A program made the translations under genes and the position numbers. From the IMG/VR virus record IMGVR_UViG_3300046534_000380, positions 1 through 32,259 of that record: a stretch of DNA of 32,259 nucleotides. One strand, 5' to 3'. The number at the start of each line of letters is the position of its first letter. Position 1 is the stretch's first letter. Positions 1 to 32,259 of the stretch are shown piece by piece. The DNA comes from a virus. The notes below the pieces were generated by a model. The model searched no databases. It was not told where the DNA came from and was given only the letters and a program-made list of their open reading frames with translations.

Positions 1-657
1 AATGTTATCAAAGAACTCTTTCTTTGTACCAGCATCATCTTTAAATGCACCACGTAGTACAGTTGTTTGTGTAAGACTACTAGTTGCCATAATGCCTCGG
101 TTCTCACAACAGCCGTGCGTTGCTTGAATGTAGACACCTAAGTGTTCTGCATCAGTTGCTAGTTGTATTTCACGAGCAATATCATTTGCAAGTTCTTCTT
201 GTAGTGTACCGCGTCTAGCACACCATTGTGCAATACGTGTGTACTTAGATAATCCAATAAGTTTATCTGCTGCAATAATACCAATGTATGCTACACCTGC
301 TACTGGCTGGTGATGATGCGAACACATACTTTTTAGCTCACTGCGTACTACTAGCATACCTTCATAACGTTCATCACTATCATTTGGAAATGCTGTTGCA
401 CTAGGCGCCGCATCGTAGCGTCCTGCCATAATCTCGTTGTAGTACATTTTAGCAAGACGCTTTGCAGTGCCTTTACTATTAGGATCATTATAACGATCAA
501 TTAGTAGTGCGTCTAGTACACCTTCAAAAGCAATTGCTGCTTCGTCAATTAATTCTTCTTTATCACCATTTTGTAGTACTTCGCTGATATTATCTCCCGC
601 CCAGTAGCGGATGCCAGCTTCTTCTAACTTTGTCTTAATCTGTAGTGTTTTACTCAT
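1..657 (-). CDS. folE: GTP cyclohydrolase I (FolE), 3' end cut by window edge
   Basis: The frame is open from an ATG at 657 to base 1 (219 codons), so the C-terminus is missing. FolE converts GTP to 7,8-dihydroneopterin triphosphate, the first step toward both folate and 7-deazaguanines. The zinc and active-site signature MCSHHHQP (residues 111-118, Cys112 with His114-116) and the later HGCCENRGI segment (181-189) match the two FolE metal-binding regions. Between them IGLSKYTRIA and the QEELAND segment are typical FolE core sequence. A GGAG ribosome site precedes the ATG, and a sigma70-like promoter lies about 60 bases upstream, so the gene can be expressed separately. With queD-like and dpdA-like genes nearby, deazaguanine synthesis is a likely role; folate supply to ThyX is the alternative. 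Confidence 0.93.
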   Translation of the reverse strand, partial: MSKTLQIKTKLEEAGIRYWAGDNISEVLQNGDKEELIDEAAIAFEGVLDALLIDRYNDPNSKGTAKRLAKMYYNEIMAGRYDAAPSATAFPNDSDERYEGMLVVRSELKSMCSHHHQPVAGVAYIGIIAADKLIGLSKYTRIAQWCARRGTLQEELANDIAREIQLATDAEHLGVYIQATHGCCENRGIMATSSLTQTTVLRGAFKDDAGTKKEFFDNI

Positions 658-695
658 TTAATTCTCCGATGTTTAGGCAGTGGATTGCCGGTAAT

Positions 696-734
696 AATAC
701 AATGCACAATATAACTTATATTATACATTGTATT
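696..734. repeat. Inverted repeat around the folE promoter -10, possible operator
   Basis: AATACAATG (696-704) and CATTGTATT (726-734) are perfect 9-base inverted repeats. A second palindrome, ATATAACTTATAT (709-721), sits between them. The arms straddle the TATAAT box and the predicted start, so the element could bind a repressor or fold in the transcript. Its function is inferred only from position. Confidence 0.5.
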
Positions 735-748
735 TAGGTTTTTGTCAA
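720..748 (-). promoter_or_regulatory. Sigma70-type promoter for folE
   Basis: On the minus strand TTGACA (743-748) and TATAAT (720-725) are both perfect consensus hexamers separated by exactly 17 bases. The predicted start near 713 leaves a leader of about 55 bases before the folE ATG. It lies in the only intergenic gap of this end of the window. Confidence 0.85.
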
Positions 749-751
749 GTA

Positions 752-958
752 CTATATAAAATATTTGTTTAACATTTCAAGGCGGTCGTCTGCTGACGCC
801 ATTGCATCCAGTTCTTTTTGAATTGTTTCAATAATATCTGAATGTTCCCCAATGCCTACAACTTTTTGCATATAAATTTCAACATTAGTTTTGTGCAATT
901 CAATCTCAGCTTCAGCGTGTTTTCTCATTGCGTTAATCATCTGTTCCTTCAAGTCCAT
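752..958 (-). CDS. Conserved small phage protein, 68 aa, helical
   Basis: A short acidic, mostly helical protein. The central segment VVGIGEHSDI and the C-terminal pattern of alternating acidic and hydrophobic residues ending NKYF resemble a small protein of unknown function that I recall in many T4-like cyanophages; this resemblance is from memory. An ATG start at 958 is preceded by AAGGAA. It is the last gene before the folE promoter and sits 11 bases after the HIT gene. No catalytic motif is visible. Confidence 0.75.
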   Translation of the reverse strand: MDLKEQMINAMRKHAEAEIELHKTNVEIYMQKVVGIGEHSDIIETIQKELDAMASADDRLEMLNKYFI

Positions 959-969
959 AATTCCTTTCC

Positions 970-1344
970 TTAGTATTTTTGTTTAGATGGAATGACGCCT
1001 CGTACGCCACCTTTCGGATCTTCCATGTCTCCATCACGACGGAAGATTAAATGTACATGCGGATACATAACTGTCTGACCCGCACTTGTACCTATATTTA
1101 GACCAATGTTGTAACCAGTAATATTATTATTGGCTGTATCAACATTTTGTGTTCCCATTGCTGTTGCAAATCTAAAACACTTTTCTGCACTATCTTGATC
1201 GTTCACTTTAGGAACTATTAATAAGTGTCCTTCTGTTACAGGATACGCATCTTCAAAAACTGTAAAGTCTCTAGTATCAAGATATACAGTTGTCCATGGT
1301 GCTCTACCATCTTGCAGAGCTTTCTCTAATGTATCAAGCATCAT
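970..1344 (-). CDS. HIT family hydrolase-like protein
   Basis: HIT proteins hydrolyse or transfer nucleotides through a His triad. Here HLLIVPK (40-46) and GQTVMYPHVHLIFRR (89-103) give the HIT core, and the GGVRGVIPSKQKY tail is a known ending of this subfamily. In the triad H-x-H-x-H the first position is Tyr94, followed by His96 and His98; His98 is in the place of the usual last triad residue. The start overlaps the end of the SET gene by four bases, indicating translational coupling. The substrate is unknown. Confidence 0.85.
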   Translation of the reverse strand: MMLDTLEKALQDGRAPWTTVYLDTRDFTVFEDAYPVTEGHLLIVPKVNDQDSAEKCFRFATAMGTQNVDTANNNITGYNIGLNIGTSAGQTVMYPHVHLIFRRDGDMEDPKGGVRGVIPSKQKY

Positions 1345-1715
1345 TCTTGTAAATCTCCAGGAGTTGTGTCATCACCTACTATTCCATCGTAGCCTTTAAA
1401 TCTATAGTATACTGTTAGCTCTTCGCCGTCAGCAACAGGAATAACAGTATGCAATGTTCTATCGCCTTTATCTGTGCTAATGTAACAGTTAGGATTTTCT
1501 GAATGGTTAATAAATCCACCAAGGGGCGTTCTTACCCATTCGTGTCTATCTCTATTGTGTACTAATACGTGCGTATCGCCAAATACAGTACCGGCATTAA
1601 TATTAGTCGTAGCATGTAATCCTAGACCATCTATTTTACTTTGCTTAATTGTTAAGCCTTCTGGTAACGGTCTGTATGTAAAATCGTTAAATGTTTTGTT
1701 TGTATTAAGCATCAT
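1341..1715 (-). CDS. SET-domain protein
   Basis: This 124-aa protein has the hallmarks of a minimal SET fold: GLGLHAT (30-36) for S-adenosylmethionine binding, GFINHSENPNC (67-77) equivalent to the NHS-x-x-PN motif, and GEELTVYY (97-104) equivalent to the C-terminal GEE-x-x-x-x-Y. SET proteins are usually lysine methyltransferases. The target is not evident. It overlaps the upstream phosphoribosyltransferase gene by 11 bases and the downstream HIT gene by four, so the three are probably co-translated. Confidence 0.83.
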   Translation of the reverse strand: MMLNTNKTFNDFTYRPLPEGLTIKQSKIDGLGLHATTNINAGTVFGDTHVLVHNRDRHEWVRTPLGGFINHSENPNCYISTDKGDRTLHTVIPVADGEELTVYYRFKGYDGIVGDDTTPGDLQE

Positions 1716-2277
1716 ACTTGCCTACTATTTCCCAAGGATACACAAGCCATACATCTTCTTCTGCTTTATTAATTTCGTGTGCAGAGTAACGTACACTATC
1801 AAATTCACTAGATAGGTTTTCAGTTAGTGTAGCAAACCTTACATTTGCAAGCTCGCCGTTCCACACAGTATTCCACCCATCGTATTCCATCGGCATACAA
1901 CTTGCCATCCAGTCTTCCTTGATCCAATTAAAAGTGGCACCAGTATCGTTAATATCATCTACAACAAGAATCTTCTTACGTTTACCAATGTCCCAACGAC
2001 TTTTAGTAGTAACACGCTCTTCTTCGTTAACATATCCAAATGCATCTTCTGACATCCAGAAATTACTTTCAGGCCCAACTTCATCGTCACGTAAACTTAC
2101 TTTAAGTGCTTCGCAACGAACGTCTAACATGTTGCTTAGTATAGTCGCAGGCACATTACCACCACGAGTAATACCTACAATATAGTCAGGCTTCCAGTTA
2201 TCTTTTTGCATTTGCATTGCAATATCAATACACATTTTTTCAACATGACGCCAACTGTAATAATGTTTCTTAATCAT
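1705..2277 (-). CDS. Type I phosphoribosyltransferase-like protein
   Basis: The PRPP-binding loop ILVVDDINDTGAT (103-115) and the upstream IVGITRGGNVPA segment (33-44) identify a type I phosphoribosyltransferase of about normal length (190 aa). The closest cellular types are xanthine/hypoxanthine-guanine phosphoribosyltransferases, which salvage purine bases to nucleotides. The substrate cannot be assigned from sequence alone. Purine salvage would fit a phage that depletes GTP for replication or deazaguanine synthesis. It starts at an ATG six bases after the preceding gene. Confidence 0.82.
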   Translation of the reverse strand: MIKKHYYSWRHVEKMCIDIAMQMQKDNWKPDYIVGITRGGNVPATILSNMLDVRCEALKVSLRDDEVGPESNFWMSEDAFGYVNEEERVTTKSRWDIGKRKKILVVDDINDTGATFNWIKEDWMASCMPMEYDGWNTVWNGELANVRFATLTENLSSEFDSVRYSAHEINKAEEDVWLVYPWEIVGKYDA

Positions 2278-2282
2278 AGTAA

Positions 2283-2549
2283 TTATGTATTCCTTGTATA
2301 TTCGTTAACTATTTCTTCTTCTGTCAGTTGCTTGCCGATTGTTCTTTGTGTACCGTCTTTTAAAGTACGTTCGATTACGCCGCTGTTATATTCAATATCC
2401 ACAACACCGCCTTGCTCAAAGTCTTCGGGGTTTGTTTCATACCACAAACTTGTAAGGCTATGTGCATGAATAGACTTAACCTTTCCAGCCCATTCTATTG
2501 CTTCTAACTTCACTCTTTGATTTTCAACTTCTTCGTCATATTCACTCAT
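2283..2549 (-). CDS. Hypothetical protein, 88 aa
   Basis: A small acidic protein (N-terminus MSEYDEEVENQRVKLE) with a central segment of beta-like character (VVDIEYNSGVIERTLKDGT) and an acidic helical C-terminus. No known motif is seen. It lies between the cupin-like and phosphoribosyltransferase genes, with four- and five-base gaps, in the same transcription unit. An AAGGAGC sequence upstream of the ATG serves as a ribosome site. Confidence 0.7.
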   Translation of the reverse strand: MSEYDEEVENQRVKLEAIEWAGKVKSIHAHSLTSLWYETNPEDFEQGGVVDIEYNSGVIERTLKDGTQRTIGKQLTEEEIVNEYTRNT

Positions 2550-2553
2550 TTTA

Positions 2554-3021
2554 CTATTGCTCCTTAGTAAGGTACTCCTTACTATCTATCCACCTATAAC
2601 CAACGCTTTGTACAAATGGTACAAAGCCCCATGACTGTGCTTTCTTACCCATATAGAATAAACTCCAACACGGTATTTCGTTACCGTCTGCATCTTTACC
2701 CAATGTTAAGAAATGTAAATCATCTGACCCGCGAAGTCTAAAGTGTCCTGGACCTCGCCATGTTCCTGTTGATCCTACTATAGTACCTTCTCGAGAAATA
2801 CAAGGAGTATGTTCCCAGTAGCCGCCTTTTAGAATTAGGGTGGCATAACTCCACGGATGATTGTGTAATACAGGTTCATCGCTTTTTAAAACTTTGTGTA
2901 ATGTAATGTTAAAAGGAAAGTTCTTTCTGTCCTTTAGAAACAAATACCAACGAACAAGATAAGGTTCGTTACTATCTCTATCTTTAATTACACGTTTACG
3001 ACCTTTAAAAAATCCAAACAT
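2554..3021 (-). CDS. Cupin-like protein
   Basis: The segment LHNHPW (52-57), the glycine turn LILKGGYWEH (62-71) and a second histidine region (GHFRL at 92-96, DDLHFLTL at 101-108) follow the two-motif layout of a small metal-binding cupin barrel. His53, His55, His93 and His103 are candidate metal ligands. No enzymatic activity can be assigned. The gene shares one base with the upstream gene (TAATG junction at 3019-3023), so translation is likely coupled. Confidence 0.65.
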   Translation of the reverse strand: MFGFFKGRKRVIKDRDSNEPYLVRWYLFLKDRKNFPFNITLHKVLKSDEPVLHNHPWSYATLILKGGYWEHTPCISREGTIVGSTGTWRGPGHFRLRGSDDLHFLTLGKDADGNEIPCWSLFYMGKKAQSWGFVPFVQSVGYRWIDSKEYLTKEQ

Positions 3022-3386
3022 TATGCTGACTCTTTCATTATGTCAAATGTTTTATACTTTGCAAGTTGCGCCGCATACGCATCTTTTAGTTCTTTTAGTT
3101 TAGGATACTTGGCTTCCATGTCTACGTCACGTTTAAGTAACATTAGTACATCACGCATCTCGTCAAGTTCTGATAGAACATCTCTACCTTGTACTTCAAA
3201 AGTGCCATCCACTGTGATCATCGATGCTTTGGCGGAAACGTCATCTGTCCATATACTACTGTTAAGTCCAGTTATACTTGATGTAGTAATTTGACCGGAA
3301 TTAACCGTACTAGATCCCATACCATTAGTACTGTACACATAGTCTGCCGGTGACCCACTAACAGTTATAGTTTGGCTACTATTCAT
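3021..3386 (-). CDS. Putative phage structural protein with C-terminal coiled segment
   Basis: I place the start at the ATG at 3386, overlapping the glycosyltransferase stop by eight bases; upstream ATGs in the frame lie deep inside that gene. The first half is rich in Ser, Thr and Gly, as in fibre or decoration proteins. The second half (roughly VDGTFEVQGRDVLSELDEM onward) has the pattern of a short beta element followed by a coiled coil with the repeated YPKLKELKDAYAAQLAKY pattern. A similar C-terminal module is common in myophage virion proteins, to my recollection. The exact role is unknown. Confidence 0.65.
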   Translation of the reverse strand: MNSSQTITVSGSPADYVYSTNGMGSSTVNSGQITTSSITGLNSSIWTDDVSAKASMITVDGTFEVQGRDVLSELDEMRDVLMLLKRDVDMEAKYPKLKELKDAYAAQLAKYKTFDIMKESA

Positions 3387-4437
3387 TGTTAATTGCCTTA
3401 TATAGTTCAGTTCCGCTAAAGAACTCTTTGTTAAGTAACTGACGTTGCTTTTCAAGGCTAACCAAATAGTCATTATAGTTCTCCATATAATCACGTATCT
3501 TGGATACAATTTCGCCTCGATATTTTACATATTCGCTATAGTCTTCAGTCCATTTACTAGGATATTTAAACTCTGGCAACGACATTTCACTGTAGCTCAG
3601 TCTATCAGGTACCATAGGAATAGCATCTACTAATGCTCCTTCATACCAACTAATGCCAAGTGTTTCTTGCAAGTTCGCACTAAACACCATTTTAGCTTCG
3701 CCTAATAAATTATGATATTCATTTTTTGTAAGTTGTTGATCTTGACATACTACAAATTCATATTCGGGAAGGTGATGCGCCAAGTCATTAAAGATTTCAA
3801 CTTGCTTCTCAGGAGCAACACGGTGTGGAAACAAGATTAAGTCTCGCTTCTCCATACCTTTGTAGCTAATTAAACTATCTTTTAGATACTCCATAGGCCA
3901 GCCAACTTTAATTGCTTTGTCCATATCAACATTATAATTGTCCATCATAGTATCTGTAAACAAGTCAATATGAAAGTCTGTAGCAAAGAAGTTGTCATCA
4001 TAACATTCATACATTGCCATCTCAGCATGTCTAACCCACGGTTTGTCACCTATTAGTCTACCTAAGAAGTCTTGTGGATCGTAACTACCGGCATGCCATA
4101 AGCCACCAATAGTAATGTTAACACCTAGTAACTCTGCCATATACTTTAATTGTATAACAGTAGGGTTCCAAGCATCTGTGTATAAGAAATAGTCCCCATC
4201 GGCTACTTGTCCATTACAGAACATTTCACCGATAGTTTCTAGTTGTTTACTTTTGTAAACGTTTGTACCACCGAAGTTGAGAAACGCCCCAGGCGTAGTT
4301 GCCTGAGGAGTCTCACCGCCACTAATAACATTCACATTAACATTTGTAGATCGTTTGAGCTGTGTAGGAAGGTAATCCTTCCATTGCTTGGTATAGCGTG
4401 TGTCTACAGCTTCAATGTCTACAATGTGAACAGTCAT
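3379..4437 (-). CDS. GT-B fold glycosyltransferase, GT4-like
   Basis: The C-terminal half has the donor-binding layout of group 1 (GT4) enzymes: FPHRVAPEKQ (203-212) and the E-x7-E pair Glu258/Glu266 in QETLGISWYEG. GT4 enzymes transfer a sugar from a nucleotide-sugar with retention of configuration. The N-terminal acceptor half is less conserved. The acceptor could be a modified base in phage DNA, a virion protein or a host envelope glycan; the sequence does not say which. The protein has about the expected length for a compact GT4 enzyme (352 aa). Its ATG overlaps the end of the upstream small gene by one base. Confidence 0.78.
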   Translation of the reverse strand: MTVHIVDIEAVDTRYTKQWKDYLPTQLKRSTNVNVNVISGGETPQATTPGAFLNFGGTNVYKSKQLETIGEMFCNGQVADGDYFLYTDAWNPTVIQLKYMAELLGVNITIGGLWHAGSYDPQDFLGRLIGDKPWVRHAEMAMYECYDDNFFATDFHIDLFTDTMMDNYNVDMDKAIKVGWPMEYLKDSLISYKGMEKRDLILFPHRVAPEKQVEIFNDLAHHLPEYEFVVCQDQQLTKNEYHNLLGEAKMVFSANLQETLGISWYEGALVDAIPMVPDRLSYSEMSLPEFKYPSKWTEDYSEYVKYRGEIVSKIRDYMENYNDYLVSLEKQRQLLNKEFFSGTELYKAINNE

Positions 4438-4670
4438 TAGAATCTCCGTTTGTTATTAAAGTTCTTACCTGAAGAACGAGTTTTTGATTTAAGGTGATTA
4501 ACATGCCTTTGATATGAACGCCATTGGTATGATCGTTCGTTATACAAATCCTTTTCATTAAAATGAAAAGCCACGTTTTTAGCATCGCCCACGTAGCGAC
4601 AAAAGTCCTTGAAATTTTCCAAGTCTCGAAAAACTTTGTCATAGGCTTGCTTATTAAAGTCGATTGCCAT
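4437..4670 (-). CDS. Small basic hypothetical protein, 77 aa
   Basis: A Lys/Arg-rich protein with aromatic-rich stretches (FKDFCRYVGD, SYQWRSYQRHV) and a strongly basic C-terminus (SSGKNFNNKRRF). Its stop overlaps the glycosyltransferase ATG (TAATG). A longer overlapping frame at 4412-4696 also exists, but this one fits gene spacing and codon pattern better. The basic tail suggests nucleic acid binding, as an inference only. Confidence 0.65.
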   Translation of the reverse strand: MAIDFNKQAYDKVFRDLENFKDFCRYVGDAKNVAFHFNEKDLYNERSYQWRSYQRHVNHLKSKTRSSGKNFNNKRRF

Positions 4671-4696
4671 TTTTTAATATCCTCTATCAATAGCAT

Positions 4697-5116
4697 TTAG
4701 GTGGTTGGTGAATATTTTATTGTGCAGCCGTTTTCGTTGTCTTCTGCAACGCTAATTTCTACAAACCGGCCAGGGTACTTTGCAGAAATTTCTTTATACA
4801 AGTCGTCTGCCATCATCTCGCAGCTCTTGTAATCTAGATCAAGCACTGACGAACTATTGTCAATGTTTTGATATAATCGTTCAAGCCAACGCTTGAACTG
4901 GATGAATTCGATGTCTCTATCGTTGTGGAACACTTCGATGCACACCCGGAAATGGAAGATATGACGATGAGGAACACCAAGGAACGAAACATCGTCCCAA
5001 TCGCCAGTTGCCAATTTTGGATCACTATCTGCTCCTGGATATTTATGAACACCTTCTTTAGTAAAGGTTACCCATATACTTCTTTCAGCATTATTTAGTG
5101 TAGTTTCCATATTCAT
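4697..5116 (-). CDS. queD: QueD/6-pyruvoyltetrahydropterin synthase-like protein
   Basis: QueD converts dihydroneopterin triphosphate, the FolE product, to 6-carboxytetrahydropterin on the preQ0 pathway. The likely zinc ligands are His24, His50 and His52 (VPHRHIFHFRV), followed by DIEFIQFKRWLE, the SCEMMADDL helix and SVAEDNENGC, in the order seen in the PTPS fold. The catalytic Cys just before the HxH motif in typical QueD is not visible, so activity may differ. The open frame runs to an ATG at 5173, but the promoter would start transcription there; AGAGGA ten bases before the ATG at 5116 supports the shorter start. The closely similar phage form is known to me from T4-like phages. Confidence 0.72.
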   Translation of the reverse strand: MNMETTLNNAERSIWVTFTKEGVHKYPGADSDPKLATGDWDDVSFLGVPHRHIFHFRVCIEVFHNDRDIEFIQFKRWLERLYQNIDNSSSVLDLDYKSCEMMADDLYKEISAKYPGRFVEISVAEDNENGCTIKYSPTT

Positions 5117-5179
5117 TTTATTATTGTCCTCTCGTGTTCTACGTAACATGTAATCATAATAACGTTCTTGCATAGTATT

Positions 5180-5208
5180 AGTATACTTTCTTTATAACGG
5201 TTTGTCAA
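5180..5208 (-). promoter_or_regulatory. Sigma70-type promoter for the queD-like gene
   Basis: TTGACA (5203-5208) and TATACT (5180-5185) on the minus strand are separated by exactly 17 bases. The predicted start is near 5173, about 55 bases before the preferred start of the queD-like gene. The promoter overlaps the 3' end of the preceding gene. Confidence 0.8.
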
Positions 5209-5710
5209 GTGAATATTTACTCCAATCAGTAAATTTTTCTCTGTCCATTAGGTCGTGTAGGCTATGGCACCAAACACCTGGGTTAGATGCTTTAAAGTCT
5301 TTGTCGTCAATTTTAATCATTGCATTGTATCCCCACTGTTTAATGTAAGGAACTACAACACGAAGTTGTGGAATAAAGTAATCGCTTTCGACTAGACCAC
5401 CATCTAAAAACCATTCTAAGTTAATAGTACTAGGAATATCTAAACTACATAAAATACCTTGATCAGTAAAAGCACGGATCATTAGATCCCAGTCTTCGAA
5501 GTTGTCTGATGTTACAGGATTATAACTATGATTAGCACCAAAGAAGATGTGTTCGCACTGTTCGTTTGTATAGTGTTTCATAATTTCGTTGTAGTTTTGA
5601 ACATCAGTAACAAACAATGTTTTCATATCAAACGCAGGAGTCTTTTCAACTTCTACACCTGTAAAGAATATCGGAGTATCACTTACACCTGTTTCATAAT
5701 CACGTTTCAT
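5192..5710 (-). CDS. Conserved protein of unknown function between the dpdA-like and queD-like genes
   Basis: A 172-aa protein with alternating strand and helix character (TLFVTDVQ, HIFFGANHSY, GILCSLDIPS, YNAMIKIDDKDF), which could form part of an alpha/beta barrel. It has three scattered cysteines and no CxxxCxxC cluster, so it is not the radical SAM enzyme QueE. I recall similar proteins in cyanophages ending in the same GVWCHSLHDL pattern, without a known function. It overlaps the preceding coiled-coil gene by four bases. Its position between two deazaguanine-type genes makes a role in that pathway worth testing. Confidence 0.7.
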   Translation of the reverse strand: MKRDYETGVSDTPIFFTGVEVEKTPAFDMKTLFVTDVQNYNEIMKHYTNEQCEHIFFGANHSYNPVTSDNFEDWDLMIRAFTDQGILCSLDIPSTINLEWFLDGGLVESDYFIPQLRVVVPYIKQWGYNAMIKIDDKDFKASNPGVWCHSLHDLMDREKFTDWSKYSLDKPL

Positions 5711-5907
5711 ATTGTTTTTAGCCTCGTTTCTAGTCGATGTATTTCGTCTTTATACCAAAGTTTTTTAGTTTTTAATCGGTTAATTTCACTATCGCTTGCA
5801 AATGTATTATACATGACTTTTATCTCTTCGTCAAGTGTTCTATGCTTTTTGTATAGCTCTTGTAAATAGCCTGCTATTTTATTGTGTTCATCTGTGAAGT
5901 TGCTCAT
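5707..5907 (-). CDS. YdcH/DUF465-like coiled-coil protein, 66 aa
   Basis: The whole protein is a helical hairpin: HNKIAGYLQELYKKHRTLDE, then a loop, then INRLKTKKLWYKDEIHRLET. This layout (an H-x6-L-x3-H/E-x2-L-D-x2-I stretch followed by the LK-x2-K-L-x2-K-D-E-I stretch) matches the small DUF465 (YdcH) family. Its biochemical role is unknown. It overlaps the end of the dpdA-like gene by 20 bases and the next gene by four. Confidence 0.65.
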   Translation of the reverse strand: MSNFTDEHNKIAGYLQELYKKHRTLDEEIKVMYNTFASDSEINRLKTKKLWYKDEIHRLETRLKTI

Positions 5908-7519
5908 CTGTCAATTCCTCTAACTTTGCTTCATCAAATTCAATATCGTCAGCTTCTGTTTCAGGCTGATCAAATAGCTTATCAAACATTGGCTTAGCGG
6001 ATATTGTCTTCTTCCCAATCGCGCCGCGTGTGCCTGGAACTTGCATCCAAAACGGTCGATACTCTACAATCTTAGCTAACGATAGTTCTCTAGTAGGTTG
6101 TTCAAAAACTTCGTTAATCATGTCTCGTATTGTTTGTATTTGGAACTTACTACCCATTAACATCTTAGGATTGTTGCCAGCATCGTATTGTCTGTTAGCT
6201 TCTTGTACAGCATTTATATGAGTCCATACATTATGACCCATTTGTATAGCATAACTAAAACTATCCCAACTTGTAGAATCTCTGCCACGTACAGTTGTGT
6301 TACCATCAGCATCTAATAAAGGGTTACCGGCTTTGTCTAAATCAACTCCGCCTTTAAGTACTTTAATAGTACCAATCTTATTAACATCACCAACAGAGTA
6401 TGTACAAATATCATTAACTAATAGTCCGTCACTTAATGGACTATCTTCAAATGTTTTAAAGATACCGTCTTGTAGTGTTGCATCTTTAAATGTACGTGTG
6501 TCAGTTGCATACTTTAGTTCGTCTACACTAGGCACCATTCGGTAAGTCCACTTACCTTGTACAGGCGTTTCAACTGATGTATAAATCTGTCCATTTGCTG
6601 TAGCAAGGAACGGACTAGCACAATCAAAGGTAACCATAAACGTTGGGTTATAGTGCTTACGTACAGCTCGTTGTACGTCTGTAAGCAACGTTGCCCACTC
6701 TAGTTTACTTGTGCCTAGGAAGTGCATTACATCGTGTATGCCGCTTTGTAGTAAGCCATCGTAATGACATGTAACAATACGTTTAAGCAATAGTTCAACA
6801 TCGCACATGTTCTGACCACCCATTGACCACCCATTAAAGTGATTGTCTGGATACTTAACTGGATCGCAATAGTCTTTCATTTGCTCATACCAGTCTTCTG
6901 CGTCAGCAAAGTTTTCACCTTGTAAAACGTTTAAGAACTTGCATGCGCCTGTTCTGTGTTTCATCCAATAGTCATTGTTAATGCGTGTTGCTACAACAGC
7001 TTCCTGATATGTACTAATACCCGTTGCTTTTGCACCAGCCGGTGAACGTGCTACCCAGGCTGGAATATCAAGTACCATGCCATAGTCCATATAGGCGTCC
7101 ATCCAACGAAGAACACCATCACGTTTCTTTTGTGCTTTAGGACAGTTAGGATCTTTCCAATCACCTTCCCAAACACCCTTACCAATCTGGAAGCCACCGC
7201 TATCGCCTAGTAACCAAGTGTTTTCTCTATCTCTATTCCTTACCATGTCTTCTTTAGGGCTAAACTTGTTAACATCTAAATCAGCATGTCCTGCAGAGTA
7301 GAGCGTCCACTTGTACTGGAACGCTCCTTCTGTTTTATTAAGATAGTTAAGACTTTCTACACCATTCTGGAAGTTAGATGGGATACGAGCATCTTCAATG
7401 TAAGGACCTTTGACAGGATCAGGATGACGCTGCTTGCCTACATAAGTTGCATAGAAGCCACTAAGTGCGGGCAAGAAATGTGCGTAATCGTTTTGTGCTG
7501 TGGTTAGGTCTTTGTTCAT
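5888..7519 (-). CDS. tRNA-guanine transglycosylase-like, probable DNA deazaguanine transglycosylase (DpdA-like)
   Basis: TGT-fold enzymes swap guanine for a 7-deazaguanine base. The protein (543 aa) has the TGT signature LLGDSGGFQIG (103-113, Asp106 at the active-site acid position), then NVLQGENF (197-204, matching the VQGG region), WSMGGQ (231-236, matching the GG-x-x-x-GE region) and VTFDCASPF (296-304), in which Asp299 aligns with the nucleophile in FDCVMPTR of bacterial TGT. The C-x-C-x2-C zinc site of tRNA enzymes is not visible, and the length exceeds bacterial TGT by about 170 residues. Both features are closer to phage DpdA proteins, which modify DNA. tRNA modification is the alternative. 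It ends two bases from the sliding clamp gene. Confidence 0.75.
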   Translation of the reverse strand: MNKDLTTAQNDYAHFLPALSGFYATYVGKQRHPDPVKGPYIEDARIPSNFQNGVESLNYLNKTEGAFQYKWTLYSAGHADLDVNKFSPKEDMVRNRDRENTWLLGDSGGFQIGKGVWEGDWKDPNCPKAQKKRDGVLRWMDAYMDYGMVLDIPAWVARSPAGAKATGISTYQEAVVATRINNDYWMKHRTGACKFLNVLQGENFADAEDWYEQMKDYCDPVKYPDNHFNGWSMGGQNMCDVELLLKRIVTCHYDGLLQSGIHDVMHFLGTSKLEWATLLTDVQRAVRKHYNPTFMVTFDCASPFLATANGQIYTSVETPVQGKWTYRMVPSVDELKYATDTRTFKDATLQDGIFKTFEDSPLSDGLLVNDICTYSVGDVNKIGTIKVLKGGVDLDKAGNPLLDADGNTTVRGRDSTSWDSFSYAIQMGHNVWTHINAVQEANRQYDAGNNPKMLMGSKFQIQTIRDMINEVFEQPTRELSLAKIVEYRPFWMQVPGTRGAIGKKTISAKPMFDKLFDQPETEADDIEFDEAKLEELTDEQLHR

Positions 7520-7521
7520 GC

Positions 7522-8250
7522 CTACTTACTCTGCGCCGGAAGGATGTAGTCGTACTTGACCATGCCGCTATCTACAGTAATCATCATTGCACCTTGATCA
7601 CTAATGCTCATTGTTGCATCACCGTCAAGACTTAAAATGCTTTGCACTTGCGCTACAGGCCAACTCCATGTATGCTGTAGTGTACCTTCAACTCCATGCT
7701 GGAATACAAACTCGCCTGCGTGTGTACTTGCATCACCAAAGCTGAATACTAAGTTACCGTTGTCTGTCTTTACATTAAACGTAGGCTCTTCGTTGTGTGC
7801 TGCACTCATTAACTTCATACGTGCAATACTAGCCATACTTGGGTTAAGTGTAACATTCCATGATGCACCTTTAAACGTAACAGTCTTAAGTTTTTCTTCA
7901 ATGATTGCTTTGTTCATAAAGCGATAATCATTTTCAAAGTCACCTGCCGCATTTTCAAAGTGAATATGTGTAGGAATAACTTCGCCGTTGCGTTCTGCTT
8001 GGATAACATCAATCTTTGCATCTTTCTGATACTCAGGATTTTTTAAATGCAAACTTAGTTTATCTAAGTTAGGCATACCAAATGTACCTGTAAACTCTGC
8101 AACAGGATTATTTGTCGATGCTGTTAAAATAACAGATCTATCTTCAGCCATGCTTTCGACTAAAGTCTTTTCGTCACTAGTTACTTTCACTATACTTAAA
8201 AAGCCTAGTGCGTGTGTGTGGGCTACAATGTCTTGTAAAATATCTTTCAT
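7522..8250 (-). CDS. Sliding clamp, PCNA/gp45-like
   Basis: A 242-aa protein of the size of T4 gp45. The N-terminal domain and a second domain repeat the clamp pattern of strands, and the C-terminal segment (DGDATMSISDQGAMM, then MVKYDYILPAQ) matches the ending of PCNA-type clamps (…KYYLAP…). It would encircle DNA and tether the polymerase encoded at 9543-12212, and in T4 also couples replication to late transcription. A sigma70-like promoter lies just upstream, with a GGAG ribosome site before the ATG. Clamp loader subunits are not in this window. Confidence 0.72.
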   Translation of the reverse strand: MKDILQDIVAHTHALGFLSIVKVTSDEKTLVESMAEDRSVILTASTNNPVAEFTGTFGMPNLDKLSLHLKNPEYQKDAKIDVIQAERNGEVIPTHIHFENAAGDFENDYRFMNKAIIEEKLKTVTFKGASWNVTLNPSMASIARMKLMSAAHNEEPTFNVKTDNGNLVFSFGDASTHAGEFVFQHGVEGTLQHTWSWPVAQVQSILSLDGDATMSISDQGAMMITVDSGMVKYDYILPAQSK

Positions 8251-9014
8251 AGGGGTTCTCCGTTTGTAATGTTTATTATATTGCCTTTATCTTCTTTTGT
8301 CAAGAAGTTTTCTATAAAGTATTTAGGTTTCCAGCCTAAGTCCTTAATTTTTTTTGTATTAGCACATGTAAATGTCCTTTCTCCCGGTGTATTTAGGCGA
8401 ACTGGCACATTAGGTGCTAAGTCTTGAATACGCACAGGTGCGCCTGTGCCTATATCAATTGTTCCATTTACGTGTGTTGCTTTAATTAAAATTTCAATAG
8501 CATCAAGAACATCTTGTAAATGTACAAAGTCTCTATGGTGCGTAGTTACATATTCTAATCTGCCTTCGCGTAACTTTTTAAAGAACATATTTTCTCGCGG
8601 ACAGTTATCACTATACACAGTATGAAAACGCATACCTAATGTATCTGAATAACGTTCGGCAAGTTCTTCTAGTACGTACTTAGACGCCGCATAAGGGTTC
8701 AAATCGGGCTCGTAAGCACTTGAACTACTTGCGTACAGTATACGTGTATCCGCATACTTTTCAAACAGTCTACGACTTGCTTCGATATTGTTCATCCAAT
8801 ATCCTGCGGGGTCTGTTAAACTTTCACGTACTCCGCTTTTGCCTGCTAAATGAATAACTAACTCAATGTCCGCAGGCCACTTATCATAATACAATAAATC
8901 TTGATCTATTGAATCAGCAATATCTATTGTATGGACTTTATGATTTAATCGTGCAAGGCGTGTTAATAACGCACTTCCAATAAACCCTTTATGTCCTGTT
9001 AATAAAATGTTCAT
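8247..9014 (-). CDS. NAD-dependent epimerase/dehydratase (extended SDR)
   Basis: The N-terminus MNILLTGHKGFIGSALL holds the TG-x2-G-x2-G NAD-binding motif (6-13). ASSSSAYEP (95-103) and YAASK (108-112) provide the catalytic Ser, Tyr108 and Lys112. Extended SDRs of this kind act on nucleotide-sugars (4-epimerase, dehydratase or reductase). At 255 aa it is shorter than a typical 310-aa epimerase, so the substrate domain is compact. It overlaps the nucleotidylyltransferase gene by four bases, and both may make or modify an activated sugar for the glycosyltransferase at 3379-4437. Confidence 0.85.
   Translation of the reverse strand: MNILLTGHKGFIGSALLTRLARLNHKVHTIDIADSIDQDLLYYDKWPADIELVIHLAGKSGVRESLTDPAGYWMNNIEASRRLFEKYADTRILYASSSSAYEPDLNPYAASKYVLEELAERYSDTLGMRFHTVYSDNCPRENMFFKKLREGRLEYVTTHHRDFVHLQDVLDAIEILIKATHVNGTIDIGTGAPVRIQDLAPNVPVRLNTPGERTFTCANTKKIKDLGWKPKYFIENFLTKEDKGNIINITNGEPL
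8275..8303 (-). promoter_or_regulatory. Sigma70-type promoter for the sliding clamp
   Basis: Perfect TTGACA (8298-8303) and TATAAT (8275-8280) with a 17-base spacer on the minus strand. It lies inside the 3' end of the epimerase gene, and transcription would begin near 8268, leaving an 18-base leader with GGAG. The clamp, dpdA-like and following genes could all be read from it. Confidence 0.85.
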
Positions 9015-9421
9015 TTGTTTTTCACTACACTTTCACGTAAATGGGATGATGAAAATCTGTGATCTCTGTTGTTAAAGAATAATTCAATATCACGTTTACG
9101 GCAAATATCTTTACCAGTAAACTCTTTATCTCTATATTCTTCACCTAGTATACGCACATTAATAGTATACAGTTCTAAAATATCTTCTAGATCCTGTTCT
9201 GTACCGTACGGAATAATTTCATCTACGTAACTTACAGCCTTTAATTGTGTGTATCGTTCTACAACAGTTTGGATAGGTGCATTCTTTTCAGGTCTATCTG
9301 AACTTGGGTCAACTTGTAACCCGCATATAAGATAATCACATTGTTCTTTTGCTTCACGTAACATTTGTACGTGTCCTGCGTGTAACAAGTCAAATGCACT
9401 ACATGTAAATCCTACCTTCAT
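9011..9421 (-). CDS. Cytidylyltransferase-like nucleotidyltransferase
   Basis: A compact (136 aa) HIGH-superfamily enzyme. FDLLHAGHVQML (10-21) contains the H-x-G-H motif (His14, His17) that binds the nucleotide phosphates, and SSSHLRE near the C-terminus matches the ISST-x-x-R motif. Length and layout match glycerol-3-phosphate cytidylyltransferase (TagD) and the RfaE C-terminal domain. It would activate a phosphorylated sugar or polyol with CTP or ATP. The substrate is not predictable from sequence. The next gene begins inside its stop codon region (ATGA overlap). Confidence 0.85.
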   Translation of the reverse strand: MKVGFTCSAFDLLHAGHVQMLREAKEQCDYLICGLQVDPSSDRPEKNAPIQTVVERYTQLKAVSYVDEIIPYGTEQDLEDILELYTINVRILGEEYRDKEFTGKDICRKRDIELFFNNRDHRFSSSHLRESVVKNK

Positions 9422-9424
9422 AGT

Positions 9425-9541
9425 CTACTCTTCCCATTCATGATTTTCTGCTATTGTCTTTAGCATTGCAATTAATTCTTCAACAGTAGTTAGATCCTGT
9501 TCACTTTCTGTATCTACTTCTACTTGTATATTAATTTTCAT
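9425..9541 (-). CDS. Small acidic protein, 38 aa
   Basis: A short frame from an ATG at 9541 to TAG at 9425 fills the gap between the polymerase and nucleotidyltransferase genes. It begins MKINIQVEVDTESEQDLTT and ends AENHEWEE, with a strand-then-helix pattern and strong negative charge. GGAG just upstream lies inside the end of the polymerase gene at ideal spacing, and the ATG begins one base after the polymerase stop codon. It is probably real because it accounts exactly for the gap. No function is known. Confidence 0.65.
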   Translation of the reverse strand: MKINIQVEVDTESEQDLTTVEELIAMLKTIAENHEWEE

Positions 9542-9542
9542 A

Positions 9543-12212
9543 TTATTCTCCGAAATCAAACAAACTTGTAAACGTATTATGTCGCTTAGTATCTTCTAAT
9601 GGATAGTTTAGCACACCAATTAAGTTGTCTAGTTTGTTATCAATAATAGTCTCCGCCATTGCTGCATCATCAAACGGAAGTTCTTTAAACCATTCTGGAA
9701 TACGTAACTCGTCAGTTGGATATGCAACACTAGTATAACCTAGCGGATTCTGTTTTAATTTACAAACAATAACTTTCATACCGTCAACGATCTCTTGCGA
9801 ATATTTGTCGCCGTTCATACGTTTTAATGTATTCCAGTTAATGCTTGCCCGTACATGCCCAGGCATATTTGCCTTGCCTTGTTTTTCTTCTAAGCGTCGA
9901 TAGTGTCCAACTTTGTTTGCACGTTTTGGACTACCTTTCTCCCAACCAGGTCGATTACTAAACTCCTGACGGAATTGTGTAATACGCTCTAGCACATCTT
10001 CTTGCGGCTTATCTGTAAGCACCATAAGTAATAGTTCACTTAAAAACTCTTGCATAAACACAGGTGTATCTGATCTACGCAAGTCTAAGCCCATTGCTTT
10101 TACCTTACCAGCCTTACCATCAACGTCTGTTCTAAACCCTTCGTTGTCAATGACTAGTGCCGCATAACGCTTCTTAGTAATAAACAACCCCGACTGTGCA
10201 ATAATTTCACGTCCTGCAGCAATAACATCACTACGAGTTGTTGGACAATGAAATGCGTCTGCCATAAACTTTGGAAACGTTGTGTTTGCTTGTTCGCATA
10301 CTTGATCCATAAGTGCAATACACTTTTCTTTAGACCATTCAAGTTTACCACTATCGACATCATCTTTTAACATAGGCCAAGCACTAAAGTAACATGAGTC
10401 AGTATCGCCATATACCATAGCCTTGCCAACATGATCATACTCGCCTGTAATACAGTTGTTTACTTCAGCACTCATGTGTTTAACAATAAGTCGGCCAGTA
10501 AGTGTAGTTGATTGACCAATACGTTTATCAAAGAATCTACAACCAGGATTAAGAATAGCACCATACAAACTGTTCAAGTTAATCTTCTTAACCAACTGTC
10601 GCTTGTCCCAGTACTCGATCTCAACAGCATTACCTGCATCTTTTGCTTTCTTTAACATCTTCTGCATATCTTTACGTTCAGCATACCAACGTTTTAGTAG
10701 TCCAGGAATAACACCTTCAAACTCTGTAGTAAAGATTGTACCGTTACTACTAAGCATCCACGGATTATGATTATCAAATACTAATTTGTATATCTCTGCT
10801 CCGCTCATTACTTCTGTTTGGCCATTTTCAAAGTCTACAGTAAGTGCAATGTCTTTGCGTTGTTCCATAACAGCTTCGTATTCTTCTGTACTAAAGCGAC
10901 CTTCCCAACTACCAGCAAAACTCTTCTTCTTTAAGAACATGTCTTCATGTACACGAGCATCACTAATCTCTGGACGTATCTGTCCAACAATAGTTTCAGG
11001 CGCCATATTTAATGCACGAATCACTGAAGGATACAGTGAGTTCAAATCCATTGACGCAACCCATTTGTGCAAACCCTTTTTAGGAAAAGCAACATATGCG
11101 CCAGCTGCTTGTGTAGCTTCGTCGTCACGCTTTTGTCTATTAGGAACTTGTAAGCCCCTGTTGTGTGCTTCGTTAACAATGCCTTGTTCAGTAACAGCAA
11201 CAGCCCCCATAGTAGTCTGTAGTAACACAGTGTTTTCGTGTGCAACAGTGTTACTTAGATCAATAAAGCGTAGCTTCTTGTCTAGTTTGTCTAGTAGTGC
11301 GGTATCTTGTATGTTATATTCAATAAACTTACGAAAGTCATTGTTGTATAACTGATCAAGTGTGCCTTCGTATGCAACTTTCTTTTCACCTACTTCGATT
11401 TCACCAATAGCATCTAATCGATATGTGTGACGTTCTTCATATGTGTACTTACGATATAAGTTCAAGCTATCTAAGTGTACACGCCCAACTAGATCAAATG
11501 TTTGACTTAGTTTGCCATACTTTTCGTACTCACGCTTCTTAGGAAGTTGTCCCCACAAGCAGAATCTACGTGTGTCATCTTTGCTTAGTACGCGACTAGT
11601 TCTGTTTACAGTATAAGGAATATCATAACCCTCACTGTTCCAGCCACTAAGTACATCAGCGTCTTCGATTAGTGTTAAGAAAGTGTCGATCATGTCGCCT
11701 TCTTTCTCAAACAACATTACATTGTCAATGCCTTCAAGTTCTGCTCTTGCTTGCTCCATAGTAAGTGTCTTAGGAGGAACAGCAATACACACCATTGTGT
11801 CAAGCCATTGCAAATATACACTTATAGAAGTAATAGGCATAAACGGATCACTAGGATCAGCAAAGCCTCGCTCTGGATCGAAGTCAGTCTCGATATCAAA
11901 AAAGGCAATGTTCATCTTAGGACCATCTTGGTTAAGATAGTTTTCACTTAAACATTGGAAGATTGGATTGATGTCGCTTTCGAATAGTTGCTTATCTCTG
12001 TTAATAGCAACTTCCTTGCGAAAGTCTTTTGTGTTTTTACAAACAATACGACTCAGTGGGTCGCCGTATACACTTTTATACTTGCCGCGTTGGTCTTTAT
12101 AGTAAAAAGTATACTTTGCTTGATATTCACGGTATTCTCTTTTACCGTCTTTGCGTTCTACAACTCTGATGATGTCAGAGTCGCGATCAAATAGTGCGTC
12201 TACGTAGCTCAA
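9543..12212 (-). CDS. 43: Family B DNA polymerase (T4 gp43-like)
   Basis: Replicative polymerase with proofreading. The exonuclease motifs are FFDIETDFD (104-112, Asp106/Glu108), GWNSEGYDIPY (190-200) and YNIQDTALLD (299-308). Polymerase motifs are SMDLNSLYPS (387-396, motif A, Asp389), KKINLNSLYGA (542-552, motif B) and YGDTDSCYF (601-609, motif C, Asp603/Asp605), followed by a KKRYAAL basic motif. At 889 aa it is close to T4 gp43 (898). The start is TTG at 12212: an in-frame TAA is directly before it, AAGGAG is six bases upstream, and the next in-frame Met is at residue 100, too late to keep the N-terminal domain. Confidence 0.97.
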   Translation of the reverse strand: MSYVDALFDRDSDIIRVVERKDGKREYREYQAKYTFYYKDQRGKYKSVYGDPLSRIVCKNTKDFRKEVAINRDKQLFESDINPIFQCLSENYLNQDGPKMNIAFFDIETDFDPERGFADPSDPFMPITSISVYLQWLDTMVCIAVPPKTLTMEQARAELEGIDNVMLFEKEGDMIDTFLTLIEDADVLSGWNSEGYDIPYTVNRTSRVLSKDDTRRFCLWGQLPKKREYEKYGKLSQTFDLVGRVHLDSLNLYRKYTYEERHTYRLDAIGEIEVGEKKVAYEGTLDQLYNNDFRKFIEYNIQDTALLDKLDKKLRFIDLSNTVAHENTVLLQTTMGAVAVTEQGIVNEAHNRGLQVPNRQKRDDEATQAAGAYVAFPKKGLHKWVASMDLNSLYPSVIRALNMAPETIVGQIRPEISDARVHEDMFLKKKSFAGSWEGRFSTEEYEAVMEQRKDIALTVDFENGQTEVMSGAEIYKLVFDNHNPWMLSSNGTIFTTEFEGVIPGLLKRWYAERKDMQKMLKKAKDAGNAVEIEYWDKRQLVKKINLNSLYGAILNPGCRFFDKRIGQSTTLTGRLIVKHMSAEVNNCITGEYDHVGKAMVYGDTDSCYFSAWPMLKDDVDSGKLEWSKEKCIALMDQVCEQANTTFPKFMADAFHCPTTRSDVIAAGREIIAQSGLFITKKRYAALVIDNEGFRTDVDGKAGKVKAMGLDLRRSDTPVFMQEFLSELLLMVLTDKPQEDVLERITQFRQEFSNRPGWEKGSPKRANKVGHYRRLEEKQGKANMPGHVRASINWNTLKRMNGDKYSQEIVDGMKVIVCKLKQNPLGYTSVAYPTDELRIPEWFKELPFDDAAMAETIIDNKLDNLIGVLNYPLEDTKRHNTFTSLFDFGE

Positions 12213-12276
12213 TTATTTCTCCTTCGTTGCTTATGGCCAACTTAACCATCTACATGCCTAGCTATTGCTATTGGCG

Positions 12277-12555
12277 TTATATAATATATAGTCTACTAAG
12301 AGCTATGATGTTCATCATAATGAACCAACCTGTAAGTATTAATACCCAAGGTAGGCCACGTCTATATGCTCCAAAGAAACTTGCACAACTTCCTACAAAG
12401 TAGAACGGTATGAAGATATCTGGTCTTGGAGTAAGTACTGTCCATGTTAATATAGAGCTACCTATAATAACAGCAACAGCACCTAACATCTCTGCGTAGT
12501 GTGCGACTGGATCAGATGCAAGACTATTATTCCAAAAGTCTTTAATAGCTTGCAA
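12277..12555 (-). CDS. Small membrane protein, 92 aa
   Basis: Three hydrophobic stretches are visible: MLGAVAVIIGSSILTWTVL, IFIPFYFVGSCASFFGAY and LPWVLILTGWFIMMNIIAL, so it is probably an inner membrane protein with three spans. The frame starts with TTG at 12555, one base after the stop of the DsbA-like gene, with AAGGA upstream. The function is unknown; holin activity is possible but nothing specific supports it. About 60 bases without a gene separate it from the polymerase. Confidence 0.65.
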   Translation of the reverse strand: MQAIKDFWNNSLASDPVAHYAEMLGAVAVIIGSSILTWTVLTPRPDIFIPFYFVGSCASFFGAYRRGLPWVLILTGWFIMMNIIALSRLYII

Positions 12556-12556
12556 A

Positions 12557-12817
12557 CTATTTGTCCTTGCCGACAGTTACGACTAATGTTTCAAGATCGT
12601 CGAACTCATCGGAAACTCTTTCCCAATCACCTTTTTGTGCAATTTTAATTGCTTTGTTAATTAAACTTGGTTTAATATCAAGCTCTTCTGCTACAGCCTT
12701 AACTGTATCTTTTAGACCTGCTGTAAGGTCTTCTACTTCCTGATAGACTGTTACGCCTTCATTTACTAGTCTTTCTAATTTTGCCTTTTCATCGGCACCG
12801 AATACACGACTTCCCAT
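12557..12817 (-). CDS. dsbA: DsbA-like small DNA-binding/transcription protein
   Basis: An 86-aa acidic helical protein. The order of segments (KLERLVNEGVTVYQEVEDL, GLKDTVKAVAEELDIKPSLI and NKAIKIAQKGDWE) matches the small DsbA family of T4-like phages, in which T4 DsbA (89 aa) binds double-stranded DNA near late promoters. The family assignment is by pattern recognition. It is the first gene after a strong sigma70-like promoter and has an AAGGAG ribosome site, consistent with early expression. Confidence 0.6.
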   Translation of the reverse strand: MGSRVFGADEKAKLERLVNEGVTVYQEVEDLTAGLKDTVKAVAEELDIKPSLINKAIKIAQKGDWERVSDEFDDLETLVVTVGKDK

Positions 12818-12847
12818 ATAGGATTCTCCTTTAGTAGTTTATATACT

Positions 12848-12876
12848 ATTATACGGTCTTATGAAGGGTTTGTCAA
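12848..12876 (-). promoter_or_regulatory. Sigma70-type promoter for the dsbA-like/polymerase unit
   Basis: Perfect TTGACA (12871-12876) and TATAAT (12848-12853) separated by 17 bases on the minus strand. The -35 box overlaps the end of the upstream gene. Transcription would begin near 12841 and read into the DsbA-like gene, the membrane protein and the polymerase. Confidence 0.88.
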
Positions 12877-13697
12877 GAACTTTTTTCGTTTAATTTACGA
12901 TAAAGCATTTCTTTGATAGATTCCTGAGTAGGATCTTGCTTGTACTTTTGCTTACGAGGTAAAACTTTTGTTTTATCTGTATGCGAACCGCCTGCGCCAC
13001 TAGTACGTAGTGCTTCTAGATCTTTGTATCCTGTATTGCGCGGCTTTGGTTTTTGTGGTCTTCTGTTCTTTTGTGCCTCGGAATTATACATCTTCTTGCT
13101 ATTTGCCTTTTTAATGAGTATTAATAGTTCTTTTTTTAGTGCAGGGTCGTTAAGTATGTTCTGTATAGAACTTGAATACTTATCAGCTACACTAGTTGTG
13201 CCTGTAGTTGGTTTATCTTTACCTTTACCGCCAAATGTCTTATCTGCCTTTTTTGCTAGGTCATCTTTGCCTAGACCAACAGTGCCAAGATTGTTGTAAT
13301 TCTTATATCCCTTTTTAAAGGAATCATATGCACTATCAGGAGCTTCATCTGTTTTTTCACCAACTAGTTTTCCTCTAGCAGGATGCGGCGTTTCGTTTCC
13401 GCCCGGCTTGCTCTTTTTGTTAAAAGCATCTTTGCCTTTAAGTTGTCCCGGACTTCCAGTCTTATAACCTTCAGTTAGTGTAACACCTGCTAGTTTAGCA
13501 AAGTCGTTTACACTGTAATCTCTGTCCATTTGCAATGAACCTTCTGCGACTTGCGCACTTTCATACATAGTGTTACTAACAGTTTCAACTGGTGCTTGTT
13601 GCGCATGACCAAGATCAGCCATTAGCTTTGCTTTGTCCTGTGCAGGGTCAGTTGGTTCTATTTGAAACAGTTTCTTTTGAAGTGCGTGAAAATCCAT
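12873..13697 (-). CDS. Lys-rich putative virion-associated protein, 274 aa
   Basis: A low-complexity, highly basic protein (many Lys, Gly, Ser, Thr) whose N-terminus MDFHALQKKLFQIEPTDP I recall as conserved in T4-like marine phages. The central part (about 100-190) is probably disordered, and the C-terminal SIKEMLYRKLNE is an amphipathic helix. No enzyme motif is present. It adjoins other genes with prohead-type N-termini (13699-17894), so packaging inside the head is plausible. The assignment as a virion protein is inference. Confidence 0.65.
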   Translation of the reverse strand: MDFHALQKKLFQIEPTDPAQDKAKLMADLGHAQQAPVETVSNTMYESAQVAEGSLQMDRDYSVNDFAKLAGVTLTEGYKTGSPGQLKGKDAFNKKSKPGGNETPHPARGKLVGEKTDEAPDSAYDSFKKGYKNYNNLGTVGLGKDDLAKKADKTFGGKGKDKPTTGTTSVADKYSSSIQNILNDPALKKELLILIKKANSKKMYNSEAQKNRRPQKPKPRNTGYKDLEALRTSGAGGSHTDKTKVLPRKQKYKQDPTQESIKEMLYRKLNEKSS

Positions 13698-13698
13698 G

Positions 13699-14247
13699 TT
13701 ATGCCTTTACACAATTGTCGACAGTCTTGCCGCCTTTTTGTTTAGTGCCCATACGCTTGTAGCCTTTCCAGCATACTTTGCCGTCAACACCTTTTTGCTT
13801 TTCTTCTGGAAGTGTTTTGTAACTTGTGTTACCACAGTCTGAACACTTAGCAACAGCTTCTGATAATTTGTCAGCTAACGATTCTTTATACTTTTTGTTT
13901 TTCTTAGCACGTGAACCACGTTCCGGAAGTGCCCGCTTACCTTCTTCTACTTCTGCTTTACCGCTTGAAATACCATCTAGTGCATCAGGAGCCATTGCTC
14001 CGTCATCAGCTTCTTGATAGTCTAAGTGATGATAAACAGAACTTAAATAGTCTGAAGCTTTGGTAATCTTTGCTTGTACCCAACCTTCTAAGCCTTCTGA
14101 TTCACTTACGCCTTTAAGCATCTCGTGTAACTTGATTGAATACTTAGCGGCCTTGTATAACTCGGCACGTGCCATTTGTACTTCGTGGTCTTGCTCAGCC
14201 TTATCAGCTAATTCGCCTAAACCTTCTGTTAAATCTTTTTCTCTCAT
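13699..14247 (-). CDS. Conserved phage protein with C-terminal cysteine-rich tail
   Basis: The N-terminus MREKDLTEG contains L-x-E followed by Gly, matching the T4 prohead protease cleavage pattern. Residues 21-80 form a helical domain (HEVQMARAELYKAAKYSIKLHE…) that I recall from cyanophage structural proteins. The C-terminus is basic with Cys135, Cys138, Cys159 and Cys179 in CSDCGN, VCWKGYKRMG and DNCVKA, which could bind zinc. An AGGAG ribosome site and a GATAAATA promoter-like box precede the ATG. Confidence 0.7.
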   Translation of the reverse strand: MREKDLTEGLGELADKAEQDHEVQMARAELYKAAKYSIKLHEMLKGVSESEGLEGWVQAKITKASDYLSSVYHHLDYQEADDGAMAPDALDGISSGKAEVEEGKRALPERGSRAKKNKKYKESLADKLSEAVAKCSDCGNTSYKTLPEEKQKGVDGKVCWKGYKRMGTKQKGGKTVDNCVKA

Positions 14248-14266
14248 CAGTAACTCCTACTAATAT

Positions 14267-14275
14267 ATATTTATC
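14267..14275 (-). promoter_or_regulatory. T4-type late promoter-like box GATAAATAT
   Basis: The minus strand reads GATAAATAT 20 bases before the ATG at 14247, with AGGAG between them. T4 late promoters consist of TATAAATA alone at -10. The spacing would give a short leader that includes the ribosome site. Confidence 0.4.
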
Positions 14276-14609
14276 TTTTTGCGACCTTGCCGCCAATTAA
14301 ATTGTTTTTTATATCTAAAGCGTTTTTAGCTGTTCCGTCTGGATTAGTTGCTTGTGGTGCCTTAGGTAAACCATTCTTGCCTTTTTTCTTGCCTTTAGCA
14401 TATGCATATGTAGGGTTTACTACACTAGCAACACTACCTGAGCTAGTAGCGCCTGCGCTTGCTGATTCTGCAACACTAGGATCATTACAGTTGCAATGTT
14501 CACAATCTGCTGAGCATTTACAATCTTCTCTTTTAGTATCAGCACCACAGCACTTGTCTGAACAGTGTGTGTCTTTTTGTGATTCAGTTATTATTTCATT
14601 TATTTTCAT
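14271..14609 (-). CDS. Cysteine-cluster protein with prohead-type N-terminus
   Basis: MKINEIITES carries an I-x-E then Ser, the T4 prohead targeting and cleavage pattern. Immediately after it comes a cluster of eight cysteines in 26 residues (Cys16, 20, 21, 30, 32, 36, 39, 41) and two histidines, resembling a metal-binding peptide. The remainder is a Gly/Ala/Ser linker, then NPTYAYAKGKKKGKNG and a basic tail, a pattern I recall from C-termini of marine phage proteins. If cleaved after residue 9, the metal-binding part would remain in the head. It overlaps the DUF6356-like gene by 14 bases. Confidence 0.65.
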   Translation of the reverse strand: MKINEIITESQKDTHCSDKCCGADTKREDCKCSADCEHCNCNDPSVAESASAGATSSGSVASVVNPTYAYAKGKKKGKNGLPKAPQATNPDGTAKNALDIKNNLIGGKVAKR

Positions 14610-14799
14610 GTCTATCTTCCAAAATGGTTTTCATTACGTTTGTTGCGGTGTGTACAAATAAACTAGGCGCAACACCATGTATTACTAGCGCCGGGATAAC
14701 TAACTGCAATTGGATCGCTGCCTTTAAAGCACCCTTCATATGCTGAAACTTAGTTTCGCCAACTTCTTCTAAATGTGTTTTGCATTGTTTACTAAACAT
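14596..14799 (-). CDS. DUF6356-like small membrane protein
   Basis: I start this 67-aa protein at the ATG at 14799, which shares one base with the upstream stop (TAATG); a longer form from 14829 would overlap the upstream gene. The order KTHLEEVGETKFQHMKGAL, then a hydrophobic span AAIQLQLVIPALVIHGVAPS, then the HTATNVMKTI end matches DUF6356, a family seen in alphaproteobacteria and their phages, in my recollection. It should have one membrane segment. Function is unknown. Confidence 0.7.
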   Translation of the reverse strand: MFSKQCKTHLEEVGETKFQHMKGALKAAIQLQLVIPALVIHGVAPSLFVHTATNVMKTILEDRHENK

Positions 14800-15995
14800 T
14801 ACTTCTTGCCACCTTTCATGTTTGCACACCAGTGATACATTCTTGCTTTTTCACCTGATGCTTTCTTAGCACGTTTACGTAGTGCTGTAACACTTCCGTT
14901 ACAACTAGCGCCGGACTTCTTTACTCGTCCTGGTCTGCTTTTACCCTTTTTTTTACCGTCTGCAAAGTTTTCTGCAATTACTTCTTCTAATGAAGTATCA
15001 ATCATTCTAACAGTTGCAAATTCTTCACCCATAAGTCTTAGTGCATCAAACCTATGATGTCCGTTTACTATACGTCCTTTAGGATCAATAGTTAAAGGAC
15101 TATAGTTACCGTCTTTTACTTTAGTTAATTGCTTTTCGAGTTTGCGAAAGTTTCTATTCTTTTGTACACTACGTAACTTATTTAATTTAATTTTACCTAG
15201 TTTACCTTGATCTTTAATTTGCGGAGGTGCTTCACCACCAGTCGGAGTGTCATCGTAGTGTGCATCTTGATAACCCGATGCATCTTGTGTGTCATAACCA
15301 ATACGGTTAAGTTGTTTCATAAGATACTTCATTTCTTTTTGCCCAGCGTATGGGGCAATCATAATATCAGGTTCATCAACGTTAGAATTGTCAGGCACAC
15401 TTTTTAAGTTAGCTAAGTTAGTTCCAATCTTTAAAAAATCATATGCTGTATCAGACTTTGTTAAAAAAGTATTCTTAGGATTAGCAATCATCTTGCCTTC
15501 ACTGTACTGAGCTTTACGTTTAGCAATAGTTTTTTTACGTTTGAATTGCGGTGTCTCTAATGCAGCCATTACTTCGTTGTAGCCTCTAAGCATACTCATA
15601 AATGCATCATATCCGGTACCACTTAACACTTTCTCAACACCGTCTGCATTGTAGTCCATGTTATCTTTAAAGCCTTCTAATCTTGTTTTTAATCTATTTT
15701 TTAAGCCGTCGAGTGTATATACGCCTACGCCTTTAACCCATATTTCTAAATTCTTTGGATCAAAGTCTTTTACATCATGTATGTCTGCATACTTGCCTTC
15801 TGAAAGGCCCAAGTTAAACAATACGTTAGTACTCTTACCTTTTACTTTTTTGCTTAGTGTTGGCGGAACTCCGTCTTTGTCTACAGTGTTGCCAAACTTT
15901 GATGCTTCTTTAGGAATCTGATTAGTATCAACATCAACTGTAGTGTTAACGCCTTTTACGATTCTTCCGTCTTCTGATATCTCTTGGAACTTCAT
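14799..15995 (-). CDS. ParB-like (SpoOJ/sulfiredoxin-fold) domain protein with C-terminal Cys tail
   Basis: A 398-aa protein. Residues about 295-340 hold the ParB N-terminal domain pattern (SPLTIDPKGRIVNGHHRFDA, with NGHHR at 311-315), known from CTP-dependent switches and some nucleases. The N-terminus MKFQEISED has an I-x-E near residue 8, like prohead-cleaved proteins, and the C-terminus ends in a basic segment with Cys365 and Cys390 (RMYHWCANMKGGKK) found on other marine phage proteins. The middle part is unassigned. A nuclease or DNA-binding function in the head or injected with the genome is possible. Confidence 0.75.
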   Translation of the reverse strand: MKFQEISEDGRIVKGVNTTVDVDTNQIPKEASKFGNTVDKDGVPPTLSKKVKGKSTNVLFNLGLSEGKYADIHDVKDFDPKNLEIWVKGVGVYTLDGLKNRLKTRLEGFKDNMDYNADGVEKVLSGTGYDAFMSMLRGYNEVMAALETPQFKRKKTIAKRKAQYSEGKMIANPKNTFLTKSDTAYDFLKIGTNLANLKSVPDNSNVDEPDIMIAPYAGQKEMKYLMKQLNRIGYDTQDASGYQDAHYDDTPTGGEAPPQIKDQGKLGKIKLNKLRSVQKNRNFRKLEKQLTKVKDGNYSPLTIDPKGRIVNGHHRFDALRLMGEEFATVRMIDTSLEEVIAENFADGKKKGKSRPGRVKKSGASCNGSVTALRKRAKKASGEKARMYHWCANMKGGKK

Positions 15996-16213
15996 TTCTT
16001 TTTACGGCCCCTAAATTGTGTAGCACCTGTCATATAAGGTTTGCTGAACCAAAGTTTAAACCACTCTTGGTCTCCTGGCTGTAGTCCCATCTTCTTTTCT
16101 TTTTTCTTTAGCGCCGCAGCTGTTTCGCTAGGATTTTCATCAATCTTATATTCAGAATATCCTCTAAATTCACCGACGCCTGCTAGACGTTTTATGTCCT
16201 GTAGCTCATCCAT
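15992..16213 (-). CDS. Conserved small phage protein, 73 aa
   Basis: The start is set at the ATG at 16213 because it overlaps the upstream stop by eight bases, as at other junctions here; the longer frame has no ribosome site. Segments MDELQDIKRLAGVGEFRGY and the aromatic-rich EWFKLWFSKPY are recalled from T4-like marine phages. The end is basic (GRKKK). It overlaps the next gene by four bases (ATGA). Function is unknown. Confidence 0.65.
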   Translation of the reverse strand: MDELQDIKRLAGVGEFRGYSEYKIDENPSETAAALKKKEKKMGLQPGDQEWFKLWFSKPYMTGATQFRGRKKK

Positions 16214-16802
16214 CAGCGCGATCTTTAATGCCCATGCCGTTACGTACAGCATCGTACATTGCCTGTGCTAGTTTAGTATTTGGAACGCCTTGTGCAAATG
16301 CCTTTAAGTTGCCCTGTACAGCAGCCTGACGCATCTTACTTGCGCTCATACCTTCTGCACCATCTGCATCAGGATCACGTTCGCCTGCACTTACAACTTT
16401 TAATGTGTTAAACTTAAATGGTATCTTTCCTGTTTTATCAGGTTGGCCATTGTATGTATCAAACAGCTTTTGAAAGCCATCTACTCTGTCGCTGCCTGCA
16501 ACAAAGATTAAATCTGTATATCCTAAACTTTGTAACTTTTCTAATGCTTGTACAGGTGTACGTACACTTTGATGACCGATGTTAATGCCTGGAAAGAATT
16601 GCTTTGCAAACTTTAATTTAGTTGCAAAGTCTAATGGATCTGTTTTAGGCTTTTGTGTTTGACTAAGAAACAAGTAATGATCGCCTTCATGTTTCTTTAT
16701 TTGATCAACTAACTTACTATGACCAATAGTTGGAGGATTTAACCTACCAAAAGCAAGAACTGCTTTCTTTGATGGTGCTTCAAACAGCTCTTTGAGAAAC
16801 AT
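16206..16802 (-). CDS. Nucleotidyltransferase-like protein with prohead-type N-terminus
   Basis: A HIGH-superfamily nucleotidyltransferase: GRLNPPTIGHSKL (19-31) has the T-x-G-H loop, and MSASKMRQAA near residue 155 matches the ISSSxIR motif. Such enzymes include NMN adenylyltransferase and phosphopantetheine adenylyltransferase, and the specificity is unclear. N-terminal MFLKELFEAP contains L-F-E followed by Ala, matching the T4 prohead protease site, so the enzyme may be packaged in the head. The gene overlaps its downstream neighbour by eight bases. Confidence 0.8.
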   Translation of the reverse strand: MFLKELFEAPSKKAVLAFGRLNPPTIGHSKLVDQIKKHEGDHYLFLSQTQKPKTDPLDFATKLKFAKQFFPGINIGHQSVRTPVQALEKLQSLGYTDLIFVAGSDRVDGFQKLFDTYNGQPDKTGKIPFKFNTLKVVSAGERDPDADGAEGMSASKMRQAAVQGNLKAFAQGVPNTKLAQAMYDAVRNGMGIKDRADG

Positions 16803-17132
16803 TTAGTATTCCCCTTCTTCAATATTTTTTACTTCGTCTTCTTTAATAGCTTCAATAATGTTCAGTTCGTCTTCTTCTGTAAAAACACCTTGTGAACCAC
16901 CTAGTCCGTACTCTTCACAATACTGTTCCATTGCACGTTGAACCATTGGCTTTAAAGTTTCTGCAAAATCTACAGCCTGCCCTTTTCTAAACTTATCAGA
17001 CATACTTGCCATAACAGGGAAGTACTCTTTCCTATAAAACATAGGATTGTTTTTCATATACGTATGACAATCATTTGCCACATTGTATGGCATATCAAAG
17101 TCGTCTTTGTTTGCTAATTCAAATAGTTTCAT
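16803..17132 (-). CDS. Conserved T4-like phage protein, 109 aa
   Basis: An acidic, mostly helical protein. MKLFELANKDDF has L-F-E in its first residues, and MKNNPMFYRKEYFPVMASM and the acidic C-terminal half ending EEGEY are patterns I recall in T4-like cyanophage proteins. No enzyme motif is seen. Its stop abuts the start of the nucleotidyltransferase gene. The segment FTEEDELNIIEAI is a predicted amphipathic helix. Confidence 0.7.
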   Translation of the reverse strand: MKLFELANKDDFDMPYNVANDCHTYMKNNPMFYRKEYFPVMASMSDKFRKGQAVDFAETLKPMVQRAMEQYCEEYGLGGSQGVFTEEDELNIIEAIKEDEVKNIEEGEY

Positions 17133-17133
17133 A

Positions 17134-17307
17134 CTAGCTCTCTTTGCTTACGAAATCTTCATACTTAGTTCCGTATGGATTAGATGCTATTAAGATGCTG
17201 TCATTTTCTGGCTGATAATCATCTGATTCTGTGTTATCTAATCCGTTTATCTTAGCTAAACGATTGCCTAAATCTCTTATTTGTTCTGCTTCTGACTTTT
17301 TTACCAT
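17134..17307 (-). CDS. Small protein, 57 aa
   Basis: The ATG at 17307 lies in the last bases of the upstream gene (ATGGTAA overlap, seven bases), and the TAG at 17134 is two bases before the next gene, so it fills this gap precisely. The protein starts MVKKSEAEQIRDLGNRLAK, an amphipathic helix, and ends KYEDFVSKES. It is acidic with no recognised motif. The tight fit between neighbours supports reality. Confidence 0.7.
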   Translation of the reverse strand: MVKKSEAEQIRDLGNRLAKINGLDNTESDDYQPENDSILIASNPYGTKYEDFVSKES

Positions 17308-17894
17308 TTTCTACAACTCCAATATCTTGCTTTTGTGCGTGGACCCGGGTTATCACAATTATGTCTTGCTCTAAACGAACGTCTCGCTGCGGGGTTATTC
17401 TTCTTAATACTCATTGCTTTACCTTTGACACTGCTACCGCCGTGTCCAAAGTTTACTTTTTTAGTATTGCCTGTCTTAGGATCTTTAACATAAACTTTAA
17501 ATTTCTTAGTATCGCCTTGCATAGGCTTGCCAAGTTTAACTTTACGACCTTGGTACTCTGCTTCGTCTACTTCTTCATCTTCGTTGTACCACATTTCGCC
17601 ATACTGTTCGTAAAACTCGTCATCGTCATCATATGTTTCTTCAACAACAGGACTGTCATCTTCTGTTGACACTTCGATGTCAAAGTCTTCATACCCTTCA
17701 CTAAATAAAAAGTTTGCAAGTTTGTCTGCATACTCGTCTGATTCTTCTTCGCTTAATAATCTTGGTAGCGGTATATGATAGGCAGAACCACCTTGTTCTG
17801 TTTCTAATAATTCTGCACCTGGAAAAATACTTTCATCTAAACTTTCGTTTAAATTATTGTTCTTTTCCATTACTACTCTTACAAAATGTTCCAT
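17301..17894 (-). CDS. Phage protein with acidic linker and C-terminal Cys/basic tail
   Basis: Residues 1-110 are strongly acidic with low complexity. From about 112 a compact basic domain follows (YQGRKVKLGKPM, then KKFKVYVKDPKTGNTKKV), and the end RARHNCDNPGPRTKARYWSC has Cys180 and Cys194. This C-terminal module is widespread in marine myophage proteins in my recollection and may be a small zinc-binding or crosslinking element. N-terminal LNESLDES carries L-x-E-S, resembling prohead cleavage sites. A late promoter-like box and an AGCAGG ribosome site precede the ATG. Confidence 0.75.
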   Translation of the reverse strand: MEHFVRVVMEKNNNLNESLDESIFPGAELLETEQGGSAYHIPLPRLLSEEESDEYADKLANFLFSEGYEDFDIEVSTEDDSPVVEETYDDDDEFYEQYGEMWYNEDEEVDEAEYQGRKVKLGKPMQGDTKKFKVYVKDPKTGNTKKVNFGHGGSSVKGKAMSIKKNNPAARRSFRARHNCDNPGPRTKARYWSCRKW

Positions 17895-17914
17895 TTTTAA
17901 ATCCTGCTCTTTTT

Positions 17915-17925
17915 AATATTTATTA
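17915..17925 (-). promoter_or_regulatory. Late promoter-like box TAATAAATATT
   Basis: On the minus strand AATAAATA lies about 22 bases before the ATG at 17894, with an AGCAGG sequence between. It resembles the T4 late promoter core TATAAATA. It overlaps the stop codon of the fibre gene. Confidence 0.35.
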
Positions 17926-18708
17926 CAGTGCTGCTATTCTAGTTTGGTAATCAGCAAAGTCTGTACTTGCTGCTACTAATGCTTTCAAGTCTGCTGTATT
18001 AGTATATCCTGGTATTGCCGCATTGTGTGTAACTTCGCCTGTTCCAGCATCGTAACCAAGTATGGTTGTCATTGTTGCACTTCTAATTGGTTTAATTCTT
18101 AAACTACTTGCTGTAGTATTTTCTACTGCACTACCTGTTGCGTTGATTACAATTGAGTTTGCGGCTTGGTTAGTTTCACCAGCTAGTCTACCAATTGCTA
18201 CTGCGTTAGTACCTTGACTAGTTACACCTGCCCTGTCACCTATTGCTACTGCACTATTACCTTGACTTGTAATAGCTGTATAAGCCCCAATTGCTACTGA
18301 TTGTTCGCCTTGACTTGTTTTACCAGCATTAACTCCAATTGCTACTGATTCGATATTTTGACTAGAATTGCCAGCATTATAGCCAATTGCTATTGAACCG
18401 GCACCTTGGGCTAATCCACCTACGTCTGTACCTGCATTAGAGCCAAGTGCAACGTTAATTGAACTTACTGTTAAACTTGCTGTGTCTACTGCGCCAACAA
18501 TCTTGTTGTTAACTCCGTCTACAAGTAGTGTTGAATCATCGCCAAACACACTACCTACAACATCTGATGTAATATTTCCATCCTCTAGTGCTTCGACACG
18601 AGGATATACTTCGTCAAAGTTATCATTAACTTTATCAAGGGCTGAACGTATGCTTTCACCGTCTCCGGTTAATTCGCCTGTTCCTAAATTTATTATTTGC
18701 TTTGCCAT
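17923..18708 (-). CDS. Putative tail fibre or tail-associated protein with YadA-like repeats
   Basis: The N-terminus (IINLGTGELTGDGESIRSAL, then KVNDNFDEVY) is the typical start of phage tail fibre and baseplate-attached proteins. Residues 105-184 contain five tandem copies of a 16-residue unit led by S/A-V-A-I-G, the YadA/Hia head repeat that forms trimeric beta-helices in adhesins. A less regular copy precedes it. The C-terminus has no intramolecular chaperone (S74) domain. It may bind the host surface. It is followed by a second fibre-like gene upstream at 18720-19127. Confidence 0.8.
   Translation of the reverse strand: MAKQIINLGTGELTGDGESIRSALDKVNDNFDEVYPRVEALEDGNITSDVVGSVFGDDSTLLVDGVNNKIVGAVDTASLTVSSINVALGSNAGTDVGGLAQGAGSIAIGYNAGNSSQNIESVAIGVNAGKTSQGEQSVAIGAYTAITSQGNSAVAIGDRAGVTSQGTNAVAIGRLAGETNQAANSIVINATGSAVENTTASSLRIKPIRSATMTTILGYDAGTGEVTHNAAIPGYTNTADLKALVAASTDFADYQTRIAAL
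18157..18396 (-). repeat. Five tandem 48-base repeats encoding YadA-like units
   Basis: Residues 105-184 of the fibre protein form five units of exactly 16 residues, each starting with S/A-(V/I)-A-I-G. The DNA copies are diverged rather than identical, which argues for an old repeat kept by protein structure. Confidence 0.8.
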
Positions 18709-18719
18709 CTATGTCGCCC

Positions 18720-19127
18720 TTAATGATTTAATCTTATGCTGTTAACTGTACCGGCAGTCCAATTACTAACATATGCTCTTACCCAAACATAGTTTCCAGT
18801 AAAATTGTAGGTTTTAGTGTTAGTAGTAACACTAGTATATTCTACAGAGGTAATGCTTTGAGTTGTAACTAACCCAGTAGTGTCAACACTTTGTTTACCG
18901 GAGTCTAAAACTAAAGTAAACCAGTCAGCTTCTACTGGGTTAGTTGCAAGTGTTCCTTGCATAGTTACTGTTCCGATAAATCCGTTAAGATCTACTTGTA
19001 CGGTGTGTAAACCGTCACTACGTCCGTAGTAACCGTCACCTTTGAATTTGTCTCCAGTAGCTGTCGTTACGACATCGTCTCCTGGATGTGTGTTTGCTGT
19101 TAAAATTTCTATACTATTACTTGGCAT
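18720..19127 (-). CDS. Putative virion (tail fibre/decoration) protein, 135 aa
   Basis: I set the start at the ATG at 19127, just after the preceding gene's stop; the longer frame to 19160 overlaps that gene. The sequence is rich in Thr, Val, Gly and Asn with alternating beta character (for example DGLHTVQVDLNGFIGTVTM, then NYVWVRAYVSNW), as in beta-sandwich attachment or decoration proteins. I do not recognise a family. Position next to a fibre gene supports a virion role. Confidence 0.6.
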   Translation of the reverse strand: MPSNSIEILTANTHPGDDVVTTATGDKFKGDGYYGRSDGLHTVQVDLNGFIGTVTMQGTLATNPVEADWFTLVLDSGKQSVDTTGLVTTQSITSVEYTSVTTNTKTYNFTGNYVWVRAYVSNWTAGTVNSIRLNH

Positions 19128-19131
19128 ACTA

Positions 19132-19797
19132 TTATTTATCCAGATCCTGCGTACTAACAATTCTTTGCACGGTCTGAAAGTTGTGTCCGATCAATAAACT
19201 TATCAATTGTAATACTTTTTCGTCCCTAGTGTAAAAATATAAACCTGGTGCAAAGCCTTTCGCTACAGCTTCTAATGCAATACGGCCTATTTTTACTTTA
19301 CTATTGTTCTTTTGTATCCAATTATAAAAGTTTTGATCAATACACCGGTGATTCAATGTAACTCTATATTCAAACCCTGTAGCATGTTCTACAAGAATAA
19401 CGTTTTTATCTAATTTACATAGGTGTTTTTTGTTAGGTTGCCAATACTCTGCAATACATATACGAGACGACAATTTATCAATGATTGAGATACTGTTAGT
19501 ATAGATGCTCATACTAGCACCTTCAATTCTAAGTTTGTAATCCTCATGTTTAAAAGAGGAAAACAAACTTAGTGCTATCTTTGCCGTGTTAAAATCATCT
19601 GGAGTTACAAATGTATTTTTACTACCAATTGTACGCACAATCACAGCACCGTCGTCTAGCTGAGTTTGCATCCTGTCCAACTCATTACGAGCGTTGTTTA
19701 GATTTTTATCTCTAAAGATGCAAGCCAGATGATTCTTTATAACTAGCTTGTAAAGGAACTCATTATAAAACAGTGATTTTGTTTCATAATTCAACAA
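19132..19797 (-). CDS. Conserved hypothetical protein, 221 aa
   Basis: An alpha/beta protein with two TTG start candidates at 19797/19794, overlapping the clpA stop by 14 bases; no ATG occurs near the N-terminus. GGGGAAG in the clpA end may be the ribosome site. An N-terminal helical region is followed by mixed strands (VIVRTIGSKNTFVTPDDF, NVILVEHATGFEYRVTLNH). It resembles no enzyme I can name. Position between clpA and fibre genes gives no clear hint. Confidence 0.6.
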   Translation of the reverse strand: MLNYETKSLFYNEFLYKLVIKNHLACIFRDKNLNNARNELDRMQTQLDDGAVIVRTIGSKNTFVTPDDFNTAKIALSLFSSFKHEDYKLRIEGASMSIYTNSISIIDKLSSRICIAEYWQPNKKHLCKLDKNVILVEHATGFEYRVTLNHRCIDQNFYNWIQKNNSKVKIGRIALEAVAKGFAPGLYFYTRDEKVLQLISLLIGHNFQTVQRIVSTQDLDK

Positions 19798-22024
19798 GGG
19801 CTTCCCCTACACATTCTAATTCTAGACTGGTTGATTCCTCCGTTACGTTGATGGTAACAGAACCACCTGATTTAAGATTACCAAACAATAGTTCACGTGA
19901 TAGCGGACGTTTAATCTCATTATCAATTACTCGAGCTAAGGGCCTTGCACCCATTTTAGGATCAAATCCTTTTTCTACTAAGTAGTCTAATGCTTCATCT
20001 GATATCTCAATCTTAATACCTTTATCTTTAACCATGTCTTTAAGTTCAACAAGGAACTTACCAACAATCTTCATCATAATTTCTTTAGATAGTTTCTTAA
20101 AGATAATAGTTGCATCAAGTCTGTTTCTAAACTCTGGAGCAAAGAACTTTTTAAGTGCTTTATCTTCGTACTCTAGTTCAAACTCGTCATTAAACCCAAT
20201 TAGATTTTTCTCTGAATCACTAGCACCAAGGTTAGTAGTAAGGATTAATACACAATTACGTGCGTCTGCTACTTTACTGTTTGAACCGGTTACTTTACCA
20301 TTGTCCATTAACTGTAATAGTATTTGTGATACGTCAGGGTGTGCTTTTTCAATCTCGTCAAGTAGTAACACACAGTTAGGTGACTCTTGTAGTTTAGTAA
20401 TTAACTGTCCTGCATTATCATCAAATCCTACATACCCTGGAGGCGAACCAATTAGTTTAGCAATACTATGCTTTTCTTGGTATTCACTCATATCAAAGCG
20501 TACAAGATTTACACCTAGTTGTTCTGCAAGTGACTTTGCTGTTTCTGTTTTGCCTGTACCAGTTGGTCCCATAAAGATAAAGCTACCAATGGGCTTGTCT
20601 GCTGATTTAAGTCCTGCTTGTGCTACTAAGATTTTGTCTACGATACCTTCAATTGCTTCGTCTTGTCCATAAACATCTCTCTTCATATTAGCTTCAAGAT
20701 GTGCAAGGTTGCTTGTTTCTTTCTCAGCAATGTTTTCAACCGGCATGTTAATCATTTTTGCAAGTTCAAATTGTATTTCTTCTTCGGTTACAAGTTTTTC
20801 TGTGCCCGGATCTTTTAAGTTAAAGCGTGAGCATGCAACATCAATTAAGTCGATTGCTTTATCAGGCAACTTCTTGTCGGTTTGATACTTAACACTTAGT
20901 TTTACAGCCGCTTCAATTGCTTGCTCTGTAATTACAGTCTTGTGATAGTCTTCATAGTACTTTTTAATACCACGTAAGATGTCTTTTGCTGTTTCAGTAC
21001 TTGGTTCATCAACTGTTACACGTTGGAATCGACGCATCAAAGCACGATCTTTTTCAAAGCTCTTACGATACTCTTCCCAAGTAGTTGATGCAACTACTTT
21101 CAAGTCGCCTTTAGTAAGTGCAGGCTTCAACATGTTTGCTAAATCGTTTGACTTTTCTTGTCCACCAGCACCAGCACCTTGCATCATGTGTGCTTCGTCG
21201 ATAAACATTACTGTTTTTCCTTTTTTCTTAAGACCAGCAAGTACTAGTTTTAGACGTTCTTCAAAGTCGCCGCGGTATTTACTACCTGCTAACATACTAC
21301 CGATGTCTAAGTTGTACACTTCGTAATCTTTAAGGAATTCTGGCACATCGTCATTAACAATTTTGTATGCTAGTCCTTCAGCAATTGCTGTTTTACCAAC
21401 ACCTGGATCGCCAACAAGCAATACATTGTTTTTAGAACGTCGGCCTAGTGCCAGTGCAATACTGTCTAGTTCTTCACTTCGCCCAATGATGGGATCAATT
21501 TTATCTTTATATACTTCTTCATTAAGATTAGTAGTAAATGAACGTAGTGCTTTAGCCGCAGCTCCACTCATTTCTTCATCTTCAAAATCTTCTTCTAACT
21601 CATTAGAAACATAATCAGCAAATCTATCTTTAGTAATGCCACCTTTTTCAATCCAATATGTTGCAATGGACTTCTTCTCACTTAGTATGCTAATAAACAC
21701 ATCACTTAGTTCAATATTACTACGACCACTAAACAGTACTTGTGTAAACGCTCTGTTTAATACACGTTCTACAGCTTGTGTCTTCTTAGGCTTCATAGGC
21801 GCTTCTGTTTTAATTTCATCTAATGCTGTCTTTAGATGATTTTCTAGATTGCTTTTTAAGAAAGATGGGTCAGCGCCGTAACCTTTAATTACATTTTCAA
21901 AATTCTCTTCGCATAACATTGCAAACAACATATGCTCTACGGTAATGTACTCGTGCTGAAGTTTTCTAGCGTCATTAATTGCTTTCTCAAATACTAATTG
22001 TAGTTCTTTGCTGGGTTCGACCAT
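19784..22024 (-). CDS. clpA: ClpA-like AAA+ unfoldase
   Basis: Residues 1-145 are the Clp N-terminal repeat domain. AAA module 1 has Walker A GDPGVGKT (205-212) and Walker B FIDEA (274-278); module 2 has Walker A GPTGTGKT (486-493), Walker B LLLDEIEK (553-560) and FAPEFRNRLD with the arginine finger. The order and length (746 aa) match ClpA, not ClpB, as there is no middle coiled coil. Ile-Gly-Phe at 609-611, in the position of the ClpA IGL loop, is the ClpP docking tripeptide. No ClpP is in this window, so host ClpP would be the likely partner, giving targeted proteolysis during infection. Confidence 0.93.
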   Translation of the reverse strand: MVEPSKELQLVFEKAINDARKLQHEYITVEHMLFAMLCEENFENVIKGYGADPSFLKSNLENHLKTALDEIKTEAPMKPKKTQAVERVLNRAFTQVLFSGRSNIELSDVFISILSEKKSIATYWIEKGGITKDRFADYVSNELEEDFEDEEMSGAAAKALRSFTTNLNEEVYKDKIDPIIGRSEELDSIALALGRRSKNNVLLVGDPGVGKTAIAEGLAYKIVNDDVPEFLKDYEVYNLDIGSMLAGSKYRGDFEERLKLVLAGLKKKGKTVMFIDEAHMMQGAGAGGQEKSNDLANMLKPALTKGDLKVVASTTWEEYRKSFEKDRALMRRFQRVTVDEPSTETAKDILRGIKKYYEDYHKTVITEQAIEAAVKLSVKYQTDKKLPDKAIDLIDVACSRFNLKDPGTEKLVTEEEIQFELAKMINMPVENIAEKETSNLAHLEANMKRDVYGQDEAIEGIVDKILVAQAGLKSADKPIGSFIFMGPTGTGKTETAKSLAEQLGVNLVRFDMSEYQEKHSIAKLIGSPPGYVGFDDNAGQLITKLQESPNCVLLLDEIEKAHPDVSQILLQLMDNGKVTGSNSKVADARNCVLILTTNLGASDSEKNLIGFNDEFELEYEDKALKKFFAPEFRNRLDATIIFKKLSKEIMMKIVGKFLVELKDMVKDKGIKIEISDEALDYLVEKGFDPKMGARPLARVIDNEIKRPLSRELLFGNLKSGGSVTINVTEESTSLELECVGEALVEL

Positions 22025-22521
22025 TATTGTGTTTTCCTAATTTTAGTTTGTTTCTTCTTCGCCATATCAAGTTTCAGCCTTGATACCCGGTTAGTAAATT
22101 CTATGCCTTGTAGGTGATCGTACTCATGTAAAAAACAACGAGCATCTATATCGTACAGTTCCATTATACACTCTTTTGCATCAATGTCAAGGAATTTAAC
22201 AACTAATCCTTTAGGTCTTGCAACTTTTAAATATAAGTCTGGATGGCTTAAACACCCTTCTGGCATTAGTTCAGTGTTAACACTTACTTTATCGATTATA
22301 GGATTAATTACAGTAAGCGGAGTATTGTCTTCTAGTAAATGAGGCTTCATTACAAAGATTTGTCCGTTTAGTCCTACTTGGTTTGCACTTAGACCTATTC
22401 CGCCTTCTAGTACCATTAAGGCAATCATTTTTTCTGATACATCCTTAGCATCAAATTTGTCAAAGTCAAAAGGGTCTACTTCTGTTTGTAGCCATGTATT
22501 AGGTGATTTAATTAGTTTCAT
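22024..22521 (-). CDS. def: Peptide deformylase
   Basis: All three motifs are present: GIGLSANQVG (41-50, Ala replaced by Ser in G-x-G-L-A-A-x-Q), MPEGCLSHP (86-94) with metal ligand Cys90, and FLHEYDHLQG (130-139) with His132, Glu133 and His136. The enzyme removes the N-formyl group from nascent proteins. At 165 aa it is complete. Its ATG lies 14 bases inside the dnaJ gene end, and its stop abuts clpA (shared base at 22024), so translation is coupled. Phage deformylases are well known in marine cyanophages. Confidence 0.95.
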   Translation of the reverse strand: MKLIKSPNTWLQTEVDPFDFDKFDAKDVSEKMIALMVLEGGIGLSANQVGLNGQIFVMKPHLLEDNTPLTVINPIIDKVSVNTELMPEGCLSHPDLYLKVARPKGLVVKFLDIDAKECIMELYDIDARCFLHEYDHLQGIEFTNRVSRLKLDMAKKKQTKIRKTQ

Positions 22522-23350
22522 TGTTTATTATGTTCTTTATGAGGGTTAATTGCTTCAATACACTAGGATTGCTTATCTTAGGTATAGTAGCTGTTACTAT
22601 TATATATGCGTTGCCTCTCTGGCCGTTACGTCTGTCAGGTAATCCGTGTTGTGCAATATTAAATCTTCCATTTGATTGCGTTCCAGTAGGCACCTTTAGG
22701 TTCAATTGTTTTCCGTCTAGTGTATGTACTATTATACTACATCCTACAATTAAGTCAAGTGCATTTACCTTATATTCTCTATAAAGATGCATTCCTTCTC
22801 TTTGCCAGTCTTTGTGATTTAGTATTTCTATCTTAACATGCAAGTCGCCTCGTTGCAGCTGTAAGATATCATCACCTAATCCGCTGTATTTTATAACATC
22901 TCCACTACGAATGCCAGGTGGTATTTCAATATCAACTGTTTCTTTCTTGCCAGTTCTTAATGTATAACTAGCAATAAGATTTTTCCCTGTAAGGACATCT
23001 TCAAGTTCTATTTTTGCAGCAATAGTAATATCTTTATTACGCCTTGCTGGTTGTTGGAATGGGTTTGAAGTACCGCTTTGTCTAAACATATTACCAAATA
23101 TGTCTTGCATATCTGGATTTATGTTGTCATACCCAAAGCCGCCTCTGTGTTGATTCTGTGGTTGTGGGTTATCGTATTGTTGACGTTGTTGAGGATCGCT
23201 TAATACCTCGTATGCTTCTTTAATTTTGATAAATTCTTTATGGTCACCGCCCTTGTCAGGATGATGCTTACCCGCAAGTCTTCTAAATGCGGTTTTTATC
23301 TCTTTCTCAGAAGCTGATTTATGTACGCCTAGTACGGTATAATGATCCAT
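22508..23350 (-). CDS. DnaJ/CbpA-type Hsp40 chaperone
   Basis: The N-terminal J domain has YTVLGV, the AFRRLAGKHHPDKGGD stretch with His-Pro-Asp at 30-32, and the following YEVLSDPQQRQQYD, ending about residue 62. A Gly/Phe-rich linker (RGGFGYDN… NPFQQP) spans about 65-110, followed by CbpA-like C-terminal beta domains (IEIPPGIRSGD, VPTGTQSNGRFNIAQHGLPD). No Cys-rich zinc finger is present, so it is a type B J protein (280 aa). It would stimulate host DnaK. A type B J protein is not HscB, but a DnaK/HscA link to IscU could be tested. Confidence 0.93.
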   Translation of the reverse strand: MDHYTVLGVHKSASEKEIKTAFRRLAGKHHPDKGGDHKEFIKIKEAYEVLSDPQQRQQYDNPQPQNQHRGGFGYDNINPDMQDIFGNMFRQSGTSNPFQQPARRNKDITIAAKIELEDVLTGKNLIASYTLRTGKKETVDIEIPPGIRSGDVIKYSGLGDDILQLQRGDLHVKIEILNHKDWQREGMHLYREYKVNALDLIVGCSIIVHTLDGKQLNLKVPTGTQSNGRFNIAQHGLPDRRNGQRGNAYIIVTATIPKISNPSVLKQLTLIKNIINNETN

Positions 23351-23373
23351 ACTAATACTTATTTGTTAAGCGA

Positions 23374-23664
23374 CTACTTCTTGCTAGTTCCGGTGTACAA
23401 ACCAAACCAAGCAGCACCTGCGCCAACTACGATACTAATTAAACCAGACTGTTCCATTGAAGGAGCAGGTAAGTCCATGTACCAAATTACGCATTTGTAT
23501 AGTAAGATAATATAAACAGTTAAAAATAGACGTGGAAAAATTCTCCAAGCATCTACAGCTCTAGCCATATCAATAAGCCCTTGATATCTATTCTTAGAAC
23601 TATCTACAGTAGAAGTGTCTACTTCAAGTTCAATATTTACTTTTTTAGTTTGAGTGTCACTCAT
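23374..23664 (-). CDS. Small two-span membrane protein, 96 aa
   Basis: A hydrophilic N-terminus is followed by two hydrophobic spans: LFLTVYIILLYKCVIWYM and SGLISIVVGAGAAWFGLYTG. Size and topology fit a phage holin, and I recall similar C-terminal sequences (ISIVVGAGAAWFGL) in cyanophage putative holin-like proteins. It overlaps the next gene by four bases. Holin function is inferred, and the endolysin lies 4 kb away. Confidence 0.65.
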   Translation of the reverse strand: MSDTQTKKVNIELEVDTSTVDSSKNRYQGLIDMARAVDAWRIFPRLFLTVYIILLYKCVIWYMDLPAPSMEQSGLISIVVGAGAAWFGLYTGTSKK

Positions 23665-23945
23665 TTTTTCTTTCCCTCTAATTTAACAAGACGTGCTTCT
23701 AGCTCGTCAATTTTCTTTGTTACGTGTGGATACTTTTTGCGCCAAGCGTCCGTAGGTTGCTCTAACCAAGTCCATCCCCAACGTGTGACTAAAAAGTCTA
23801 CAGTCAGATCAAACTTAGCATATAGCCATAGTCCTATTCGTGTGCTTTGAAAATATGTTGAGAACGCCAATCCAAATAGCGATCCAACTAAGGCTGTGTA
23901 AATCCACAAGCGGTCATCCGCCATTCTTTCAATCATTTCCCACAT
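23661..23945 (-). CDS. Small membrane protein with cytoplasmic coiled tail, 94 aa
   Basis: One hydrophobic stretch (LWIYTALVGSLFGLAFSTYF) is followed by aromatic-rich TRWGWTWLEQPTDAWRKKYP and a charged helix at the end (VTKKIDELEARLVKLEGKKK). I recall this arrangement in small proteins of T4-like cyanophages. The function is unknown. An AGAGGG ribosome site and a late promoter-like AATAAATA lie upstream. Confidence 0.65.
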   Translation of the reverse strand: MWEMIERMADDRLWIYTALVGSLFGLAFSTYFQSTRIGLWLYAKFDLTVDFLVTRWGWTWLEQPTDAWRKKYPHVTKKIDELEARLVKLEGKKK

Positions 23946-23972
23946 AGTTTACCCTCTTTTGTTAACTATATG

Positions 23973-23980
23973 TATTTATT
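23973..23980 (-). promoter_or_regulatory. Late promoter-like AATAAATA
   Basis: On the minus strand AATAAATAC lies about 28 bases before the ATG at 23945, with AGAGGGT in the leader. It resembles the T4 late promoter core. Confidence 0.35.
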
Positions 23981-23981
23981 A

Positions 23982-24155
23982 TTATTTACTAAACGTATAG
24001 TCTATAATGTACATTGATGAAAGCATGAATCCTAATACGATAACTTGTATTAGTGTGGGTATAACAACGAAAAGGACTAAAGGATCAAAGTCGCCCGTCA
24101 TCCAGTAGTCCGTTCGATGCCAATTCTTTACTTCGGCAGGTGTAGCATTTTTCAT
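23982..24155 (-). CDS. Small membrane protein, 57 aa
   Basis: An ATG at 24155 opens a frame ending with TAA at 23982. After a hydrophilic start (MKNATPAEVKNWHRTDYW) comes one long hydrophobic stretch (VLFVVIPTLIQVIVLGFMLS) and a short tail. It starts two bases before the stop of the upstream small gene, a typical phage junction. It is one of several short membrane proteins in this stretch, with no named function. Confidence 0.7.
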   Translation of the reverse strand: MKNATPAEVKNWHRTDYWMTGDFDPLVLFVVIPTLIQVIVLGFMLSSMYIIDYTFSK

Positions 24156-24156
24156 A

Positions 24157-24291
24157 CTAGTTGTTGATTGATGCAGCCATTATTAAAAATGGTAATGCTA
24201 ATGGAAAAGTCGCTAAAAATACTACTTCTACTACGTTGCAGAACATGCATACTTGCTCGTTTTCTTTTAACCTTAAAATCATTTGTGTCAT
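24157..24291 (-). CDS. Small membrane protein with CxxC, 44 aa
   Basis: From the ATG at 24291 the frame encodes a 44-aa protein with a Lys/Glu-rich N-terminus and the VCMFCNV segment (Cys15, Cys18) just before a hydrophobic span, AFLPL-type sequence VVFLATFPLALPFLIMAA. The stop is one base before the next gene's ATG region. A CxxC beside a membrane segment could bind a metal or form a disulfide. The shorter start at 24282 is possible. Confidence 0.6.
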   Translation of the reverse strand: MTQMILRLKENEQVCMFCNVVEVVFLATFPLALPFLIMAASINN

Positions 24292-24305
24292 GTGTGTTTT
24301 ACTCT

Positions 24306-24419
24306 CTATGTGTATGTGTTTGTGTTAACCGCCAACAAAGATAACATAAAAACTATCACAAGTGTGCCCACTTCGAGCATGTCTCGAAAAGAATCTATGT
24401 CAATTTTCGGAGGTTTCAT
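24306..24419 (-). CDS. Small membrane protein, 37 aa
   Basis: The ATG at 24419 begins MKPPKIDIDSFRDMLEVG, followed by the hydrophobic span TLVIVFMLSLLA. No strong ribosome site precedes it. It is the first gene after the promoter at 24433-24461. The short length lowers confidence, although its position in an otherwise unexplained gap supports it. Confidence 0.55.
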   Translation of the reverse strand: MKPPKIDIDSFRDMLEVGTLVIVFMLSLLAVNTNTYT

Positions 24420-24432
24420 TCTAACAAAATAT

Positions 24433-24461
24433 ATAATAACTTATAAACCTTTATAAGTCAA
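24433..24461 (-). promoter_or_regulatory. Sigma70-type promoter with an internal palindrome
   Basis: TTGACT (24456-24461) and TATTAT (24433-24438) on the minus strand are separated by 17 bases. The spacer is occupied by a perfect 9-base inverted repeat, ACTTATAAA-CC-TTTATAAGT (24439-24458), overlapping the -35. This looks like an operator at which a repressor would block RNA polymerase. The promoter would drive the small membrane genes to the left. Confidence 0.65.
24439..24458. repeat. Perfect palindrome inside promoter spacer
   Basis: ACTTATAAA and TTTATAAGT are exact inverted repeats separated by two bases. The element covers the promoter spacer and three bases of the -35 hexamer. Confidence 0.75.
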
Positions 24462-24463
24462 CC

Positions 24464-24472
24464 ATATTTATC
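24464..24472 (-). promoter_or_regulatory. Late promoter-like GATAAATAT
   Basis: The minus strand reads GATAAATAT about 45 bases before the ATG at 24419. Together with the adjacent sigma70-like site it would let the small genes be transcribed both early and late. Confidence 0.35.
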
Positions 24473-24490
24473 TAAATGATATAAAAACGT

Positions 24491-24505
24491 GTTACTTTCG
24501 GTAAC
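24491..24505 (-). terminator. Weak hairpin followed by T-run
   Basis: On the minus strand GTTAC-CGAAA-GTAAC forms a five-pair stem with a five-base loop, then ACGTTTTTAT. It overlaps the stop of the 34-aa gene. The short stem makes strong termination uncertain. Confidence 0.3.
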
Positions 24506-24596
24506 GGGGAGAATTTTTTCGAAACTGTTTGTCAGCGTTACGTTGGAAAGACCATTCTAGAAAACGATTCAGTATGTTACTGAACCACTGTCTCAT
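24492..24596 (-). CDS. Small basic protein, 34 aa
   Basis: An ATG at 24596 overlaps the upstream stop by an ATGA junction, and the frame ends with TAA at 24492. The protein begins MRQWFSNILNRFLEWSFQ and ends RKNSPRYRK. It is an amphipathic, Arg/Lys-rich helix of the type seen in small phage membrane-associated peptides. The coupled start supports it; no function is known. Confidence 0.6.
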   Translation of the reverse strand: MRQWFSNILNRFLEWSFQRNADKQFRKNSPRYRK

Positions 24597-24811
24597 ACTA
24601 TGTGTTCTGTACGAGACCTTTTCGCTGTGTATACTTTGCCGCTGATTGGACTAGTATAAGGTACTTCTGCAAGTCCTTTAGTGCCTTCTTTACCAAATAG
24701 TAGATCGAATATAAGCCAACATATACCTGTTAAAAATATTGCAGCAACTAAGCCCGCACTTACAAAAATAACATAAACTAAGGGCGCACTTGTAAAAATA
24801 ACATCTAGCAT
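24593..24811 (-). CDS. Small membrane protein, 72 aa
   Basis: A hydrophobic N-terminal segment (VYVIFVSAGLVAAIFLTGICWL) is followed by a charged tail with SPISGKVYTAKRSRTEHIV. Predicted topology is one or two spans close together. It overlaps the next gene by the ATGA junction at its end and starts seven bases inside the preceding gene. Function is unknown. Confidence 0.65.
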   Translation of the reverse strand: MLDVIFTSAPLVYVIFVSAGLVAAIFLTGICWLIFDLLFGKEGTKGLAEVPYTSPISGKVYTAKRSRTEHIV

Positions 24812-24990
24812 TTATGTCCTCTTTTCGCAAGTTCATTACGAATTTTTTGACGTCTTTTAGGCTGTGTGTTCTTATTTTCTAAGGCCTCGGTCAACTCAGA
24901 CACTAACGTAGACTTCATATAAAAGTGTTCGGTTTTAGCTTTACCAGATTTATCTCTAACTGTTTGGCTTGGTTTAAATTTTAGTGGCAT
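24805..24990 (-). CDS. Conserved small basic phage protein, 61 aa
   Basis: A Lys-rich protein beginning MPLKFKPSQTVRDKSGKAKT and ending RNELAKRGHKC. I recall homologues in T4-like cyanophages with the same start (MPLKFKPSQ). The ATG shares one base with the iscU stop (TAATG), so it is translated with iscU. The helical, basic nature suggests nucleic acid contact, without direct evidence. Confidence 0.7.
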   Translation of the reverse strand: MPLKFKPSQTVRDKSGKAKTEHFYMKSTLVSELTEALENKNTQPKRRQKIRNELAKRGHKC

Positions 24991-25415
24991 TATTTTGGTC
25001 CTCCGTTATGTTGTCTTTTTTCTCTTTTACTATCCCAATCGTTGATAGCTTTCTTAATTGAATCTTCTGCTAGTACACTACAATGTAATTTAATTGGTGG
25101 TAAGTCTAAGGCCTCTGCAATATCTTTATCTTTAATTTCTCTTGCTTCGTCAATAGTTTTTCCTTTAAGCATTTCAACAAACATTGTTGAACTTGCAATA
25201 GCACTTCCACAACCATATGTTTTAAAAACTACATCTTCAATTTTGTCATCGTCATCTAGTTTAAGTTGTAAACGCATTACATCACCACATGCAGGCGCAC
25301 CAGTCATTCCTGTCGCTACCTTAGGATCGTTTGGATCAAACTTCCCTACATTAAATTTGTCGGGGTCTTTTAATACATTTTTAAATCTTTTTGTTACTTC
25401 TTCTGAATATGCCAT
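24990..25415 (-). CDS. iscU: IscU iron-sulfur scaffold protein
   Basis: IscU is the scaffold on which IscS and an electron donor build [2Fe-2S] clusters. All ligands are present: Cys43 and Asp45 in GAPACGD, Cys69 in TYGCGSAIASS, and His111/Cys112 in KLHCSVLAEDS. LPPIK (105-109) is the HscA-binding motif. A short extra segment near residues 10-20 distinguishes it from E. coli IscU. It is coupled to iscS, 20 bases downstream with its own AAGGA site. The conservation implies activity rather than decay. Confidence 0.95.
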   Translation of the reverse strand: MAYSEEVTKRFKNVLKDPDKFNVGKFDPNDPKVATGMTGAPACGDVMRLQLKLDDDDKIEDVVFKTYGCGSAIASSTMFVEMLKGKTIDEAREIKDKDIAEALDLPPIKLHCSVLAEDSIKKAINDWDSKREKRQHNGGPK

Positions 25416-25436
25416 AATAATTCCTTAATAATTCCT
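25415..25436 (-). repeat. Tandem 11-base repeat with duplicated ribosome sites
   Basis: TAATAATTCCT occurs twice in tandem between iscS and iscU. On the minus strand each copy gives AGGAATTATTA, so AAGGA ribosome sites are duplicated before the iscU ATG. Confidence 0.7.
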
Positions 25437-26653
25437 TAATGCATGTACTCGTCCCAGTTAAACGCTTCCATATCAACGCCGTCTTGGTACATGTCCCATA
25501 ATGGTGATAGTTGTCTTAATTTCTCAACTACATCAATTAGTGTATCTGCACATTGATCAATGTCTTCAAGGGTTGTTTGTCTGCCGAAACTAAATCTTAT
25601 GCTACTATGTGCTAACTCATCTGCTCTTCCTAATGCACGTAATACATAACTTGGTTCAAGTGTTGCACTTGTACATGCACTACCGCTACTTACAGCAACG
25701 TTTTCTAAAGCCATAATTAAACTTTCGCCTTCTACAAAATTAAAACTAACATTTAGAATGTTCTTAACTTTGTGATCCATACTACCATTTAAGTATACTT
25801 CTTCGACGTCTTTAACTCTGTTGTATAGTCTATCATGTAGTATGCCCACATGAGCAGTGTCTTGTTCGAATCTTTCTTTTGCAATTCTAAATGCTTCTCC
25901 CATTCCCACAATTTGATGTGTAGGTAATGTGCCACTTCTGTTGCCTCGTTCGTGACCACCGCCATGCATTTGTGCTCTAATTCTTGCACGTGGCTTACGT
26001 CTAATATATAATGCTCCAACACCTTTAGGACCATATGTTTTGTGTGCTGATAGACTCATTAAGTGAACTGGCAGTTCTGCTAAATTAATTTCAATTTTAC
26101 CAGTTGCTTGTGCGGCATCAACATGGAATGTAATTTTCTTTTCAAAGCAAAGTTTACCGATGCCTTCAATATCATTAATTGTGCCAAGTTCGTTATTAAT
26201 ATACATAATACTTACAAGTATTGTATCTTCTCTGATAGCGTCTGCAATCATTTGTGCTGTGATTATACCATTTTCATTAGGTTCAAGATATGTAACTTCA
26301 AAGCCTTCGCGTTCAAGTTCTCTACAAGGGTCTAATACTGCCTTATGCTCAATCTTACTTGTTACAATGTGTTTACCATTGGTCTCATAAAATTGTGCTG
26401 TGCCTTTAACAGCAAGGTTGTCTGCTTCAGTAGCACCACTTGTAAATATAATTTCTCTTGGATCAGCACCAATAAGATCTGCCACTTGTTGTCTTGCTGT
26501 GTCAATTGCTTGATCAGCTCCCCAACCAAAGCTATGACTTCTACTTGCTGGATTACCAAACTCACCATCAAACGTGAGGAATTTAGCCATTAGGTCTGCA
26601 ACCTTGGGATCGCATGGCGTCGTGGCTGCGTAGTCTAAATATATTCTTTTCAT
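25436..26653 (-). CDS. iscS: Cysteine desulfurase IscS
   Basis: IscS takes sulfur from cysteine for clusters and tRNA thiolation. [10 protein letters not shown] opens the protein; [10 protein letters not shown] (202-211) holds the PLP lysine Lys205, preceded by [10 protein letters not shown] (177-186) and His104; [17 protein letters not shown] (322-338) is the active-site loop with Cys327. The C-terminal [18 protein letters not shown] matches E. coli IscS, where it contacts IscU. At 405 aa it is full length. Upstream is a near-perfect promoter (26678-26706), downstream iscU. It is closer to housekeeping IscS than to the DndA type. Confidence 0.97.
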
Positions 26654-26677
26654 AAATTATTTCACTGTTATGGTTGT

Positions 26678-26706
26678 ATTATAACAAAACTATTCGGACT
26701 TGTCAA
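26678..26706 (-). promoter_or_regulatory. Sigma70-type promoter for iscS-iscU
   Basis: Perfect TTGACA (26701-26706) and TATAAT (26678-26683) with a 17-base spacer on the minus strand. The predicted start near 26671 is 18 bases before the iscS ATG. The -35 overlaps the end of the outer spanin gene. Confidence 0.88.
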
Positions 26707-27079
26707 CCTCTTTAAGTTCACTTTCGTAATACTCTTTGTAGGCATCTATAATTTTATTTTGTTTAATCATATATGCACGTATTTGTGCATAGTTTTTTCT
26801 GAAGTTCTCGTAGTCTTCATCAGTTAATCCTATTAAGACAGGATCAATGTTCTTTGTTTCTAAATCTTTAAATACTTCTTCTGCGTTTTCTCTGTTAATA
26901 ATTATCCAGCGAACTTGTTCTAGTTGTGCTGGCTCAGGCAACGGTAAGTCAAGAGGCCTACGTTCTATTTCTGTCTTGAAAATCTCTAACGGTTGTACCG
27001 TACTACAACTAGTAAGTAACGTAGTTAGGATTAGCAAGCTCAGGACAAACAGTATTGATCTTTGACTTCTTTGTAGCAT
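26690..27079 (-). CDS. Outer-membrane spanin subunit (Rz1-like lipoprotein)
   Basis: A signal peptide (MLQRSQRSILFVLSLLILTT) ends in the lipobox LLTSC with Cys25, so the mature protein should be lipid-anchored in the outer membrane. The rest is hydrophilic with a helical tail and a proline-rich start (RPLDLPLPEPAQ), typical of o-spanins. Its start lies 71 bases inside the 3' end of the i-spanin gene in another frame, the overlapping arrangement of Rz/Rz1 pairs. The partner spans the periplasm to disrupt the outer membrane at lysis. Confidence 0.8.
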   Translation of the reverse strand: MLQRSQRSILFVLSLLILTTLLTSCSTVQPLEIFKTEIERRPLDLPLPEPAQLEQVRWIIINRENAEEVFKDLETKNIDPVLIGLTDEDYENFRKNYAQIRAYMIKQNKIIDAYKEYYESELKEVDKSE

Positions 27080-27494
27080 TTAATTCTTCCTCCGTTAACT
27101 TAGCACCCTGTATAATTTCAAAACAACGTCTTTCGGCAACTTCATCTTTATTTAAAATTCGTTCTATTGACTTTGGCTTTGTTACTGATAACGCACCAAT
27201 GTCTCGTCTTACACCACTAGCATTTAACTTATTAAACTTTTCGTTTAAGTTTTTGTTAGCGGTTTCTAACATTCTATTTGTGTCTTCGAGGTCATTACGT
27301 ATTTGAATAATATCCTCGAAGTCTTCCTTTTGTTGTAGTATTACGTCCTGTTGCTCTTGTACAGCATCTTCAAGTTTAATAATATTAGCTTTTGCTGTGT
27401 CAAGGTCTTTTTGCAATGCTTTAACATACAAGAAGCCACCTCCAGCTGCACTTATTATTACTAGTATTAATGCTATCCTAAGAGAACTAAACAT
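27009..27494 (-). CDS. Inner-membrane spanin subunit (Rz-like)
   Basis: An N-terminal membrane anchor (IALILVIISAAGGGFLYV) is followed by a long coiled coil (about 28-95, heptad-like DLDTAKANIIKLEDAVQEQQ), then a helical C-terminal part with two cysteines. This is the i-spanin layout. It lies between the ACP-like gene (four-base coupling region, overlap at 27487-27494) and the o-spanin gene nested at its end. Together they form the final lysis step after the endolysin at 27724-28593. Confidence 0.78.
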   Translation of the reverse strand: MFSSLRIALILVIISAAGGGFLYVKALQKDLDTAKANIIKLEDAVQEQQDVILQQKEDFEDIIQIRNDLEDTNRMLETANKNLNEKFNKLNASGVRRDIGALSVTKPKSIERILNKDEVAERRCFEIIQGAKLTEEELNATKKSKINTVCPELANPNYVTY

Positions 27495-27717
27495 TTATAT
27501 GCTTGCCTACTACGTTTATTAGATCTTGAACAGTCTCGATTTCAAATGTTTCTTCTTCAGGAATGTTAATATCTAGTTTATTGCTGACTTGTACAACAAC
27601 ATCAACTATATCTATCTCATCTCCGTCTAAATCGTCTAAAAAGTGGCTAGCTGGAGTAAACGGTTTGTCATCTCCAAAGTGTGCTTTTAATACAGCCATA
27701 ATATCATCTACATACAT
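27487..27717 (-). CDS. Acyl carrier protein-like, phosphopantetheine serine replaced
   Basis: A 76-aa acidic four-helix protein whose segment HFLDDLDGDEIDIVDVVVQV (25-44) aligns with the ACP motif L-G-x-D-S-L-D-x-V-E-L. The site where ACPs carry the phosphopantetheine serine is occupied by Glu34 (GDEID in place of ADSLD). NIPEEETFEIETVQDLINVV follows as in ACP helices III and IV. Without serine it cannot be a normal acyl carrier. It overlaps the i-spanin gene by eight bases and starts six bases after the endolysin stop. Role unknown. Confidence 0.7.
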   Translation of the reverse strand: MYVDDIMAVLKAHFGDDKPFTPASHFLDDLDGDEIDIVDVVVQVSNKLDINIPEEETFEIETVQDLINVVGKHINV

Positions 27718-27723
27718 AATTTA

Positions 27724-28593
27724 TTATCCTAATAGTTTTTCCAATGTGTTTGGGCCAGCAATGCCGTCAGCAACTAAGCCGTTAGATGTTTGCCATGCCT
27801 TTAATGCACGTTCTGTGCCAGGACCAAATGCTCCATCTGCACCAACGCCTAATGCTTCTTGCATCATCTTAACGCCTTCGCCTTTACAACCTTTACGTAG
27901 TACACCAATGTCATCTACATCAAAGTCATCATCACCTGCGTCTTGTGATAGTGTTACTGGACTACCTAGTACTTCCATTGCATTCTTATAACGTGATTGA
28001 CGATCTGCAAGACCAATGTTACCACCGTTAATAATTTTAGTCATTTTGGTAACGTCATCTGTGTCAGCAATGTTATTAAGTTTCTTTGCATTCCAGAACC
28101 AACATGCTGACTCTACAGCACCTTTTGGAGTTGCAACATATTCTGCTGCTTCTTCTGCTGTAATGTCGATACTTTTACCAAAGTTAGTATAGTTCTCACG
28201 ACCAGTAAGTTGCTTCAGTCCACGCCCACGGAACAACCAACCATCACCTTCGTTTGTATTGCCCATCTTGTACTTACGATACTTGTCGAAGTAAACACGG
28301 TTTGCAATCTTTTCTGGATTACGTGCATATTCTGCTGCATTAGCTTTAGGCGCATCACCAAAGTAACGTCCAAACACAGCCTTGAGTGCTTTTTCACTAT
28401 AGTTTAAATTTTCTTGTAATGAACGAAAGTTGTTTGACTCGTGAGCACATTGACTAAGGAAGTGTGCTACTCGCCTTTTTGTGTTTATCTCATATTTAGG
28501 CATAATAGCAATTAGTGCTTCATGCCAATCCTCAACATCTTTATTACCCGGAATAATTTTTCCAAGTTGTTCTTTAGTGAATTCAAAATCCAT
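27724..28593 (-). CDS. Endolysin: GH19 lysozyme/chitinase-type plus peptidoglycan-binding domain
   Basis: Residues 1-200 resemble GH19 family phage lysozymes: catalytic Glu52 in CAHESNNF and Glu61 in LQENLNY, then FRGRGLKQLTGRENY (121-135). Residues about 225-289 form a peptidoglycan-binding domain (GVLRKGCKGEGVKMMQEALG, DGAFGPGTERALKAWQ, DGIAGPNTLEKLL). There is no signal peptide, so release needs a holin. It precedes the ACP-like gene and the spanins in one lysis block. It is complete at 289 aa. Confidence 0.93.
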   Translation of the reverse strand: MDFEFTKEQLGKIIPGNKDVEDWHEALIAIMPKYEINTKRRVAHFLSQCAHESNNFRSLQENLNYSEKALKAVFGRYFGDAPKANAAEYARNPEKIANRVYFDKYRKYKMGNTNEGDGWLFRGRGLKQLTGRENYTNFGKSIDITAEEAAEYVATPKGAVESACWFWNAKKLNNIADTDDVTKMTKIINGGNIGLADRQSRYKNAMEVLGSPVTLSQDAGDDDFDVDDIGVLRKGCKGEGVKMMQEALGVGADGAFGPGTERALKAWQTSNGLVADGIAGPNTLEKLLG

Positions 28594-28617
28594 AATACTT
28601 TCCTGTTATATGTGCTA

Positions 28618-29337
28618 CTAGCGTTGTAGTCTTTCTACCACTAATGTGGATCCGTTATTATCAAGTGAAAACTTATTACCAAATTTTGTAATATTGTAAT
28701 CACCAAGGTATTTACATAAGAATATGACTTCTGCAAAGTCATTAGTGTTTACACGTTCAGTGATGTTTTGAATTGTTTGAAGTGTATCGCCGAAGTCGAT
28801 AACTTTAAATTGTATAGGATCTGCGTAGATCTTTCTGACCGTTAATACATCACCGGTCATGTATGTTTCTTCTAAGTAACTTTTGTTAAAAAAATTCTTG
28901 TAGTTGTTTAAACTAGTTTCAGCAATACCAATGTCGTAATCATTACTGTCTAATGGTATTTCTTCTGATAGTGCGTCTTGCGTTAACTCTTTAGATTTAA
29001 AATCTTTATAGTATCTATATTTTAGAGACTCACAGTCGGCAAGGTTGCACACGCCATCTGCAATTTCCATAATTTGTTCTGGTATATGTTTACTACGTTC
29101 TATTTCAACAAATACTTTGTATGTACCGTCTGACTGTTCGCCAGCGGTTGCATCAGCGTCAAGTACAAAGTCGTATCCTTTTTCTAAAAAGTTTTCTAAA
29201 TCTTTAGCGGCTTCTTTTTCTCTTACACTAAATGCAAGAGTAACGATATCTTTGTCATCGCCCATTTTACTTTTAAAACTATCAATTTCAAAAATGTCAT
29301 AGACCATGTTTTTTAAGTCCGATGCTCGTAATCCCAT
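28618..29337 (-). CDS. Conserved T4-like marine phage protein, 239 aa
   Basis: An alpha/beta protein with long conserved stretches that I recall from T4-like cyanophages (FEIDSFKSKMGDDKDIVTLA, YDFVLDADATAGEQSDG, KVFVEIER). No catalytic motif is seen. It shares the stop/start base with the next upstream gene (29337) and lies before the endolysin. A virion or morphogenesis role is likely by neighbourhood but unproven. Confidence 0.72.
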   Translation of the reverse strand: MGLRASDLKNMVYDIFEIDSFKSKMGDDKDIVTLAFSVREKEAAKDLENFLEKGYDFVLDADATAGEQSDGTYKVFVEIERSKHIPEQIMEIADGVCNLADCESLKYRYYKDFKSKELTQDALSEEIPLDSNDYDIGIAETSLNNYKNFFNKSYLEETYMTGDVLTVRKIYADPIQFKVIDFGDTLQTIQNITERVNTNDFAEVIFLCKYLGDYNITKFGNKFSLDNNGSTLVVERLQR

Positions 29338-29855
29338 TATTCTAACTCTCCAACCGGCTCCATTGATGCTTCTACATCAGCGGCTTGCGGCTCTTGTTGT
29401 GCTTGTGTGTCAACGGCGTTAGCGGGTTGAACAATAGTGTCTTTATATCCGCCGTATATGTCTTGTAATAGGCTCTTAGGCATTTCAATGTTCACTACCC
29501 AAATAGGCTTGCGATCTAATTTGCCTTTTTTAGTACCTGAGCGCATATCATCAGGCTTTGCTATTTTGCGAGGAACAATTATATCATCTTTTTTATATGA
29601 TACTTTACAGTCATAGTCTACTAAACGCTTGCCTCCCATTGGATCAGGCATATTGCCTCTATCCCACATAAAGGAACAGGTAACTAAGTGTCTGCCTATA
29701 TCGGGACCTTGTAGTAGTTCCCCATCTTCCCAATTTTTGTACACATATAGATCAAGCTCATCCAGCACTCTTTCAAAGTCTTTTAAGACCTGGAACGCCG
29801 TATCACTATTGTATATGTTTTCTACGTTTTTTATTATATCAAGTGTGTCTTGCAT
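29337..29855 (-). CDS. Conserved T4-like marine phage protein, 172 aa
   Basis: The middle segment (LYVYKNWEDGELLQGPDIGR, then FMWDRGNMPDPMGGKRLVDY and VSYKKDDIIVPRKI) matches, from memory, a conserved protein of T4-like cyanophages. The C-terminal 40 residues are Ala/Gln/Glu-rich and probably disordered. A GGAG ribosome site and a GATAAATAA box lie upstream, suggesting late expression. Function is unknown. Confidence 0.72.
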   Translation of the reverse strand: MQDTLDIIKNVENIYNSDTAFQVLKDFERVLDELDLYVYKNWEDGELLQGPDIGRHLVTCSFMWDRGNMPDPMGGKRLVDYDCKVSYKKDDIIVPRKIAKPDDMRSGTKKGKLDRKPIWVVNIEMPKSLLQDIYGGYKDTIVQPANAVDTQAQQEPQAADVEASMEPVGELE

Positions 29856-29981
29856 TTTATAGTTCTCCGCTATACTTATTTATCAGTCTCGATACCATAA
29901 CAGATAGTTTTTCTCTTTGCGTCAGATGGTAAATACTTTTGTAGTATAACACTACACCATAATTCCATAGGAGGAAACTTA
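29856..29981. promoter_or_regulatory. Divergent intergenic region with late promoter-like box (29876-29884)
   Basis: This 126-base region separates the leftward gene at 29855 from phoH on the plus strand. The minus strand reads GATAAATAA at 29876-29884, 21 bases before the ATG at 29855, with GGAG in between. On the plus strand AGGAGG precedes the phoH ATG, and TAGTATAAC at about 29951-29959 could be part of a -10, but no clear -35 is present. Confidence 0.45.
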
Positions 29982-30704
29982 ATGGGAGCAAAGAGGAAAT
30001 CGCGTAACAACGCAAATCCAAACTTTCAAAATGTCGTAGACATTAATATTCACAAAAAACCACAGAAGCAAATACAAATATTACCCAGAAATAGAAATCA
30101 AGAAGCATACGTGTTAAAGCTGATGGATCCTACAAAAGACATAGTCTTTGGCGTTGGTCCAGCAGGAACAGGCAAAACTCTTTTGGCTGTGCAAGTTGCT
30201 GTAAAACTATTTAAAGAAGGTGTAATAGATAAAATCATCGTTACGAGACCAGCGGTTTCGGCAGACGAAGATTTAGGTTTTTTACCTGGTACATTAGAAC
30301 AAAAAATGGCACCATGGACAAGGCCTATATTTGACGTATTACGGGACTACTTTAGTGCCAAGGAAATCGAAGGAATGATTGAAGAACAGATCATTGAAAT
30401 CGCACCCTTAGCATTCATGAGAGGCCGTACATTTAAAAGGAGTTTTATATTAGCTGACGAAATGCAGAATACTACACATAACCAAATGAAAATGTTACTT
30501 ACAAGACTAGGCGAAGGATCAATGATGGCTGTCACAGGCGATTTGGCACAAGCAGATAGGCTCAAGGACAACGGTTTATTAAATTTTATGAAACTGTTAG
30601 AATCAAGTAACGTATCTTACTTGGACATAGTCCAGTTCGAACAGGGAGACATTGAAAGACACAAGGCTGTTAAGGAAGTTCTCCAAGTATATGGAGACGA
30701 ATAA
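29982..30704 (+). CDS. phoH: PhoH-like P-loop ATPase
   Basis: The only plus-strand gene. Walker A GPAGTGKT (59-66), the RPAVSADEDLGFLPGTLEQK segment (89-108), Walker B ILADEMQN (156-163) and the TGDLAQAD sensor region identify the PhoH P-loop ATPase family, common in marine phages. Its biochemical role in phages is unresolved; RNA-related and phosphate-related ideas exist. An AGGAGG ribosome site lies six bases before the ATG. It ends at a bidirectional terminator. Confidence 0.95.
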   Translation: MGAKRKSRNNANPNFQNVVDINIHKKPQKQIQILPRNRNQEAYVLKLMDPTKDIVFGVGPAGTGKTLLAVQVAVKLFKEGVIDKIIVTRPAVSADEDLGFLPGTLEQKMAPWTRPIFDVLRDYFSAKEIEGMIEEQIIEIAPLAFMRGRTFKRSFILADEMQNTTHNQMKMLLTRLGEGSMMAVTGDLAQADRLKDNGLLNFMKLLESSNVSYLDIVQFEQGDIERHKAVKEVLQVYGDE

Positions 30705-30713
30705 CTTCTAAAG

Positions 30714-30742
30714 AATAAGGGGAGCATTACGCTCCCTTTATT
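30714..30742. terminator. Bidirectional rho-independent terminator
   Basis: AATAAGGGGAGC and GCTCCCTTTATT form a stem of about 12 pairs (one G-T) around the loop ATTAC (30726-30730). T-rich sequence follows on the plus strand, and A-rich sequence before it gives a T-run on the minus strand. It ends phoH and also the convergent leftward unit, whose last stop codon (30727-30729) lies in the stem. Confidence 0.85.
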
Positions 30743-30957
30743 TGTATTAATAAGTATTCATTTTTTGTAAAGATACATTCCCAACTAGGCCCTTTTATAG
30801 GGGGTCTTCCATTGTTGTCATAGAACGTATGCCTAATATAATAATGACTAAGCCACACTCGCTTTTTGCTATTAGACCAAATAGGCAACCAAGCAAACTT
30901 CTTTACATATTGATATTGATCACTAAGTTGTTTGCCATAGTAACCGTGTCCTAGCAC
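30727..30957 (-). CDS. Hypothetical protein, 76 aa
   Basis: A basic aromatic-rich protein (YYGKQLSDQYQYVKKFAWLP, RVWLSHYYIRHTFYD) starting with GTG at 30957, two bases past the thyX stop, with GGAA before it. The stop is inside the terminator stem. No family is recognised. The length and aromatic content are typical of small phage proteins. Confidence 0.65.
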   Translation of the reverse strand: MLGHGYYGKQLSDQYQYVKKFAWLPIWSNSKKRVWLSHYYIRHTFYDNNGRPPIKGPSWECIFTKNEYLLIQIKGA

Positions 30958-31628
30958 AGTTCCTCAGCTAATGGAAACACCTCAGCAATAACTTTTGCAC
31001 AAGCTACCGCTACGTCCATATGTTCTTTTTGTGTGCCGTTTGCACTACGCAATTCAATATAATGAATCCAACTACGCAATGTACCATTCATGTACAAACG
31101 TGTTTTAGTAAGACCTTCGGGCAATACTTTACGTGCTACTTCTTTAGCAATGCCATTAGTAATAGCCCAATCGTATGCTTTACCTGCGGTATAACATACA
31201 TCTTGTTGCATTTCTTCCCATTTAACAACTAGCTCAGCCATGCCTTCTTCGGACATATCAACTTCAATAGAGTTTTGTCTGTTCTTAGTGTCTTGTAAAC
31301 GTGCTTCACTTGTAATAAACACTTCGCCCATTTCACCTGGCTCTGCATAACGCTGACTAAACTCTTGAAAAGCAAAACTACGATGCCGCACAATTTGGTG
31401 CGCAATGTCTCTTGTAGTTTCAATTTCAATAACAGCATTGACCATCTCTAATGGAGACCAATGTGCATGTTTAATTAAGTATTTGATTAAACGCTCACTT
31501 GTTTCTGTATTAATTTGTGCAGCAGGATTTGATACCTTTGCACAAAATGCAACTAGTTCTTGTAAATCTGTTAATCCCAGTGCTTCAAATTCTGGTGTTG
31601 CTTTGCTGTAGCTTACTAATTTAGCCAT
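30951..31628 (-). CDS. thyX: Flavin-dependent thymidylate synthase ThyX
   Basis: ThyX makes dTMP from dUMP using FADH2 and methylenetetrahydrofolate. RHRSFAFQEFSQRYAE (81-96) contains the signature RHR-x7-S (Arg81 to Ser91) and the following RY. WSPLEMV (57-63) is the N-terminal folate/flavin region and GLTKTRLYMNGTLRSW-type sequence follows. At 225 aa it is complete. T4-like phages often carry a thymidylate synthase to feed DNA synthesis. It overlaps the 62-aa gene by eight bases. Confidence 0.95.
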   Translation of the reverse strand: MAKLVSYSKATPEFEALGLTDLQELVAFCAKVSNPAAQINTETSERLIKYLIKHAHWSPLEMVNAVIEIETTRDIAHQIVRHRSFAFQEFSQRYAEPGEMGEVFITSEARLQDTKNRQNSIEVDMSEEGMAELVVKWEEMQQDVCYTAGKAYDWAITNGIAKEVARKVLPEGLTKTRLYMNGTLRSWIHYIELRSANGTQKEHMDVAVACAKVIAEVFPLAEELC

Positions 31629-31809
31629 TAGTTAAATCCTCTCCATTACGACCACGTTCTCTGTTTCCATCACCGTTTAATTCAGTCATGTCTTGTTGTT
31701 TAGTTTTTTGATCTTTTTTACCAAAGATAGCGTCCCAGTTATCTCTGTACTTTTCAGATGTAGTTTTTGATGTTATACTGTCACCAGTTATATCGTTACG
31801 AGCTGCCAT
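31621..31809 (-). CDS. Conserved small phage protein, 62 aa
   Basis: A hydrophilic protein beginning MAARNDITGDSITSKTTSEKYRDN and containing WDAIFGKKDQ. I recall the N-terminal MAARND-type start and the DNWDAIFGKK segment in T4-like cyanophages. The rest is charged and probably disordered. It overlaps the DUF1289 gene by one base and thyX by eight. Function is unknown. Confidence 0.7.
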   Translation of the reverse strand: MAARNDITGDSITSKTTSEKYRDNWDAIFGKKDQKTKQQDMTELNGDGNRERGRNGEDLTNG

Positions 31810-32027
31810 TATTTTTCTCTCATTTTCTCGGCGACTTTAAGTTCATACATTTCTTCCCAGTACTCAAAGTCTTTTCTTGGTAAACGGTTTGCACAGTTTT
31901 CCAATATGTCTTTCTTGCGAGTATTATCTGCTCCTCGCTTCCATTCAAACTTTTCTTCCATTGTCCGGCCACATGCAGGACAGAATACGCCATTATTATC
32001 ACATTCAGAAATGCATGGTGATATCAC
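31809..32027 (-). CDS. DUF1289-like zinc-binding protein
   Basis: Four cysteines in the order C-x3-C-x6-C-x2-C (Cys5, Cys9, Cys16, Cys19) in MISPCISECDNNGVFCPACG match DUF1289, a small proteobacterial Cys-rich family. GRTMEEKFEWK follows as in that family. The start is GTG at 32027, overlapping the ferredoxin stop (GTGA). Function in the cell is unknown. Confidence 0.8.
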   Translation of the reverse strand: MISPCISECDNNGVFCPACGRTMEEKFEWKRGADNTRKKDILENCANRLPRKDFEYWEEMYELKVAEKMREK

Positions 32028-32259
32028 GTTATGTCCTTAACAGGTATTATTCCAAATTCTTCGTATTTATTAGGATGGTGTTCCCACTTTTCTGCATCTG
32101 CTAGAGGAGTTTTTTGATCAATAATATTAACGTTCCACTCTGAGACTCGCCTATTGATCTCGTCCCACTTCTCTCGTGCTTCTGGCTGCAACTCATGGTC
32201 TGCCACAATAGCATCCACAGGACATTCTGGAACACATACTCCGCAATCAATACATTCGT
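32024..32259 (-). CDS. fdxA: FdxA-type 7Fe ferredoxin, 5' part cut by window edge
   Basis: The visible frame reads ECIDCGVCVPECPVDAI at the window end, the C-x2-C-x2-C-x3-C-P motif of a [4Fe-4S] site. The C-terminal part (WNVNIIDQKTPLADAEKWEH, then HPNKYEE) matches the extension of proteobacterial FdxA, which carries one [3Fe-4S] and one [4Fe-4S] cluster. The first cluster site lies beyond the window. It transfers electrons; it could serve a ribonucleotide reductase, flavin chemistry or, with IscS/IscU, cluster assembly. It overlaps DUF1289 by four bases. Confidence 0.9.
   Translation of the reverse strand, partial: ECIDCGVCVPECPVDAIVADHELQPEAREKWDEINRRVSEWNVNIIDQKTPLADAEKWEHHPNKYEEFGIIPVKDIT

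Follow-up and report, generated by a model that had tools for sequence, protein, structure and literature searches.

Why should neighbouring phage genes encode proteins with unrelated bodies that open with the same kind of short peptide? The question arises in an uncultured marine phage known from a single 32-kb contig without head genes (IMG/VR record IMGVR_UViG_3300046534_000380, positions 1-32,259; this whole stretch of 32,259 nt is referred to here as the window). On its minus strand, five proteins with sensible starts begin MREKDLTE-G (at 14247), MKINEIITE-S (14609), MKFQEISE-D (15995), MFLKELFE-A (16802) and MKLFE-L (17132). A preliminary description had proposed that all five bear an L/I-x-E peptide like that of the T4 internal head proteins and form a packaged set. 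We argue, with a probability of roughly 0.8, that this cluster encodes cargo targeted to the prohead and trimmed by a protease, in the manner of the T4 internal proteins yet with a modular build and more than one cut joint.

Results

A conserved peptide on unrelated proteins

The short N-terminal (L/I)-x-E peptide that characterizes T4-type internal proteins is present in four of the five window proteins and conserved in their families (Table 1). MKLFE, on the other hand, was rejected as a cleavage site: [LIVMFY]xE is found in only 15 of 71 relatives, the family keeping only M[KR][LI]xE[FL]. The proposed likeness to T4 is borne out both by the IPII/IPIII and Alt sequences, which match the type, and by the head genes of a relative (see below).

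Across relatives, the peptide has the consensus M-[KR]-[ILV]-x-[ED]-[LI]-x-E (167 distinct peptides) and is carried by at least a dozen mutually unrelated families of proteins. MRLRQLFE, MRLRQLYE and MKLRQLYE each occur on two families with unrelated bodies, while the Cys-rich small-protein family has 32 distinct peptides to itself. Of 1,837 distinct proteins predicted at related loci, 27.4% have [LI]xE with the Glu at residues 5-14, compared with 10-11% for three same-size segments further in, a base rate of ~10% per protein. Similarly, 17 of 104 body families keep [LI]xE in at least 70% of their members, compared with 0-5 (mean 2.3) for segments further in. Note that the local run of five in eight consecutive ORFs (p ~5e-4 at a 10% base rate) is a post hoc figure.

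Table 1. Features of the cluster, in window coordinates; a slash marks a putative cleavage site.
Feature	Position	Strand	Basis
Modular protein, 182 aa	13699..14247	-	ORF and family
C-terminal module VCWKGYKRMGTKQKGGKTVDNCVKA, phrog_4359-like	13702..13803	-	phrog_4359, E 2e-8
N-terminal targeting peptide (putative) MREKDLTE/ of GLGELA..DHEVQMA protein	14224..14247	-	Site in 50/60 family members
Small protein with Cys-rich module DTHCSDKCCG and capsid-arm segment	14271..14609	-	E precedes module in relatives
Capsid-arm-like segment SASAGATSSGSVASVVN after SVAE/	14415..14465	-	Matches arm of relative's major capsid protein
N-terminal targeting peptide (putative) MKINEIITE/ of Cys-rich small protein	14583..14609	-	Site in 39/47 family members
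Whole modular protein, 398 aa	14799..15995	-	Putative ParB-like domain at about residues 269-339
C-terminal module NFADGKKKGKSRPGR...YHWCANMKGGKK after VIAE/	14802..14969	-	Internal-joint statistics, p = 4e-11
GRIVKGVNTT...NLGLSE module, residues 9-66	15798..15971	-	E site at both ends
N-terminal targeting peptide (putative) MKFQEISE/ of ParB-like modular protein	15972..15995	-	E8 invariant in 10/10 relatives
Cytidyl/NMN-adenylyltransferase-like enzyme, 198 aa	16206..16802	-	PHROG_3041, E 2e-50
N-terminal targeting peptide (putative) MFLKELFE/ of HxGH-type nucleotidyltransferase	16779..16802	-	E8 invariant, 34/34 relatives
109-aa neighbour starting MKLFEL	16803..17132	-	Cargo status doubtful
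AEYQGRKV...YWSCRKW C-terminal module after EEVDE/	17304..17561	-	In 197-aa protein 17301-17894; phrog_7595, E 2e-12

The same signature at internal joints

The [hydrophobic]-x-E signature of the N-terminal peptides recurs at internal joints. Upstream of the shared C-terminal module NFADG...YHWCANM, P1 is Glu in all 43 dereplicated contexts and P3 is hydrophobic in 35 of 42, compared with 4, 7 and 8 of 42 for P2, P4 and P5 (p = 4e-11); the upstream sequences are unrelated, and P6 is without enrichment (12/42 against a background of 0.34). In isolate phages this module has no match at E 0.01, so that no virion proteome bears on it directly. The joint of the AEYQGRKV module behaves alike, with Glu at P1 and a hydrophobic residue at P3 each in 7 of 7 dereplicated contexts. 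Glu precedes the GLGELA..DHEVQMA module in 16 of 17 such contexts, and in relatives stands before the DTHCSDKCC module, both at the N-terminus and at internal positions. The GRIVKG module, which follows a wide variety of [LI]xE-ending peptides, closes with NLG[LM]xE in 20 of its 24 downstream contexts after dereplication; in Sinorhizobium phage Phosso it occurs alone. Finally, the VCWKGYKRMGTKQKGGKTVDNCVKA module resembles cyanophage proteins (70-85% over ~34 aa). Internal sites and C-terminal modules are features beyond those in the preliminary description.

A capsid-protein arm and a prohead protease in a relative

A search with Pfam Peptidase_S77 gave no match in the 32-kb window and one among 20 related contigs; most of these contigs are fragments, so missing matches there cannot be read as absence of the protease. 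The match lies in a 182-kb relative with the same gene cluster (G003), which encodes a gp21-type protease (E 1e-25 to Pfam, E 6e-21 to T4 gp21), a scaffold-like protein and a gp23-type major capsid protein. The last of these has the arm YLAE/TATAGTTSAGNVATL at the region where T4 gp23 is cut, and small cargo proteins share this arm (best cargo score 68, compared with 43 for shuffled segments).

The putative cargo

In the nucleotidyltransferase model, pLDDT averages 57 for residues 1-10, whereas it reaches ~90 or higher through most of the body. Fold and motifs are those of an HxGH enzyme: the top Foldseek matches are PPAT and NadD/NMNAT structures (E 3e-6 to 2e-4), and NPPTIGH and MSASKMR are present in the sequence. 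NMN-specific assignments fall below curated cut-offs (17.1 of 21 bits for Pfam, 18 of 164 bits for NCBIfam), and a profile of the nucleotidyltransferase found no match among sequences of solved structures. The enzyme is an HxGH nucleotidyltransferase, possibly NMN adenylyltransferase-like, and our guess would be that it acts early on NAD or nucleotide pools. The putative ParB-like domain of the 398-aa protein matches PHROG_620 (E 7e-6, residues 269-339) and has no Pfam match; the AF2 model of this protein (mean pLDDT 43) was set aside. PADLOC, applied to the cargo proteins, returned one weak, chance-like match only.

Peptide-bearing homologues in published virion proteomes

Independent support for the cargo reading comes from published cyanophage virion proteomes, from which we take the presence of homologues in virions. 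All three virion-detected cytidyl/NMN-adenylyltransferase homologues compared in sequence bear such a peptide: the S-SCSM1 NMNAT (MKSFLQFLKE/A), whose four adjacent syntenic genes are all labelled virion proteins (PMC9602691), and the cytidylyltransferases of S-CREM2 (MKNFSSFLTE/A; PMC10665884) and S-SZBM1 (MRFRQFIIE/A; PMC9146016). The virion proteins of S-CREM2 also include a SAM hydrolase (MKDFDSFLEE/), a kinase (MKRFDAFLTE/) and a Cas9-like protein (...FASFMAE/A). These homologues support the packaged-set claim for the nucleotidyltransferase; the claim fails for the fifth protein, MKLFE. S-SCSM1 gp280 and gp279 are MS-detected neighbours without a clear peptide. The cytidyltransferase CBB_73 of phage CBB, which starts MVYGRFNPVHLGH and lacks the peptide, is absent from the stretch of the CBB virion table running from CBB_38 to CBB_104; S-SZBM1 ORF141, also without a peptide (MAKNTHLEHLED), is not named in the excerpted virion table text.

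More generally, [LI]xE is found in 7 of 26 MS-detected non-structural proteins versus 15 of 160 (p = 0.018) and, in a second comparison, in 5 of 16 versus 24 of 232 (p = 0.027), a moderate association; many structural-region proteins are without the motif. A stricter CTS-like pattern, picked after S-CREM2 had been seen (p 6e-4), was not significant in S-SCSM1 (1/16 versus 2/232; p = 0.18), and we draw no support from it. In the excerpts concerned, the proteome authors allow for co-purification of virion-detected proteins and propose no targeting or cleavage mechanism (PMC9602691, PMC10665884, PMC9146016). A literature search joining capsid targeting sequence with cyanophage returned a T4 review only.

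Discussion

Peptides and joints conserved on unrelated bodies, a capsid-like arm and the protease of a relative lead us to infer targeting, cleavage in the window phage and injection along the following lines. The genes at 13699-16802 would encode virion cargo, as probably would 17301-17894. An N-terminal capsid-targeting peptide of ~8-9 residues would take each protein into the prohead scaffold core, and a gp21-type S77 protease would remove it in the prohead by cutting after Glu at [LIVM]-x-E. The same protease would also act at additional [LIVM]-x-E joints where modules meet, among them the one before the basic Cys-containing C-terminal module, and the trimmed products would stay in the head and enter the host with the DNA. 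We give even odds to a broader proposition, namely that uncultured marine T4-like phages have a cassette system of packaged polyproteins. In it, short, exchangeable modules would be linked at prohead-protease sites and fitted with one of many likewise exchangeable targeting peptides; on cleavage in the head, each polyprotein would yield several mature products, of which some bear the capsid protein's post-cleavage arm.

Could the same sequences have arisen for other reasons? Imagine that the N-terminal peptide were an uncut docking helix for the scaffold or another partner, with Glu as part of the docking motif. The peptides do look amphipathic (M[KR]hx[ED][LI]xE), and T4-type targeting in itself requires no cleavage. 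However, a helix does not explain why a hydrophobic P3 and a Glu at P1 recur at internal joints behind unrelated upstream sequence and without enrichment at P6, and the capsid-protein arm, too, is preceded by this E/; we consider this account improbable. Less probable again is a role away from the prohead, in which a host or phage housekeeping protease cuts the sites or the peptide directs proteins to a compartment of the infected cell. Although a ClpA/B-like AAA protein (PHROG_4871) is also encoded in the window, the site is of the kind that gp21 cleaves and agrees with the cut region of the capsid protein itself, and peptide-bearing homologues are found in virions. That leaves chance and shared ancestry, [LI]xE being common (the base rate given above) and neighbours merely having it. 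If this were so, we would not expect family conservation so far above that further in, on unrelated bodies and with differing peptide sequences; the joint statistics strongly disfavour this account, to which we attach very little weight.

Our results suggest that an entire marine phage family loads its heads with a set of enzymes and small proteins for injection with DNA, and they provide a simple, testable sequence rule for the proteins that a large marine phage group may carry into hosts. The repeated and so far unexplained appearance of NAD-type nucleotidyltransferases, SAM hydrolase, kinases and a Cas9-like protein in cyanophage virion proteomes would make sense under the preferred reading, prohead-targeted and protease-trimmed cargo. 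If the internal joints are cut, packaged polyproteins would be added to phage biology, and the peptides could be used as they are to direct proteins into phage heads.

Comparison with known systems

The SPN3US/phiKZ ejection proteins and their prohead protease gp245 are alike in that a large phage packs many proteins and propeptides are cut after Glu in the head, but those propeptides are mostly of 111-254 residues, just two having 20-24, and the heads are built of different proteins (PMC10052503). The cyanophage NMNAT/cytidylyltransferase virion proteins are closer: the enzyme is homologous, the virion-detected copies bear the same kind of peptide and, in S-SCSM1 and S-SZBM1, the gene has the same syntenic place as in the window, between gp41-type helicase and primase genes. 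Virion presence is reported for S-SCSM1, S-CREM2 and S-SZBM1. With T4 IPI, IPII, IPIII and Alt (PMC3012670), the lineage shares a short N-terminal (L/I/F)-x-E peptide attached to unrelated bodies that change fast, a gp21-type protease, and small basic or enzymatic (here putative) cargo. The T4 peptides (MKTYQEFIAE/A in IPII/IPIII, MELITELFDE/D in Alt) have 10 residues, against usually 8 here; the layout M[KR]...[ED][LIF]..E of MKTYQEFIAE is alike but the letters differ, cyanophage MKSFLQFLKE being closer. Bodies in the window lineage are unrelated to those of T4 and include a nucleotidyltransferase and a ParB-like protein, and the lineage adds internal joints, shared C-terminal modules and many more families.

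Tag-like N-termini across related loci

The preliminary description had read five N-termini as peptides of the kind that target T4 internal head proteins to the prohead, where they are cut after Glu by the gp21 protease. All five are present in the window, and this reading is supported for four proteins (MREKDLTE, MKINEIITE, MKFQEISE and MFLKELFE) and not for MKLFE, where the site is kept in only 15 of 71 cases. The window is a complete IMG/VR virus record of 32,259 bases. Almost every gene is on the minus strand, and the gene set, which includes family B DNA polymerase, ClpA/B-like ATPase, DnaJ, peptide deformylase and IscS/NifU-like proteins, is that of a large marine T4-like phage. At 24990-26653 a NifU-like scaffold adjoins an IscS-type aminotransferase gene, a case of phage-borne iron-sulfur cluster assembly. 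None of the genes in the 32,259 bases is a head gene, so related contigs were needed, and no isolate of this lineage was found in the collections searched. We gathered 158 related loci with two baits, the nucleotidyltransferase and the ParB-like protein; these loci are thus selected via two of the noted proteins, share ancestry and carry automatic gene calls; gene starts were set by a rule blind to the motif and proteins were clustered from residue 19 on.

Among 1,837 unique proteins from these loci, 27.4% carry [LI]xE with the Glu at residues 5-14, compared to 10-11% in three equal-size windows further in; a fourth, near the length cut, gives 4%. At the N-terminus, 17 of 104 families keep the site in 70% or more of their members, versus 0-5 families (mean 2.3) in windows further in. 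In some of these 17 the site probably belongs to the protein body (MVEKKSPAQEIRELG, for example) and is no tag, so that a fair count of tagged families is a dozen or more. The 167 distinct peptides across 13 families examined have M-[KR]-[ILV]-x-[ED]-[LI]-x-E as their common layout, and MRLRQLFE, MRLRQLYE and MKLRQLYE each occur both on a nucleotidyltransferase and on an unrelated GRIVKG module.

The same signature at internal joints

Module boundaries inside proteins carry the same signature as the N-terminal peptides. The 57-aa C-terminal module NFADGKKKGKSRPGR...YHWCANM, which is attached to many unrelated passengers and has no match among 50,697 phage records, is preceded by Glu in all 43 dereplicated contexts. 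Counting back from the joint, P3 is hydrophobic in 35 of 42 internal cases (background 0.336, p = 4e-11), compared to 4 at P2, 7 at P4 and 8 at P5. The AEYQGRK module (7/7) and the GLGELA...DHEVQMA module (7/8 internal) behave likewise, and the GRIVKG module ends in NLG[LM]xE in 20 of 24. Because upstream residues otherwise differ, the hydrophobic P3 goes beyond shared ancestry alone; if P3 and P1 must both make a contact, that could maintain it.

Internal joints in window proteins (slash, presumed cut point)
Joint	Gene (minus strand where given)	Protein
LSE/GKYADIH	14799-15995 (minus)	ParB-like
VIAE/NFADG	14799-15995 (minus)	ParB-like
VAE/SASAG	14271-14609 (minus)	MKINEIITE protein
VDE/AEYQG	17301-17894	197-aa protein

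Head genes and the capsid arm

The same gene cluster lies on a related contig of 181,934 bases (G003, containing locus L093), accompanied by a scaffold-like protein and a gp23-type capsid protein (E 4e-38 against T4 gp23); the contig also encodes an S77 protease (Pfam E 1e-25; 32% identity to T4 gp21, E 6e-21). T4 gp23 is cut at FLTE/AEIGG, and in the matching region the G003 capsid protein reads YLAE/TATAGTTSAGNVATL. At least 24 cargo-type proteins, the window's 14271-14609 among them, contain the TATAGTTSAGNVATL segment too, with the Glu likewise positioned (best score 68, versus 43 for the best shuffled copy). Judged by eye, the S-CREM2 virion protein ORF160 and S-SCSM1 gp275 each carry a copy of their own capsid protein's arm. 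In these small proteins (L201:12843-13736 and L207:43121-43306) the near copy follows the presumed cut site (GFTGAAAPEGPVAGYDPLM versus GFTGAAAPGGPNAGFDPVM), a parallel to the SAGNVA arm of the window's lineage.

The scaffold-like protein of G003 (L169:9229-10317) has the C-terminus VVDIRRLAGLN, a short peptide of RLAG type similar to those with which cargo-type proteins end or begin (ELDRIKMLAGV; MDELQDIKRLAGV at 15992-16252 of the window); it may be a second tag for core binding. A further gene that lies beyond the cluster and in the vicinity of putative head-tail genes (L172:12057-12620; G003 172057-172620) begins MKTFTQILTE/SKKTYEFKIGVAGE, close to the T4 targeting sequence.

Cyanophage virion proteomes

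The S-SCSM1 study reports 45 virion proteins, including an NMNAT (PMC9602691). This NMNAT is homologous to the window enzyme and begins MKSFLQFLKE/AAESGA; in the phage record it and four neighbours (gp089, gp282, gp280, gp279) are all labelled virion proteins. A protein of the same record (NC_070962) that starts MKTFKQFMSESVNISGDF, a near-T4 targeting peptide, is without that label and is a candidate for undetected cargo. For S-CREM2, Table 3 lists two endolysins and four non-structural enzymes in virions: a cytidylyltransferase, a SAM hydrolase, a kinase and a Cas9-like nuclease (PMC10665884). The first three begin MKNFSSFLTE/A, MKDFDSFLEE/ and MKRFDAFLTE/. The nuclease (ORF12, L202:4705-7314) has the T4-like site ...FASFMAE/A near its N-terminus, so that a phage may inject a Cas9-like protein. 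The S-SZBM1 list includes a cytidylyltransferase (PMC9146016), beginning MRFRQFIIE/A.

In the portions of the cyanophage proteome papers covered here, the authors discuss carriage in the virion or co-purification and do not propose a targeting mechanism; when full texts were searched for the targeting sequence together with cyanophages, only a T4 review came up. [LI]xE is found in 7 of 26 detected non-structural versus 15 of 160 undetected S-CREM2 proteins (p = 0.018, over all annotated proteins that could be read), and in 5 of 16 versus 24 of 232 for S-SCSM1 (p = 0.027), where the undetected set consists of ORFs called in this analysis. A stricter pattern, picked after viewing the S-CREM2 N-termini, gives p = 6e-4 there and is not significant in S-SCSM1 (p = 0.18). 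In jumbo phage CBB the enzyme, CBB_73, is without an N-terminal extension and is missing from the stretch of the virion table between CBB_38 and CBB_104.

Putative cargo and comparison with T4

Four of the five proteins are thus most likely cargo that is targeted to the prohead and that a gp21-type protease trims, and the product of 17301-17894 is probably cargo of the same kind. The nucleotidyltransferase has a confidently predicted HxGH nucleotidyltransferase structure from about residue 11, preceded by ten residues with mean pLDDT 57; Foldseek matches, to both phosphopantetheine and nicotinate mononucleotide adenylyltransferases, do not single out a substrate. It measures 198 aa in the window (16206-16802) and 359 aa in its closest long relative (L174-L179; 57375-58454 of the related contig G001), so the C-terminal part varies among close relatives. 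The ParB-like assignment is a weak PHROG match, and the remaining putative cargo proteins are small modules, basic or Cys-rich. Given T4 IPI and Alt and the cyanophage cargo, the set may act early, either on the metabolism of NAD or nucleotides or against host defence. The putative cargo system would work like that of the T4 internal proteins, but its scale and its modular design with several sites set it apart.
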